IMG/VR virus record: IMGVR_UViG_3300015264_000034
Span: 1-42,217 of that record
From: a virus
Strand: one strand, 5' to 3'
DNA: 42,217 nt
Shown: one piece after another, positions 1 through 42,217 of the stretch
Layout: every line of letters starts with the position of its first letter
Position numbering within the stretch: the first letter of the stretch is position 1
Translations under genes and position numbers: made by a program
The notes under the pieces: model-generated
Database searches by the model: none
Told to the model about the DNA's origin: nothing
The model's input: the letters and a program-made list of their open reading frames with translations, nothing else

Positions 1-278
1 TAGAACTCCCACAAACCCGCCGGCGTCGCGGGGTTGTCGGTCGTCCAGATCGCGATCGCTTTGTCGTGAGTTGCCCAGGCGCCGGTCGCCGAGGCGCCGA
101 CGATGTAAGCGTCGCCGTTCGCCGGCGAGCCTGGGGGAGCGGTGAGCGTTTTGCTGATGACCGCGGCCTGGACGAGTGCATGGTACTGCCTGAGAAATTT
201 CCGAAAGTCGACGGGGAACTGATCGCCGGTTACGGCCGAGATCATCGTTCCGAGTCTTGGTCCGTTGGTAACGCTCAT
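1..278 (-). CDS. DUF2793-like tail/fibre protein, N-terminal part (gene split by window ends)
   Basis: The reading frame starts at ATG 278, overlaps the stop of the J-like gene by 4 bp (ATGA) and runs open off the window start. It encodes a 92-residue N-terminal piece. The segment PPGSPANGDAYIVGASATG, followed by a TTDNPATPAG stretch and WEFY, fits the DUF2793 family, a virion-associated module often found in tail or fibre proteins. The rest of the gene is at the other end of the window (41465-42217). Merging the shared TAGAA gives an uninterrupted 341-residue protein. Its position right after the tail-tip gene suggests a fibre or host-contact protein. The family match is from memory of its motifs; the role is inferred. 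Confidence 0.75.
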   Translation of the reverse strand, partial: MSVTNGPRLGTMISAVTGDQFPVDFRKFLRQYHALVQAAVISKTLTAPPGSPANGDAYIVGASATGAWATHDKAIAIWTTDNPATPAGLWEF

Positions 279-3076
279 AGGTTGATCCCTCCGAAATATG
301 CGCCAAAGTCGAGCCCGAAACCCGTCATCTCAATCGTCGCGACCTGAGCCTGGTATGAGTCGAGCCCGTTCGCGTGTGAAGCAAAAAGCAAACTGACCGG
401 ACCCGTTCCGCCGTCGGAAGCTCGATCGTCGCCCGTGTAAGTGAACGGCGTCGTCGCGGGGTCGACCGTACGGATCAGGGATCCGCCGATCACGACAAAA
501 ACCTTGTAGGTCGTCCCGGCCTCGGGAGTGATGTCCGCGGCGTCCTGGAAAATCAGAGTCCCGCCGGCCGCTTGCGTGAGCCGATTCCTTGAGGTCCAGG
601 TGAACGTCTGATCTCCGAACGTGATCGAGTACCGCGTTCCATAAGTGAGACCGTCGATCCGGAGATCGCCGGGGGGATACGGCCGCAAATAGCGCGAGAT
701 CGTCGTCAAAGTCTGATAGCTCGCGGATCCGATCGGGAACGTTCCCACGTTGTTTTTCGGAAGGATCTTCGCCTGGACGGTGAGATCCGCGGGGTAGGGA
801 TCGATCTGAGTGAGACCAGGTCCCGAGCTGAAAAAGAACACCCGAGTCCCGACCGGATGATCGCGGGGGACCGTATCCATCACGCCGCGGAGGACGCCGG
901 CGATCGTTGTCGTCCCGTCCATGTTGACCGTCGCCGTTTCCCAGGACACGATCTCGCCGGTGTCGTCGAAGATCGCGAGGTTCGCCCCGAGGATGACGCC
1001 GCCGTTGTCGGTGTCGACCAGGACCCCGAGGTCGAGCCCGCCGAGCTGGAGCTTGAACCCCGTCGTATCCTTCGCCGGCGTCGCCGCGGGATAGAGGTTT
1101 TCCAGGACCGCAACGGGAGAGAATCCGAAAACCTCGTTCGTCTCGGTATCACTTCCGCCGATCGGTTGCCAAACTTCATAACTCTTCTCGGTCGTCTGAC
1201 TCCTCGCGATGACGGTCATCGCATAGATACCGACGACGCCATCGGGGACCAGCTCGAGGGGAAGTTCGACGAGCTCCTGGAAAGCCGGCGCGACCGGGGA
1301 TCCCGTCGGGTTGACCCATCCGGAATCAGGCGCCGGATCGTAAGAAACGAAGCTCAAACCGAAAATATCCTCGACCGCGTCGATCGAGATCGTCCCGTCG
1401 ACCAGGTCGCCATAACCGATGCGCGTCACGCGGAAAACCTGATCGTTGATCCCGAGCGGGATCCATGTGAACCTGAACACGCCGCCGGTTCTGAGGTTCC
1501 ACGCCTTGCGGTTCGTCTTGAGGACGAGTTTCGAAATTGGATAGGCGAGAGTCTTGAGCACGCGCGCCGCGACCAGCGACGCCGTCGTCGAGTTCGAGAG
1601 CCCGTTGAACGCGATCGTTTGCGGCCGAACCTCGCCCGTCGCCGCGATGTTCGCCGTCTCAAACGCCTGTACCGTCCTCGTATTGAAGTCGGCCGCGCGA
1701 TCGAGAAATGTGATTCCGACCTCGTTCGACGTTTCGCTCCAGGACGCGCGCGAGAATTCCGGCGTCGACTTGATGTCGTCGACCGTGAGCTCGAGGATCA
1801 TCGTCGGGTCGTAGTCGGCGCGCGCGAGCGTGATGTTCCATAACGAGGTTTGCGGATCGACCCAAAGGATCCCGTCGACGTGACGGAGCATCTCGCTCAA
1901 GATCTGATCGGCCGTCGATTGCTGGTCGATCTGCATCGAGATCCCGAGCCCTTCGTTCTTGAGCGTCACGGCCGCGGCCTGGAATGAGCTCGCGTTGATC
2001 TTCGTCGGCGAGATCCCGAGTCCGTTGTCGACGTCGGTGAGGATCTCGTACATCCAGAGCGCGGCGTTCGCATCGCCGTTGATGTTCACCCGCGGGTCGG
2101 AGGTCCCCCATCCGAAGGGATCCGGACATCGTCGAACGATGAACGAGATCGTTTTGAGATAGGAACTCGTCCCCACGTAAAACCCCTCGAGGACTACGTA
2201 GCAGAGCCCCTGATAGTGCGGCGAGATCCTGGTCGCGCTCGTCGTGACCGTGAAGTGATCCCCAGGCGAGAAGTCGGTCGAGCCCGTCGTGATTGTGAAA
2301 TTGATCTTCGTCGACGAGAATGCGTAATCCGCGTATGCCGTGCCGATCGCTCCCGAGACGGATCCGACGACCGAGAACTCGCGGAATCCGTAGTAGGGTT
2401 TTGTCGGGTCGGCCGTGTAATGCGACGAGAGCGCGGTGATCGTGATGACCTCGGCGACGGCGCCGTTCCCAGGCGCGAGGAATGAGAGAAACCCGTTTCC
2501 CGTTCCGGAATAGCTTCCGACGACGCTCGCGCCGGTTTGCTTTTTCGAGAGATAAGCGTTCGAGCCTTGCGTTTGCGTCCCGCGGTAGAACGTCATCCGA
2601 CCCGAGAGCCCGCCCTCGGACGTCGGCCCGCCGAAAAGATTCTCCGCGTTGATGCCGACGGTCAGAGCGTCGGATCCCGAGGCGCCGAACGGTACCGGTT
2701 TTTTGTTCGACTGGATCGCGACCAGGTGATCGACCGGTCCGAGGCAAAGCGCGTATTGAACGCCGAGGTAATACTTGTACCCCTGGATCACGGTCGTGTG
2801 AGAGAACATGCCGCTCTTGACCCGCTTTTTGATCGGGACGATCTGGAGATCGCCCCACCAAACCGTGTTTCCGCCGGTGATCTTGACCGTCCCCCCGATC
2901 ATGGGGATAGCTCTCCCCTCGCTCGCCGTGGGGAGCTGGAAGTCGCCAAGCGCGGACGGTTGCGGTTGGTTGAACTTAGGTTTCGGAGTTAGAAGAACCC
3001 CGACGACCGATGCGGCGATCAGGATGAGTAACAGTATCCAGAAGAAGACGACACGCTCCCTCGAGCCCTTGTTGTG
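275..3076 (-). CDS. J-like tail tip / host specificity protein
   Basis: This is a large protein of about 930 residues at the end of the tail operon, where lambda-type phages encode the central tip protein that contacts the receptor. It has an N-terminal hydrophobic segment (FFWILLLILIAASVVGVLL) and then a SALGDFQLPTASEGRAIP stretch typical of the start of such proteins. Later parts contain hub-like and fibronectin-like beta regions. A beta module at about 2235-2515 resembles one in the protein at 6621-7814. The start codon is unresolved. The frame is open across the upstream stop at 3079, but there is no ATG, GTG or TTG between GTG 3163 (85 bp inside the upstream gene) and ATG 2902, which would remove the conserved N-terminus. 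The coordinate given is the open extent after the upstream stop. Confidence 0.8.
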   Translation of the reverse strand, partial: HNKGSRERVVFFWILLLILIAASVVGVLLTPKPKFNQPQPSALGDFQLPTASEGRAIPMIGGTVKITGGNTVWWGDLQIVPIKKRVKSGMFSHTTVIQGYKYYLGVQYALCLGPVDHLVAIQSNKKPVPFGASGSDALTVGINAENLFGGPTSEGGLSGRMTFYRGTQTQGSNAYLSKKQTGASVVGSYSGTGNGFLSFLAPGNGAVAEVITITALSSHYTADPTKPYYGFREFSVVGSVSGAIGTAYADYAFSSTKINFTITTGSTDFSPGDHFTVTTSATRISPHYQGLCYVVLEGFYVGTSSYLKTISFIVRRCPDPFGWGTSDPRVNINGDANAALWMYEILTDVDNGLGISPTKINASSFQAAAVTLKNEGLGISMQIDQQSTADQILSEMLRHVDGILWVDPQTSLWNITLARADYDPTMILELTVDDIKSTPEFSRASWSETSNEVGITFLDRAADFNTRTVQAFETANIAATGEVRPQTIAFNGLSNSTTASLVAARVLKTLAYPISKLVLKTNRKAWNLRTGGVFRFTWIPLGINDQVFRVTRIGYGDLVDGTISIDAVEDIFGLSFVSYDPAPDSGWVNPTGSPVAPAFQELVELPLELVPDGVVGIYAMTVIARSQTTEKSYEVWQPIGGSDTETNEVFGFSPVAVLENLYPAATPAKDTTGFKLQLGGLDLGVLVDTDNGGVILGANLAIFDDTGEIVSWETATVNMDGTTTIAGVLRGVMDTVPRDHPVGTRVFFFSSGPGLTQIDPYPADLTVQAKILPKNNVGTFPIGSASYQTLTTISRYLRPYPPGDLRIDGLTYGTRYSITFGDQTFTWTSRNRLTQAAGGTLIFQDAADITPEAGTTYKVFVVIGGSLIRTVDPATTPFTYTGDDRASDGGTGPVSLLFASHANGLDSYQAQVATIEMTGFGLDFGAYFGGINL

Positions 3077-3078
3077 TT

Positions 3079-3870
3079 CTACGCGATCGAGCCGTCGAAC
3101 GGGTTCGTTTGTGGCATGAGATCGAAACCGAAAAATTGCGGCGTGTTGTTGTAAGACTGGCACGCCGCGAAAGTGTGCTGACAGCCGGCGACTCCCTTCA
3201 CGACCTGGTTTATCGCGAGACCAGGGATCGCGGTGAGGAGCGTGACCTGATCGCCCGTGTGATCGACGATCATCCGGAGGTCGTTCCCGTGAAGGAAATA
3301 GCCGCCTTTGAGCGAGTGACTCAAACCGTTGAACGCCGTCACGTGGATGATCGTCCCCGTCGAATCGACCGACGCGATCGTTCCCGTCGTCGTGAAAAGC
3401 GCGAGATCGATCCCGCATCCCGCATCCCCGAAGACGTGCGCGCATGGCGCCTGATAGAGCTTTTTGGGGATGAGTCGCTGGAGCCGATACATATCCGAGT
3501 TGCAATTCAGCTCGCACTGATCGGTGAAAAGTGTGCTCGCGACATTTCCCGAAAACAGAACGACGACGTCCGAGTCGCCATAGTGCCCGCCGAAAATTGT
3601 GACTTCCATCGGCGTCGGGGGAAGGTAGGGAATAAACTCCGCGGCGAGGGGATGCGACGGGGGGATCGTGATCTTAATGCGACCCGAGATCACTTCGTTC
3701 GTGTGCTCTTGCTCCGTCCTCGAGATCGTCGTCGGGTCGTACTGCTGACCGAGATACGTGATCGTCTCGTCGGCCGACGTGAGGAGAAAGCTCTTCCCGG
3801 TCGTGTGAAAAAGATAGATCTCCCAGGGTTGCGAACCGCTTCCCGATTTCTCGATCGAATCGTAACTCAC
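3079..3870 (-). CDS. Tail hub protein, phage BR0599 / DUF2163-like
   Basis: A 263-residue protein between the distal tail gene (4-bp overlap) and the J-like gene. The C-terminal block GCQHTFAACQSYNN followed by FFGFDLMPQTNPF is characteristic of the BR0599 domain found with DUF2163 in tail hub proteins, including those of gene transfer agents. Cysteines lie at about residues 119, 123, 143, 152, 230 and 237. In a related gene transfer agent hub, conserved cysteines hold an iron-sulfur cluster, so metal binding is plausible here but not shown. It probably links the distal tail ring to the tip. Family assignment is fairly sure; metal binding is inference. Confidence 0.8.
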   Translation of the reverse strand: MSYDSIEKSGSGSQPWEIYLFHTTGKSFLLTSADETITYLGQQYDPTTISRTEQEHTNEVISGRIKITIPPSHPLAAEFIPYLPPTPMEVTIFGGHYGDSDVVVLFSGNVASTLFTDQCELNCNSDMYRLQRLIPKKLYQAPCAHVFGDAGCGIDLALFTTTGTIASVDSTGTIIHVTAFNGLSHSLKGGYFLHGNDLRMIVDHTGDQVTLLTAIPGLAINQVVKGVAGCQHTFAACQSYNNTPQFFGFDLMPQTNPFDGSIA

Positions 3871-5588
3871 GCGGGTACCTCTTTTGGAACTTCCTGAAAT
3901 TGGAGCGTCGACTGAGCGAAGTCGTTGGTAGACCAGATCATCTCGACGTCGTCACTCGCGAGCCGGACGAGCGTCAAAAACGAAACTTGAGTTTGATTCT
4001 TGGGGAAGAGTTTTCCCGTCGTCGACTCGAGGACCAGGGTTTCCGTCCCGTCGCCGTTGTCGGTTGAACCCGTGATCTTACGATAGACGTTCCCGGATCC
4101 ATCGGTCGGGATGAAAGCGACGAAGCGGCGCGCGACCGAGGGGAAAAGGAATCGCGTGTAGAACTCTGACTCGATCGTCAGCCCTCCGTCGGTTGCGCCG
4201 AGGTCGACGTGAAGGACGAGATCCTGGTCCCATGTCGGGATCCAGAACGGCCGCAATTGACCGAAGCGAGCGATCAGGAAAGCGCGGAACTTCGTCGCCG
4301 CGGCGTGATCCTGAATCCACCAGGGGAACGACTGATCGACGACTGCGGTCCCGCCTTTGTCGATCGCCGAGATCGGTCCGACCCGCGGATCGAGGAGTAC
4401 GACCGAACGGTTGTAAACCCTGGTGAGCCCGTTGACCCAATTCGGCATCATCTCGAGGACGTCGAACCCCTTGAAGCTCGGGAGCGAGATCGTCGGCGCC
4501 GGCGCGGGTTGCTGCGCTTCGCCGGCGAACTCGAGATCCATCGAATCGCCCGCGCTCCAAAGTCGATCGACCTGGACCTGGTTCTTGAGGCGCGCGAGGA
4601 AAACAGGCATCACGAGCGACGCCGGTCCCGCGGTCCAGTTGAATTGAGTCGGCGACGTGATCGTGATGTGATCCGCGAAGACTTGGTCGATCGTGAGCGC
4701 TTCGAACGTGTACTCGTCCTTCCAGATCGTCGCGATCCCGTCGGCCGCGAATTGCCGGTCGGCCGTGTTGCAAGGGATCGAGAACGAGCCGGCCGCAATG
4801 TCCGAGACGAGCGGCGTCGCATCCGGCCACCAGGGGACGCCGTACGGTTGATGCTGCCATCCCCAAACGAGCGACTCCATTCCGGCCGAGTTCCGCGCCG
4901 TGAACGCGCTCGCGCGATAGTGCAAGCCGCGGCGCGGGATCTGCCTCAGCGCGCGCCGTTGCTCGTTGTCGGAGTAGGCGACCAGGACGTCGGTCAGATA
5001 GGAGATCTTCTCTTTGATCCCCGACGCCCAATCCGGCGAGACCGAGAAGAGCGTCACCCTCGAGCCCGTGATGAGGAGATCCGTTCCAGGGATCGACGGC
5101 GTGAACTGGAACAAAATATCTTGATTGATTTGCGCCGGCCCGGACGCCGGCATCGTCGCTTGGTAGATGTAGGAATCGAGCGCGCCATAGATCAGGGGTT
5201 CGCCGTAAGGATCCGTGAGCGTGACCCCGCCGGATCCGGAGATCACGATCGCCGTGAGGATCTTGTCCGCGTTGCGGAAAGCGTTCCAAACCTCGACGGG
5301 GAATTGCGTCGACGAGAGCACGAACCCGAGCGTCTTGATCCTCGGGATGACGATGATCCGCTCGAAGAGCTGACCGCCGAAGAGCTCGCGATAGTGACCC
5401 CCGAGCGAGTGATGAACGATCGAGACGACCGGTTCCGGAGTGCCGCGGGAGAGAGCGACCGGCCCAGGGTTAACCGAGAGCGCGAACGTCGTGAGCTCCT
5501 GAGTTCCCGCGGGGATGTTCGTCGAGATCCCGTTCGTGAGGATCCCGATCGGCTCGTTCGAATAGTCCACTCCGGGGAAGTCAGCCAT
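3867..5588 (-). CDS. Distal tail / baseplate protein
   Basis: A 573-residue protein encoded between the two paralogous tail proteins and the hub gene. By position it is a distal tail or baseplate component. Beta-rich sequence and a segment with LLITGSRVTLFSVSPDW and FWIPTWDQDLVLHVDL fit phage distal-tail proteins of this gene order. I cannot name a family with confidence. The start at ATG 5588 lacks a clear Shine-Dalgarno sequence. It is preceded by an unusually AT-rich stretch, and the stop overlaps the next start by 4 bp. Confidence 0.65.
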   Translation of the reverse strand: MADFPGVDYSNEPIGILTNGISTNIPAGTQELTTFALSVNPGPVALSRGTPEPVVSIVHHSLGGHYRELFGGQLFERIIVIPRIKTLGFVLSSTQFPVEVWNAFRNADKILTAIVISGSGGVTLTDPYGEPLIYGALDSYIYQATMPASGPAQINQDILFQFTPSIPGTDLLITGSRVTLFSVSPDWASGIKEKISYLTDVLVAYSDNEQRRALRQIPRRGLHYRASAFTARNSAGMESLVWGWQHQPYGVPWWPDATPLVSDIAAGSFSIPCNTADRQFAADGIATIWKDEYTFEALTIDQVFADHITITSPTQFNWTAGPASLVMPVFLARLKNQVQVDRLWSAGDSMDLEFAGEAQQPAPAPTISLPSFKGFDVLEMMPNWVNGLTRVYNRSVVLLDPRVGPISAIDKGGTAVVDQSFPWWIQDHAAATKFRAFLIARFGQLRPFWIPTWDQDLVLHVDLGATDGGLTIESEFYTRFLFPSVARRFVAFIPTDGSGNVYRKITGSTDNGDGTETLVLESTTGKLFPKNQTQVSFLTLVRLASDDVEMIWSTNDFAQSTLQFQEVPKEVPA

Positions 5589-5604
5589 TTTTTTATATAA
5601 ACAA
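5585..5604 (-). promoter_or_regulatory. AT-rich leader without Shine-Dalgarno before distal tail gene
   Basis: On the minus strand the 16 bases between the TAA of the upstream gene and ATG 5588 read TTGTTTATATAAAAAA. This is far richer in A and T than anything nearby and has no GGAG-like element. It could be a translation enhancer that replaces the Shine-Dalgarno sequence, or a -10-like element. Nothing in the sequence decides between these. Confidence 0.25.
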
Positions 5605-6612
5605 TTACGCTTTCAGAACGGCGAAGTTCGGGAAAATCTTGTACGTGTCCGGCCCGAGGACGTAGTCCGACGCCGGGAGGAACCCGTTTCCGACCCCGTT
5701 GCTCGAGAAGATCATCGGGAGCGTCCCGATCAGCGAGAACCCGCCCGTGTTGCCGCTCGATCCGTCCCGGCCGGTGAACCAAAGAACGGGGAGCAAGTTC
5801 GCGCGGCCGTCGAGTTGGCTCGTTTGCGCGAACTGAAACGGCGTCGGGTTACCGATTGAGGTCGTTTGTGCATAGCGAGGGATCGAGCTCGAGGGAATGT
5901 ATGTCCCGGTCGCCGAGCTCGTTCCGTGACGGCCCGTGTAGAACTGCCCCGAGACCAGGTCGCCGATCGTGATCCATTTCCCGGTAAACGCATCGACATC
6001 GCAGAGCACGAACCCCGCGGCGAAGCCTTGCGAGTCGTTGACGCATCCCGGACAATCGGTCGTTTTCGTGAATCCGGGGACGTTCGGCCCGAAAGCCTGG
6101 TACGGGCCATAGTAGCCGCTCGTCGATCCGTGGAAGTACATCCCGCCGGTCCAGGCGCCGGCCTTCTGGAGCGACGTTCCCCAGGCGAGATGCAGGTAGA
6201 CCCCTGGGGTTTTCTCGACGATCACGACGACGTTGTCGTTCGTTCCGTCGGTGAAAAAATAGTAGTTCGAGAACGGTCCGGCCGCGAGATTCATCGCGAC
6301 GCCCATCCGGTTCGTATTGATCGACTCGAGCGGCGCGTTTCCGGGTTGCGTGACCCACGGTTGCATCGAGTCAAAATTGTCGGAGAGATACAGCAAAAGA
6401 GCGTAACCGTTCCCGACCGTCTCGGTCGCGAAGCCGGCCTCGGCGACGATCGCGCGCAAGTGGGCATAGGTCGAGCCCTTGTGGAGAGACGCGGTCCATC
6501 CGGATCCCTCGACCGCGCTCCGATCGGAGGTCCATCCGTTCGCCGCGAGAAACGTGTCGAGCTGCTGGAGTAGGTCGACCGGCGAAGTCGGAACCCCCGT
6601 CGCGTATGCCAT
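5605..6612 (-). CDS. Tail protein, paralogue of the upstream neighbour
   Basis: A 335-residue protein beginning MAYATGVPTSPVDLLQQLDTF, which matches the start of the neighbouring 397-residue protein (DYSDLLDQLDTFLTSQGM). Both belong to a conserved siphovirus tail family found directly after the tape measure gene. The middle contains aromatic- and glycine-rich beta sequence and a CPGC motif. GGGGGA sits just before the ATG. It is probably a tail-tip or side-fibre component; the biochemical role is unknown. Confidence 0.65.
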   Translation of the reverse strand: MAYATGVPTSPVDLLQQLDTFLAANGWTSDRSAVEGSGWTASLHKGSTYAHLRAIVAEAGFATETVGNGYALLLYLSDNFDSMQPWVTQPGNAPLESINTNRMGVAMNLAAGPFSNYYFFTDGTNDNVVVIVEKTPGVYLHLAWGTSLQKAGAWTGGMYFHGSTSGYYGPYQAFGPNVPGFTKTTDCPGCVNDSQGFAAGFVLCDVDAFTGKWITIGDLVSGQFYTGRHGTSSATGTYIPSSSIPRYAQTTSIGNPTPFQFAQTSQLDGRANLLPVLWFTGRDGSSGNTGGFSLIGTLPMIFSSNGVGNGFLPASDYVLGPDTYKIFPNFAVLKA

Positions 6613-6620
6613 CGATCCCC

Positions 6621-7814
6621 CTAAGTGAGCTTGACGGCGAAGTAGTCGATCTTCGTCGTCCTGTTAACATCCTGGATCACGACCCAGATGTCCGAGCCGA
6701 TCGTGATCGTGTTCTCGGCCGACTGACCGAACCCCGTGACGCATCCGACGCCGTCGAGCTCGCCGTAAACGTTGATCGTTTGATCGAAGAGCACGATCGG
6801 GAGAATCGAGTATCCCCCGTCGAGGTTCGGCCTCCAGTCTTGCATCCCCGCCGAGTGACCCTCGCACGTCGGCCAGATCCGACCGAAAACCGATTCGGTG
6901 TTGTTCGCGTTAAACCCTTGCCACGTTCCAGAGGGTAAACGGAGCCGCATCTGAGCGCCGGCCGCATTGCCGAGACCGGTCGTTCGCGACTCGGGATAGT
7001 TTCGGAGCTCGTTGCCGACGTAAGACCATCTCCATGAGGTACTCGTCGCCCCTGGTTCACCTGAGCTCAAACCGGCATCCCAAGTCATCGACCCGCCGAC
7101 CGCGAGCGGGTAAGGGAAAGCGCCCGGACTCATGTATGAGTCGATGAACCCGAGGTAGCACGAGACGTAAACGGTCGAGATCTTGGCGACGACGATGACG
7201 CGCCGGCCATTGCCGACGAACCAGTACGGGATCGTCGAGTTCCAAAGATTGAAAACCGGCGAGGGGAATTGCTGACCGACGCCGCCGACGTATCCCGGTT
7301 GATGCTCGAAATCGAGCCCGCTCGAGAAAGCGGTATAGCCGGCGAGCCTCCAGTTGTAATAATCGCCGGTGACGTTCGAGAAGAGCTTCGCGCCGACGAG
7401 GATCTGATCGAGGTTCCCGTTTCCGGGAGCTTGCCAGATCATTTGATCGCCGCTCGCGCGACGCTTCGAGGTCCAAGGGGGAGTCGTCGCGACGGTGAAC
7501 GTGTCGCCCGCGATGAACGCCGTCCCGCCGGCCGTGATCGTGAACTTGATGTGAGTCGTCGAGTAAGCGACCCCTGCAGTTCCGCCGGCGAGAGCTCCGG
7601 TGATCGAGCCCGTGACGGTGAAAGCGGTCGCGCTGGTGAACGCGATCGTAAAAGTTTCGGCGACGCTCGCGGATCCGCCGATCAAACCCGCGATCGTTCC
7701 GTTCCCCGTCCCCGCGTACGACGGCGAGAGCGTCATCCCCTGGGAAGTGAGAAACGTGTCGAGCTGATCGAGCAAGTCGGAATAGTCGGTCGCCGTGCCT
7801 ACCTGGTAAGACAT
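6621..7814 (-). CDS. Tail protein following tape measure, with beta-module insertion
   Basis: A 397-residue protein whose gene starts directly at the end of the tape measure gene, with GAGGGGGATGA as ribosome site. It shares its N-terminus with the next gene, so the two are tandem paralogues. Unlike the paralogue it carries a glycine- and threonine-rich beta module at about residues 37-112, ending in HIKFTITAGGTAFIAGDTF. A similar module occurs in the J-like tip protein. The region with YWFVGNGRRVIVVAKISTVY is typical of a widespread phage tail family. Its position suggests a tail-tip assembly component. Confidence 0.65.
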   Translation of the reverse strand: MSYQVGTATDYSDLLDQLDTFLTSQGMTLSPSYAGTGNGTIAGLIGGSASVAETFTIAFTSATAFTVTGSITGALAGGTAGVAYSTTHIKFTITAGGTAFIAGDTFTVATTPPWTSKRRASGDQMIWQAPGNGNLDQILVGAKLFSNVTGDYYNWRLAGYTAFSSGLDFEHQPGYVGGVGQQFPSPVFNLWNSTIPYWFVGNGRRVIVVAKISTVYVSCYLGFIDSYMSPGAFPYPLAVGGSMTWDAGLSSGEPGATSTSWRWSYVGNELRNYPESRTTGLGNAAGAQMRLRLPSGTWQGFNANNTESVFGRIWPTCEGHSAGMQDWRPNLDGGYSILPIVLFDQTINVYGELDGVGCVTGFGQSAENTITIGSDIWVVIQDVNRTTKIDYFAVKLT

Positions 7815-10598
7815 TCATCCCCCTCGTTGAATCGCTCGGCTCGCGGCCTTTGGATTGTCGGTCAGATGGTGCAAGATCAGCCGGCCTGCAGGTTTGCTCG
7901 CGAGATGCTTGAGGACGAGACCCTCGTCGAGCGAGATCCCGAGCTGGACGTCCATCCGGTCCGACCGGTCGAGACCCTGGACGAGACCCCCCTCGGCGAA
8001 CCGCTGGACCCCGACGCCGGCGATCGACGGGATCCGAAAACCGCGGTTGATCGCCATGAGCGTATCGAGCCCGACCGCTTGGACGGCCGCTCGTCGGATA
8101 ACGACCTCGCCGGGGGTGAGCATCGCCGGGACCGTGTCCCCGCTTCCCTGCCCTGGTACGAGCCCGCCCTCGGCGAATCCACCAGCGCCGCCGGCCGAGT
8201 TCGCGATTAAAAGGGTCGTTGCTGCGACCTGGAGCGCCGCTGCGCTCACGCCGAGCCCGATGCCTGCCGCTATCACTACCCCCCCCGCCGTGCTCATAGC
8301 GGCCGACGCAGCGATCAGGGGAGCCGCTTGAGCGAGTCCCGCGGCCGCCGATGTTGCGATCTTCGAGGTTCCCTCGTCCTGGTGAGTGATCGCCTGGATC
8401 AATTTCCGGATCACGATCTCGGCGATCAGTTGCGCCGCGATCTTCTGGAGCGACGCGACGGCCGAGCTCGCGAGCTGACGGAAAGCGTCCCCGACCCCGT
8501 GAACCTGATTGATCGTGTTGCCCAGGAAGTTCGAGAGCTCCGAGATCCCGCCTTGCTCGATCTGGGTTTTGAACTTCCCGAACTCCTGCCCCATGAAGTT
8601 CGTGTCGGCCGCGATCTGCTTGATCTTCTGGTCGAAGTCGTCGGCCGCTTGCTTTTGTTCGGGACTGATCGCCGCGGCGTGCATCGCGGCCGCGATCGCC
8701 TCGAGCTCGGGGAGTCGCGCTCGCTCGAGGTTCGCGAGCTGGATCTCGCCCTGGATCTGCGAAAGTTGGCCCGTCCGGACGTCCAGGTCGATCGAGGACT
8801 TCTGGTCCGCGATGCTCTTGAGCGCGATCTCGCCTTGCTTTTTGTCCTCGTTGAACGCCGCGGCCGAGAGCTTGAGTTGCTGGAGCTGACCGACGAGCGT
8901 CGAGACTTGTTCCGGGGATAGTCCAGCCTGGACGAGCGACCGCTCGATCGCCGCGGCCTCGCCTTCGATCTGAGCGACCGCGGCCTGGTAGGTGAGCCCT
9001 TGCGCGGCGAGGATCTGAGCCTGGTATCCGAGGAGCGTTTTTCGATGAGCTTCCTCGGCCTGGAATTGTTGCTCGTTGATCGTCGCGAGCTTTTGGGATC
9101 CGGCGATCCGCGCGATCGAGATATCGTTGTCGAGCTTCTCGATCTTTTGTCGTTTCGCGAGCGCGGCCGCATCGGTTCCGTCGGTCGGCGCCGCGGCGAT
9201 CGCGGCCCGTTGCCTCGTGAGCGCGTCGATCTGAGCGTCGTTGTCGGACTCGGCGAGCGCGAGCTTCTTTCGATAAAAATCCGCAAGCGACTCGAGCCCC
9301 TCGTTGTACGCGATCTGGTTCGCATTCTCTTCCGCCGCGTTGCTCGCCTTCGTGAGCGCGAGTTGCTCCTGAATTTCGGCCTCGCGGAGTGAGAGCCGAG
9401 CTTTCTCGGCCTTGTCGTCGGGGACGCCGCCGCCCCCGCCGCCCCCTTCCGGTTTCGGGGGTTTGAACTTGCCGTCGTCGACCTTGAAAAGCGAATCGGC
9501 TTGCGCCTTGATGACGCTGATCGCTGTTGTCCATGTGTTCGCGAGAACCTCGCCGTGATCCGCCGCGGTGTCGAACGCTTTCGAGAATCCTTTCCCGATC
9601 GCGTCGGCCGCATCGAGGTAACGGCCTTCCGCCGTTGCGATCACTACATCGAGCGTTGAACTCGCCGCGACCTTGATTTCGTCGAAGATCCCCTCTATCG
9701 TGTCCGCGAGACTGAGCCAAAGCGCCGCGATGAGGGTCGCTCCATTTTCGAAAAATACGACGATCCCCTTGACGACCAGACCCGCATCTTCGCCGAGTTT
9801 TTTGAACGAGTCGGCACTGTCCCCCTCGATTGATTTCGAGAATGATTCAGCGACGTCGGTGAGCGCCGGGATGAGACCGGCCTCGAACTGTGTGGCGATT
9901 CCCTTCCCGGCACCCTCGAGCTCGGCGAAAGCTATCGCGACGTTTTTAGCGTCCTGGGCCATCTGATCGGAGACGTACTGTCCGGTCCGCTTTGCCGCTT
10001 CGGTGACCTTGTCGAACCCGTCGCCCGCGAGCTGATCTAGTGTTGGAATCAGCGCGGACCCGCCGCGGCCGAGGAGCTGTTGCGCGATCGCCGCCTTCTG
10101 GAGTCCGCTCGTCATCCCGCCCAGGCGATCGGTCACGAGCCGAACCTTCTCGTCCGGAGAGAGATTCTTAAAATCGGCCTGGGAGATGTTGAGAGCCTTG
10201 AATGCGGCCGCGGCGCCGGTCGAGCCCTGCTGGAATTTTGTGATGTTGAGCGCGAGCTTCGAGAGCGCGACGTTCACTTGCTCGGTTGAGGCGCCCGACG
10301 ACTCGGCCGCTTTCCCAAATGTCGAGAGGAGTCCGGCCGAGAGCCCGGTCCGCTCTGACATGCGCTCGATGTTGAGCGTCGTGTTGTAGACTTCTTTCCC
10401 GAACTCGACGACCTTGAGAACGACCTCGGACGCGATCAGCGTCTGGAACGCCGCTTTTAGGTCGAGCGTCGCGCCCTCGACTTCCTTCGTTTTTTGCTTG
10501 AGCCCCGAGAGCTGGTTCGAAAGCTCTTTGATCGCCGCGGCGACGCCGGTGTCCTCGCCGGTAATTTTGATCTTGATCTCTGGAGCCTGGTCCGCCAT
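7815..10598 (-). CDS. Tail tape measure protein
   Basis: The largest plausible single ORF in the tail block (927 residues), in the canonical place after the G/GT chaperone frames and before the tip genes. The N-terminal part is helical (TGEDTGVAAAIKELSNQLSG). The centre is long and coiled-coil-like, rich in A, E, K and Q (about residues 430-720). Residues of about 740-815 form a small-residue hydrophobic region, as expected for a protein that spans the tail lumen and enters the membrane. A glycine run (GGGGGGG) precedes the coiled-coil part. The start is ATG 10598, with GGGTGAG in front. Its length sets the tail length in this family. Confidence 0.92.
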   Translation of the reverse strand: MADQAPEIKIKITGEDTGVAAAIKELSNQLSGLKQKTKEVEGATLDLKAAFQTLIASEVVLKVVEFGKEVYNTTLNIERMSERTGLSAGLLSTFGKAAESSGASTEQVNVALSKLALNITKFQQGSTGAAAAFKALNISQADFKNLSPDEKVRLVTDRLGGMTSGLQKAAIAQQLLGRGGSALIPTLDQLAGDGFDKVTEAAKRTGQYVSDQMAQDAKNVAIAFAELEGAGKGIATQFEAGLIPALTDVAESFSKSIEGDSADSFKKLGEDAGLVVKGIVVFFENGATLIAALWLSLADTIEGIFDEIKVAASSTLDVVIATAEGRYLDAADAIGKGFSKAFDTAADHGEVLANTWTTAISVIKAQADSLFKVDDGKFKPPKPEGGGGGGGVPDDKAEKARLSLREAEIQEQLALTKASNAAEENANQIAYNEGLESLADFYRKKLALAESDNDAQIDALTRQRAAIAAAPTDGTDAAALAKRQKIEKLDNDISIARIAGSQKLATINEQQFQAEEAHRKTLLGYQAQILAAQGLTYQAAVAQIEGEAAAIERSLVQAGLSPEQVSTLVGQLQQLKLSAAAFNEDKKQGEIALKSIADQKSSIDLDVRTGQLSQIQGEIQLANLERARLPELEAIAAAMHAAAISPEQKQAADDFDQKIKQIAADTNFMGQEFGKFKTQIEQGGISELSNFLGNTINQVHGVGDAFRQLASSAVASLQKIAAQLIAEIVIRKLIQAITHQDEGTSKIATSAAAGLAQAAPLIAASAAMSTAGGVVIAAGIGLGVSAAALQVAATTLLIANSAGGAGGFAEGGLVPGQGSGDTVPAMLTPGEVVIRRAAVQAVGLDTLMAINRGFRIPSIAGVGVQRFAEGGLVQGLDRSDRMDVQLGISLDEGLVLKHLASKPAGRLILHHLTDNPKAASRAIQRGG

Positions 10599-10599
10599 C

Positions 10600-11291
10600 T
10601 CACCCGCCGATCACAATTTTTGGTGCTTTTAGAACGGCCGGGGGATCGGGTTTTCGTGCCTTCGATCCCGCGGCCGCGAGTACTGCCCAGATCAAGAGAT
10701 CTACGTCGTAAGCAATCCGCGCCGCGCTCTTCATGCGTTCCACGTATGCAAGGAAGAGCTCTCGAAGCGGCCAATCCATCACGTCATCGATTCGCGTCGG
10801 ATCGTGATCCGATACTTCGCGAATTACTGCGGCGAACTCGCCGAGCTCTCGAGCGCCGCGTTCTCGGTAGCGGGGACCGCGTCGTTCGGGTTCGAAGATT
10901 TCGGGGAAGTCGTCGACGATGTCCCCCCGAACTGAAAAAAAGCGATCACGAGCCTCGCGAGCTCCGTCGTCATCGAAGTCGATTCCGCGGGGTCGGTGAT
11001 CTGGTCAAAGCGCTCGCGGTTTTTCTCGGCCTCGGCGCGCGACCATTTTTTCCCGACCTCGGTCAGACAGCCGGCGACGATCGCGGACTTCTCACCCGAG
11101 ACGAGAATCCGCGTGATGAACTCGCGTCGCATGTCCCCGACGGCGTCCTCGTCTTTTTTCGTGTGAGCCAGGACCAGGAGATCGGTCACGCCGGCGAGAG
11201 CGAGATGCCCTTGGATGTAATCGTTTTGCGCCGAGGTGAGAGCCTGGTCGATCTCTGCGAACTCTCGGCCGTCGAGCTTGATCGTTTTCAT
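10600..11291 (-). CDS. Tail assembly chaperone GT fusion (-1 frameshift product)
   Basis: The -1 frame relative to the G-like ORF is open from the T7 slippery site (10941-10935) to the stop at 10600. A slip after codon 119 would give a protein of about 230 residues: 119 from G plus 111 from the T frame. The T frame reads SVRGDIVDDFPEIF, then ELGEFAAVIREVSDHDPTR, then DVMDWPLRELFLAYVERM, which looks like real protein. In lambda-type phages G and GT help load tail tube protein onto the tape measure. The gene order here is exactly the expected one: tube, G, T, tape measure. The slip itself is inferred from sequence. Confidence 0.82.
10824..11291 (-). CDS. Tail assembly chaperone, G-like
   Basis: A 155-residue zero-frame product starting at ATG 11291 behind AGGGGGAAAG. 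It begins with a MKTIKLDGREFAEIDQAL stretch and has a C-terminal Ser/Thr/Asn-rich tail after the slippery site, typical of a low-complexity region read only when no frameshift occurs. By position it is the lambda gpG counterpart. I do not see family-diagnostic residues, so the assignment rests on order, the frameshift arrangement and length. Confidence 0.82.
   Translation of the reverse strand: MKTIKLDGREFAEIDQALTSAQNDYIQGHLALAGVTDLLVLAHTKKDEDAVGDMRREFITRILVSGEKSAIVAGCLTEVGKKWSRAEAEKNRERFDQITDPAESTSMTTELARLVIAFFQFGGTSSTTSPKSSNPNDAVPATENAALESSASSPQ
10935..10941 (-). promoter_or_regulatory. -1 ribosomal slippery site T TTT TTT
   Basis: In the G frame the codons read GCT TTT TTT CAG, giving the perfect X XXY YYZ heptamer T TTT TTT at codons 117-119. 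The -1 frame is then open for 111 codons up to the tape measure gene. A second G run (TTC GGG GGG ACA) lies four bases further on but is a poorer slip site, because the base before the run is C. Confidence 0.8.
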
Positions 11292-11446
11292 CTTTCCCCC
11301 TGGTTCGATTTTCCTCGAGTTGCGAGGTCCTCGCGCTTGTTGTGATCGCCGCGCGGGGGACCGGTCCCCCAATCCCCCACCACGTGCGAGCTCTGGCGAT
11401 TCTCCGCGACCTCCGTTCCCTCGTCGAAGAGGAAACGACGAGCGCT
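11292..11446 (-). other. Non-coding gap with hairpin and 16-bp palindrome
   Basis: This 155-bp gap between the tail tube stop and the G-like start holds no convincing ORF. Just past the tube stop a hairpin CTCGTCG-N9-CGACGAG (11420-11442) can form. It has no T run, so it is not a classical terminator. At 11355-11370 lies the perfect palindrome GGGGGACCGGTCCCCC. These may limit read-through from the highly expressed tube gene into the chaperone frames, but that is inference. Confidence 0.5.
11355..11370. repeat. Perfect 16-bp palindrome
   Basis: GGGGGACCGGTCCCCC is fully self-complementary and lies in the non-coding gap between tail tube and G-like genes. It could be a protein-binding site or a cruciform. 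No neighbouring copy is seen. Confidence 0.5.
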
Positions 11447-12241
11447 TTAACTGTAGAACGTTTGCAGGTAGTACGGCGACGACGGATGGTTCGAAGTGTC
11501 GTCGAGGATCGCGCCCTCGAGCGTCCAGTTCGCATAGTCGTCGACGATGAGCCCGATCTGACCGCTCGGGTATAGGTTCACGCGCCACGCCTCGAGCCCG
11601 ATCTTCTGACCATCGGCCGGATCCGGAACGAACCGGAGTCGACCGGTGATCTGAGGTTCGACGGCGCCGGCGACCTGGTCCTGAGATCCTACGAGCGTGT
11701 GATACGTCGCCGTGACGGTGTGAGCGTCGTCCGCAGTCGTTCCGATCGGGAAATAGATCAGACCCTCGACCGGATCGACGACGATATAGTCGCCGGGAGT
11801 TGCCAGCGTGACGGAGTTGTTCGTCAAGACCGGAGCGGTCCCCGTGTTGTCGACGTTCCGATTCAAGAGCGCGAAATACTTCCCGCCTTTCTTCACGCCG
11901 GCGCGCGCGAGGACCTCGGCCGTGAAAGTCGTCGCCGTCGTGGAGAGCGTCGTTTTCCCGGCCGACATCGCGACGATAGCGATCATGTCAGCTCGGAAGT
12001 CGGTCCCGGTGATCGCGAGCGTCATCGTCCGTTTCTTGAGCGCGTTTGCGATCAGCGACGCGGACTTGTTGAGCGATTGGAAAAGCTCGGCGCGTTCGTC
12101 TTTGTCGACGAGCTCGAGCTTCGTGCAATTGCCGAAAGGCATGTAGCCGGTTAGCCCGCCGGAAGCGTCGAACCGATCGAACAAGATCGACCCTTTTCCG
12201 AGCATGGGGACGTGAGCGTTCGGGTACTGAATTGAAGGCAT
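11447..12241 (-). CDS. Major tail tube protein
   Basis: A 264-residue protein starting at ATG 12241 behind AGGAGAG. It begins MPSIQYPNAHVPMLGKGS. The mid-region has the pattern KKRTMTLAITGTDFRADM, and the C-terminal part has GRLRFVPDPADGQKIGLEAW, as in lambda-gpV-like and related tail tube proteins. It follows the gpU-like gene and precedes the G/GT chaperones, the standard order for siphovirus tails. It should polymerise into the tail tube around the tape measure protein. Confidence 0.85.
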   Translation of the reverse strand: MPSIQYPNAHVPMLGKGSILFDRFDASGGLTGYMPFGNCTKLELVDKDERAELFQSLNKSASLIANALKKRTMTLAITGTDFRADMIAIVAMSAGKTTLSTTATTFTAEVLARAGVKKGGKYFALLNRNVDNTGTAPVLTNNSVTLATPGDYIVVDPVEGLIYFPIGTTADDAHTVTATYHTLVGSQDQVAGAVEPQITGRLRFVPDPADGQKIGLEAWRVNLYPSGQIGLIVDDYANWTLEGAILDDTSNHPSSPYYLQTFYS

Positions 12242-12250
12242 AAAACTCTC

Positions 12251-12724
12251 CTATGTTCTCGAAGTCGGATCGAGTCGACTCGTCCGGTAATGCACTAGCC
12301 ATTGCGTCGAAGCGGCCGCGAAGAGCTTGTCGCCCTCTTTCGAGAGCCACGCGGTTTTTAGCTCGACGACGCCCATTCCGAGCCCGTCGGGATACGCATT
12401 CGAAACAAACTTTTCGTTCGTGACCATTTGCTTCGTTCCCCAAACGATCAGGGGATCGAGCGCCTGATCCGGCGCCACAGTGAGCGAACCCTCGGCGCGA
12501 TATTCGACGTAGACGACGAGACGCCGCTCGACGAGCGGAGCCTTGAACACTTGACCGGAGAGAGTTTTCGGCTCATCGTCCTCGGTGTAGACCAGGATCG
12601 CCGGGAGCACGTCGTCCTCGATCGGCCTGGTCCGGATCCGGTGAACGGTGAGACCCGAAGGTTTCCCGACCGCCTCGAAGTTGGCGACGATCTGGTCGAT
12701 GATCTGCTCTCGGATCGATGACAT
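12251..12724 (-). CDS. Tail terminator protein, gpU-like
   Basis: A 157-residue protein directly before the tail tube gene, the place of lambda gpU. The N-terminus (SSIREQIIDQIVANFEAVGK) and the beta-hairpin segment LVVYVEYRAEG are typical of minor tail U or tail-completion proteins, which cap the tail tube and join it to the head. No strong Shine-Dalgarno sequence is visible; the leader after the upstream stop is AAAACC. Confidence 0.75.
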   Translation of the reverse strand: MSSIREQIIDQIVANFEAVGKPSGLTVHRIRTRPIEDDVLPAILVYTEDDEPKTLSGQVFKAPLVERRLVVYVEYRAEGSLTVAPDQALDPLIVWGTKQMVTNEKFVSNAYPDGLGMGVVELKTAWLSKEGDKLFAAASTQWLVHYRTSRLDPTSRT

Positions 12725-12730
12725 GGTTTT

Positions 12731-13372
12731 TTAGGCGTCGCCCAGTTCTTCCGCCACGAAAGCAAAACCGGAGTTAAAAGTGCCTCCGCCATCGGAGAGC
12801 GCGCCGTTCCACGTTGCGGTGATCGTAAGGCCGTTGTCTGCAATGATGATCGCGGAAGCGGTGTAAGTATCTCCGGGTGTGTTGTGGCCCAGCGCTGGGC
12901 CTTCAATCAAAGCGGTCGGAATTATGAGGTGGAGTGTCGGAGTAAACCCAAAGTCGCGGTTCGTGAAAACAAGGTCGATAGTTCCAACTGTAAAACTTGC
13001 GGACGCGGCCGTGATGGTCGTCCGCGTCAATGAAACGCGGACGATTTTTTTAGCCGCGGGCTGATACAACGATTGCGGCAATGGAACGGCGCTAGATTGC
13101 CCTGCCCTTGTTGCCTTGATGATCGGCCCGGTGGAAGGTGGAATTACGGCGTTAACTTGGACGCTCCCGTCCCCGTTGTCTTGCACAGACGTGTTGTTTC
13201 CGTCGATTAGGTTAAATAGGGCCTGGTCGATGTTGTCTACCCCGTTGACCTGAAGCTGGACCCCGCCGGCCGAATGGATCGCTTCGTCGATAACGTCGAG
13301 GTTCTCGGCCTCATCGGGATCCGTTCCATACTTCGGTTTTTTGAGCCCGTAATTTGTCGTCGTGTCGGACAT
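12731..13372 (-). CDS. Putative neck/fibre protein (paralogous N-terminus)
   Basis: A 213-residue virion protein candidate between the head-tail joining genes and gpU. Its start, GLKKPKYGTDPDEAENLDVI, matches the start of the next protein upstream (FPKPKYGTNEFEGANGLGDV). The two therefore share an N-terminal peg with different beta-rich C-terminal parts. The C-terminal part (TATWNGALSDGGGTF) looks like a small jelly-roll. This fits head fibres or neck whiskers attached by a common module. The role is inferred. Confidence 0.6.
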   Translation of the reverse strand: MSDTTTNYGLKKPKYGTDPDEAENLDVIDEAIHSAGGVQLQVNGVDNIDQALFNLIDGNNTSVQDNGDGSVQVNAVIPPSTGPIIKATRAGQSSAVPLPQSLYQPAAKKIVRVSLTRTTITAASASFTVGTIDLVFTNRDFGFTPTLHLIIPTALIEGPALGHNTPGDTYTASAIIIADNGLTITATWNGALSDGGGTFNSGFAFVAEELGDA

Positions 13373-13401
13373 CGGATCAGCTCCGTTTCATTTTGCGGGT
13401 T

Positions 13402-13434
13402 GGGGAGAACGGACTCTCCGCTCTCCCCTTTTTT
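13402..13434 (+). terminator. Plus-strand rho-independent terminator (antisense to all genes)
   Basis: On the plus strand GGGGAGA pairs with TCTCCCC, and the loop also contains ACGGA/TCCGC pairing. The stem is followed directly by TTTTTT (13429-13434). The minus-strand reading has the A run in front of the stem, so termination is expected only for plus-strand transcripts, although no plus-strand gene is seen. Confidence 0.6.
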
Positions 13435-13466
13435 CGAACACCCGCGGCCTGCTTTGTTAAATAGCT

Positions 13467-14084
13467 CTAGACGTGCGACGCGGCCGCGTTGATCGACGGG
13501 AGCAAGAACCATTTCCCGCCGAGCGCCTCGAGGATCGCGAGATCTCCGATCGCGCCGCCGAGCGTGAGCGTGTTGTTCGTGCCGCCGGCGAGTCCCCCGG
13601 TGACCGTGATGACGTGAGCGTGAGCAGTCGACGCGATGACCTTGAGGATCTTCCCGTCGTCGGTTCCGGACGTCGGATCCGCGATCGACATCGCAAGAGA
13701 GCCGGCCGATCCAAGTCGGACGACTCCCTGTTTTGCAGTGATCGCGCCGGACGTCGTCGTAGCCGCGGGGACCGTTTCTTTCACGTCGCCCACGACGCCG
13801 CCGGTATGCACGCCGGCCGAATTGCCCGTGACGTTGCCCGTAACGTCGCCCGTGACCGGACCCTGGAATCCGCCGGTGTTGATGAGCTTCTTTCCGCCGG
13901 TGATCGTCTGATCGGCCGCTGGAGCTGAGACGATAAACCGGCCGGCCGGGGATCCGGCGAGAGCGGTCATCGCCGCATCGAGAGCCTCGAGAACGTCGCC
14001 TAGACCGTTCGCACCTTCGAACTCGTTTGTTCCGTATTTCGGTTTCGGGAAACCATGCGCCCCCGAGGTAACTGGATTGCCCAT
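13467..14084 (-). CDS. Putative neck/fibre protein with TGDVTGN repeats
   Basis: A 205-residue protein in the block between head-tail joining and tail terminator genes. The N-terminus (KPKYGTNEFEGANGLGDVL) is shared with the following gene. The middle has short repeats (GPVTGDVTGNVTGNSAG, then GVVGDV) of the kind found in beta-helical fibre shafts. The C-terminal part is glycine- and threonine-rich. GGGAGCG precedes ATG 14084. It is most likely a head or neck fibre; I cannot exclude a tail-side fibre. Confidence 0.6.
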   Translation of the reverse strand: MGNPVTSGAHGFPKPKYGTNEFEGANGLGDVLEALDAAMTALAGSPAGRFIVSAPAADQTITGGKKLINTGGFQGPVTGDVTGNVTGNSAGVHTGGVVGDVKETVPAATTTSGAITAKQGVVRLGSAGSLAMSIADPTSGTDDGKILKVIASTAHAHVITVTGGLAGGTNNTLTLGGAIGDLAILEALGGKWFLLPSINAAASHV

Positions 14085-14085
14085 C

Positions 14086-14403
14086 TCACACGCTCCCTAG
14101 CAGAATTTTTGTTAGACCCGCGTCGCCTTCTTTGAGCTTTTGCCGAACGGAGTAAGTGACCCCGTCGACGATGATCGGTTGATCGGCCTTGATTCCCGCG
14201 GGGAACTTCGAGGTCTGGACCGTGACGGTATGAACCCCTCCGACGAGCTCGCCGCGTCCGGCGTTCACGATCACGACCTGGTCGTTCTCGTCGACGATCC
14301 CCACGCCGGCGACGCCGTTAATGGTGACGGGGACAGCGCCGCCGATCGCAAAGAGATCGCGATAAATGGCGTCGATGTCCCCATCCCGAAAAACGATCGT
14401 CAT
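14086..14403 (-). CDS. Head-tail joining protein, gpFII-like
   Basis: A 105-residue protein encoded shortly after the capsid gene. The closing pattern ADQPIIVDGVTYSVRQKLKE followed by AGLTKILL is typical of lambda gpFII-like joining proteins, which form the interface between the head-completion ring and the tail. The start MTIVFRDGDIDAIYRDLF also fits. It lies in the expected region between capsid and tail terminator genes. Confidence 0.7.
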   Translation of the reverse strand: MTIVFRDGDIDAIYRDLFAIGGAVPVTINGVAGVGIVDENDQVVIVNAGRGELVGGVHTVTVQTSKFPAGIKADQPIIVDGVTYSVRQKLKEGDAGLTKILLGSV

Positions 14404-14406
14404 GCT

Positions 14407-14673
14407 TTATTCTTTCGGCTTTCCGCCGCCTCGTCTCGCCGGCGCCGGATCCCGATTCTCGATATCTGGATCCAGGTTGTGAGGATCTTCCATCCGAACG
14501 CCGCTCGACGTGTCCGCATCGGACTCGTCGACGTAGCGCGCTTGCCCGCAACTCACGAACTCGATCGCTTGTCCGCGAGGAAGCGAGATCTTCGATCCCT
14601 TGTGAGTGTGCCGTCCATCGATGAGGACGTGTTTCAAAAGCTCGACTCGTACAGTCTTGACTTTGACAGCCAT
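14407..14673 (-). CDS. Small conserved head-region protein
   Basis: An 88-residue protein between the capsid gene and the joining protein gene, with GGAGG in front of ATG 14673. It starts VKVKTVRVELLKHVLIDGRH and has an acidic, charged C-terminal half ending ARRGGGKPKE. This resembles small proteins often found right after capsid genes that carry a short SH3-like segment (HTHKGSKISLPRGQAIEFV). The function is unknown. Confidence 0.6.
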   Translation of the reverse strand: MAVKVKTVRVELLKHVLIDGRHTHKGSKISLPRGQAIEFVSCGQARYVDESDADTSSGVRMEDPHNLDPDIENRDPAPARRGGGKPKE

Positions 14674-14706
14674 CGGTAAAACCTCCGTGTTCTAAAGTTG
14701 CGACCG

Positions 14707-14746
14707 CGGCCGCGGGTAGGAAGGGAATCCAAGCATCCCGCGGCCG
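14707..14746 (-). promoter_or_regulatory. GC-rich hairpin after capsid gene
   Basis: CGGCCGCGGG and CCCGCGGCCG form a perfect 10-bp stem with a 20-nt loop in the 111-bp gap after the capsid stop. There is no T run on the minus strand, so it is more likely an RNA 3' end stabiliser, processing site or partial terminator that separates high capsid expression from downstream genes. Confidence 0.5.
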
Positions 14747-14784
14747 TCGATCGATTGTTCACGCCGACCCCTCAGCGCGAGCGT

Positions 14785-16119
14785 TTACTTCTGGCACTCC
14801 GCGACGACGAACGCTTGCGGGTATTTCAGCGTGACGTCGGTCAGCATGAACGTCGTTAGCTCGATCATGCCCTGCTTTTTGAGCCGGTACGGATCGACGA
14901 TCAGCTCGAAGCCGCTTCCCCACATCCCGATCACCATCATCGCGAACACGCCCAGGATGAGCGCGTGATTGTTCGACGTGGTTCCGCGGACCTGGACCTT
15001 CGGGACCTGGTTCGAGGACCGCGCGGTGTAACCCGACACGGTGTCGTTGTCTGCCCAAACCGGGAGCGCGATCGTGTTCGCGAGGCGCGCGGTCAGCTTG
15101 AGGAGCGATTTGATTCCCGGCGTCGTGAGCCATCCCGGATCGCCGAGCTGATCGGCGTTCACGTCCTCGAGATCCTCGATGATGTGAACGATGTCGCTGT
15201 AGGTCGGTTGCGCTCCGTTGGCGACGTCGTTCTCGAGGATGAACGACTGAACGCCGGTCGTGTGCATGATGCCGACGGGGTTGTTTCCGCCGGTCGCGCC
15301 TGAGATCGCCGCCAAGTCGAGAGCGAGCGCCATATCGCGAGCAAGATCCGCGCGGACGAGACCGTCGACGTCGACGACCGCTTGCGCGAGTAATTGCCGC
15401 GAATAGCTCGAGCTGGACTGGTAGGTTTTCGGCGAGCTCGGGATCTGACCGAGCGTCAGATTCGAGTCGGCGACGTCCGAGCCGGGATTCTCTCCGACCC
15501 ATGAGCCCGTCGCCTTGCCGGTTTGTTTCGGATAAGCAACGTTGTCGCGCAACCCGCTTACCGTGACCGCGCCGAGTTCCTTGACGCGCATCCGGTTGTA
15601 CAGGAAGTCGATGAACGCGCCGGGTTCGGTGAACTTCAGCTCGAGACCAGTCGTCGCGGTCGAGGAGTCGAGACCCGCGCGCTTTGAGAGCGCCTGGACC
15701 GTCTTAAGACTCCACGGCACGAAGAGACCGCCGTGAGTTTCCTCGCGGTGATTCTTCTCGATCGTCCGCGAGATCTCGATCTCGAGACAATTTTCGGGCT
15801 CGCCGCGCTCTCCATCCTGATGCATCGCCGCGGCCAATGTCAGGATGCCGCGCGCGAGGTTGTATTCCCTGTCCTCTTTTTCGCTGAGGACGATTTCGTC
15901 GCGGTGTTCTGATGCCGCGCCGGTTGTGTTGCGTCTTCCATTGCGCGCCTCTACATCTGCGAGGATCAGAGCGGAAACGGCGTCGACCGACCGTCCCTCT
16001 GTGATCCACGTCGCGACGCGCTCGTGATCGATGCCGTGACGCTTGCCGAGATTCATAACCTCGGTAGCGACGCCGCGGGCATCTAGGATCGCCTGAGCAT
16101 TGCTCGTTTCCGTTGCCAT
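14785..16119 (-). CDS. Major capsid protein from internal start (alternative product)
   Basis: ATG 16119 lies in frame inside the fusion gene at codon 256, exactly where the capsid part begins (MATETSNAQAILDARG). It is preceded by GGAGGAAA (16125-16132) with 5-base spacing, one of the best Shine-Dalgarno sites in the window. Translation from here would give a 444-residue capsid protein without the protease. This would let the phage make many capsid subunits and few protease-capsid fusions from one message. Confidence 0.6.
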   Translation of the reverse strand: MATETSNAQAILDARGVATEVMNLGKRHGIDHERVATWITEGRSVDAVSALILADVEARNGRRNTTGAASEHRDEIVLSEKEDREYNLARGILTLAAAMHQDGERGEPENCLEIEISRTIEKNHREETHGGLFVPWSLKTVQALSKRAGLDSSTATTGLELKFTEPGAFIDFLYNRMRVKELGAVTVSGLRDNVAYPKQTGKATGSWVGENPGSDVADSNLTLGQIPSSPKTYQSSSSYSRQLLAQAVVDVDGLVRADLARDMALALDLAAISGATGGNNPVGIMHTTGVQSFILENDVANGAQPTYSDIVHIIEDLEDVNADQLGDPGWLTTPGIKSLLKLTARLANTIALPVWADNDTVSGYTARSSNQVPKVQVRGTTSNNHALILGVFAMMVIGMWGSGFELIVDPYRLKKQGMIELTTFMLTDVTLKYPQAFVVAECQK

Positions 16120-16884
16120 TCTGCTTTCCTCCGTTGAAGTTACGGCCGGTTGACCGGCCGCTGGTTCTAAGCTGCGAACATGTACGGGGAATCCGCGCTC
16201 CCCCGCTTTTCGGTTATGCCCGACTGAGGGATCAGCCGGGACCGCGACCGAACTTGCTTCCATCGGCGTCCATTTCGTCGCCCGGTAGGTGTCGGGACCG
16301 TCCTTTTCCATCTTCTCGAGGACGTACTCGTCGACGCTGTAGCCGACCGAAATGTACTTCCGGATTCCATCGACGACGTCGCGCTTGATGTCTTGCGCTT
16401 TTGCGTTCCTGGAAAACTGGACGACGCCGCGGAGGACCTTGTCCTTCCCGAGCGTCACGTCGTTCACGATCCCGACGATGTCCCTGGTCCCGTGGGAATC
16501 GAGGAATGAGATCCCTTGCTTCGCTCGACTCATGTCGACGGATCCCGGCGAGTGATCGAGGATCTCGATCACTCCCCAGCGCTTAACCGGGAACTCGCTC
16601 GAGATCGAGATCGCGAACCGATCCTCGTCGGCGCCCTCGTCCGCGGGGTCGTCCTCTTCCGCTTCCTCGGGATCGTCATCCGGTCCGGTTGCGTCGCCGG
16701 CGTCGGCTTTCTTTTTGCGACGCTCGATGTTCGCGGCGACCTTGTCGGCCTTGAGCCGACGCGCTTTCTTCGGGAGCTTTTTGAACTCGGTTACCTGAAA
16801 CTCGCGAGTCTGCATCGGTAGGACTTCGCCGTCCTGGACCGGCGTCGTTCTGATTTCGATCTCTGGAATTACAGTCGTAGCCAT
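14785..16884 (-). CDS. Fused prohead protease and HK97-fold major capsid protein
   Basis: A single 699-residue frame. Residues of about 85-225 form a U35-type prohead serine protease: GISFLDSHGTRDIVGIV carries the likely catalytic His, and RKYISVGYSVDEYV carries the likely Ser. Residues of about 256-699 are an HK97-fold capsid protein, with a delta-like helical segment, then LFVPWSLKTVQALSKRAGLD, SWVGENPGSDVADSN and a C-terminal FELIVDPYRLKKQGMIELT. Highly charged KKxKAD and acidic stretches precede the protease. The start ATG 16884 follows the portal stop, with GGAGCTG. An internal ATG at 16119 has its own strong ribosome site, so free capsid protein may also be made. The protease would cut the scaffold part during maturation. 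Confidence 0.9.
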   Translation of the reverse strand: MATTVIPEIEIRTTPVQDGEVLPMQTREFQVTEFKKLPKKARRLKADKVAANIERRKKKADAGDATGPDDDPEEAEEDDPADEGADEDRFAISISSEFPVKRWGVIEILDHSPGSVDMSRAKQGISFLDSHGTRDIVGIVNDVTLGKDKVLRGVVQFSRNAKAQDIKRDVVDGIRKYISVGYSVDEYVLEKMEKDGPDTYRATKWTPMEASSVAVPADPSVGHNRKAGERGFPVHVRSLEPAAGQPAVTSTEESRMATETSNAQAILDARGVATEVMNLGKRHGIDHERVATWITEGRSVDAVSALILADVEARNGRRNTTGAASEHRDEIVLSEKEDREYNLARGILTLAAAMHQDGERGEPENCLEIEISRTIEKNHREETHGGLFVPWSLKTVQALSKRAGLDSSTATTGLELKFTEPGAFIDFLYNRMRVKELGAVTVSGLRDNVAYPKQTGKATGSWVGENPGSDVADSNLTLGQIPSSPKTYQSSSSYSRQLLAQAVVDVDGLVRADLARDMALALDLAAISGATGGNNPVGIMHTTGVQSFILENDVANGAQPTYSDIVHIIEDLEDVNADQLGDPGWLTTPGIKSLLKLTARLANTIALPVWADNDTVSGYTARSSNQVPKVQVRGTTSNNHALILGVFAMMVIGMWGSGFELIVDPYRLKKQGMIELTTFMLTDVTLKYPQAFVVAECQK
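16125..16132 (-). promoter_or_regulatory. Internal Shine-Dalgarno site for capsid protein
   Basis: GGAGGAAA on the minus strand, five bases (GCAGA) before an in-frame ATG at the protease/capsid junction. Its strength and exact placement argue against chance. Confidence 0.6.
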
Positions 16885-18456
16885 CTAGTCAGCTCCTATA
16901 ACCGCGAGATTGGTTTTCTTACTGTCGGCCGCGCCGCCGGATGGTTCGTCGTCTTTGTTGTCCTCGGTCGACTGATCGACCGGCGCGCCGGTTGGTTTGG
17001 TTGCGCTCGGGAGCGTGAGATCGAGATCGAGCTCCTCGGCGAGAGTTTCTTCCTCGGAGATCTGCTCGAACACTTCCTCGATGTCCTCGCCCGTTTCCGA
17101 AACAATCGAGTCGCGACTCTTGAGACGAGCGCCGATCGCGAGGACCGCGGCCTGGACGTCCTTAAGCGGGTCGACCCATTGCCATCCCCGCGGTTCCCAC
17201 TTCCCGGCCTTGAACTTTTCCGGATCCCGCGAGTCGAGCTTGAGCGCTCCCGAGAGCAAAGAGAACGAGAGAAAGTCGAACATCACGGGCTCGCAAAGCG
17301 ACTCGATGAGCCAAGACTGATCGCGCTTCCACTGATCGCGCTCGATCAGGAGTCCGGACCGCATCGAAGAGTAATTGACGCCGACCAGGTCGGACGCGAG
17401 AGCGTTGTACGAGACGCCGAGCCCGGTCGCGATTTGCCGGAGCACAGTAACGACGAAATTCGGGAAAGCGCTAGAGGGGTGATCGGGGTTCCAAGAGACG
17501 AACTTCATTCCAGGGGGAAGCGTCTCGATCGTGCCCGGACTCGCGTCGAACGTGTATTTCCGATCGGGGTTCGGATCCTCATAAGTCTCGGCGTCGACGT
17601 GCTCGAGCCATCCCATCTTTGCGGCGCCCGTGCGCGCGGCGACGAGCTCGGCCTCGATGTACCCCTCGAGCATTCGGAGCTGCATCATCACGGCATGGAA
17701 CCAGGTAACGCCGCGGGTTTGCGAGACGCGCTCGACGTCGTAGAGATGGATGATGTCCTCGGCCGGGATCCGCTCGCGCAAGAGCGAACCGCCGATATCC
17801 GAAGGATGTCCGGGGTAAATGTAATAGGCGACCGGCCGACCCCACTTGTCGACCTCGACGCCGAGACGGATCTCGTTTCCATCTTTCGACGGTGGAACGT
17901 TGTACAAGTGATCGACCTGATCGGCGTCGATGAGCTGGAGAGCGAAGCGGTATTTATTGCCGCGGAACCCGCCGACCTTGCGGATGAAAACCTCGCCATC
18001 GGTCGCGACGTTCCTGGTGACGAGATCCTGGAGCGCTCTCCAGGAGAGTTTCCCGTCGACGGTGCAATTCCCTTTCTTACACCAGTCATCCCACGCGACC
18101 GTGATCGCGTCGTTGATTTGTTTGGAGAGCTTGCCGTCGTTGTTCCGAACCTGGGGACGGTAGCCGATCCCTTTGTGACCGACGACGTTCGCGGCGAGGA
18201 GATTGAGGAAGTTTTTCGCGACGGGGTTGTTTCGCGAGAGCTCGCGGCCGCGGGCTCTGAGGAGTCGTAAATTCCCGCGGATTTCCTGATCGGCCGAAAG
18301 GATCGTCGCGATCCAATCGAGCGTTAGCCTGGTCCCCGCGGCGCCGCTGTAGACGGTCGCGTTCGACCTCGAGAGCGTGAGACCGATCGAGGATCCGACC
18401 GCTAAAACTGCCTTGCGAGCGACTCGGCTGATCCAGGTCCCGCGCGGTTTGCTCAT
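16885..18456 (-). CDS. Portal protein, lambda family
   Basis: A 523-residue protein. The start overlaps the upstream gene by 4 bp, and the stop is adjacent to the protease-capsid start. The sequence has the hallmarks of lambda gpB-like portals: RGRELSRNNPVAKNFLNLLA near residue 70, then VVGHKGIGYRPQ, ATDGEVFIRK, RIPAEDIIHLYDVERVSQTR around residue 230, and GVSYNALASDLVGVNYSSMR. The C-terminal tail is acidic and low in complexity. It forms the dodecameric ring at the packaging vertex, working with the GpA-type terminase. Confidence 0.92.
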   Translation of the reverse strand: MSKPRGTWISRVARKAVLAVGSSIGLTLSRSNATVYSGAAGTRLTLDWIATILSADQEIRGNLRLLRARGRELSRNNPVAKNFLNLLAANVVGHKGIGYRPQVRNNDGKLSKQINDAITVAWDDWCKKGNCTVDGKLSWRALQDLVTRNVATDGEVFIRKVGGFRGNKYRFALQLIDADQVDHLYNVPPSKDGNEIRLGVEVDKWGRPVAYYIYPGHPSDIGGSLLRERIPAEDIIHLYDVERVSQTRGVTWFHAVMMQLRMLEGYIEAELVAARTGAAKMGWLEHVDAETYEDPNPDRKYTFDASPGTIETLPPGMKFVSWNPDHPSSAFPNFVVTVLRQIATGLGVSYNALASDLVGVNYSSMRSGLLIERDQWKRDQSWLIESLCEPVMFDFLSFSLLSGALKLDSRDPEKFKAGKWEPRGWQWVDPLKDVQAAVLAIGARLKSRDSIVSETGEDIEEVFEQISEEETLAEELDLDLTLPSATKPTGAPVDQSTEDNKDDEPSGGAADSKKTNLAVIGAD

Positions 18457-19070
18457 AGTCCGTTCCCCGTGACGTCGACCCAGGTCGGGGGGAACGTCGG
18501 ATCTTCCGGTTCGTTTCTAAACGTGATGAGGACCGGAGCCCCGAGCTGACCGGGATTCTGCATTCTCCAGAGCTTCGCTTTGTAGTAGCCGCGGAACTGC
18601 AAAAGCTCTTTGGGAGTGATCTTCGTGATCGAGCGGCCGGCGATCTGATAACTGAGCATTCCCGCGGTGAGTTGGCCCTCGATCGCGGCCTCGATGATCG
18701 TGAGGGTCCGTTCTACGTGCGAAATGTAGGCGCCGGCCGACGCGGTCCGGACGTTGCCCTCGATTAAAAGTTGCTGGAGATCCCGAGTCGGATGGACTTC
18801 CTCGGACGTTCCGGAATTGATAAGAACCTCGTCGACGGTGTAGCGACCAGGCGCGACGGAAGCGGTTAAAGACGCGGCGAGAACGATGTCGAAAGAGTTG
18901 CCGTCGGGGTTGATCTCCGCGGGTTGGTTGAAGATGTTCGAGGCGCCGTTCGCGTAAAACGTGTATGCCCAACCCGCCGACGCCTGAAAGTCGTCGAACG
19001 ATCGATGGAACTTGACCGTCGTCCCGGCGACCATGATCGTCGGGACCTCATCCGGGATGATTGGTGGCAT
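18453..19070 (-). CDS. Head-region protein between cargo cassette and portal
   Basis: A 205-residue protein starting at ATG 19070 behind GGAAG, the first gene after the terminator at 19142-19171. The N-terminal half is beta-rich (TTVKFHRSFDDFQASAGWAY, then ANGASN). The C-terminal half contains MLSYQIAGRSITKITPKELL followed by FRGYYKAKLWR, a helical pattern seen in small gpW-like joining proteins encoded just before lambda-type portals. It could thus be a two-domain head-tail joining or head-completion protein. Function is inferred from place and this pattern only. Confidence 0.55.
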   Translation of the reverse strand: MPPIIPDEVPTIMVAGTTVKFHRSFDDFQASAGWAYTFYANGASNIFNQPAEINPDGNSFDIVLAASLTASVAPGRYTVDEVLINSGTSEEVHPTRDLQQLLIEGNVRTASAGAYISHVERTLTIIEAAIEGQLTAGMLSYQIAGRSITKITPKELLQFRGYYKAKLWRMQNPGQLGAPVLITFRNEPEDPTFPPTWVDVTGNGL

Positions 19071-19141
19071 GTACTTCCGAAGCTATCCCGACCTCAGCGA
19101 AAGGATTTAGAGGTTTGACTTCGGAATGGTACCGATGTAAC

Positions 19142-19171
19142 AAAAAAACGGCCCGTCATCTGGACGAGCCG
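19142..19171 (-). terminator. Rho-independent terminator after cargo cassette
   Basis: On the minus strand CGGCTCGTC-CAGAT-GACGGGCCG forms a 9-bp stem with one T-G pair and a 5-nt loop, followed directly by TTTTTTT. It sits 47 bp past the stop of the zinc-finger gene and before the head genes. It is the clearest terminator on the gene strand of the window. Confidence 0.85.
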
Positions 19172-19217
19172 CAAGGGAAAATGCTTTCGAGGATGCGCTA
19201 GATTGTAGCGGTTTTCC

Positions 19218-19391
19218 TCAAGGTTTTCCGCTCCTGTTGAAAAAGGTCCTCGAGCGGCGCCGCATCCGCTTCCGTTGCTCGACCGCGTGCGCGAGGCAAA
19301 GCGTCTTGTAGAACGTGAGTTTCGCGCCGCACCAGCAAAGACCCTGAGCCTTGCGCTCGCGCGACCATCGGGTTTGACGGGGTTCCCTCAA
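19218..19391 (-). CDS. Small zinc-finger-like protein, TTG start
   Basis: A 57-residue basic protein. The start is TTG 19391 in a TTGA overlap with the stop of the peptidase gene, the same coupling used by its neighbours with ATG or GTG. It contains GLCWCGAKLTF and TLCLAHAVEQRKRMRRR, a C-x-C plus C-x2-H arrangement likely to bind zinc, with an Arg/Lys-rich helix after it. It is the last gene of the cassette. It may bind nucleic acid; nothing more can be said. Confidence 0.55.
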   Translation of the reverse strand: MREPRQTRWSRERKAQGLCWCGAKLTFYKTLCLAHAVEQRKRMRRRSRTFFNRSGKP

Positions 19392-19951
19392 GACTTCCGC
19401 CCGCTGCCTTCCCCCGCGATCGCCGCTTGTTCCCGATCGAAAAAGCTCGGATCGAACCGGACTCGAGCGCTGTCTTTCCAGCGAAGGATCCGGACGTGAC
19501 CTTGGAACCAGGGATCGGTCGCCGGTTTGCTTTTGAGCTGATAAGTCGCAATGAAACCGCGGCGATTGTCGGAATCGATCCAGGTCCCCGAGCCCTCGAA
19601 CGCCGCGACATGAGCACCCTGGAAACGAGGGTTTGATCCCTGAAACGCCGCTATGTCGCCGGGTCGGAGGACCGCTTCGTCGATCGCGTTGCGATCGCGG
19701 AGCTCGGCGACGATCTCGAGGTTCCCTTCGCCGGCGTACATCTGACGCTCGGTCAAAAACGCTTCGCCGTGCGCGTTGGTGAGGAAGCCCGAGCAATTGA
19801 AAGCGTAGTAGCCGCGCGAGCTCCAGCCCTTGAGGACCTCGAGCCGAGCGAGGTATCCGCCGGGGGTTGGGATGAACGCGCGCGTCGAGTAGGCGATCGA
19901 CGTGAGCGAGGCGAACATCACGAGCGCTAGGACCGCGATTGTTTTGCTCAC
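19388..19951 (-). CDS. Secreted NlpC/P60-like peptidase
   Basis: A 187-residue protein starting at GTG 19951 (GTGA overlap with the upstream gene). The first 20 residues (SKTIAVLALVMFASLTSIA) are a signal peptide or membrane anchor. The catalytic pattern of NlpC/P60-like cysteine peptidases is present: AFNCSGFLTNA with Cys 53, LRPGDIAAF, and QGAHVAAFEG with His 114, followed by Asp 126/128. Such enzymes cut peptide bonds in cell-wall peptides. It is not in the lysis region and is exported by signal peptide, so it may alter the host wall rather than lyse it. Its co-transcribed partner is also secreted. Fold assignment is likely; target unknown. Confidence 0.68.
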   Translation of the reverse strand: MSKTIAVLALVMFASLTSIAYSTRAFIPTPGGYLARLEVLKGWSSRGYYAFNCSGFLTNAHGEAFLTERQMYAGEGNLEIVAELRDRNAIDEAVLRPGDIAAFQGSNPRFQGAHVAAFEGSGTWIDSDNRRGFIATYQLKSKPATDPWFQGHVRILRWKDSARVRFDPSFFDREQAAIAGEGSGRKS

Positions 19952-20469
19952 TTGGCATCGACTCCGAAGTCGTAACCGACTGGACTGAAACCGGCCGCGA
20001 GGAAAAACTCGCCCGCGGGAAGGTCGCCGGCCGGCGAGATCTCGAGCATGTCGCCGTTGCGCGTGACCGTGATCGGGATGAGCTTGCTCTCGTCGAATCC
20101 GACCCTCGAGTTCCCCGTCCAGGCGCCGACCTTGCCGACGCGGATCTCGCGGCGATCGGCCTTTTGATCCATGCGGACCAGGACGACGTCGCGCTCCGAG
20201 ACCGCTTGGTTCGCGCGGATCTTGTAGACCAGGCGCGGCCGAGCTGAGACGCGGATCGGAGCCTGAGCTCCAGAGAACTCCCAAACGACCGACGGCATCA
20301 CGCCGGGGATGAAAGCGCTCTTTGCGACGCTTCGGGTCGAGACCGCGGCCGTCGCTGCGTGTTCCATCTTGACCAGCGCGCCGGCGCGATCGACGTACAT
20401 TCCGGGAGCATCCTGAGCGAACGCGACCGAGCCGAGGAGGACGACAAAGGCAACGAGAGCGCGGTTCAT
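19948..20469 (-). CDS. Secreted protein of bacterial type (cargo)
   Basis: A 173-residue protein starting MNRALVAFVVLLGSVAFAQD, a clear signal peptide with a likely cut after the AFA motif. The mature part has RPRLVYKI, DVVLVRMDQKADRREIRVGK, ITVTRNGDMLEISPAGDLPA and closes GYDFGV. From memory this pattern resembles a beta domain common in secreted proteins of Acidobacteriota and is not a usual virion protein. It overlaps the genes on both sides by 4 bp. The earlier ATG at 20511 would place extra residues before the signal peptide, so 20469 is preferred. Possible roles include surface change or exclusion of other phages; all are inference. Confidence 0.7.
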   Translation of the reverse strand: MNRALVAFVVLLGSVAFAQDAPGMYVDRAGALVKMEHAATAAVSTRSVAKSAFIPGVMPSVVWEFSGAQAPIRVSARPRLVYKIRANQAVSERDVVLVRMDQKADRREIRVGKVGAWTGNSRVGFDESKLIPITVTRNGDMLEISPAGDLPAGEFFLAAGFSPVGYDFGVDAK

Positions 20470-20675
20470 GCTACACGTCCGCGGCGAGGAGCATCGGGAA
20501 GCAAGTTCCAAAAGTTCGCGCCGAGGCGTCCTTCGACGATCTCGTCGATCTTGGTCTCGCCGCCGGTCGGCTCTGGAGCGATCGGCGAGTCGTACTTCGC
20601 GACCATCGCGATCAGGGAATCGAGCATCTCGCCGGTGTAGGCCGTTTGGGGGTTCTTGACCGTTCGCGTTCTCAT
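20466..20675 (-). CDS. Small protein, first gene of cargo cassette
   Basis: A 69-residue soluble protein starting at ATG 20675 with AGGA 10 bases upstream. It contains TGEMLDSLIAMVAKYDSPIA and closes with LPDAPRRGRVA. I recognise no family. It is the first gene after the 183-bp gap behind the large terminase and is coupled by a 4-bp overlap to the secreted protein. Confidence 0.6.
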   Translation of the reverse strand: MRTRTVKNPQTAYTGEMLDSLIAMVAKYDSPIAPEPTGGETKIDEIVEGRLGANFWNLLPDAPRRGRVA

Positions 20676-20778
20676 GTTTTCTTGTCCTCGTCTCGGGAGA
20701 CCTTACCGAATCGCCCGCTGTATTGCTCTACTGGATTGACCCTAGATTACGCCCGCCCCCGCGGACGGAGCAAGGAAA

Positions 20779-20795
20779 ATCATAGTGCTCACTAT
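20779..20795 (-). promoter_or_regulatory. Operator-like palindrome over -10-like element
   Basis: ATAGTG-CT-CACTAT (20782-20795) is a perfect inverted repeat. On the minus strand its end overlaps TATGAT (20784-20779), five of six bases of a sigma-70 -10 box. No good -35 box lies 16-18 bases upstream, so if this is a promoter it may need an activator or act as a repressor-controlled weak promoter. The distance to ATG 20675 is about 100 bp. Confidence 0.35.
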
Positions 20796-20823
20796 TACGA
20801 AAGACGCATTCCGCGATTACCTG

Positions 20824-20848
20824 AGAACGGCCCGAAATAGCCCGTTCT
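20824..20848. promoter_or_regulatory. Hairpin after large terminase gene
   Basis: AGAACGG and CCGTTCT pair with an 11-nt loop, 10 bases past the terminase stop. A T5 run lies on the plus-strand side seven bases beyond the stem, so as a terminator it would fit the plus strand better. On the minus strand it may act as an RNA end or processing structure. Confidence 0.4.
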
Positions 20849-20858
20849 GACCCCCTTT

Positions 20859-22835
20859 TTACCAGCTCTTGACCCATCCCGAAGTGCCTCGGAGGTTCCT
20901 CAGCGGGTTACTTCTGGGGGGTTCCGGGGTGTCCTCGACCTGGTCGTCGGGTTCGGGCTCGGGATCCGCGCGCTCGACGTCCGGGGGCATGCCCAGCTCC
21001 TCAGCCATTTCCCCCAGGCGACGGAGCTTCCACGCCGGGACCGTGTAGAGCGCCGCGAGCGCATAGACCTCGAGATCGAGCGCCTCGTTCCTCGACCTGG
21101 TTTTGATGTACTCGCGGACCAGGCGCCCGCCTTTCTTCACTCGCCGGACGCGCTTTTCGGCCGTGAGTTGCGCGAGATACTCGTCCGAGATGTCGGTCGG
21201 GAGATGCATGTAGCCGGGAGCAGGTTTCGGGATCTTCATGCGCGCGAAGATCCGGTCCTTCGCCGTGTCGACGCCGAGCGTGTACAGCTTGACGCGGTAG
21301 GAATTGTTTCGAGAGAACTTGCCGAGGATCTCGCGGCCGACCTCGCTCGAGCCCTTGCACGCGAAGATCCGGCGCCGTTGCCGAGCCTTCACAAATTTGT
21401 AAACGTCGTCGGTATTGTGCCCGCCGGAATCGATGAACGTCGCCGAGATCGGAACCTTCCGGCCGCTCTCGTGTTCGAACTCGGTCAGCAAGAACTCGTC
21501 GACGTCGTCCCAAACGTCGGTTTTCCCTGGATCCCCGAAAAATTCTTGATGCCCGATCAGCCAGCTCTCCTCGCCGACGCCCCATCCCTTGACGGCGACC
21601 TCGAGGCGATCGCCCTGGACGTCGACCGCGGCCGTGAGGAGCGCGACGCCGGTCGGGACATCCGCGGGGTATTCCTCGCAACGGCGACGGAGCGCGTGAG
21701 GTTCGAGCGAGTCGCCTTGCTCTTCCCACGCCTCGCCGAGCTTGAGGTTTATGAACGCCTTGATCTTCTCGGGGTTCTTTTCCGTGTTCGCGTCGTGAAA
21801 CTCTTGCGCGAGCGATCTCCAGTTTTGTCGCCACGGCGAATAGAGCGCGTTGATGTAGAACCCGACGATCGGCCGGCCTGGGAACGTCGCGACCCACACG
21901 CCGGCGTCGAGCATGGATTGTTTTCGATACTCCGGGATCCGGCCTTTGCAAGAGACGCAAATATAGGCGACCGACGCGGCGACGACTTGCCCGTCATCGT
22001 CGACGGTGTATTGAAGTCGGTACTCTTTGGCCTCGTCGCGATCTCTCCATCGGAGCGGTTGCATGTGCCCGCATTCCGGACATGGGACAAAGAACTCACG
22101 TTGATCGCTCTTCTCGTAAGCGAGTTCGATCGGCGAGGTCCCTTTCGGTTTCGCCGGTGTCGAGCCCTTCACGATCTTGTAGTTCGCGAATGCATCGGTT
22201 CGCGCCGTTCCGATCGCGATCGGAGATCCCTCGCCCTCGACGTCCAGGGGATAACCGTCGATCTCATCGAAGAGCACGATCGGGACCGGATCCGAGCGGA
22301 GTCCGGAGCCCGCGTTCGCGCCGGTCAGTTTCAAAAAGCCGCCGGGGAATTCTTTGAGCGCGAGCGTATTCCCCGATGCTCTCGAGACGCGATCGCGGAT
22401 CTTCTCATGCAGACACGGCGTCGCCTGGATCATCGGCGTGATTCGTTTTTTTCCGTAGTCCTTCGCGTTGTCGATCGTCGGTTGGACCAGCATGATCGGT
22501 TTCGGATCGACATCGATGTAGTAGCCGACCAGGTTGTTCAAGACGGCGTCGCTGTAACCGATCTGCGCTCCCTTTTGGATCACGACCTCGTGAACCGCGG
22601 GGTTGAGGATCGCGTCCATCATCTCGACCTGAAACTTCTCAGCTCGGAACGGTCCCGGCCGATCGGTCGTCCCTTTGGGCATGACGCGATTTTTCTCGGC
22701 CCACTCCGAGACGGTGAGATCCTCCGGAGGTCGAAAGAGCTCGATCGCTTGCCGGATCCGCTTGCGATAGTTGCGGAGCGCCGCGGGGTCGACCTCGAGC
22801 GGCGCCGGCGCCGGTTTAACTTGAGCCTGGTTCAT
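20859..22835 (-). CDS. terL: Terminase large subunit, GpA family
   Basis: The 658-residue packaging motor. The ATPase part has the Walker-A-like QKGAQIGYSDAV (about residues 87-98) and Walker B IVLFDEIDGYP (about 187-195). A zinc-binding pair PCPECG (252-255) and YICVSCKG (293-296) is typical of the GpA family. The nuclease part has AAVDVQGDRLEV with Asp 405, ATFIDSGGHNTDDV with Asp 469, and later a basic C-terminal region. ATG 22835 is chosen over 22859 because conserved sequence begins there. It overlaps the small subunit gene by 20 bp. The enzyme cuts concatemeric DNA and pumps it through the portal. Confidence 0.95.
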   Translation of the reverse strand: MNQAQVKPAPAPLEVDPAALRNYRKRIRQAIELFRPPEDLTVSEWAEKNRVMPKGTTDRPGPFRAEKFQVEMMDAILNPAVHEVVIQKGAQIGYSDAVLNNLVGYYIDVDPKPIMLVQPTIDNAKDYGKKRITPMIQATPCLHEKIRDRVSRASGNTLALKEFPGGFLKLTGANAGSGLRSDPVPIVLFDEIDGYPLDVEGEGSPIAIGTARTDAFANYKIVKGSTPAKPKGTSPIELAYEKSDQREFFVPCPECGHMQPLRWRDRDEAKEYRLQYTVDDDGQVVAASVAYICVSCKGRIPEYRKQSMLDAGVWVATFPGRPIVGFYINALYSPWRQNWRSLAQEFHDANTEKNPEKIKAFINLKLGEAWEEQGDSLEPHALRRRCEEYPADVPTGVALLTAAVDVQGDRLEVAVKGWGVGEESWLIGHQEFFGDPGKTDVWDDVDEFLLTEFEHESGRKVPISATFIDSGGHNTDDVYKFVKARQRRRIFACKGSSEVGREILGKFSRNNSYRVKLYTLGVDTAKDRIFARMKIPKPAPGYMHLPTDISDEYLAQLTAEKRVRRVKKGGRLVREYIKTRSRNEALDLEVYALAALYTVPAWKLRRLGEMAEELGMPPDVERADPEPEPDDQVEDTPEPPRSNPLRNLRGTSGWVKSW

Positions 22836-23379
22836 ACTTCGAGAGCGCCTCGAGCGCACGTTTCAAACTCTTGTCGATCTTGACCTGGGAAACGGCGAGG
22901 TCGGTTTCTCCGAGGACCTCGGCCGCGAGCCTGGGGGAGAGTGAAAGGATCCTGGTCCGGATCTCGATCACGAGACCGGCGACGTCTTTTTTCACGACCT
23001 CGATCGGGATGAGCTCCTCGCGCCGCGCGGCGAGATCGATTTGCTTGAGCTCGAGATCGATCTCGAGGAGCTGATGCTTCGCGGTCGTCGCCGGCGAACC
23101 GTCCGCGCCTTCTTTCTCCGCGAACTTCCCCGTCTTAACTTTCGATTGCAAATACCGAACGTACCAGCGCAAGCAATCGTCGATGTAGTAGATCCCGCGC
23201 GCGTTCGCTTTCGGCATCCCCTCATGCGCGAGTTGCTGGACGTGTCGCTTGCTGAGGTTGAGCTCGAACGCCGCTTTCGTGAGCGAGGCGCGCCGGCGTA
23301 ACCCCTCGGCGATCTCGCCTGGAGCGGTCGCCGCCGGTTTCGTCTTCGGTTTTGCTTTTGCCTTGGTTTTTTTCTTCAC
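22816..23379 (-). CDS. terS: Terminase small subunit, Nu1-like
   Basis: A 187-residue DNA-binding subunit beginning with GTG 23379. A Lys/Ala-rich start is followed by a winged helix-turn-helix, RRASLTKAAFELNLSKRHVQ, then HEGMPKANARGIYYIDDCL. The middle has a charged helical region (KHQLLEIDLELKQIDLAARR), matching Nu1-type small terminase proteins that recognise the cos or pac region. It overlaps the large subunit gene. GpA/Nu1 pairs are usual in cos-packaging phages, so a cos site is expected, but I could not locate one with confidence. Confidence 0.85.
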   Translation of the reverse strand: MKKKTKAKAKPKTKPAATAPGEIAEGLRRRASLTKAAFELNLSKRHVQQLAHEGMPKANARGIYYIDDCLRWYVRYLQSKVKTGKFAEKEGADGSPATTAKHQLLEIDLELKQIDLAARREELIPIEVVKKDVAGLVIEIRTRILSLSPRLAAEVLGETDLAVSQVKIDKSLKRALEALSKYEPGSS

Positions 23380-23382
23380 GGA

Positions 23383-23628
23383 TTAGAACGGGACGTCCTG
23401 GTCTGGTTCGACGGGGACGGGTTCGATCTTGTCGTCGCCGTGGAAGAGCGCCGGCCGTCCCTCTTGGAAGCGGATCGAGATCGTGATCGTTGAGGTTCGG
23501 ACCAGGTCGACGAGCGCGCAGAATCCGAGCCATATTCGGCCGGCGAATCGGAGTCGGAAAACCATGTCGATCGAGCCATCGGGTTTAACCTCGCTCTCGG
23601 GTTCGAATGCCCACGCGGGAAGCTCCAC
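23383..23628 (-). CDS. Unknown protein before small terminase
   Basis: An 81-residue protein starting MELPAWAFEPESEVKPDGSI, with a beta-rich middle (MVFRLRFAGRIWLGFCALVD) and an acidic end. No family recognised. It lies three bases before the small terminase gene and four after the membrane protein gene, so it is part of one operon with them. Confidence 0.6.
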   Translation of the reverse strand: MELPAWAFEPESEVKPDGSIDMVFRLRFAGRIWLGFCALVDLVRTSTITISIRFQEGRPALFHGDDKIEPVPVEPDQDVPF

Positions 23629-23632
23629 GTCG

Positions 23633-23968
23633 TCAGCTCCTCAGCCACTTGACCCACTCCCGGAACCCGAGGAAGTGAATAATCGCAAAACCGATGCCGC
23701 ACGCGGTCGCGAGTCCATCCGCCGCGGGATAGTGCTTGATGACGGCGAGGAGCTCGAGCGGGATGAACGCGAGGAGATAGAATCCGACGTTGAACGCGAA
23801 GAGCTGTCGGAAGCTCGGCCGGTTCGTTTTGTAAAACCAGGTGATGAGCTCATTCCCCTCGAACCCGCCTTTCGCGATTCCCTTCGTCGTCCAGGTCGCA
23901 TCGAGCCATTGCATCGAGATCGCGAGCGCGCTTAGAACCAGGTTCACAGCGAGAAACTTGTTCCCCAT
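23633..23968 (-). CDS. Small membrane protein with about three segments
   Basis: A 111-residue protein. Hydrophobic segments lie at about residues 5-20 (LAVNLVLSALAISM), 58-75 (FAFNVGFYLLAFIPLELL) and 88-102 (TACGIGFAIIHFLGF). ATG 23968 overlaps the preceding stop by one base (TAATG). It is not next to the lysis genes, so a holin role is unlikely; exclusion of other phages or a membrane role early in infection is possible. Function unknown. Confidence 0.6.
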   Translation of the reverse strand: MGNKFLAVNLVLSALAISMQWLDATWTTKGIAKGGFEGNELITWFYKTNRPSFRQLFAFNVGFYLLAFIPLELLAVIKHYPAADGLATACGIGFAIIHFLGFREWVKWLRS

Positions 23969-24294
23969 TAGGATCCCCCCTCGAGCGTGATCTTTGCAGA
24001 GTCGACTCGACCGACGGGGACGCCGTCGATCTCAAGGGTTCCGGCGCCGAGGTCGATCTCGCGCTTCCCGTGGTGAATGAAGTTATAGGCGCCTGGTCCG
24101 ACCTGGATGAGACTAAACTTCTCGGTCGGAAACCGCTTTTTGAGGTCGCTCGCAATGTGAATGAGGACCTCGCGGACGCCGGCGTCGTTCCAGTGATGGC
24201 CCGGTTTCGGTTTGATCGTCCGCGTCGTCGCGCCCTTGTTCTCAAGGTTGAACACTCGGATCTTGAGCTGAGTGTGGAAGTCTTTCCGGTTCAC
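23968..24294 (-). CDS. Unknown soluble protein, GTG start
   Basis: A 108-residue protein starting at GTG 24294, sharing one base with the TAG of the upstream gene (TAGTG). It contains GHHWNDAGVREVLIHIASDL, LIQVGPGAYNFIHHG and TLEIDGVPVGRVDSAKITLE. The pattern looks like a compact alpha/beta protein. No family recognised; it lies in the small-gene block before the terminases. Confidence 0.6.
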   Translation of the reverse strand: MNRKDFHTQLKIRVFNLENKGATTRTIKPKPGHHWNDAGVREVLIHIASDLKKRFPTEKFSLIQVGPGAYNFIHHGKREIDLGAGTLEIDGVPVGRVDSAKITLEGGS

Positions 24295-24740
24295 TATTGA
24301 GCCCTCATCAAAAGCAACGGCCGCGCGTACCGTTTGAGATTCGCGATCGTCTCGAGATCGTCGTCGCTCGCTTTTCGGACTGTACACCAGTGGTCCCCGT
24401 GGAGCCGAAAGATCCAGGGCTCGATCGCCGTCGCTGGTTCGCCGGCCTTCGTGCGGACCGGATAGCCGGCGAGCATCGCGATCCCCAGGCGCGCGTCGAC
24501 GAAGATGAACGGCCCGACCAGGTAGGACGGAACCTTCGGAACATCGGACTCGCGAACGTACTCCGGGATCCGCGGGATGATCGTGAGCACGGGCTCGGGT
24601 TTCGCCGGCGCGGGAGCTGGAGCGGGTTTCTTTTTGAGCTTCTCGAGCCCGCTGATCTCGAAATAGAACATCGCGTATCGAGCGATCAGGAAGATCAAGA
24701 AGATCCCGAAGATGACGAAATAGATCGCGCGGCCGCTCAT
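24294..24740 (-). CDS. Membrane-anchored protein with proline-rich linker
   Basis: A 148-residue protein with an N-terminal membrane segment (IYFVIFGIFLIFLIARYAMF), then a KKKPAPAPAPAKPEP linker and a soluble C-terminal domain containing YLVGPFIFVDARLGIAMLAG and WIFRLHGDHWCTV. The lysine run after the membrane segment suggests a cytoplasmic C-terminus by the positive-inside rule. The start overlaps the upstream gene by 4 bp. Function unknown. Confidence 0.6.
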   Translation of the reverse strand: MSGRAIYFVIFGIFLIFLIARYAMFYFEISGLEKLKKKPAPAPAPAKPEPVLTIIPRIPEYVRESDVPKVPSYLVGPFIFVDARLGIAMLAGYPVRTKAGEPATAIEPWIFRLHGDHWCTVRKASDDDLETIANLKRYARPLLLMRAQ

Positions 24741-24982
24741 TGCACTCTCCTCGGGTCGACGCTCATTCCGAACTCCAGTAGCTCGGCGTTCAGCTCGACC
24801 ATGTTCGCGAGATCTTGCTCGGTCGCCTCGGCGCCTGGTTCGAGCATCCGCATCACGACGCTGTAGAGCGCCGCGGCGCCGGCGTAGAACGCTCGACGGG
24901 TTTCCTCGACCTGGATCTCGCCGGCGTCCTTGGGAACGACCGCGGTCCTGTAGCTTGCCCACTCCGTCTCGAGTCGTCGCAC
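24737..24982 (-). CDS. Small helical protein, GTG start
   Basis: An 81-residue protein beginning at GTG 24982 (TAGTG, one-base overlap with the upstream stop). It is largely helical, with EVETRRAFYAGAAALYSVVM-like composition around EETRRAFYAGAAALYSVVM and TEQDLANMVELNAELLEFGM. It is similar in size and style to small conserved proteins found near phage terminase genes. Function unknown. Confidence 0.55.
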   Translation of the reverse strand: MRRLETEWASYRTAVVPKDAGEIQVEETRRAFYAGAAALYSVVMRMLEPGAEATEQDLANMVELNAELLEFGMSVDPRRVQ

Positions 24983-25461
24983 TAGTCGGCCTCTTTCTGA
25001 TCCGGCCACTTTTGCATCGCCCGCGCGATCAGGAACGCTTCCTCGAGCTTGTGCATCGGCGCCCGCGCGTTGCGAACGATCCAGTTGAGGACCAGCTCCG
25101 TTGACGTCTGATCCTGAGCTCGGAGCGTGAACGTCGGTTCGCCCTTCGCATACGCGCGCGCGAAGCATCCCGGATCCCCGAAGATGTGCGCGACGAACTC
25201 CTCGATCGCTTTCTTCACGGCCGCGGTCCAGGCGAGTCGGATCTCGGGGGTGAGCTGCGTCCAACTCGGCATCTCGAGACCCTGGTAGTTTTTGAAATTG
25301 GTCACGCGGCCGTACGCCTGGTAAGCGTCGCTCGCGATCGTGACGTAATCAGGGACGCCGATCTGGTTCTCGGCGCGTGTTCGGAACTGATCCTCGAGGT
25401 TAGCTTGTCGCGTGAACTCTTTCGCGAGCGCGGTGTCGAGCTTGTCGGCCTGGTCGTTCAT
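24982..25461 (-). CDS. Conserved phage protein after the repeat region
   Basis: A 159-residue protein, the first gene after the AAGTGG gap, with TTAGGAGAAACCG as ribosome site before ATG 25461. It contains WTQLTPEIRLAWTAAVKKAI and FTLRAQDQTSTELVLNWIV, then HKLEEAFLIARAMQKWPD, a pattern I have seen in small conserved proteins of phages of this gene order. No biochemical role is known to me. Confidence 0.6.
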   Translation of the reverse strand: MNDQADKLDTALAKEFTRQANLEDQFRTRAENQIGVPDYVTIASDAYQAYGRVTNFKNYQGLEMPSWTQLTPEIRLAWTAAVKKAIEEFVAHIFGDPGCFARAYAKGEPTFTLRAQDQTSTELVLNWIVRNARAPMHKLEEAFLIARAMQKWPDQKEAD

Positions 25462-25470
25462 CGGTTTCTC

Positions 25471-25683
25471 CTAAGTGGGATAAGTGGTCCAAAGTGGGCA
25501 AAGTGGAACGCGGCGATAGAAGTTAGACCTCTTTGCATTCTGGAAAATCTTCGCGGTCGCCGTCACCCGCGACGGGGTCGGCGTGGGGGGAGGACCCTGA
25601 GCCAAGTGGGAGAAATGCCCGCTATAGCTTGGCGAAGTGGGACGCTGCCTAAGTGGTTGATGTGACATGGGTTGACTATGCAT
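25471..25683 (-). CDS. Doubtful 70-residue ORF across the AAGTGG repeats
   Basis: The frame starts in an overlap with the upstream stop (ATGCATAG) and ends 10 bp before the next start, so it would fit the tight packing of the genome. Against it: no Shine-Dalgarno site, a low-complexity product (GPPPTPTPSRVTATAKIFQN) and weaker third-position GC than neighbours. The AAGTGG repeats also explain its PLCPLW-like ends. It is reported because an ORF filling the gap this exactly is notable; I think the stretch is more likely non-coding. Confidence 0.25.
   Translation of the reverse strand: MHSQPMSHQPLRQRPTSPSYSGHFSHLAQGPPPTPTPSRVTATAKIFQNAKRSNFYRRVPLCPLWTTYPT
25473..25656. repeat. Array of seven AAGTGG repeats (iteron-like)
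   Basis: AAGTGG (CCACTT on the gene strand) occurs at 25473, 25482, 25492, 25501, 25604, 25635 and 25651, mostly as AAGTGGGA or AAGTGGNC. The first four are spaced 9-10 bp, about one helix turn; the last three are more spread. The array fills the gap between the early gene block and the genes leading to terminase. Possible roles are replication iterons, cosB-like sites for the Nu1-like small terminase, or a regulator-binding region. Confidence 0.7.
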
Positions 25684-25915
25684 CGTGAGCCTTGCTCATG
25701 TTGATGACGTCCACCTGGTGGACTACGACCGACCCTCGGACCGTGCGCGCTATGGGATGTTGCCGGCCTTGTGCATCCTTCACGATCAGCGCCATCGTCT
25801 GAGCGCCCTCATGCATGAAGACAACGGAGATCGCGCCGAAGATTACGGCGCCACAATCGAGGCAATTCCCATAGACCAGAGTTTCCGGAAACGGAAGCAT
25901 GATGTCGCGGATCAT
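25676..25915 (-). CDS. Unknown small protein
   Basis: A 79-residue protein, coupled by 4 bp to the upstream gene. It contains VYGNCLDCGAVIFGAISVVF (a CxxC pair), then MALIVKDAQGRQHPIAR and VVVHQVDVINM. The last gene before the repeat region. No family recognised; one CxxC pair alone does not make a zinc ribbon. Confidence 0.6.
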   Translation of the reverse strand: MIRDIMLPFPETLVYGNCLDCGAVIFGAISVVFMHEGAQTMALIVKDAQGRQHPIARTVRGSVVVHQVDVINMSKAHDA

Positions 25916-26556
25916 GCTTTGCTCCCGAGGATCTCGTCGACGAAGTTCTTGTTGAAGATCCGCGGGAACGCTTCGTTGATGACAGCATGAGCGAGCTCGA
26001 TCATGTGAGTCCGCTTGTGCAACGGCGCCGATGGTTTGAACGCATAGATCAGAATCGATTGATCGCCCGTCCGTTGGAAGACGCCCTTACCTTCGACCAG
26101 GTATGTCCCTTTCAGACCTGGAAAGATCACAGTGCTGCCTTTGATCTTTGCTGAGATCTGGAGATTCTTGTAGAGCATCGCGGTCGGAACGGACGAGCCA
26201 AACGAGGGACGCGCGGCGCCGCCGGTAAGCGGGATCGCGATCTCAGGTCCGGCCGTTGGTTGCTTCTCTCCGCCATCTTCGAAAAACCCGAGCAATAGCG
26301 GCGCGCCTTGAACTCGAGCATCGATGCCGATGATCGCGGTCAGATTCGAAACACGCGAATACTGGAGCACGCGAAAGCGGCCGGTGAGAAAGTTTTTCCG
26401 GATCGTGAAGTCTTTGCGGAGCTGATCTTGCTCGGCCGCGACGACGACCTTCGCCGTCTCGGTGAGCGAGTCGTTTATCACGTAAGGCATTTTCTTGAGG
26501 ACTTTCGCCGTGAGCCTCACGACCTGGTCGATGTCGACGTCGACTTTGATGTTCAT
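25912..26556 (-). CDS. Minor tail / gpZ-like protein candidate, displaced
   Basis: A 214-residue protein starting at ATG 26556 (4-bp overlap). It opens NIKVDVDIDQVVRLTAKVLK and continues with INDSLTETAKVVVAAEQDQL, and ends with HKRTHMIELAHAVINEAFPR. This order of helix, beta core and C-terminal helix resembles minor tail proteins of the gpZ or HK97-gp10 type that complete the head-tail joint. If correct it is far from the other neck genes (14-12 kb). The assignment is tentative. Confidence 0.5.
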   Translation of the reverse strand: MNIKVDVDIDQVVRLTAKVLKKMPYVINDSLTETAKVVVAAEQDQLRKDFTIRKNFLTGRFRVLQYSRVSNLTAIIGIDARVQGAPLLLGFFEDGGEKQPTAGPEIAIPLTGGAARPSFGSSVPTAMLYKNLQISAKIKGSTVIFPGLKGTYLVEGKGVFQRTGDQSILIYAFKPSAPLHKRTHMIELAHAVINEAFPRIFNKNFVDEILGSKA

Positions 26557-26924
26557 GCCGCTCTCCAGTGAACGATCTGCCCTTGAAACGGGAATCGACC
26601 GTTCCACCATTCGATCATGTGAGTAAAATTGTCGAATCCGTCGCGCCTAGAGAATGCCTCGCACTCAGACCATGAGAGCTCGACCCCGTCGATAGCAACT
26701 ATCACGTCGAGGATCTCCGGTCCGACTCTTTTCATCGTGATCGATTCGACCTTGACGCACGGCACGCGCATTAAGAGCCGTGCGCTCTTCGTGCGTAGTC
26801 CCGTGTATAGGTGCAAAGTGTTTCCCGGTTTGTCGGCGACGGCGCGGAGCGGCCTGATCGTGTGAGTCTTCGATCCATCGAGGATCCGAGGCACGAACCG
26901 CTCTTTGAAGTTGTAGAGACCCAT
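26553..26924 (-). CDS. ASCH-domain protein
   Basis: A 123-residue protein. YNFKERFVPRILDGSKTHTI at the start is the signature of phage ASCH-domain proteins, a PUA-like beta-barrel fold thought to bind RNA. It continues with TLHLYTGLRTKSARLL and ends FDNFTHMIEWWNGRFPF. ASCH proteins are common in phage early regions; their substrate here is unknown. Confidence 0.78.
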   Translation of the reverse strand: MGLYNFKERFVPRILDGSKTHTIRPLRAVADKPGNTLHLYTGLRTKSARLLMRVPCVKVESITMKRVGPEILDVIVAIDGVELSWSECEAFSRRDGFDNFTHMIEWWNGRFPFQGQIVHWRAA

Positions 26925-26927
26925 TGT

Positions 26928-27107
26928 TTACCTCGAGACCCGAGCGGCCCAATCTGAGACATGGACCTCGGCCGCGGTTCGCGCATCGTTGTACGCTTTG
27001 ACCGCCGCCGTGAGCGCGTGGTCCGCATTGTCGTAAGTCGTTTTCGCCGCGATCAGCGCGTTTAAAGTGCTCGTGAGGTTCTGTTTTTGTTCCGCTGTGA
27101 GAGCCAT
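26928..27107 (-). CDS. Small helical protein
   Basis: A 59-residue, alanine-rich helical protein (LTAEQKQNLTSTLNALIAAK) starting at ATG 27107, with AAGGAAGG 11 bases upstream. The frame can be read further upstream, but this start has the ribosome site. Function unknown. Confidence 0.55.
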   Translation of the reverse strand: MALTAEQKQNLTSTLNALIAAKTTYDNADHALTAAVKAYNDARTAAEVHVSDWAARVSR

Positions 27108-27114
27108 CGAATTG

Positions 27115-27267
27115 TTAACCTTCCTTTCGTTCCATCTTGTGAATGTGGTGAAAACACCAAACACAAACGAGCTTTTTGCAGTTCGGACAGCGATAACGCC
27201 TCCGGCCGGGGACGATGCCCTCGCCGCAATCCTCACACGGCCGAATCGTCGAGCGATCGGCTTTCAT
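27115..27267 (-). CDS. Zinc-ribbon protein with three Cys pairs
   Basis: A 50-residue protein starting at ATG 27267 in a 4-bp overlap. CEDCGEGIVP, YRCPNCKKLVCVWCF and HHIH give three CxxC pairs plus histidines, enough for two zinc sites in a RING- or treble-clef-like arrangement. Small zinc proteins of this kind often mediate protein or nucleic acid binding in phage takeover. Target unknown. Confidence 0.65.
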   Translation of the reverse strand: MKADRSTIRPCEDCGEGIVPGRRRYRCPNCKKLVCVWCFHHIHKMERKEG

Positions 27268-27491
27268 GCGCTTTTCCGTCCGTCCCAATAACCGAATGTG
27301 TAGAGGAAATTTGCCCACATTTCATCGCTGATCTCGAGCTCGCCGACCGCTGCGAACAGGTCGCGCATGTTCTTATTTGCGGCGATATGCTCCTCAACGA
27401 TCTTCTCGATCTCGCGAGCTTTGACCATATCCAAACCGAGAGCCTCGGCGAGTAATCCCTCGGTACGGACGAACCTGAGCCTGTGTTTCAT
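27264..27491 (-). CDS. Small unknown protein
   Basis: A 75-residue protein starting at ATG 27491 (4-bp overlap with RNase H gene). It contains KAREIEKIVEEHIAANKNMR and ends MWANFLYTFGYWDGRKSA. It is charged and helical. No family recognised. Confidence 0.6.
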   Translation of the reverse strand: MKHRLRFVRTEGLLAEALGLDMVKAREIEKIVEEHIAANKNMRDLFAAVGELEISDEMWANFLYTFGYWDGRKSA

Positions 27492-28174
27492 CGTGCTCCC
27501 TTCTTTCGGAACGTCTCGGACGCCGGACACGTCGTAAAGTGCGTGGTGAACGTTCCGGTTTCGACCGGGATGATCTTCCCGTTCGGCGTGTTGTAGAAGT
27601 CGATGATCGCAGGACAGCCGCGGCATGTGACGGCCTGGTGTCGCATCGAGTAGCCCTCGGCGATCGCGTCCTCGGGAGTTGTGGGGAACGGTTTCGATCC
27701 TCGGCGAGCTCGAGGCGATTTCAGAGCGAACGGTCCGGTCGAGGTCGGTTGGATCCTCAGCCGGATCCCGCGCTCTTTGAGCACGCCTTTCGAGAGCACG
27801 TCGCATTCATCGTTTTTGTCGCGGCCAATCCACTCGAGACCGATGCGCTCTCGCTCGGGTTCGAAGAGCGATCTCGCGGTTATGAAATACGGAACGTAAA
27901 GCCCTTGCTTGACTTTGTACTTCCCGGTCAGCGTGTAGATCACGAGCTTACTGTCGCCGCGGACGATCGCCGGACCAGGGAGCTTTTTGATCTCCTCGAG
28001 GAGCGCGATAAAACCCGAGAACTCGGCGACGTTGTTCGACATCGCCGGCCCGTAATCCACGTAGCGGCCGCGCGAGACGACGGTCACGCCGTCGACTTTG
28101 ACTAGGATCCCGTAAGCCGCGTGACCGCCGGGATTGCGGGGTTCACACACGCCGTCGAACCAGCCTTCGATCAT
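27488..28174 (-). CDS. RNase H-like protein with C-terminal zinc motif
   Basis: A 228-residue protein. Residues 1-135 are an RNase H type I domain with the acidic set: GWFDGVCEPRNPGGHAAYGI (Asp 7), NNVAEFSGFIALLE (Glu 51), RGDSKLVIY (Asp 74) and NDECDVLSKG (Asp 125). It should cut RNA in RNA-DNA hybrids, for example primers or R-loops. Residues of about 180-220 add a zinc-like motif, CRGCPAIIDFYN with Cys 184 and 187, then His 212 and Cys 216 in THFTTCP. Sits in the coupled early operon. The domain assignment is strong; the role of the tail is unknown. Confidence 0.85.
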   Translation of the reverse strand: MIEGWFDGVCEPRNPGGHAAYGILVKVDGVTVVSRGRYVDYGPAMSNNVAEFSGFIALLEEIKKLPGPAIVRGDSKLVIYTLTGKYKVKQGLYVPYFITARSLFEPERERIGLEWIGRDKNDECDVLSKGVLKERGIRLRIQPTSTGPFALKSPRARRGSKPFPTTPEDAIAEGYSMRHQAVTCRGCPAIIDFYNTPNGKIIPVETGTFTTHFTTCPASETFRKKGAR

Positions 28175-28434
28175 GCTTCCGCCTTCGCTTTCATCGTCAG
28201 TTTTGGCAACTGAGCACGATGTTCTAAAGTTCGTTTCTCACAAAAATCCGCGATCGCCCTCAAACATTCGCGCTCGTATACCGTGCCCGCGTGAGGGAAA
28301 AAGCTGTATTGGCGCCACGATCCGAACCACTTCACGGTCCCGAGACTCTCGCCGAACAAACTTTTTATGATCCAGGTCCTAGTCTTTCTCCCGGTGATCG
28401 GCTGGAGTTCGAAAGCGACCCACGGTTTTTTCAT
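28171..28434 (-). CDS. Small unknown protein
   Basis: An 87-residue protein starting at ATG 28434 (4-bp overlap on both sides). It opens KKPWVAFELQPITGRKTRTW and has SWRQYSFFPHAGTVYERECL, then a charged helical C-terminus. From memory this is a style of small conserved phage protein in replication regions. Function unknown. Confidence 0.6.
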   Translation of the reverse strand: MKKPWVAFELQPITGRKTRTWIIKSLFGESLGTVKWFGSWRQYSFFPHAGTVYERECLRAIADFCEKRTLEHRAQLPKLTMKAKAEA

Positions 28435-28670
28435 CGCGGGGTTAACCTGCCTTTCAGTTTCACGAGCGAGTCGGCGTCGAGGATCCTGATTTGCCGCGTC
28501 GAGTCGCTGCATCGCGGGCTCGCTTTCGCGTGCATCGTTCGGAGCTCCTCGATCGCATCCTTGACCGTGATCTCGTTCCTAAAATCCGCCGGCCCTTCCC
28601 CCCGACATCCCATGCAAAACCAGAACATCGAGGGGAGCGGCGCCGGCGCCTGGGGGGGAGCTGACTTCAC
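28431..28670 (-). CDS. Small protein with CxxC, GTG start
   Basis: A 79-residue protein starting at GTG 28670, in a GTGA overlap with the upstream stop. It opens KSAPPQAPAPLPSMFWFCMG and has one CxxC pair (FCMGCRGEG), then a helical part (ITVKDAIEELRTMHAKASP). The internal ATG (at the MFWF motif) is an alternative start, but the 4-bp coupling favours GTG. Function unknown. Confidence 0.55.
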   Translation of the reverse strand: MKSAPPQAPAPLPSMFWFCMGCRGEGPADFRNEITVKDAIEELRTMHAKASPRCSDSTRQIRILDADSLVKLKGRLTPR

Positions 28671-28993
28671 GCGGCGACCTCGTCGGCGAGGATTATCTTG
28701 CGGTAGTTGTTCGAAACGTGATCCGGTTTCTCGCTCTCGCCATACCAGCAAAGCATCCAAACCGGTTTGCCGCCGGCCGCGAGAAACCGCTGATCGAAAG
28801 CGCCATCGTGCCGGCGCCACATTTTGCCCTCGTAAGCGCCCGTCGGGTTGGTCGCGGAATACTCGGAAAGTCGCTCGAACGTCGTTCGTTCCATAACTGC
28901 ATATTCATCGTCGATCAGGATCTCCGAGGTCGGAGGTTGCTTCCAGTGTCGCGACAGCTCATGTGTCATCGGAGGGATCACGTTGTTTTTCAT
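28667..28993 (-). CDS. Small unknown protein
   Basis: A 108-residue protein starting at ATG 28993 (4-bp overlap). It contains EILIDDEYAVMERTTFERL, then GKMWRRHDGAFDQRFLAAGG and PVWMLCWYGESEKPDHVSN, a compact alpha/beta composition with several Trp residues. No family recognised. Confidence 0.6.
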   Translation of the reverse strand: MKNNVIPPMTHELSRHWKQPPTSEILIDDEYAVMERTTFERLSEYSATNPTGAYEGKMWRRHDGAFDQRFLAAGGKPVWMLCWYGESEKPDHVSNNYRKIILADEVAA

Positions 28994-29223
28994 GCGGTCG
29001 CCTCGTCGTCGCCCAGCTCGTCGTCGCCCAGCTCGCCGTCCTCGAAGAGTTTGTCGAAGCAATCCGAGCAAATTCCGGAGATCATGATCTCGAGGTCCTG
29101 TATGTCGGGAAATACGTTTTGGATCAGCGCGCCGGCCTTCCACTCGAGAACCTTGTCGGTGTCGAGCTCGTATGTTTTGACCTTTGAACACTCGGAGCAT
29201 GGGAAGCTGAAAGGGCTCATCAT
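28990..29223 (-). CDS. Small zinc-binding protein with acidic repeat tail
   Basis: A 77-residue protein starting at ATG 29223 (ATGA overlap with the ATPase gene). CSECSKV near the start and GICSDCFDK near residue 50 form a likely zinc ribbon. The end carries the repeat GELGDDELGDDE, from a tandem 15-bp repeat in the DNA around 29000-29035. Function unknown. Confidence 0.6.
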   Translation of the reverse strand: MMSPFSFPCSECSKVKTYELDTDKVLEWKAGALIQNVFPDIQDLEIMISGICSDCFDKLFEDGELGDDELGDDEATA

Positions 29224-30545
29224 GCGGTCGCCTTCTCTTCCGGCGCCGGCGCGCCTTTGACGCTCCCGTCTTCCATCACGATCCCGACTTTCCCGGTCGT
29301 GTCGACACGTTCGACCCAGATCTGATAATCCGCGGCCGCGGCCATCTCCGCGAGGATCTTCATGTTGTTCTCGTCGAGCAACGAACCGTCCTCGATCCGC
29401 AACACGCGGAGCTTGGGATTCGCCGCCATTGCGACCGCGACGGAGATCCGGAGTTGCTCGGCCGCGCTCGCTTGTGAGAACGGGAGATCGTTGTAAACGA
29501 CCTCGCCGTCGCCGAACGACAAACCATCGATCGGCATCTTCGCCTCGGCGATCGCCTTTTGCTTGGCGTTCGTGCGCGCGGCCATCGCCTCGTTGAGCTC
29601 GTCGACCTTGGCGCGACGGGCCTTCGCAGAGGCGAAGATCGCCAATTGTTGTTTCTTGCGGCCGACCGCCTGATTGATCGCCTGAGCTTGCGACATGAGC
29701 GTTCTGATCTCGGAAGAATCCAGCTCGGGGGGAATGCCGGGGAGCGAGTTGAGCTCGTTGCGCATTCGATCGCCGCTGTCGTCGATTTCTTTCGCCTCAG
29801 CCTCGAGCTCGGCCGCTCTGCTGACTAGGACATCGATCTCGCGTTCGATGCGCGCTTTGTCGATCCTGATCCGTTCCGCGTCCCGGATCCGAAGCTGGAT
29901 CGCGAGCTCCGTGTTTGTTCGCCTGGTTCGCTCGTTCACGATCGCGGCGTTCTTGTTGCTGATCGCCTCGAGCTCGTCGGCGAGCTTGGAGATGTCGATC
30001 TCTTCCGCCGGCGTGTCGTCGGGGAACGTGAACCCGAAACCCTGAGCGTCGAGCGATTTGATCTCGCGATTGAGCTCGGTCCGCTTCTCGAAGTCGCTCG
30101 AGTTGTCGCGATCGAGCTGATCGATGTCGAGCTCGAGCTTGACCATCGAGCGGATCTGCTCGAGTTGCTTTTTGGGTTCCATGCGAGAGAACGCGAGCGG
30201 GTCGAACGTGAGTTTCCCGAGGAGCTCGTCGAGCATGCGTTGAGGCGTCGGGTAGCGCGCGCCGTTCTTTGCCTCGACGACGAGCGAGGTCCCGGTGTCC
30301 TTCGAGAACTTCCGGATCACGGTGATGTCGCCGAGGTCGAGCGCGACGTGTGCTTTCGTTTGCCCGCGGCGTATCGGTTGCGTCGGGATATCCTTCGCGC
30401 CGCCTAGCGCGTAGAAAATCGCATCTAAAACCGATGACTTCCCGGATCCGTTCGGTCCGGTGATCTCGACGATCGCGCCGGCCGGCGTGATCGAGACAAC
30501 TTTGAGTTTCTTGATGTTCTCTGCAGTAAACCGGAGGATCTTCAT
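29220..30545 (-). CDS. SMC/RecN-like ATPase
   Basis: A 441-residue ATPase starting at ATG 30545 (ATGA coupling). Walker A is GPNGSGKSS at residues 30-38. A central stretch of about residues 150-335 is charged and coiled-coil-like (ARIEREIDVLVSRAAELEAE). The C-terminal part has SQASAAEQLRISVAVAMA, a likely signature helix, and RVLRIEDGSLLDE, a Walker B-like strand with acidic residues at 385-386. Small SMC-like ATPases often sit with phage recombination genes and may assist nuclease or DNA-end handling. The ATPase family is clear; the partner is unknown. Confidence 0.8.
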   Translation of the reverse strand: MKILRFTAENIKKLKVVSITPAGAIVEITGPNGSGKSSVLDAIFYALGGAKDIPTQPIRRGQTKAHVALDLGDITVIRKFSKDTGTSLVVEAKNGARYPTPQRMLDELLGKLTFDPLAFSRMEPKKQLEQIRSMVKLELDIDQLDRDNSSDFEKRTELNREIKSLDAQGFGFTFPDDTPAEEIDISKLADELEAISNKNAAIVNERTRRTNTELAIQLRIRDAERIRIDKARIEREIDVLVSRAAELEAEAKEIDDSGDRMRNELNSLPGIPPELDSSEIRTLMSQAQAINQAVGRKKQQLAIFASAKARRAKVDELNEAMAARTNAKQKAIAEAKMPIDGLSFGDGEVVYNDLPFSQASAAEQLRISVAVAMAANPKLRVLRIEDGSLLDENNMKILAEMAAAADYQIWVERVDTTGKVGIVMEDGSVKGAPAPEEKATA

Positions 30546-30763
30546 TGCGTCGCCTCTTTCGTTTCCGGAATAAACCTCGCCTCGGTGACGACTCGGATGA
30601 GATCGGTCATCCTGGTCTCGACCGCGGGATCGGATGAGCAATCGATGAAAACTTGGCTCGAGGTCGGGCATTGGAGATGCTCGACCAGCGCCTCGGTTAA
30701 CGCCATTTTTTGCGAGAGCGTGAGCTCGATGAGAAACTTCCCTTTTAGCTCGACTAAGATCAT
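30542..30763 (-). CDS. Small unknown protein
   Basis: A 73-residue protein starting at ATG 30763 (4-bp overlap), opening ILVELKGKFLIELTLSQKMA and ending VVTEARFIPETKEATQ. It has one Cys in VEHLQCPTSS and another in FIDCSSD. It precedes the ATPase gene with 4-bp coupling. Function unknown. Confidence 0.6.
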   Translation of the reverse strand: MILVELKGKFLIELTLSQKMALTEALVEHLQCPTSSQVFIDCSSDPAVETRMTDLIRVVTEARFIPETKEATQ

Positions 30764-31149
30764 GCGGTTTTGTCCTCGTTGGTTTGTTGTCTTGGTTGGA
30801 ACTCTTCGAACACTGTCGGGAGAAACCTCGCGTTGCGGAACGCGAGCTCGATGACCATTCCCGCTCGAAAATCTTCGTCGAACGTGTGCTCACCCTCGTG
30901 ACCGAGCTCGTCGAGGCATTCGGGAAAATCACAATTCAAAGCGGCGCGGCGCCTCATCGCATCGAGCACGACCAGGCGAACGAGCGGATCCGCCGCGCCT
31001 GAGATCGATTCGACTCGAGCTTTGAACGTTCCCGTCCAGTAACCCTCGACGACGTAAGAGCGGCCGACCTCGATGGTTCTTCGGAGTTGCTCTTTCGCCG
31101 CGGCGCGGAGCTGGTCCGCGCGCATTTTTATCCGCTGGTGCCGTCTCAT
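30760..31149 (-). CDS. Unknown protein with Cys/His pattern
   Basis: A 129-residue protein starting at ATG 31149 (4-bp overlap). A basic helical start (MRRHQRIKMRADQLRAAAKE) is followed by RSYVVEGYWTGTFKARVESI and NCDFPECLDELGHEGEHTF, in which two Cys and two His could bind zinc. The same NC-x-FPECxxxxGHxGEH style occurs in the protein at 36767-37420 (PFPLCVREMEHDGHHED). Function unknown. Confidence 0.6.
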   Translation of the reverse strand: MRRHQRIKMRADQLRAAAKEQLRRTIEVGRSYVVEGYWTGTFKARVESISGAADPLVRLVVLDAMRRRAALNCDFPECLDELGHEGEHTFDEDFRAGMVIELAFRNARFLPTVFEEFQPRQQTNEDKTA

Positions 31150-31736
31150 GCCATCTTGTTCCCGTCGAGAAAGTTTGCGACCCGCGGCATCTCGAGGAGT
31201 TGCTTGCGGCCCTCGAGCCGCTCGACCTCGACCCATGCTTCCCACTCTTCGAAAAACCGCTTTTGCTGGTGAGGGAAGTCGGCATCGGTCATGCGCATAT
31301 ACACGCTCCAGCCGCCGGTCCGACGGACCGTGTCGAAGAGTCGCTGATCGAGGAGCGGAGCTTCCTTCTCGATTCGGCCTTGCGTGCGATCGCCATTCCA
31401 TCGACCCCACTTGTTCACGTAGCGCTCGACCGTATCCCAGGCAATCCGCTTCGCCGCGTTCTTGTCCGCTTGTTCCGTGCCCGGAAGTTTCGCGAGGATG
31501 TGAGGGAGCCGGACGGGATAGATCTCGCTCATGCACTGCTCGAGCGCCATCGAAACGGATTTAGGAGTCGCCCGCTTTGTGAGCGTGATTGCCATCGAAG
31601 CGAGCGCCCCGACGACCTCCGGCGGATTTCCCATCGTCGCGTAAAAAAGCGTCAGCATCTCAAGCACCTGACGCGCGGGATCGTTGTCGATCGAGACTTG
31701 CGAACTCATCGCGGACTCGTTCTCTGAATTTTTCAT
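31146..31736 (-). CDS. Possible replication loader protein
   Basis: A 196-residue protein starting at ATG 31736, with GAGGAG in front; it overlaps the preceding gene by 77 bp. It contains KRATPKSVSMALEQCMSEIY, then RIAWDTVERYVNKWGRWNGD and RRTGGWSVYMRMTDADFPH. By place, directly after the replication-initiation candidate, it could be a helicase-loader-like partner. I see no AAA motifs. This is a tentative call. Confidence 0.5.
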   Translation of the reverse strand: MKNSENESAMSSQVSIDNDPARQVLEMLTLFYATMGNPPEVVGALASMAITLTKRATPKSVSMALEQCMSEIYPVRLPHILAKLPGTEQADKNAAKRIAWDTVERYVNKWGRWNGDRTQGRIEKEAPLLDQRLFDTVRRTGGWSVYMRMTDADFPHQQKRFFEEWEAWVEVERLEGRKQLLEMPRVANFLDGNKMA

Positions 31737-32580
31737 TTTTGGGATTGCTCCTCGCTGGTGGTTTGTGATCGTATGCGGCGTCCTTCATCCAAAAAGTCGG
31801 CTTGTTGAACTCCCCGCGGAACTCGGCTTCCTCGGCCTTCGCGAGAATGAACCGGTAAGCCTCGGCGAGCGACATCCCGGATTTGCGAGCCTTGAGCTCG
31901 ATCGCTTGACTCCAGATCCCGAGGTCGCTTTGCCCGCCGGGTTTTCCGAGGGTTTCCATCATGCCGCGAGCGAGCTGGTGAGCGGTGAGGCCCTCTCGTG
32001 GGGTTTCTTGGTGCCCAGGCGCCTCTAGGACGCGACGATCCGTTTCGGGGGGTAGAGCGACGTCCGGAGCTTGCGCTTCGTCCGAGGGTCGATTTTGGTC
32101 GGGTTGTGCCCTATCCGGTGAGCTCGCGGCGAAACTTGCCGGGGGGGATTTTCGCTCTCGCGCGTCTCCCCTCACATCATCTCCCCTCACATCATCTCCC
32201 CTCATCTCCCCTCGTAAAACACTCCCATCGGGTTCGTCGGAATCAAGTTGTTGATTTGTAGGGAGTAAAAATCCGAACGCGATAAGCCGGTGTATCGCCG
32301 AGGGTATGCAGTGACGCTCCCGGACGTCGACCGAGAGAGCGCGGGAGACCCATACGGGGTCGTTAGGGAGGTTGTTCTCGAACCGCCCGCGTAGCCTACG
32401 ACACCCGTCGAGGACATACCGCTGTAAGCAAGTGAGCTTGCTGTAATCGGGGTCGGCATCCTTGTCGAGCCAGTCCTTGACCCAGGGTCTCCGAGCGTTG
32501 GCGTGCTTCAACGTCGGCCCCTGGTACTTGCGCCAATTTTTGATCGCGAGATACTTGAATCCGCGCGTAGCTTCGTCCAC
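31660..32580 (-). CDS. Replication-initiation-like protein
   Basis: A 306-residue protein. Residues of about 1-115 resemble the winged helix part of phage replication proteins (LAIKNWRKYQGPTLKHANAR, then ALSVDVRERHCIPSAIHRLI and FGFLLPT). A low-complexity linker with the repeats RGEMRGDDVRGDDVRGD follows. The C-terminal part of about residues 200-280 is helical (LAEAYRFILAKAEEAEFRGE, then FNKPTFWMKDAAYDH). This is the layout of initiator or helicase-recruiting proteins in lambdoid and related phages. It overlaps the downstream start by 77 bp. Family assignment is by layout only. Confidence 0.55.
   Translation of the reverse strand: MDEATRGFKYLAIKNWRKYQGPTLKHANARRPWVKDWLDKDADPDYSKLTCLQRYVLDGCRRLRGRFENNLPNDPVWVSRALSVDVRERHCIPSAIHRLIAFGFLLPTNQQLDSDEPDGSVLRGEMRGDDVRGDDVRGDARERKSPPASFAASSPDRAQPDQNRPSDEAQAPDVALPPETDRRVLEAPGHQETPREGLTAHQLARGMMETLGKPGGQSDLGIWSQAIELKARKSGMSLAEAYRFILAKAEEAEFRGEFNKPTFWMKDAAYDHKPPARSNPKNEKFRERVRDEFASLDRQRSRASGA
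32166..32213. repeat. 15-bp tandem repeat inside replication gene
   Basis: CTCCCCTCACATCAT is present twice in tandem (32166-32180, 32181-32195), followed by shortened copies to 32213. On the coding strand it encodes the GDDVR repeats of the linker. Short in-frame tandem repeats in initiator genes can be part of an origin, as in lambda O, but this is a small array. Confidence 0.6.
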
Positions 32581-32608
32581 TTTTCCCCCTCGAAAGTTGT
32601 CGCCGGCG

Positions 32609-33202
32609 TCATAGGTTCGGCCCCACGGCCGCGCGATTTTTGTCCGCGCGATCGCCGAGAACCTTGAGCACGTCGAAAACGGACCAGGCGACCAGAACGA
32701 TCGCCCCTCGTGAGTGTTTCGAATCCAGGAAATCGAGCTGCTCTTGTGTCGCTTTTCCTGCCTCGCGGATAATTCGAGCGGGGTTTTGCGGGTCTGTCCA
32801 AGCTGGAGCTTTGACCTCGATGTACAACGCGGTCCCTTCCGGCGCTATTGTGCCGTGGAGATCCGAGAATCCGACGGGGAGCCCTCCGTTTTTGAAATTC
32901 ACAATTTGAGAAACGTTCGTTCCGGTTTTGCGCGCGGCGCCGAGGATCCGGCCGCGGGCTCGTTTCATCCCCGCATCGATCGGGACGGCGTCGATCCTCC
33001 AGAACTCGAGCTCCATGAGGATCTGTTGCTGGACCTGGTCCTCGCTGAATTGCTGGACCAGATAGTTCGGGTTGTAGTTGGAGCGATCGAACTTCCAGGG
33101 GTAAGTTCGGATCGGAATCGCAAACGCTGCCACACGTCGCGCGGTCATTTCCTCGATGCTCCTGAGCACGGTTTTGTAAAGCGGGTCGTTCTTGTAAGGC
33201 AT
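32609..33202 (-). CDS. VRR-NUC-type nuclease
   Basis: A 197-residue protein. The C-terminal half has the VRR-NUC/PD-(D/E)XK core: GFSDLHGTIAPEGTALYIEV gives Asp 114 and Glu 129, KAPAW supplies Lys 131, and GKATQEQLDFLDSKHSRGAI gives the conserved Gln. Such enzymes can act on branched DNA such as Holliday junctions. It belongs to the recombination block. The ribosome site GGAGAG lies within an inverted repeat (33208-33281), so its translation may be controlled. Confidence 0.75.
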   Translation of the reverse strand: MPYKNDPLYKTVLRSIEEMTARRVAAFAIPIRTYPWKFDRSNYNPNYLVQQFSEDQVQQQILMELEFWRIDAVPIDAGMKRARGRILGAARKTGTNVSQIVNFKNGGLPVGFSDLHGTIAPEGTALYIEVKAPAWTDPQNPARIIREAGKATQEQLDFLDSKHSRGAIVLVAWSVFDVLKVLGDRADKNRAAVGPNL

Positions 33203-33207
33203 TCATC

Positions 33208-33281
33208 TCTCCGGAAACTCGGTAAGATCGTGAGTGTCTCGAGCGCGCGCGGGGACCGCGGCGTTCGCTGAGTTCCGGAGA
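33208..33281 (-). promoter_or_regulatory. Inverted repeat covering ribosome site of VRR-NUC gene
   Basis: On the minus strand TCTCCGGAACTC (33281-33270) can pair with GAGTTTCCGGAGA (33220-33208), a 12-bp stem with one bulged base and a 49-nt loop. The second arm includes GGAGA, the Shine-Dalgarno site before ATG 33202. In RNA this would hide the ribosome site until something opens it. The surrounding 180-bp gap (33203-33382) otherwise shows no gene I can support. Confidence 0.5.
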
Positions 33282-33382
33282 TGGAAGTTTTTTGCATGAC
33301 TTCTGAGGGTTGTACAGGCGCGTCGGTCGAGCTTTGCCGTTGAGCTGGATTTTCACTCGGACCGGCCGGCGCGCCTGGAGGT

Positions 33383-34432
33383 TTATGGTTTCGGGTTCGT
33401 CTGAGGGGTCGGACTTTCAGTCGTTCCCGCGGACCCGGAAGCGGAGCCTCCGGGGGAGCTTGTTGTCGAACCTTCGACGATCGTCGGTCCAGGTTTTTTC
33501 TCGCGAGCGAGGATCTTGTCTTTGACCGATGCGACCGTCCCGCCGGCCTGAGCGACGACCTCGCCCTCGGCGCCCTTCATTGCCGCGGCGTCCTTCTCGC
33601 GATCGCGCGCTCGTTCCTTCTCGAGATCGGCGAGGACCTGATACATCGTCGTCTCGCCGTCGTGAATCGCGGCATACAGCCCGCGGAGTGTTTGGAGTTC
33701 CTTCGGCGTGAGAGTGCCGGCGTCGTGACCGAGGAATTTCTTGATCGATGAAACGTCGACGCCGACCTCGTTGAAAGAGTCGAATAGCTTTTGTTTTGCG
33801 GCGTCGGGGTTCTTCTCGTCGGAGGACTTGACCGTCGCGTTGATGAGATCGAGCGCCTCGGCCTGGAGCCATCCGGGGATGAGACGGAGTCCGGAATTTC
33901 GGATCGACTTCGACTTCGCGGCGTTCGTCTTGTTGAGGAGATCGTCCTCGGTCGCGGCGAGGATGTAGAGCTGATCGCCGTTCTTGTTTTTCCGCGTCCG
34001 GATCACTTCCGCGCCGGCCGGCGCCGAGCGTCGTTCGATCGTCTTCTCGATCGAGACCTCATCGGCGTAGCTAATCCCCTCTTGCGCGTCGAAAACTTTG
34101 ATCTGGATTTTCCGTTGCTCGTCGTCCTCGTAGATCGTCCGGACGGTGACGTGTACGTGCTTCGCGCACTGGATCGCAGCCTCGGCGAAGCGGATCGAGA
34201 ACCCTTTGACGCCCGCCCCGATCGGCTTGTTATAGCGAGCGGCCTCGGCGAACGAGGTCCGCTTACACTCGCGGAGTAGCTTCTCGCGGACCTGATCCCA
34301 ATCGCGCGGGTTGCGCTCGGCCATGATGACTTGCGCCTGGACCTCGGCCTGGAGTTGTGCGGCGAGGACCAGCGCCATCGAGTTCCCGCTCTCGGCGAGT
34401 CGGTCGTTTACGTTGCTAATTGCCGTTGCCAT
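33383..34432 (-). CDS. Putative recombination (annealing) protein, exonuclease partner
   Basis: A 349-residue protein near the YqaJ exonuclease gene. The core has ARYNKPIGAGVKGFSIRFAE and AAIQCAKHVHVTVRTIYEDD, then ATEDDLLNKTNAAKSKSIRN and LRLIPGWLQAEALDLINATV. The C-terminal part has GHDAGTLTPKELQTLRGLYA and a Gly/Ser/Thr/Pro tail. I remember similar proteins encoded beside phage exonucleases and usually left unnamed. An exonuclease needs an annealing partner and no RecT, Red-beta, Erf or Rad52 protein is seen, so a single-strand annealing role is a fair guess. The protein is real; its function is inferred. Confidence 0.6.
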   Translation of the reverse strand: MATAISNVNDRLAESGNSMALVLAAQLQAEVQAQVIMAERNPRDWDQVREKLLRECKRTSFAEAARYNKPIGAGVKGFSIRFAEAAIQCAKHVHVTVRTIYEDDEQRKIQIKVFDAQEGISYADEVSIEKTIERRSAPAGAEVIRTRKNKNGDQLYILAATEDDLLNKTNAAKSKSIRNSGLRLIPGWLQAEALDLINATVKSSDEKNPDAAKQKLFDSFNEVGVDVSSIKKFLGHDAGTLTPKELQTLRGLYAAIHDGETTMYQVLADLEKERARDREKDAAAMKGAEGEVVAQAGGTVASVKDKILAREKKPGPTIVEGSTTSSPGGSASGSAGTTESPTPQTNPKP

Positions 34433-34616
34433 CTGGTGAAGCCCCTTTCGATTTGACGACCTCGACCTCGCCCCAACTGCTCGAGATCGTTTTTCCTTCG
34501 CCGAGCTCTTGTTCTAACTTCACAAAAGCGCGCGCGATGTTGTGCAAGATCCAATCTTCCGGACCGGTGTAGACGAGAGTTCGCGTGACTCTGACAATCG
34601 GCTCATCCGTGGGCAT
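34416..34616 (-). CDS. Small protein between annealing candidate and exonuclease
   Basis: A 66-residue protein overlapping both neighbours (14 and 17 bp). It contains VRVTRTLVYTGPEDWILHNI and ARAFVKLEQELGEGKTISSS, ending SPDGNGN. The overlaps suggest coupled translation with the two recombination genes. Function unknown. Confidence 0.6.
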   Translation of the reverse strand: MPTDEPIVRVTRTLVYTGPEDWILHNIARAFVKLEQELGEGKTISSSWGEVEVVKSKGASPDGNGN

Positions 34617-35652
34617 CTTCGAAGAGCTCCTCTTGTGTCGAATCCGGAATCATTTGCTCGGCGACTTCTTTCGCGCGCTTCGGGACGAACCGGCGCCCGC
34701 CCTTTTTCGCGACCTTGGTTTCCATCGCTTCCTCGCGGAGCTGGTCGATCTCGGAGCTCGGGATCTCGTATCGCTTCGCGAGCTGCTCGAGGACCTGGTC
34801 GAAATTGACCTCGGTCCTGGTCGTGTCTTTGCAGAGGCGCCAAGTGATTTTTCCCCACGGCCCGCGGATCCCGTCGTTCTCGGCAATGAACGCGCGGACC
34901 GCGTTCTTCGCAAGATCGAGCCGGCCTTTCACCTGGTCGAGCACGTCGCGGTAGTTGAGAACGTTGTAGACGTCCCGCATGAGCGCGGGATGCGAGTTCT
35001 CGTCGACCTCGATGACCTTCCCTTTGCTGAACGGGTATTTAATCGCGAGGAAGTTCGCCCAGGACTCGGACGCATCGATCGCGGGTTCGACGCGCTTGAC
35101 GACGTGATCGGCCCACCAGCCGCGGAGCTGGTCGATCAGCGATCGCTCGAGCTCGAGGTCACGGTGCAATTGATAAATTGAGAATTTGAAACCGCCATGA
35201 AGAACGGCGACGTCGCATCGATCGAGATCCGCGACGGCCATGTAGTGCGCGCACTGGATCACGTAATGCTCGGGGACCTGGTCGGTCCCTGGATCCCCGA
35301 ACTTGTCGGCGAACTGATGCTCGCTCTTGAGCTCGACGACGCGGCCGTCGGCCGGCGCGAGCCGATCCATCGAGCCGAGGATCTCGGGGTACTTGAGATG
35401 CTGGACGACCTCGGGATCCGGCGAGTAGATGTCGCGCTTCGTCTCGTCGGTGTAGAGACCCGCGATCACGGGCTCGAGCCGATGACCGAGCTTGAAGAGA
35501 AAGATCTCGTCCTCGGTCGGCTCGATCGGTTCGACCTTGGAACGGAACACGTCGAGCGGAGATCTCCAGGGATCGAGCCCGAGGATCGCCGCGGCGTCGG
35601 ATCCGCCTATGCCGGCGCGACGTGCCTCGAGCCATTGCGCCCGCGCGCTCAA
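34603..35652 (-). CDS. YqaJ-type (lambda exonuclease family) nuclease
   Basis: A 349-residue exonuclease. Motifs of the lambda exonuclease/YqaJ family are in order: WLEARRAGIGGSDAAAILGL (residues 7-26), GHRLEPVI with Glu 60, GSMDRL with Asp 96, VELKSE with Glu 107 and Lys 109, and HYVIQCAHYMAV with the conserved Gln. It should degrade one strand at DNA ends to feed annealing. The C-terminal 100 residues include a helical extension. It starts in a 4-bp overlap with the upstream gene and precedes the annealing candidate. Confidence 0.88.
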   Translation of the reverse strand: MSARAQWLEARRAGIGGSDAAAILGLDPWRSPLDVFRSKVEPIEPTEDEIFLFKLGHRLEPVIAGLYTDETKRDIYSPDPEVVQHLKYPEILGSMDRLAPADGRVVELKSEHQFADKFGDPGTDQVPEHYVIQCAHYMAVADLDRCDVAVLHGGFKFSIYQLHRDLELERSLIDQLRGWWADHVVKRVEPAIDASESWANFLAIKYPFSKGKVIEVDENSHPALMRDVYNVLNYRDVLDQVKGRLDLAKNAVRAFIAENDGIRGPWGKITWRLCKDTTRTEVNFDQVLEQLAKRYEIPSSEIDQLREEAMETKVAKKGGRRFVPKRAKEVAEQMIPDSTQEELFEDAHG

Positions 35653-35942
35653 AACTTAACCTCGGGGACTTCGGTCAGTTTTGCGATCACGGGATCCCGG
35701 AGCTCGAGGACGTCGGCGACGATTCGAAGCTCGGCCGCGATCTTGGTGAGCTTCGATTGCTTTTCCGCGAGGTTGTAGAGCTGCTGATACATCGCGGAGA
35801 CCTGGATCTCGTCGCCGATTTTGAACTCATGGTTCCGCGGTTTCTTCTGGTCGTAACACGAGTAAAAACCGATCAGTCGATAAAGCTCCTCGGTCTCGAC
35901 GGCGATCAAAAATCCCTTTTCGGTTTGCGCGGCGATCTTCAT
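35649..35942 (-). CDS. Small unknown early protein
   Basis: A 97-residue protein starting at ATG 35942 (4-bp overlap). It contains KGFLIAVETEELYRLIGFYS and FKIGDEIQVSAMYQQLYNLA, then a helical C-terminus. Sits directly before the exonuclease gene. Function unknown. Confidence 0.6.
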   Translation of the reverse strand: MKIAAQTEKGFLIAVETEELYRLIGFYSCYDQKKPRNHEFKIGDEIQVSAMYQQLYNLAEKQSKLTKIAAELRIVADVLELRDPVIAKLTEVPEVKF

Positions 35943-36187
35943 GACTTCGCCTCGTCGAGAGTTTTTTGGATCTCGAGGATCCCGGCGACGATCGACGCCG
36001 GCGTGAGCTTCTCGTTTAGGTCGGCGAGTTGGAGCGCGATCTCGCCGAGGAAGAGCGATTGCACAACGATCGAACCGTTTATCGCGGCCGTCATTGAGCT
36101 CTCTTCCCCCCGCGTCATTCCGTCGACGAGCTTGGCAGTTTGAGCCCGGTACTCCTCGAGCTTGGTTCGGAGATCCGCGGCCTTCAT
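35939..36187 (-). CDS. Small helical early protein
   Basis: An 82-residue helical protein opening KAADLRTKLEEYRAQTAKLV and containing FLGEIALQLADLNEKLTPAS, starting at ATG 36187 (4-bp overlap). No family recognised. Confidence 0.6.
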   Translation of the reverse strand: MKAADLRTKLEEYRAQTAKLVDGMTRGEESSMTAAINGSIVVQSLFLGEIALQLADLNEKLTPASIVAGILEIQKTLDEAKS

Positions 36188-36534
36188 GCTGCGCTCCCGG
36201 CCGCGACGCGGATCGCGGCGACATGCTCCTCGATCTCGGCGCCGGTGATCGACCAGTTATCCTCGCTTTGCGGGATCGTCGCGATCGCGCGCTCTTTGAA
36301 TCGCTGGTAGATCAGGACGTCGGGGGAGAGCTCGCCGAAATAGTCGAGAAGGATCCCGAGAGCGAGCTGCGCCGGCCCACTCCCGCAATATCCCCAATTG
36401 AAACCGTCGGGGGAATGGTTGATGAGTTTTTGCGAGCGTTTCGGATTGAGACGTTCACCGTCGACGTGGATGATCGCCTCGCCGTCACACGTTCTCGTTC
36501 CGATGTAGACGCTCGCCGCGTCTCGCTTCGTCAT
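36184..36534 (-). CDS. DUF6166-like protein
   Basis: A 116-residue protein. The segment NHSPDGFNWGYCGSGPAQLA is the hallmark of a small uncharacterised family I know as DUF6166, common in phages and plasmids. It opens with TKRDAASVYIGTRTCDGEAI. ATG 36534 overlaps the upstream stop by 4 bp. Function of the family is unknown. Confidence 0.7.
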   Translation of the reverse strand: MTKRDAASVYIGTRTCDGEAIIHVDGERLNPKRSQKLINHSPDGFNWGYCGSGPAQLALGILLDYFGELSPDVLIYQRFKERAIATIPQSEDNWSITGAEIEEHVAAIRVAAGSAA

Positions 36535-36770
36535 GCGGTCGCCTCGCCGCCCTCAAACGTGTCGAGGTACTTCCGGAGCTCGTACTTGTCGATTACGGAA
36601 CAAGCCGCTTCGCGGATCAGTTCGAAATTGAACGGATCCGCGTAACGCACGGCCGCGGCGACGCCGATCATAAAATCCCCGCAATTGCCTCGGCCTTCCG
36701 AGACCTCGACGAAGATGTGTCGGATCTCGGCGTCGGAGAGATGCGGGGTTGGAAGAGTCCCCGCGCTCAC
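36531..36770 (-). CDS. Small unknown protein, GTG start
   Basis: A 79-residue protein starting at GTG 36770 in a GTGA overlap with the upstream stop. It contains TPHLSDAEIRHIFVEVSEGR and GNCGDFMIGVAAAVRYADPF, then a helical C-terminus. Starts further upstream in this frame run inside the neighbour and lack ribosome sites. Function unknown. Confidence 0.6.
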   Translation of the reverse strand: MSAGTLPTPHLSDAEIRHIFVEVSEGRGNCGDFMIGVAAAVRYADPFNFELIREAACSVIDKYELRKYLDTFEGGEATA

Positions 36771-37420
36771 GAAGCCCTCACGGTGAGAATGGTTCCGACC
36801 GCGTCCTCGTGGTGACCGTCGTGTTCCATCTCTCGGACGCAAAGCGGGAAGGGACATAGATTCCGCGCGCCCGACATCGGGAGCGACGCCTGAGTGTCGA
36901 TCTTGGTTTGACCAGGCGAGGGATCGATCGAGAACTCGCCCCACATAGTTTTCCCGTTGTAGTCGTGAGCCCACGCCGCGAGCCCGCGGGTCGACCTGGT
37001 CGTGATCGAGAACTTGAGCGCGACCTCTTGGTCCTCGCCGCGCTTGACGCGGATCAGTTTGAAATTCCGGAGCGTGCAATGCGTGAGGAGTAACTTCCGC
37101 TTGCGCTCGCGTTGCTCGGCTTCCGCCTCGTTGAGCCCGACTCCCCATTCGACCTCGAGCGGTCCGCTCTGATCGGTCGCATAGAACTCGAGCGTCACGT
37201 CCTCGATCGCCGTGAGGAGATCGGAGTCCTTGATCGCCGAGCCCTCTTTCTCCATTTGCTCGTATGCCGGCCCGACGAAGCTCGGCATCCCCGCATAGCT
37301 TTGCCCGGTCAGAGGCATCACAAGATCGAAGCGGATCCGCCGCTCATCCTGCTCGTTGAGCAAAGGCACCCAATCGGCGAGCTCGATCTTCCTTCGTACT
37401 CCCGGAAAGAACTGCGTCAT
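36767..37420 (-). CDS. Conserved early protein with C-terminal Cys/His motif
   Basis: A 217-residue protein starting at ATG 37420 behind ACGAGGAGAAAACACAA. The body has DLLTAAIED-like helical and beta parts (SDLLTAIEDVTLEFYATDQS, then THCTLRNFKLIRVKRGEDQE). The end has CPFPLCVREMEHDGHHEDA, a Cys2-His2-like motif also seen, in looser form, at 30760-31149. The start lies inside the helix-turn-helix gene, overlapping it by 77 bp. Function unknown. Confidence 0.6.
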   Translation of the reverse strand: MTQFFPGVRRKIELADWVPLLNEQDERRIRFDLVMPLTGQSYAGMPSFVGPAYEQMEKEGSAIKDSDLLTAIEDVTLEFYATDQSGPLEVEWGVGLNEAEAEQRERKRKLLLTHCTLRNFKLIRVKRGEDQEVALKFSITTRSTRGLAAWAHDYNGKTMWGEFSIDPSPGQTKIDTQASLPMSGARNLCPFPLCVREMEHDGHHEDAVGTILTVRAS

Positions 37421-37697
37421 TTTGTGTTTTCTCCTCGTGGAACGATTTGATTTCGTGGTGATAAACATCCTGGAGCGTGAGCCTGGTGCCTGATCGCCGA
37501 GCGATCTCGACGATCTTGATCGCGTGCCGGATCCGCGGACTGAAACGCCCACTGAGCCAGCCGTAAACGTTTGTTGGATCGATATCGAGCTCCGTTGCGA
37601 GGTTCTCTGCTAGGAAGCTCGAGACGAACGCGCCGAACTTGCCGGGGTATTTTTTTCGCGGCGAGCCGAACTTTGAGCGGGGGTTTTCTGAGTCCAC
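37344..37697 (-). CDS. Small helix-turn-helix regulator (Cro/YdaS-like)
   Basis: A 117-residue basic protein starting at GTG 37697, with CAGGAGAAACAACCCC in front. The segment ENLATELDIDPTNVYGWLSG, followed by RFSPRIRHAIKIVEIARRSG, reads as a Cro/YdaS-like helix-turn-helix. The open frame extends upstream to 38183, but that part is a shadow of the next gene; the ribosome site decides the start. It overlaps the gene before (88 bp) and after (77 bp), an unusual nesting. It probably regulates early transcription, perhaps from the 38.2-kb promoter. Confidence 0.65.
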   Translation of the reverse strand: MDSENPRSKFGSPRKKYPGKFGAFVSSFLAENLATELDIDPTNVYGWLSGRFSPRIRHAIKIVEIARRSGTRLTLQDVYHHEIKSFHEEKTQNDAVLSGSTKEDRARRLGAFAQRAG

Positions 37698-38149
37698 GGG
37701 GTTGTTTCTCCTGGTACAGATTGCGGAGGTTTTTTCGGGGGAAGAGTTGCGGTCGCGAGGAAGCGTTCCATCTCGCCGGGATCCGCTAGACTCGGACCCA
37801 TTGCGAGACGCTCGCGCTCGCGCTCGAGGAAAATCGGAAGGACTTTTTTGAAGCTCTTGCCGAAGTAGGCGAGGAACGCGAGCTCCCAGGGGTTCGCGCG
37901 GCCGTCGAGAAGGTTTCGAACCGTCAACGCGGCGATCCTGTAATCGTCCGCGACCCAAGGATCGGCCTGTTCGTACTTCACTCGCTCGAGGTACTCGAGT
38001 GCTCCTCTTAGCTTCCGGCGTGCTCGCAGAACTATTCCTCGGAGACGAAGCGAGGTTCTCTGCGGCGCCCCAAGCCCCGCGAAGAGTAACGAGATAGGAT
38101 GTTCCGGAATCGGGATGGATTCGAAAAGTGGACACGGGGTTTTGCTCAT
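37610..38149 (-). CDS. Unknown protein at early operon start
   Basis: A 179-residue protein starting at ATG 38149, the first gene after the 198-bp gap behind TetR. It contains RGIVLRARRKLRGALEYLER and YRIAALTVRNLLDGRANPWE, then FLAYFGKSFKKVLPIFLERE, and a Ser/Ala/Pro-rich end. The last 30 or so codons overlap the start of the regulator gene. No family recognised. No strong Shine-Dalgarno site is seen. Confidence 0.6.
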   Translation of the reverse strand: MSKTPCPLFESIPIPEHPISLLFAGLGAPQRTSLRLRGIVLRARRKLRGALEYLERVKYEQADPWVADDYRIAALTVRNLLDGRANPWELAFLAYFGKSFKKVLPIFLERERERLAMGPSLADPGEMERFLATATLPPKKPPQSVPGETTPWTQKTPAQSSARREKNTPASSARSSRAS

Positions 38150-38198
38150 TCCGAGACTGGAAAGAGAAGAACCCCTCGGTCACCTATTCAGGGGGTGG

Positions 38199-38227
38199 AA
38201 TATCTGTTATCGGACCCAAGATCTCAA
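38199..38227 (-). promoter_or_regulatory. Early promoter candidate
   Basis: On the minus strand TTGAGA (38227-38222) and GATATT (38204-38199) are separated by 17 bp: five and four of six matches to the sigma-70 boxes. It lies 50 bp before ATG 38149, in the gap behind TetR. An imperfect dyad (GGACTCAG...CTTGGGTCC) spans the -35 region and might bind one of the two regulators. Both are predictions by eye. Confidence 0.45.
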
Positions 38228-38337
38228 ACGACTGAGTCCGTAGCAGATACGACCGAGAGAAAAGACCTCTTTCAAGCTCCCGAAGTCTAACCTCGGCCCG
38301 ACGCGCTTGTCTATGGGAAAATAATAGTAATTGCTCG

Positions 38338-38356
38338 ACCCGCGCCGTTAGCGGGT
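38338..38356 (-). terminator. Weak terminator candidate at TetR gene end
   Basis: ACCCGC-N7-GCGGGT forms a 6-bp stem that includes the stop codon of the TetR gene. There is no T run directly behind it; a TTATTTT stretch begins about 15 bases later. A weak or false terminator. Confidence 0.25.
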
Positions 38357-38950
38357 TTGGCGAGCTTTCGGGACGGGTTTTCCGACGCCGCTCAAGAGGA
38401 TTTGCACAAAGGAATCCACAGCCGCTCGGTACGCTTTTTTGCTCGAGGACTGGTTTCGGAAGATGCGAGCCCCGAAACAATAGTCGACGAGATGCTGGAC
38501 GGCCGACCTCGGGAATACGCGCTCAAACTGTTGACTGAAAGCATCGACGCAACCATCCAGACTAAGACGGAGCGGACCAGGATGTTCGAGGATCGTGAAC
38601 GCGTAGAGGCGAACGAACTCGACCGTCATCATGTTGCAAAACTCAAGCGCCGCGAGTCTGATTCCCTTCTCTGATTTGTCGAGGTCTAGGATGTATTCGA
38701 TCTCGGCCGCTCGGGGTTTGACCGCGGCGATCGCCGCTCTCACGGCCGCGTCGAAGAGCTCATCCTTGGATTTGAAATAACCGAAAAGCGTCGACTCCAT
38801 GATTTCGGCGATCGCCGCGATGTCCTTCGTCCTTGTGCCACAGTAGCCGGCGCGCGCGAATTCAGCGATCGCGGCCTCGAGGATCTTCTCGCGAGTGTCC
38901 GTCTTATAGGAGCCGTAAGGTCCGCTCCTGCCTTTGCCTTTGTGAGCCAT
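38348..38950 (-). CDS. TetR-family transcription regulator
   Basis: A 200-residue protein. The N-terminal domain of about residues 18-65 has the TetR pattern: KILEAAIAEFARAGYCGTRT, then KDIAAIAEIMESTLFGYFKS and KDELFDAAV. The larger C-terminal part (ligand and dimer domain) is helical. TetR proteins normally repress a neighbouring promoter and release it when they bind a small molecule. That is unusual in a phage and would let the phage respond to a chemical signal. The candidate target is the promoter at 38199-38227 just downstream. Confidence 0.85.
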   Translation of the reverse strand: MAHKGKGRSGPYGSYKTDTREKILEAAIAEFARAGYCGTRTKDIAAIAEIMESTLFGYFKSKDELFDAAVRAAIAAVKPRAAEIEYILDLDKSEKGIRLAALEFCNMMTVEFVRLYAFTILEHPGPLRLSLDGCVDAFSQQFERVFPRSAVQHLVDYCFGARIFRNQSSSKKAYRAAVDSFVQILLSGVGKPVPKARQTR

Positions 38951-38953
38951 CGA

Positions 38954-39280
38954 TTAGAGACCGAACCGTTTCCGGCGCGGTTGCTCTTCCGGAACATCTT
39001 CGGTTTTCACCTGGAAAATGTCCTTCGTCCGATCGACTGGAATCGTCTCGGTTACCCTGTCGAAAGCCGCGGGTTTGATCGCGGGCTCGACGGTCATCGT
39101 CGACGCCTCGACGTAGACCTCGGGAGAGTTCTTCGTCGGGGGTTCTTTGATCTGCATCGGGAGCCGAACAAAAACTCGATCCATGTACAGAACGACATCG
39201 GGTTCGCCGTGTGCCTGGATCTCGACCGAATCGACTAGGACGCGGTCAGCGTTTTCGAGCCGGATCAGTTGCATCGACAT
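38954..39280 (-). CDS. Unknown protein
   Basis: A 108-residue protein opening MSMQLIRLENADRVLVDSVE and containing EPDVVLYMDRVFVRLPMQIK, beta-rich with a charged end (RRKRFGL). It sits between the membrane-anchored protein and TetR. No family recognised. Confidence 0.6.
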   Translation of the reverse strand: MSMQLIRLENADRVLVDSVEIQAHGEPDVVLYMDRVFVRLPMQIKEPPTKNSPEVYVEASTMTVEPAIKPAAFDRVTETIPVDRTKDIFQVKTEDVPEEQPRRKRFGL

Positions 39281-39298
39281 GATGCGGAGAATTCTATC

Positions 39299-39943
39299 TC
39301 AGAACGCGACGCCCGCGCCTGTGAATACTGTGCCGCCGATGACCCCGCCCGTGAAGACGATCGGCCCTTTCTTGTACTGGACCGCGCCGCCGAAGACGTT
39401 TCGCTTTGCGCTCGAGTCGTAGCCGGCGAGCGCCGACGCCGTCCAGCGCGGGATCCGGGGGAGCTTGGGATTCTCGATCGGGACATCGAGCCCGCCGACG
39501 ACGGATCCGTTCGGGGAGCTCGCGATCACGCGCCTGGTCTGATCTGGCATGCGGACCAGGGAAAGATCGACGGTCACGAGGGGACAGCGCGGACCGAGCG
39601 GCGTGAGGTCGTGAGAATTTGCTCCACGTGGAGCAATTCCCGAGGTGAGCGGGGACGCGCCAGCCAATTCCCCGCCCTTGCCGTCGGGTAGCTTGCCGTT
39701 GGGATCGATTGTAACGCTGATCTCGCGCTCAATCTTTCCGCCCTTCGGGATGATCCCCGCGGGTTTGACTTCCCTTTTTTCCCCCTGTTTTGCGCGCTCG
39801 AGCTCGAGGGATCCGTCTTTTTGCCGGACGGCCGGCGCCGCGGGTTCCGGCGGAACTGGTTTCGGTCGGTAGATCCACCAGGCGAGCAAGAACATCAAGA
39901 TCCCGGCGGCGAGTGTCGGCCAGTGAGCTCGAAAGAAGTTCAT
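39299..39943 (-). CDS. Membrane-anchored periplasmic protein of lysis region
   Basis: A 214-residue protein starting at ATG 39943 (4-bp overlap). The N-terminal membrane segment is LAAGILMFLLAWWIY, followed by a PKPVPPEPAAPAV linker and a beta-rich C-terminal part that ends in alternating Gly/Val segments (VFTGGVIGGTVFTGAGVAF). An inner-membrane anchor, a linker and a hydrophobic end would fit a spanin-like role in outer-membrane disruption. Other structures are possible; no separate outer-membrane spanin is seen. Confidence 0.5.
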   Translation of the reverse strand: MNFFRAHWPTLAAGILMFLLAWWIYRPKPVPPEPAAPAVRQKDGSLELERAKQGEKREVKPAGIIPKGGKIEREISVTIDPNGKLPDGKGGELAGASPLTSGIAPRGANSHDLTPLGPRCPLVTVDLSLVRMPDQTRRVIASSPNGSVVGGLDVPIENPKLPRIPRWTASALAGYDSSAKRNVFGGAVQYKKGPIVFTGGVIGGTVFTGAGVAF

Positions 39944-40203
39944 TCCGTTCCGTCCTTTGCGTCGTCTGGGGTTTGCGGAGCGACCTTGCCGGCGATCTTA
40001 GCTCCCGTGACCGCGCCGGTGAGGATCCCGAACCCCATGTTCCAATCGCCGGTAATGCCGACGCCCGTCTTGACGAGCCCGACGATCAGTTGCACGCCGA
40101 GGTAGATCACGCCGGAGACGACGACCAGCGCGAACGCGCCGTTCCTCAGCGACGCCGTCGCGTCGGTTGAGTCGAAAAACTTTTTCAGGTATGCGAACCG
40201 CAT
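39940..40203 (-). CDS. Small membrane protein, holin candidate
   Basis: An 87-residue protein with two hydrophobic segments, GAFALVVVSGVIYLGVQLIV at about residues 22-41 and a weaker one near NMGFGILTGAVTGAKIAG (about 55-72), and a charged C-terminal tail. GAGGGGA precedes ATG 40203. It lies 62 bp past the 48-residue membrane protein gene and near the endolysin gene. Size, topology and place fit a holin. Confidence 0.55.
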   Translation of the reverse strand: MRFAYLKKFFDSTDATASLRNGAFALVVVSGVIYLGVQLIVGLVKTGVGITGDWNMGFGILTGAVTGAKIAGKVAPQTPDDAKDGTE

Positions 40204-40264
40204 CGGGATCCCCTCGAGTGTGTTTCCTACCGAGAAACCTGGGGGGACCGGGGGAGCTCGCTGT

Positions 40265-40411
40265 TTACGCTTTGCCCTTGAGCCGATTCTCGAGCGCCGT
40301 GATCTCGCTCGTAATGTGAGCTTTGATCGCGTAGCTATCCGCGAGGATCGTCTTTCCGAAAATGGTACCGACGACGACGCCGGCGACGAACAAACCGATT
40401 CCGATCAGCAT
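40265..40411 (-). CDS. Small single-span membrane protein of lysis region
   Basis: A 48-residue protein from ATG 40411, with AGGAGA in front. The first 22 residues are hydrophobic (IGIGLFVAGVVVGTIFGKTI), then a charged helical tail. The frame extends upstream to 40588, but those residues are a shadow of the endolysin gene and have no ribosome site. It may be a second lysis membrane protein or an anti-holin. Confidence 0.55.
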   Translation of the reverse strand: MLIGIGLFVAGVVVGTIFGKTILADSYAIKAHITSEITALENRLKGKA

Positions 40412-40427
40412 GGTTTTCTCCTGGAGT

Positions 40428-41066
40428 TTAGACCTTGACGTCGCCGATCGTGCCTGGTTTGGGATTCGGATCAGCGGGGTTTTGTTCCGCGCTCGCTTGG
40501 GTCGAGGTTGCGACGTTCGCGACTGCGATGAGTTTCGAGAGACCTTGCACGTACTCCAGGAAGCGAGCCCAGCCGTTGAGCCCGCCATTCACTTTACGCC
40601 GAACGCCTTCCCACTTCCCGGCCGCGGCGAGCGTTGGAATATTCCGCGCGCGGAAGTAGAGCGCGAGAACATGAGCGGCGATCGCGGGGTCGAGCGCGAG
40701 GTCCGGATTCCCGACCAGGTCGACGCCGATCTCGCGGCCGTACTCAGTGTAATTGCTCCGACCCGTGATCTGGATATAGCCGCGGCCGCGGAAGAGCGGA
40801 CCGTCGCCCTCTTGTGTGTTCCCCAGGTCCGCGCGACCCTCGTAGAGCTTGGTGAAATACTTCGGCCCGCCGCGTTCTTTGATCGGAGCAAAGCATCCCG
40901 TCTCGACGCCGACCGTCGCGATCGCCGCGATCTGAGTCGGGACTTCGGAGATCCCATGCTTCTCGAGAGCTGCAAAGATGAGCGGCCAATTCTGAGCGAC
41001 CGCGGCCTGGGGACCGCTCGTTCCAAGAGCCGAGACGATTGTTTCGATTTTGATCGGCTCGGTCAT
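40428..41066 (-). CDS. Endolysin, GH19 chitinase-like
   Basis: A 212-residue enzyme. It has the GH19/lysozyme-like pattern: IAAIATVGVETGCFAPIKER with Glu 55 and 64, then PLFRGRGYIQITGRSNYTEY (residues 90-109), the most diagnostic stretch of GH19 endolysins. It should cut the glycan chain of peptidoglycan. No signal peptide, so it depends on a holin. The C-terminal 35 residues are low-complexity (NPADPNPKPGT). It starts in a 4-bp overlap with the upstream gene. Confidence 0.88.
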   Translation of the reverse strand: MTEPIKIETIVSALGTSGPQAAVAQNWPLIFAALEKHGISEVPTQIAAIATVGVETGCFAPIKERGGPKYFTKLYEGRADLGNTQEGDGPLFRGRGYIQITGRSNYTEYGREIGVDLVGNPDLALDPAIAAHVLALYFRARNIPTLAAAGKWEGVRRKVNGGLNGWARFLEYVQGLSKLIAVANVATSTQASAEQNPADPNPKPGTIGDVKV

Positions 41067-41383
41067 CGATGCGAGATTAAATGCTTCCCGACCTCGAAGA
41101 GAATCGCGAGAACGGTTCCGGTCCCGCCCGCGATGAACCCCGCGCGGATCTCGGATCGCGTCAGACGCTTCGAGAACCCGTCGCTCGAGCTCTGGAGCCC
41201 TTTGATTTTCTTGTGAGCATCGTTGAGGTCGAGCTTACATTTGTCGACGAGCTCGCGGATCCGGCCAATCGTCTCGAGTTGCTTCTCGGCCCCTTCCTCG
41301 AGACGCTCGATCGTCTTGAGCAAATACAAACGCTCATCGCGATACTCACCCGTCGAGACCGCATCGAGAACGCTGATCGCCAT
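41063..41383 (-). CDS. Coiled-coil protein with C-terminal membrane anchor
   Basis: A 106-residue protein. Residues of about 20-75 form a coiled coil (LKTIERLEEGAEKQLETIGR, then LVDKCKLDLNDAHKKIKGLQ). Residues of about 82-100 are a membrane segment (GFIAGGTGTVLAILFEVGKH). This is the layout of small phage proteins such as XhlA and of some atypical lysis proteins. It lies directly before the endolysin gene with a 4-bp overlap, so a role in lysis is likely. No strong ribosome site. Confidence 0.55.
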   Translation of the reverse strand: MAISVLDAVSTGEYRDERLYLLKTIERLEEGAEKQLETIGRIRELVDKCKLDLNDAHKKIKGLQSSSDGFSKRLTRSEIRAGFIAGGTGTVLAILFEVGKHLISHR

Positions 41384-41464
41384 CGTTCAACGATCAGGCA
41401 TCCGGGAACGCGCGTCGAATGACGAAAGATGTCGAACCCACGAACGTGCCATTGACCAGGCGCC

Positions 41465-42217
41465 CTAGAAGTCGACGTCGATCACCATCTGACCGAACCC
41501 CGCCGTATTGTTCGAGCTATTTCCACGGACCAGGAATTCGTAACAGAGATAGTGCCCGCTCGGGGGGAGGTTCGTCGTGTTGGTCGCGACCAGCGTTCCA
41601 TCGATGTAAAACTGTACGTTTGGCGTGACGTCGTCGAAGATGATCGCGAACGTGTGCTCATTCGTGTCCGCGGGGATCCCCGAGTCGGTGACTGTGACCG
41701 AGGTTCCGTCGCCCGTCACGCATTGGAAATTTGTATCGCTCGCGATTGTCGAGTAGCGAAAGAACGCCGTGAAGTCGAACGGCGAATCGGAGTCGTTTAC
41801 GCCGCTCGCGAGTCCGAAAACGAACCGCGTGTCGGTCGTCCTCGAGAGCCATAGCTTCCCGAGGAGTTTGATCGATCGACCCGTCCGGTAAATCGCATCC
41901 CCCGCGATCGAGGCGCCGGCGCCCGTTCCGCTTGTGACGAGCGTCGTTCCGGCGCCGTGAGCCGACGTCCCGCTCGCTCCTCCGAGCGTGCCGGCCGTCG
42001 CCTGGACAGTGTCGCCGGATCCCCGAGGTCCGGTGTAGTTCCCCAGCCCGAACGGATCTCCGTTCTTGTAGCCGTAGATGATGTTTCTCATTTGCTGGTT
42101 TTGAAATGCGGTCCCGCCGCCGCCGGCGCCGACCGCATTCCAGGTCGAACCGTCGTAAACATAGAGCTTCGAATCGGCCGCGTTGAATGCCGAGAATCCG
42201 ATCGTCGGACCGTAGAA
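41465..42217 (-). CDS. DUF2793-like tail/fibre protein, C-terminal part (gene split by window ends)
   Basis: The frame is open from the window end and stops at 41465. The first 42 residues before the first ATG (42091) read FYGPTIGFSAFNAADSKLYV and YDGSTWNAVGAGGGG, the second half of the DUF2793 module that begins at 1-278, so 42091 is not the real start. The remaining 208 residues look like a concanavalin/laminin-G-like beta domain (DNEHTFAIIFDDV-like text around EHTFAIIFDDVTPNVQFYID, then GTLVATNTTNLPPSGHY), often a carbohydrate-binding part of fibres. It precedes the lysis genes with an 81-bp gap (41384-41464) in which I see no gene. Confidence 0.75.
   Translation of the reverse strand, partial: FYGPTIGFSAFNAADSKLYVYDGSTWNAVGAGGGGTAFQNQQMRNIIYGYKNGDPFGLGNYTGPRGSGDTVQATAGTLGGASGTSAHGAGTTLVTSGTGAGASIAGDAIYRTGRSIKLLGKLWLSRTTDTRFVFGLASGVNDSDSPFDFTAFFRYSTIASDTNFQCVTGDGTSVTVTDSGIPADTNEHTFAIIFDDVTPNVQFYIDGTLVATNTTNLPPSGHYLCYEFLVRGNSSNNTAGFGQMVIDVDF

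Follow-up and report, generated by a model that had tools for sequence, protein, structure and literature searches.

In a group of lambda-type soil phages, the junction between the gene for the large terminase (TerL) and the gene for a gpW-like head-tail joining protein is very probably a hotspot for accessory genes. The cassette described here, composed of a 69-codon gene (g69), a gene for a secreted protein of host type (sec173) and a gene for a peptidase of the NlpC/P60 type, would be one of its fillings. It was found in the IMG/VR virus record IMGVR_UViG_3300015264_000034, the 42,217 bases of which constitute the whole stretch of DNA that was analyzed (hereafter, the window). The window represents a lambda-type phage whose genes lie mostly on the minus strand (Table 1), and the distance of 1,788 bp between the gpW-like gene and TerL holds the cassette. 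The initial annotation placed the cassette between the terminase and portal genes; it does follow TerL, but the next gene is the gpW-like one and the portal gene comes only after that.

Table 1. Coordinates of the cassette, its borders and the phage genes referred to in the text
Feature	Position	Strand	Remarks
TerL (large terminase)	20859-22835	-	clear assignment
Leader, 183 bp, TerL to cassette, probable control region	20676-20858	-	length and sequence kept in six relatives
Operator-like dyad ATAGTGAGCACTAT	20782-20795	.	overlaps TATGAT (20784-20779); unique in the window, recurs in relatives
g69, 69 aa	20466-20675	-	coding score 0.39 per codon
sec173, predicted secreted 173-aa protein	19948-20469	-	relatives in L003, L006, L090 and L091; host homologs
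Predicted secreted NlpC/P60-fold peptidase, 187 aa	19388-19951	-	triad C53/H114/D126
Doubtful zinc-finger-like ORF, 57 aa, TTG start	19218-19391	-	coding test failed
Intrinsic terminator closing the cassette	19148-19172	-	same place in the clade
gpW-like head-tail joining protein, 205 aa	18453-19070		PHROG 5774, E 6e-18; directly before portal
Portal	16885-18456		clear assignment
GH19 endolysin	40428-41066		distant from the cassette

The genes g69, sec173 and the peptidase gene are joined by successive 4-nt overlaps (ATGA and GTGA). Each of them passes the coding test, with codon use like that of phage genes (0.35-0.44 per codon) against a baseline taken from ORFs on the wrong strand (mean -0.39; 95th percentile 0.15 per codon). 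Of the four coupled genes proposed at first, these three stand, but the fourth, a 57-aa ORF, scores -0.17 per codon, inside the wrong-strand range, and neither relatives nor a family match were found for it, save one chance-level PADLOC match (E 0.008). The suggestion that it encodes an Ogr-like regulator was dropped because it fails the coding test. The two signal peptides reported for the cassette were recovered, as both sec173 and the peptidase satisfy a simple signal-peptide rule. The C-terminal part of g69 is similar to the first cassette gene of relatives, and the copy in locus L090 is similar over a wider stretch.

A TerL search of viral contigs yielded approximately 55 soil-phage loci with TerL proteins 58-78% identical, and their comparison shows a slot of variable content. 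The TerL stop is separated from the gpW-like gene by 54 bp in L033, 59 bp in L023 and 131 bp in L042, all of them empty slots, and by as much as 5.7 kb in L045; ORF calling in the slots gave 205 ORFs, which form 118 clusters. The cassette genes are missing from most relatives, where the slot, with the same neighbors, is empty or otherwise filled, and instead of occurring in all relatives as virion parts, sec173 and the peptidase have relatives in few loci only. Four families of secreted cargo show no clustering on the TerL tree, and tree neighbors carry different cargo families (L052/L055, L027/L032 and L024/L031, some of these pairs being moderately supported).

The content of the slot is biased towards predicted secreted proteins. 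By a crude, simple rule, signal peptides were predicted for 28 of 142 slot genes (20%) versus 36 of 671 other genes (5%), with a p-value of 2e-7 that is too small because related loci are not independent. By our own count, about 20 of the 24 slots of 0.8-3 kb hold at least one predicted signal-peptide protein, and the predicted secreted slot proteins represent at least six unrelated families. Fillings of another kind include a Gp49/HTH pair in L025 and genes for C5 and N6/N4 DNA methylases and for HNH and SacI-type nucleases, located within 8 kb after TerL in L034, L051 and L044; for these three loci the same slot is presumed, because the fetched DNA does not reach their right flank. A TET-associated glycosyltransferase was also observed among their genes after TerL.

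Small, high-turnover hotspots between conserved genes have been described in P2-like phages (PMC9122126). The terminase-gpW slot resembles a phage diversity hotspot of this type (Rousset, 2022, PMC9122126), a small locus (~1-5 kb) whose content turns over rapidly and which is flanked by a pair of conserved phage genes: TerL and gpW-like neighbors are found in both the window and its relatives, with 54 bp to 5.7 kb between them. As for anti-phage content, methylase, nuclease and Gp49/HTH genes follow TerL in some relatives; no PADLOC defense match above chance was found for the cassette genes of the window. The slot differs from the described hotspots in its location at the terminase-gpW junction of lambda-type soil phages, in its mostly predicted secreted cargo, and in a leader with a co-varying dyad and a terminator that are kept in one clade.

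As an explanation of the whole, we lean slightly towards an accessory cassette whose products change the envelope of the host and perhaps exclude other phages. The leader with its dyad (a probable operator and promoter) and the intrinsic terminator would bound a unit, so that the cargo could be swapped and expressed with the packaging and head genes undisturbed. The site of action of the secreted proteins would be the cell envelope, during infection or lysogeny, where they would alter wall or surface, most plausibly with the result that competing phages infect poorly. That the secreted proteins of the cassette act on the envelope is quite probable, a reasonable expectation that gains support from the excess of secreted proteins among the slot genes; exclusion of other phages as the benefit is put forward tentatively. 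Comparison shows the slot with its variability, its borders in the window's clade, the bias towards predicted secreted proteins, and the triad and fold match of the peptidase; the cassette's own promoter, timing, substrate and benefit are what we infer in this account. The lack of a consensus promoter, the normal base composition and the lack of an integrase in the window are points against it, as are the crudeness of the signal-peptide rule, the dependence among loci, the small excess of terminators across all clades and the lack of a PADLOC defense match above chance.

No family model was found for sec173, and its structure model is poor (pLDDT 41). A profile built from the phage copies detected homologs in 15 of 199 Acidobacteriota genomes and in none of 200 Pseudomonadota genomes (Fisher p 2e-5); the best host homolog has an E-value of 3e-14, and several span almost the entire mature protein. 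Judged by these profile matches, sec173 belongs to a protein family present in the genomes of Acidobacteriota, which are abundant soil bacteria with little-known phages (PMC11924767). Among phage loci, its relatives occur only in L003, L006, L090 and L091 (L088, L089, L092 and L093 are repeat contigs of already counted sec173 or peptidase loci). A tblastn search of INPHARED with sec173 and the peptidase gave no match, and scans of viral contigs found nothing when these proteins were used singly and recovered a few relatives when alignments of secreted proteins were used. The dN/dS values among the phage copies of sec173 (~0.2-0.37) fit purifying selection.

The group of the window phage, a soil phage, is linked to Acidobacteriota also through L082 (TerL 68% identical), which belongs to a Terriglobia MAG, on a contig of 159 kb, and has bacterial-looking genes, as judged by eye, on both flanks. 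In the apparent prophage region of this contig (L082 and L105-L108, about 35-73 kb), a serine-recombinase-like gene marks one end and a tyrosine-integrase-like gene marks the opposite end. L082 reads as an integrated prophage because of its bacterial-looking flanks and the recombinase- and integrase-like genes near the phage ends; one of these ends adjoins an apparent comM/yifB fragment. An integrated relative, together with a sec173 family found in Acidobacteriota genomes, could indicate that the secreted proteins alter the surface or stress tolerance of the lysogen and have no anti-phage role. This is conceivable but rather unlikely, given that neither a tyrosine nor a serine integrase was found in the window and that the restriction-modification-like and Gp49/HTH genes in other fillings point to competition between phages.

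The 187-aa protein, which has a Sec-type N-terminus, is a probable secreted cell-wall enzyme of the NlpC/P60 type. It matches the Pfam family NLPC_P60 weakly (14.8 bits versus a cut-off of 23, E 0.029), and its homologs score 20.4 and 22.8 bits against the same cut-off (E 5e-4 and 9e-5). Cys53, His114 and Asp126 are invariant among three homologs, as expected for a Cys-His-polar triad. The AlphaFold model has a pLDDT of only 68, and a Foldseek search with it returned mainly NlpC/P60 structures (best E 3e-4, TM 0.4-0.6), including MepS and the phage endolysin Lys2972. The protein shares fold match and Cys-His-Asp triad with peptidases such as MepS and Lys2972, and differs from NlpC/P60 peptidases in lying under the Pfam cut-off and in not being the main endolysin of the phage. 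Its relatives were found only in the slots of L010 and L022, and Acidobacteriota genomes gave only marginal, partial matches.

The cassette was rejected as the main lysis unit because the GH19 endolysin gene lies elsewhere. A secreted protein with a peptidoglycan-peptidase fold, encoded on the late strand at a late-gene position, might still serve as a second late wall enzyme aiding the GH19 endolysin, with sec173 helping at the outer membrane. Such auxiliary lysis is unlikely, since the phage already has that endolysin, relatives of the peptidase are present in just two other slots, and further slots contain secreted proteins unrelated to these.

The proposal of an envelope-modifying accessory cassette assumes a unit with its own borders, for which comparison of the window's clade provides evidence at either border. 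The gap upstream, initially described as a 183-bp control region with a palindrome over TATGAT, has exactly this length, and its dyad was found again in relatives; the sequence AGTGNNCACT occurs once in the window versus 0.07 expected. Among the nearest relatives that are complete, six in number (L002, L003, L004, L006, L008 and L056), a leader of 179-192 bp precedes the first gene of the cassette. The arms of the dyad co-vary, being AAGTG/CACTT in several relatives, AAGCG/CGCTT in L004 and ATAGTG/CACTAT in the window. Another dyad is present further upstream in some relatives (e.g., CACAGT-AGTC-ACTGTG in L008), and the alignment allows the single dyad of the window to correspond to either of the two. 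Across 679 kb of related loci, 14 of 21 matches to the dyad pattern fall within 200 bp after TerL, overlapping patterns having been counted twice in some loci. In L010, L017 and L022, too, the first genes have dyads of this sort in front of them. Close to its lysis genes, the window carries a gene for a TetR-type regulator (38348-38950, Pfam E 4e-12), a candidate binder of the leader dyad.

At the other border, the terminator at 19172-19148 is, as claimed, the strongest on the minus strand within the scanned bases 1-40000, and each of the seven clade members has a terminator at this position in front of the gpW-like gene (7/7). Over all clades, 15 of 30 filled slots have a closing terminator versus 11 expected, slightly above chance; a terminator closing filled slots in general was therefore rejected, and the claim is restricted to the window's clade. 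Separate control of the cassette through leader and terminator appears fairly probable. The notion of a separately expressed cargo unit holds in so far as there is strong support for an accessory unit with defined borders, but no sigma-70 consensus promoter was found in the 183-bp gap and the composition is not atypical. That these are ordinary late genes, encoding accessory or structural proteins expressed by read-through from the terminase operon, would agree with the shared strand, the tight gene coupling, the normal composition and the lack of a consensus promoter, and is very unlikely in view of their absence from most relatives, the empty slots, the signal peptides and the conservation of dyad leader and terminator in the clade.

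The cassette resembles the morons of lambda-type phages (PMC6469090), in which additional genes, followed by a terminator, separate neighbors that are adjacent in related phages: TerL and the gpW-like gene are only 54-131 bp apart in L033, L023 and L042, and a terminator is kept in the clade. It differs in that no sigma-70 consensus promoter was found in the dyad leader, itself kept in the clade, and the base composition is not atypical (GC 0.612 versus 0.602). The label "moron" is less secure; we did not file the cassette under it because its composition is not atypical and its independent expression is only putative. In L090 (4058-7555), a sec173 cassette with a leader dyad, composed of a g69-like gene, a gene of a family weakly matching DUF3846, and sec173, is encoded on one strand while terS and capsid genes are on the other, with an HNH-like gene between. 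This arrangement suggests a portable unit; a rearranged phage or a chimeric contig is a possible alternative.

Among known exclusion systems, the secreted superinfection-exclusion lipoprotein Ltp of phage TP-J34 (PMC3952083) is likewise phage-encoded and directed to the envelope, whereas sec173 is not a predicted lipoprotein, and no sequence relation was apparent. No title or abstract in the searched literature points to the terminase-gpW slot, and the consulted passages of a 2025 study of Acidobacteriota viruses (PMC11924767) do not mention it. It would be an improbable extension that Acidobacteriota phages own a dedicated slot for envelope proteins, framed by dyad leader and terminator, which receives exchangeable secreted proteins, part of them of host type, and that these form a new class of surface-based exclusion unrelated to the known ones. 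A hotspot at a fixed place offers a simple route for collecting many uncharacterized phage-borne secreted proteins, which can then be tested for phage exclusion or changes of the host surface, and the presence of one slot in empty, swapped and filled forms makes the moron question directly testable.

Several further elements were observed around the slot. Many relatives, also those with empty slots, share a short conserved element (AGTAAGTCTCTA-like) whose distance to the gpW-like start downstream is ~37-40 nt; the place concerned is 19070-19130 in the window and its equivalent in most of the 29 relatives compared (motif score 216 versus ~140 for shuffled sequences), and the window's clade has CTAAATC at a similar position. 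It is possibly a late promoter or a processing site. A TATAAT-like box occurs just before the terminator in the window (~19198-19203) and in the trailers of L002-L008, L056, L032, L052 and L055; box and terminator together look like a promoter followed immediately by a terminator, one reading of which would be an antiterminated late promoter. Finally, positions 14785-16884 of the window encode a single 699-aa protein that combines a prohead protease-like part, just under the Pfam cut-off, with a major capsid domain.
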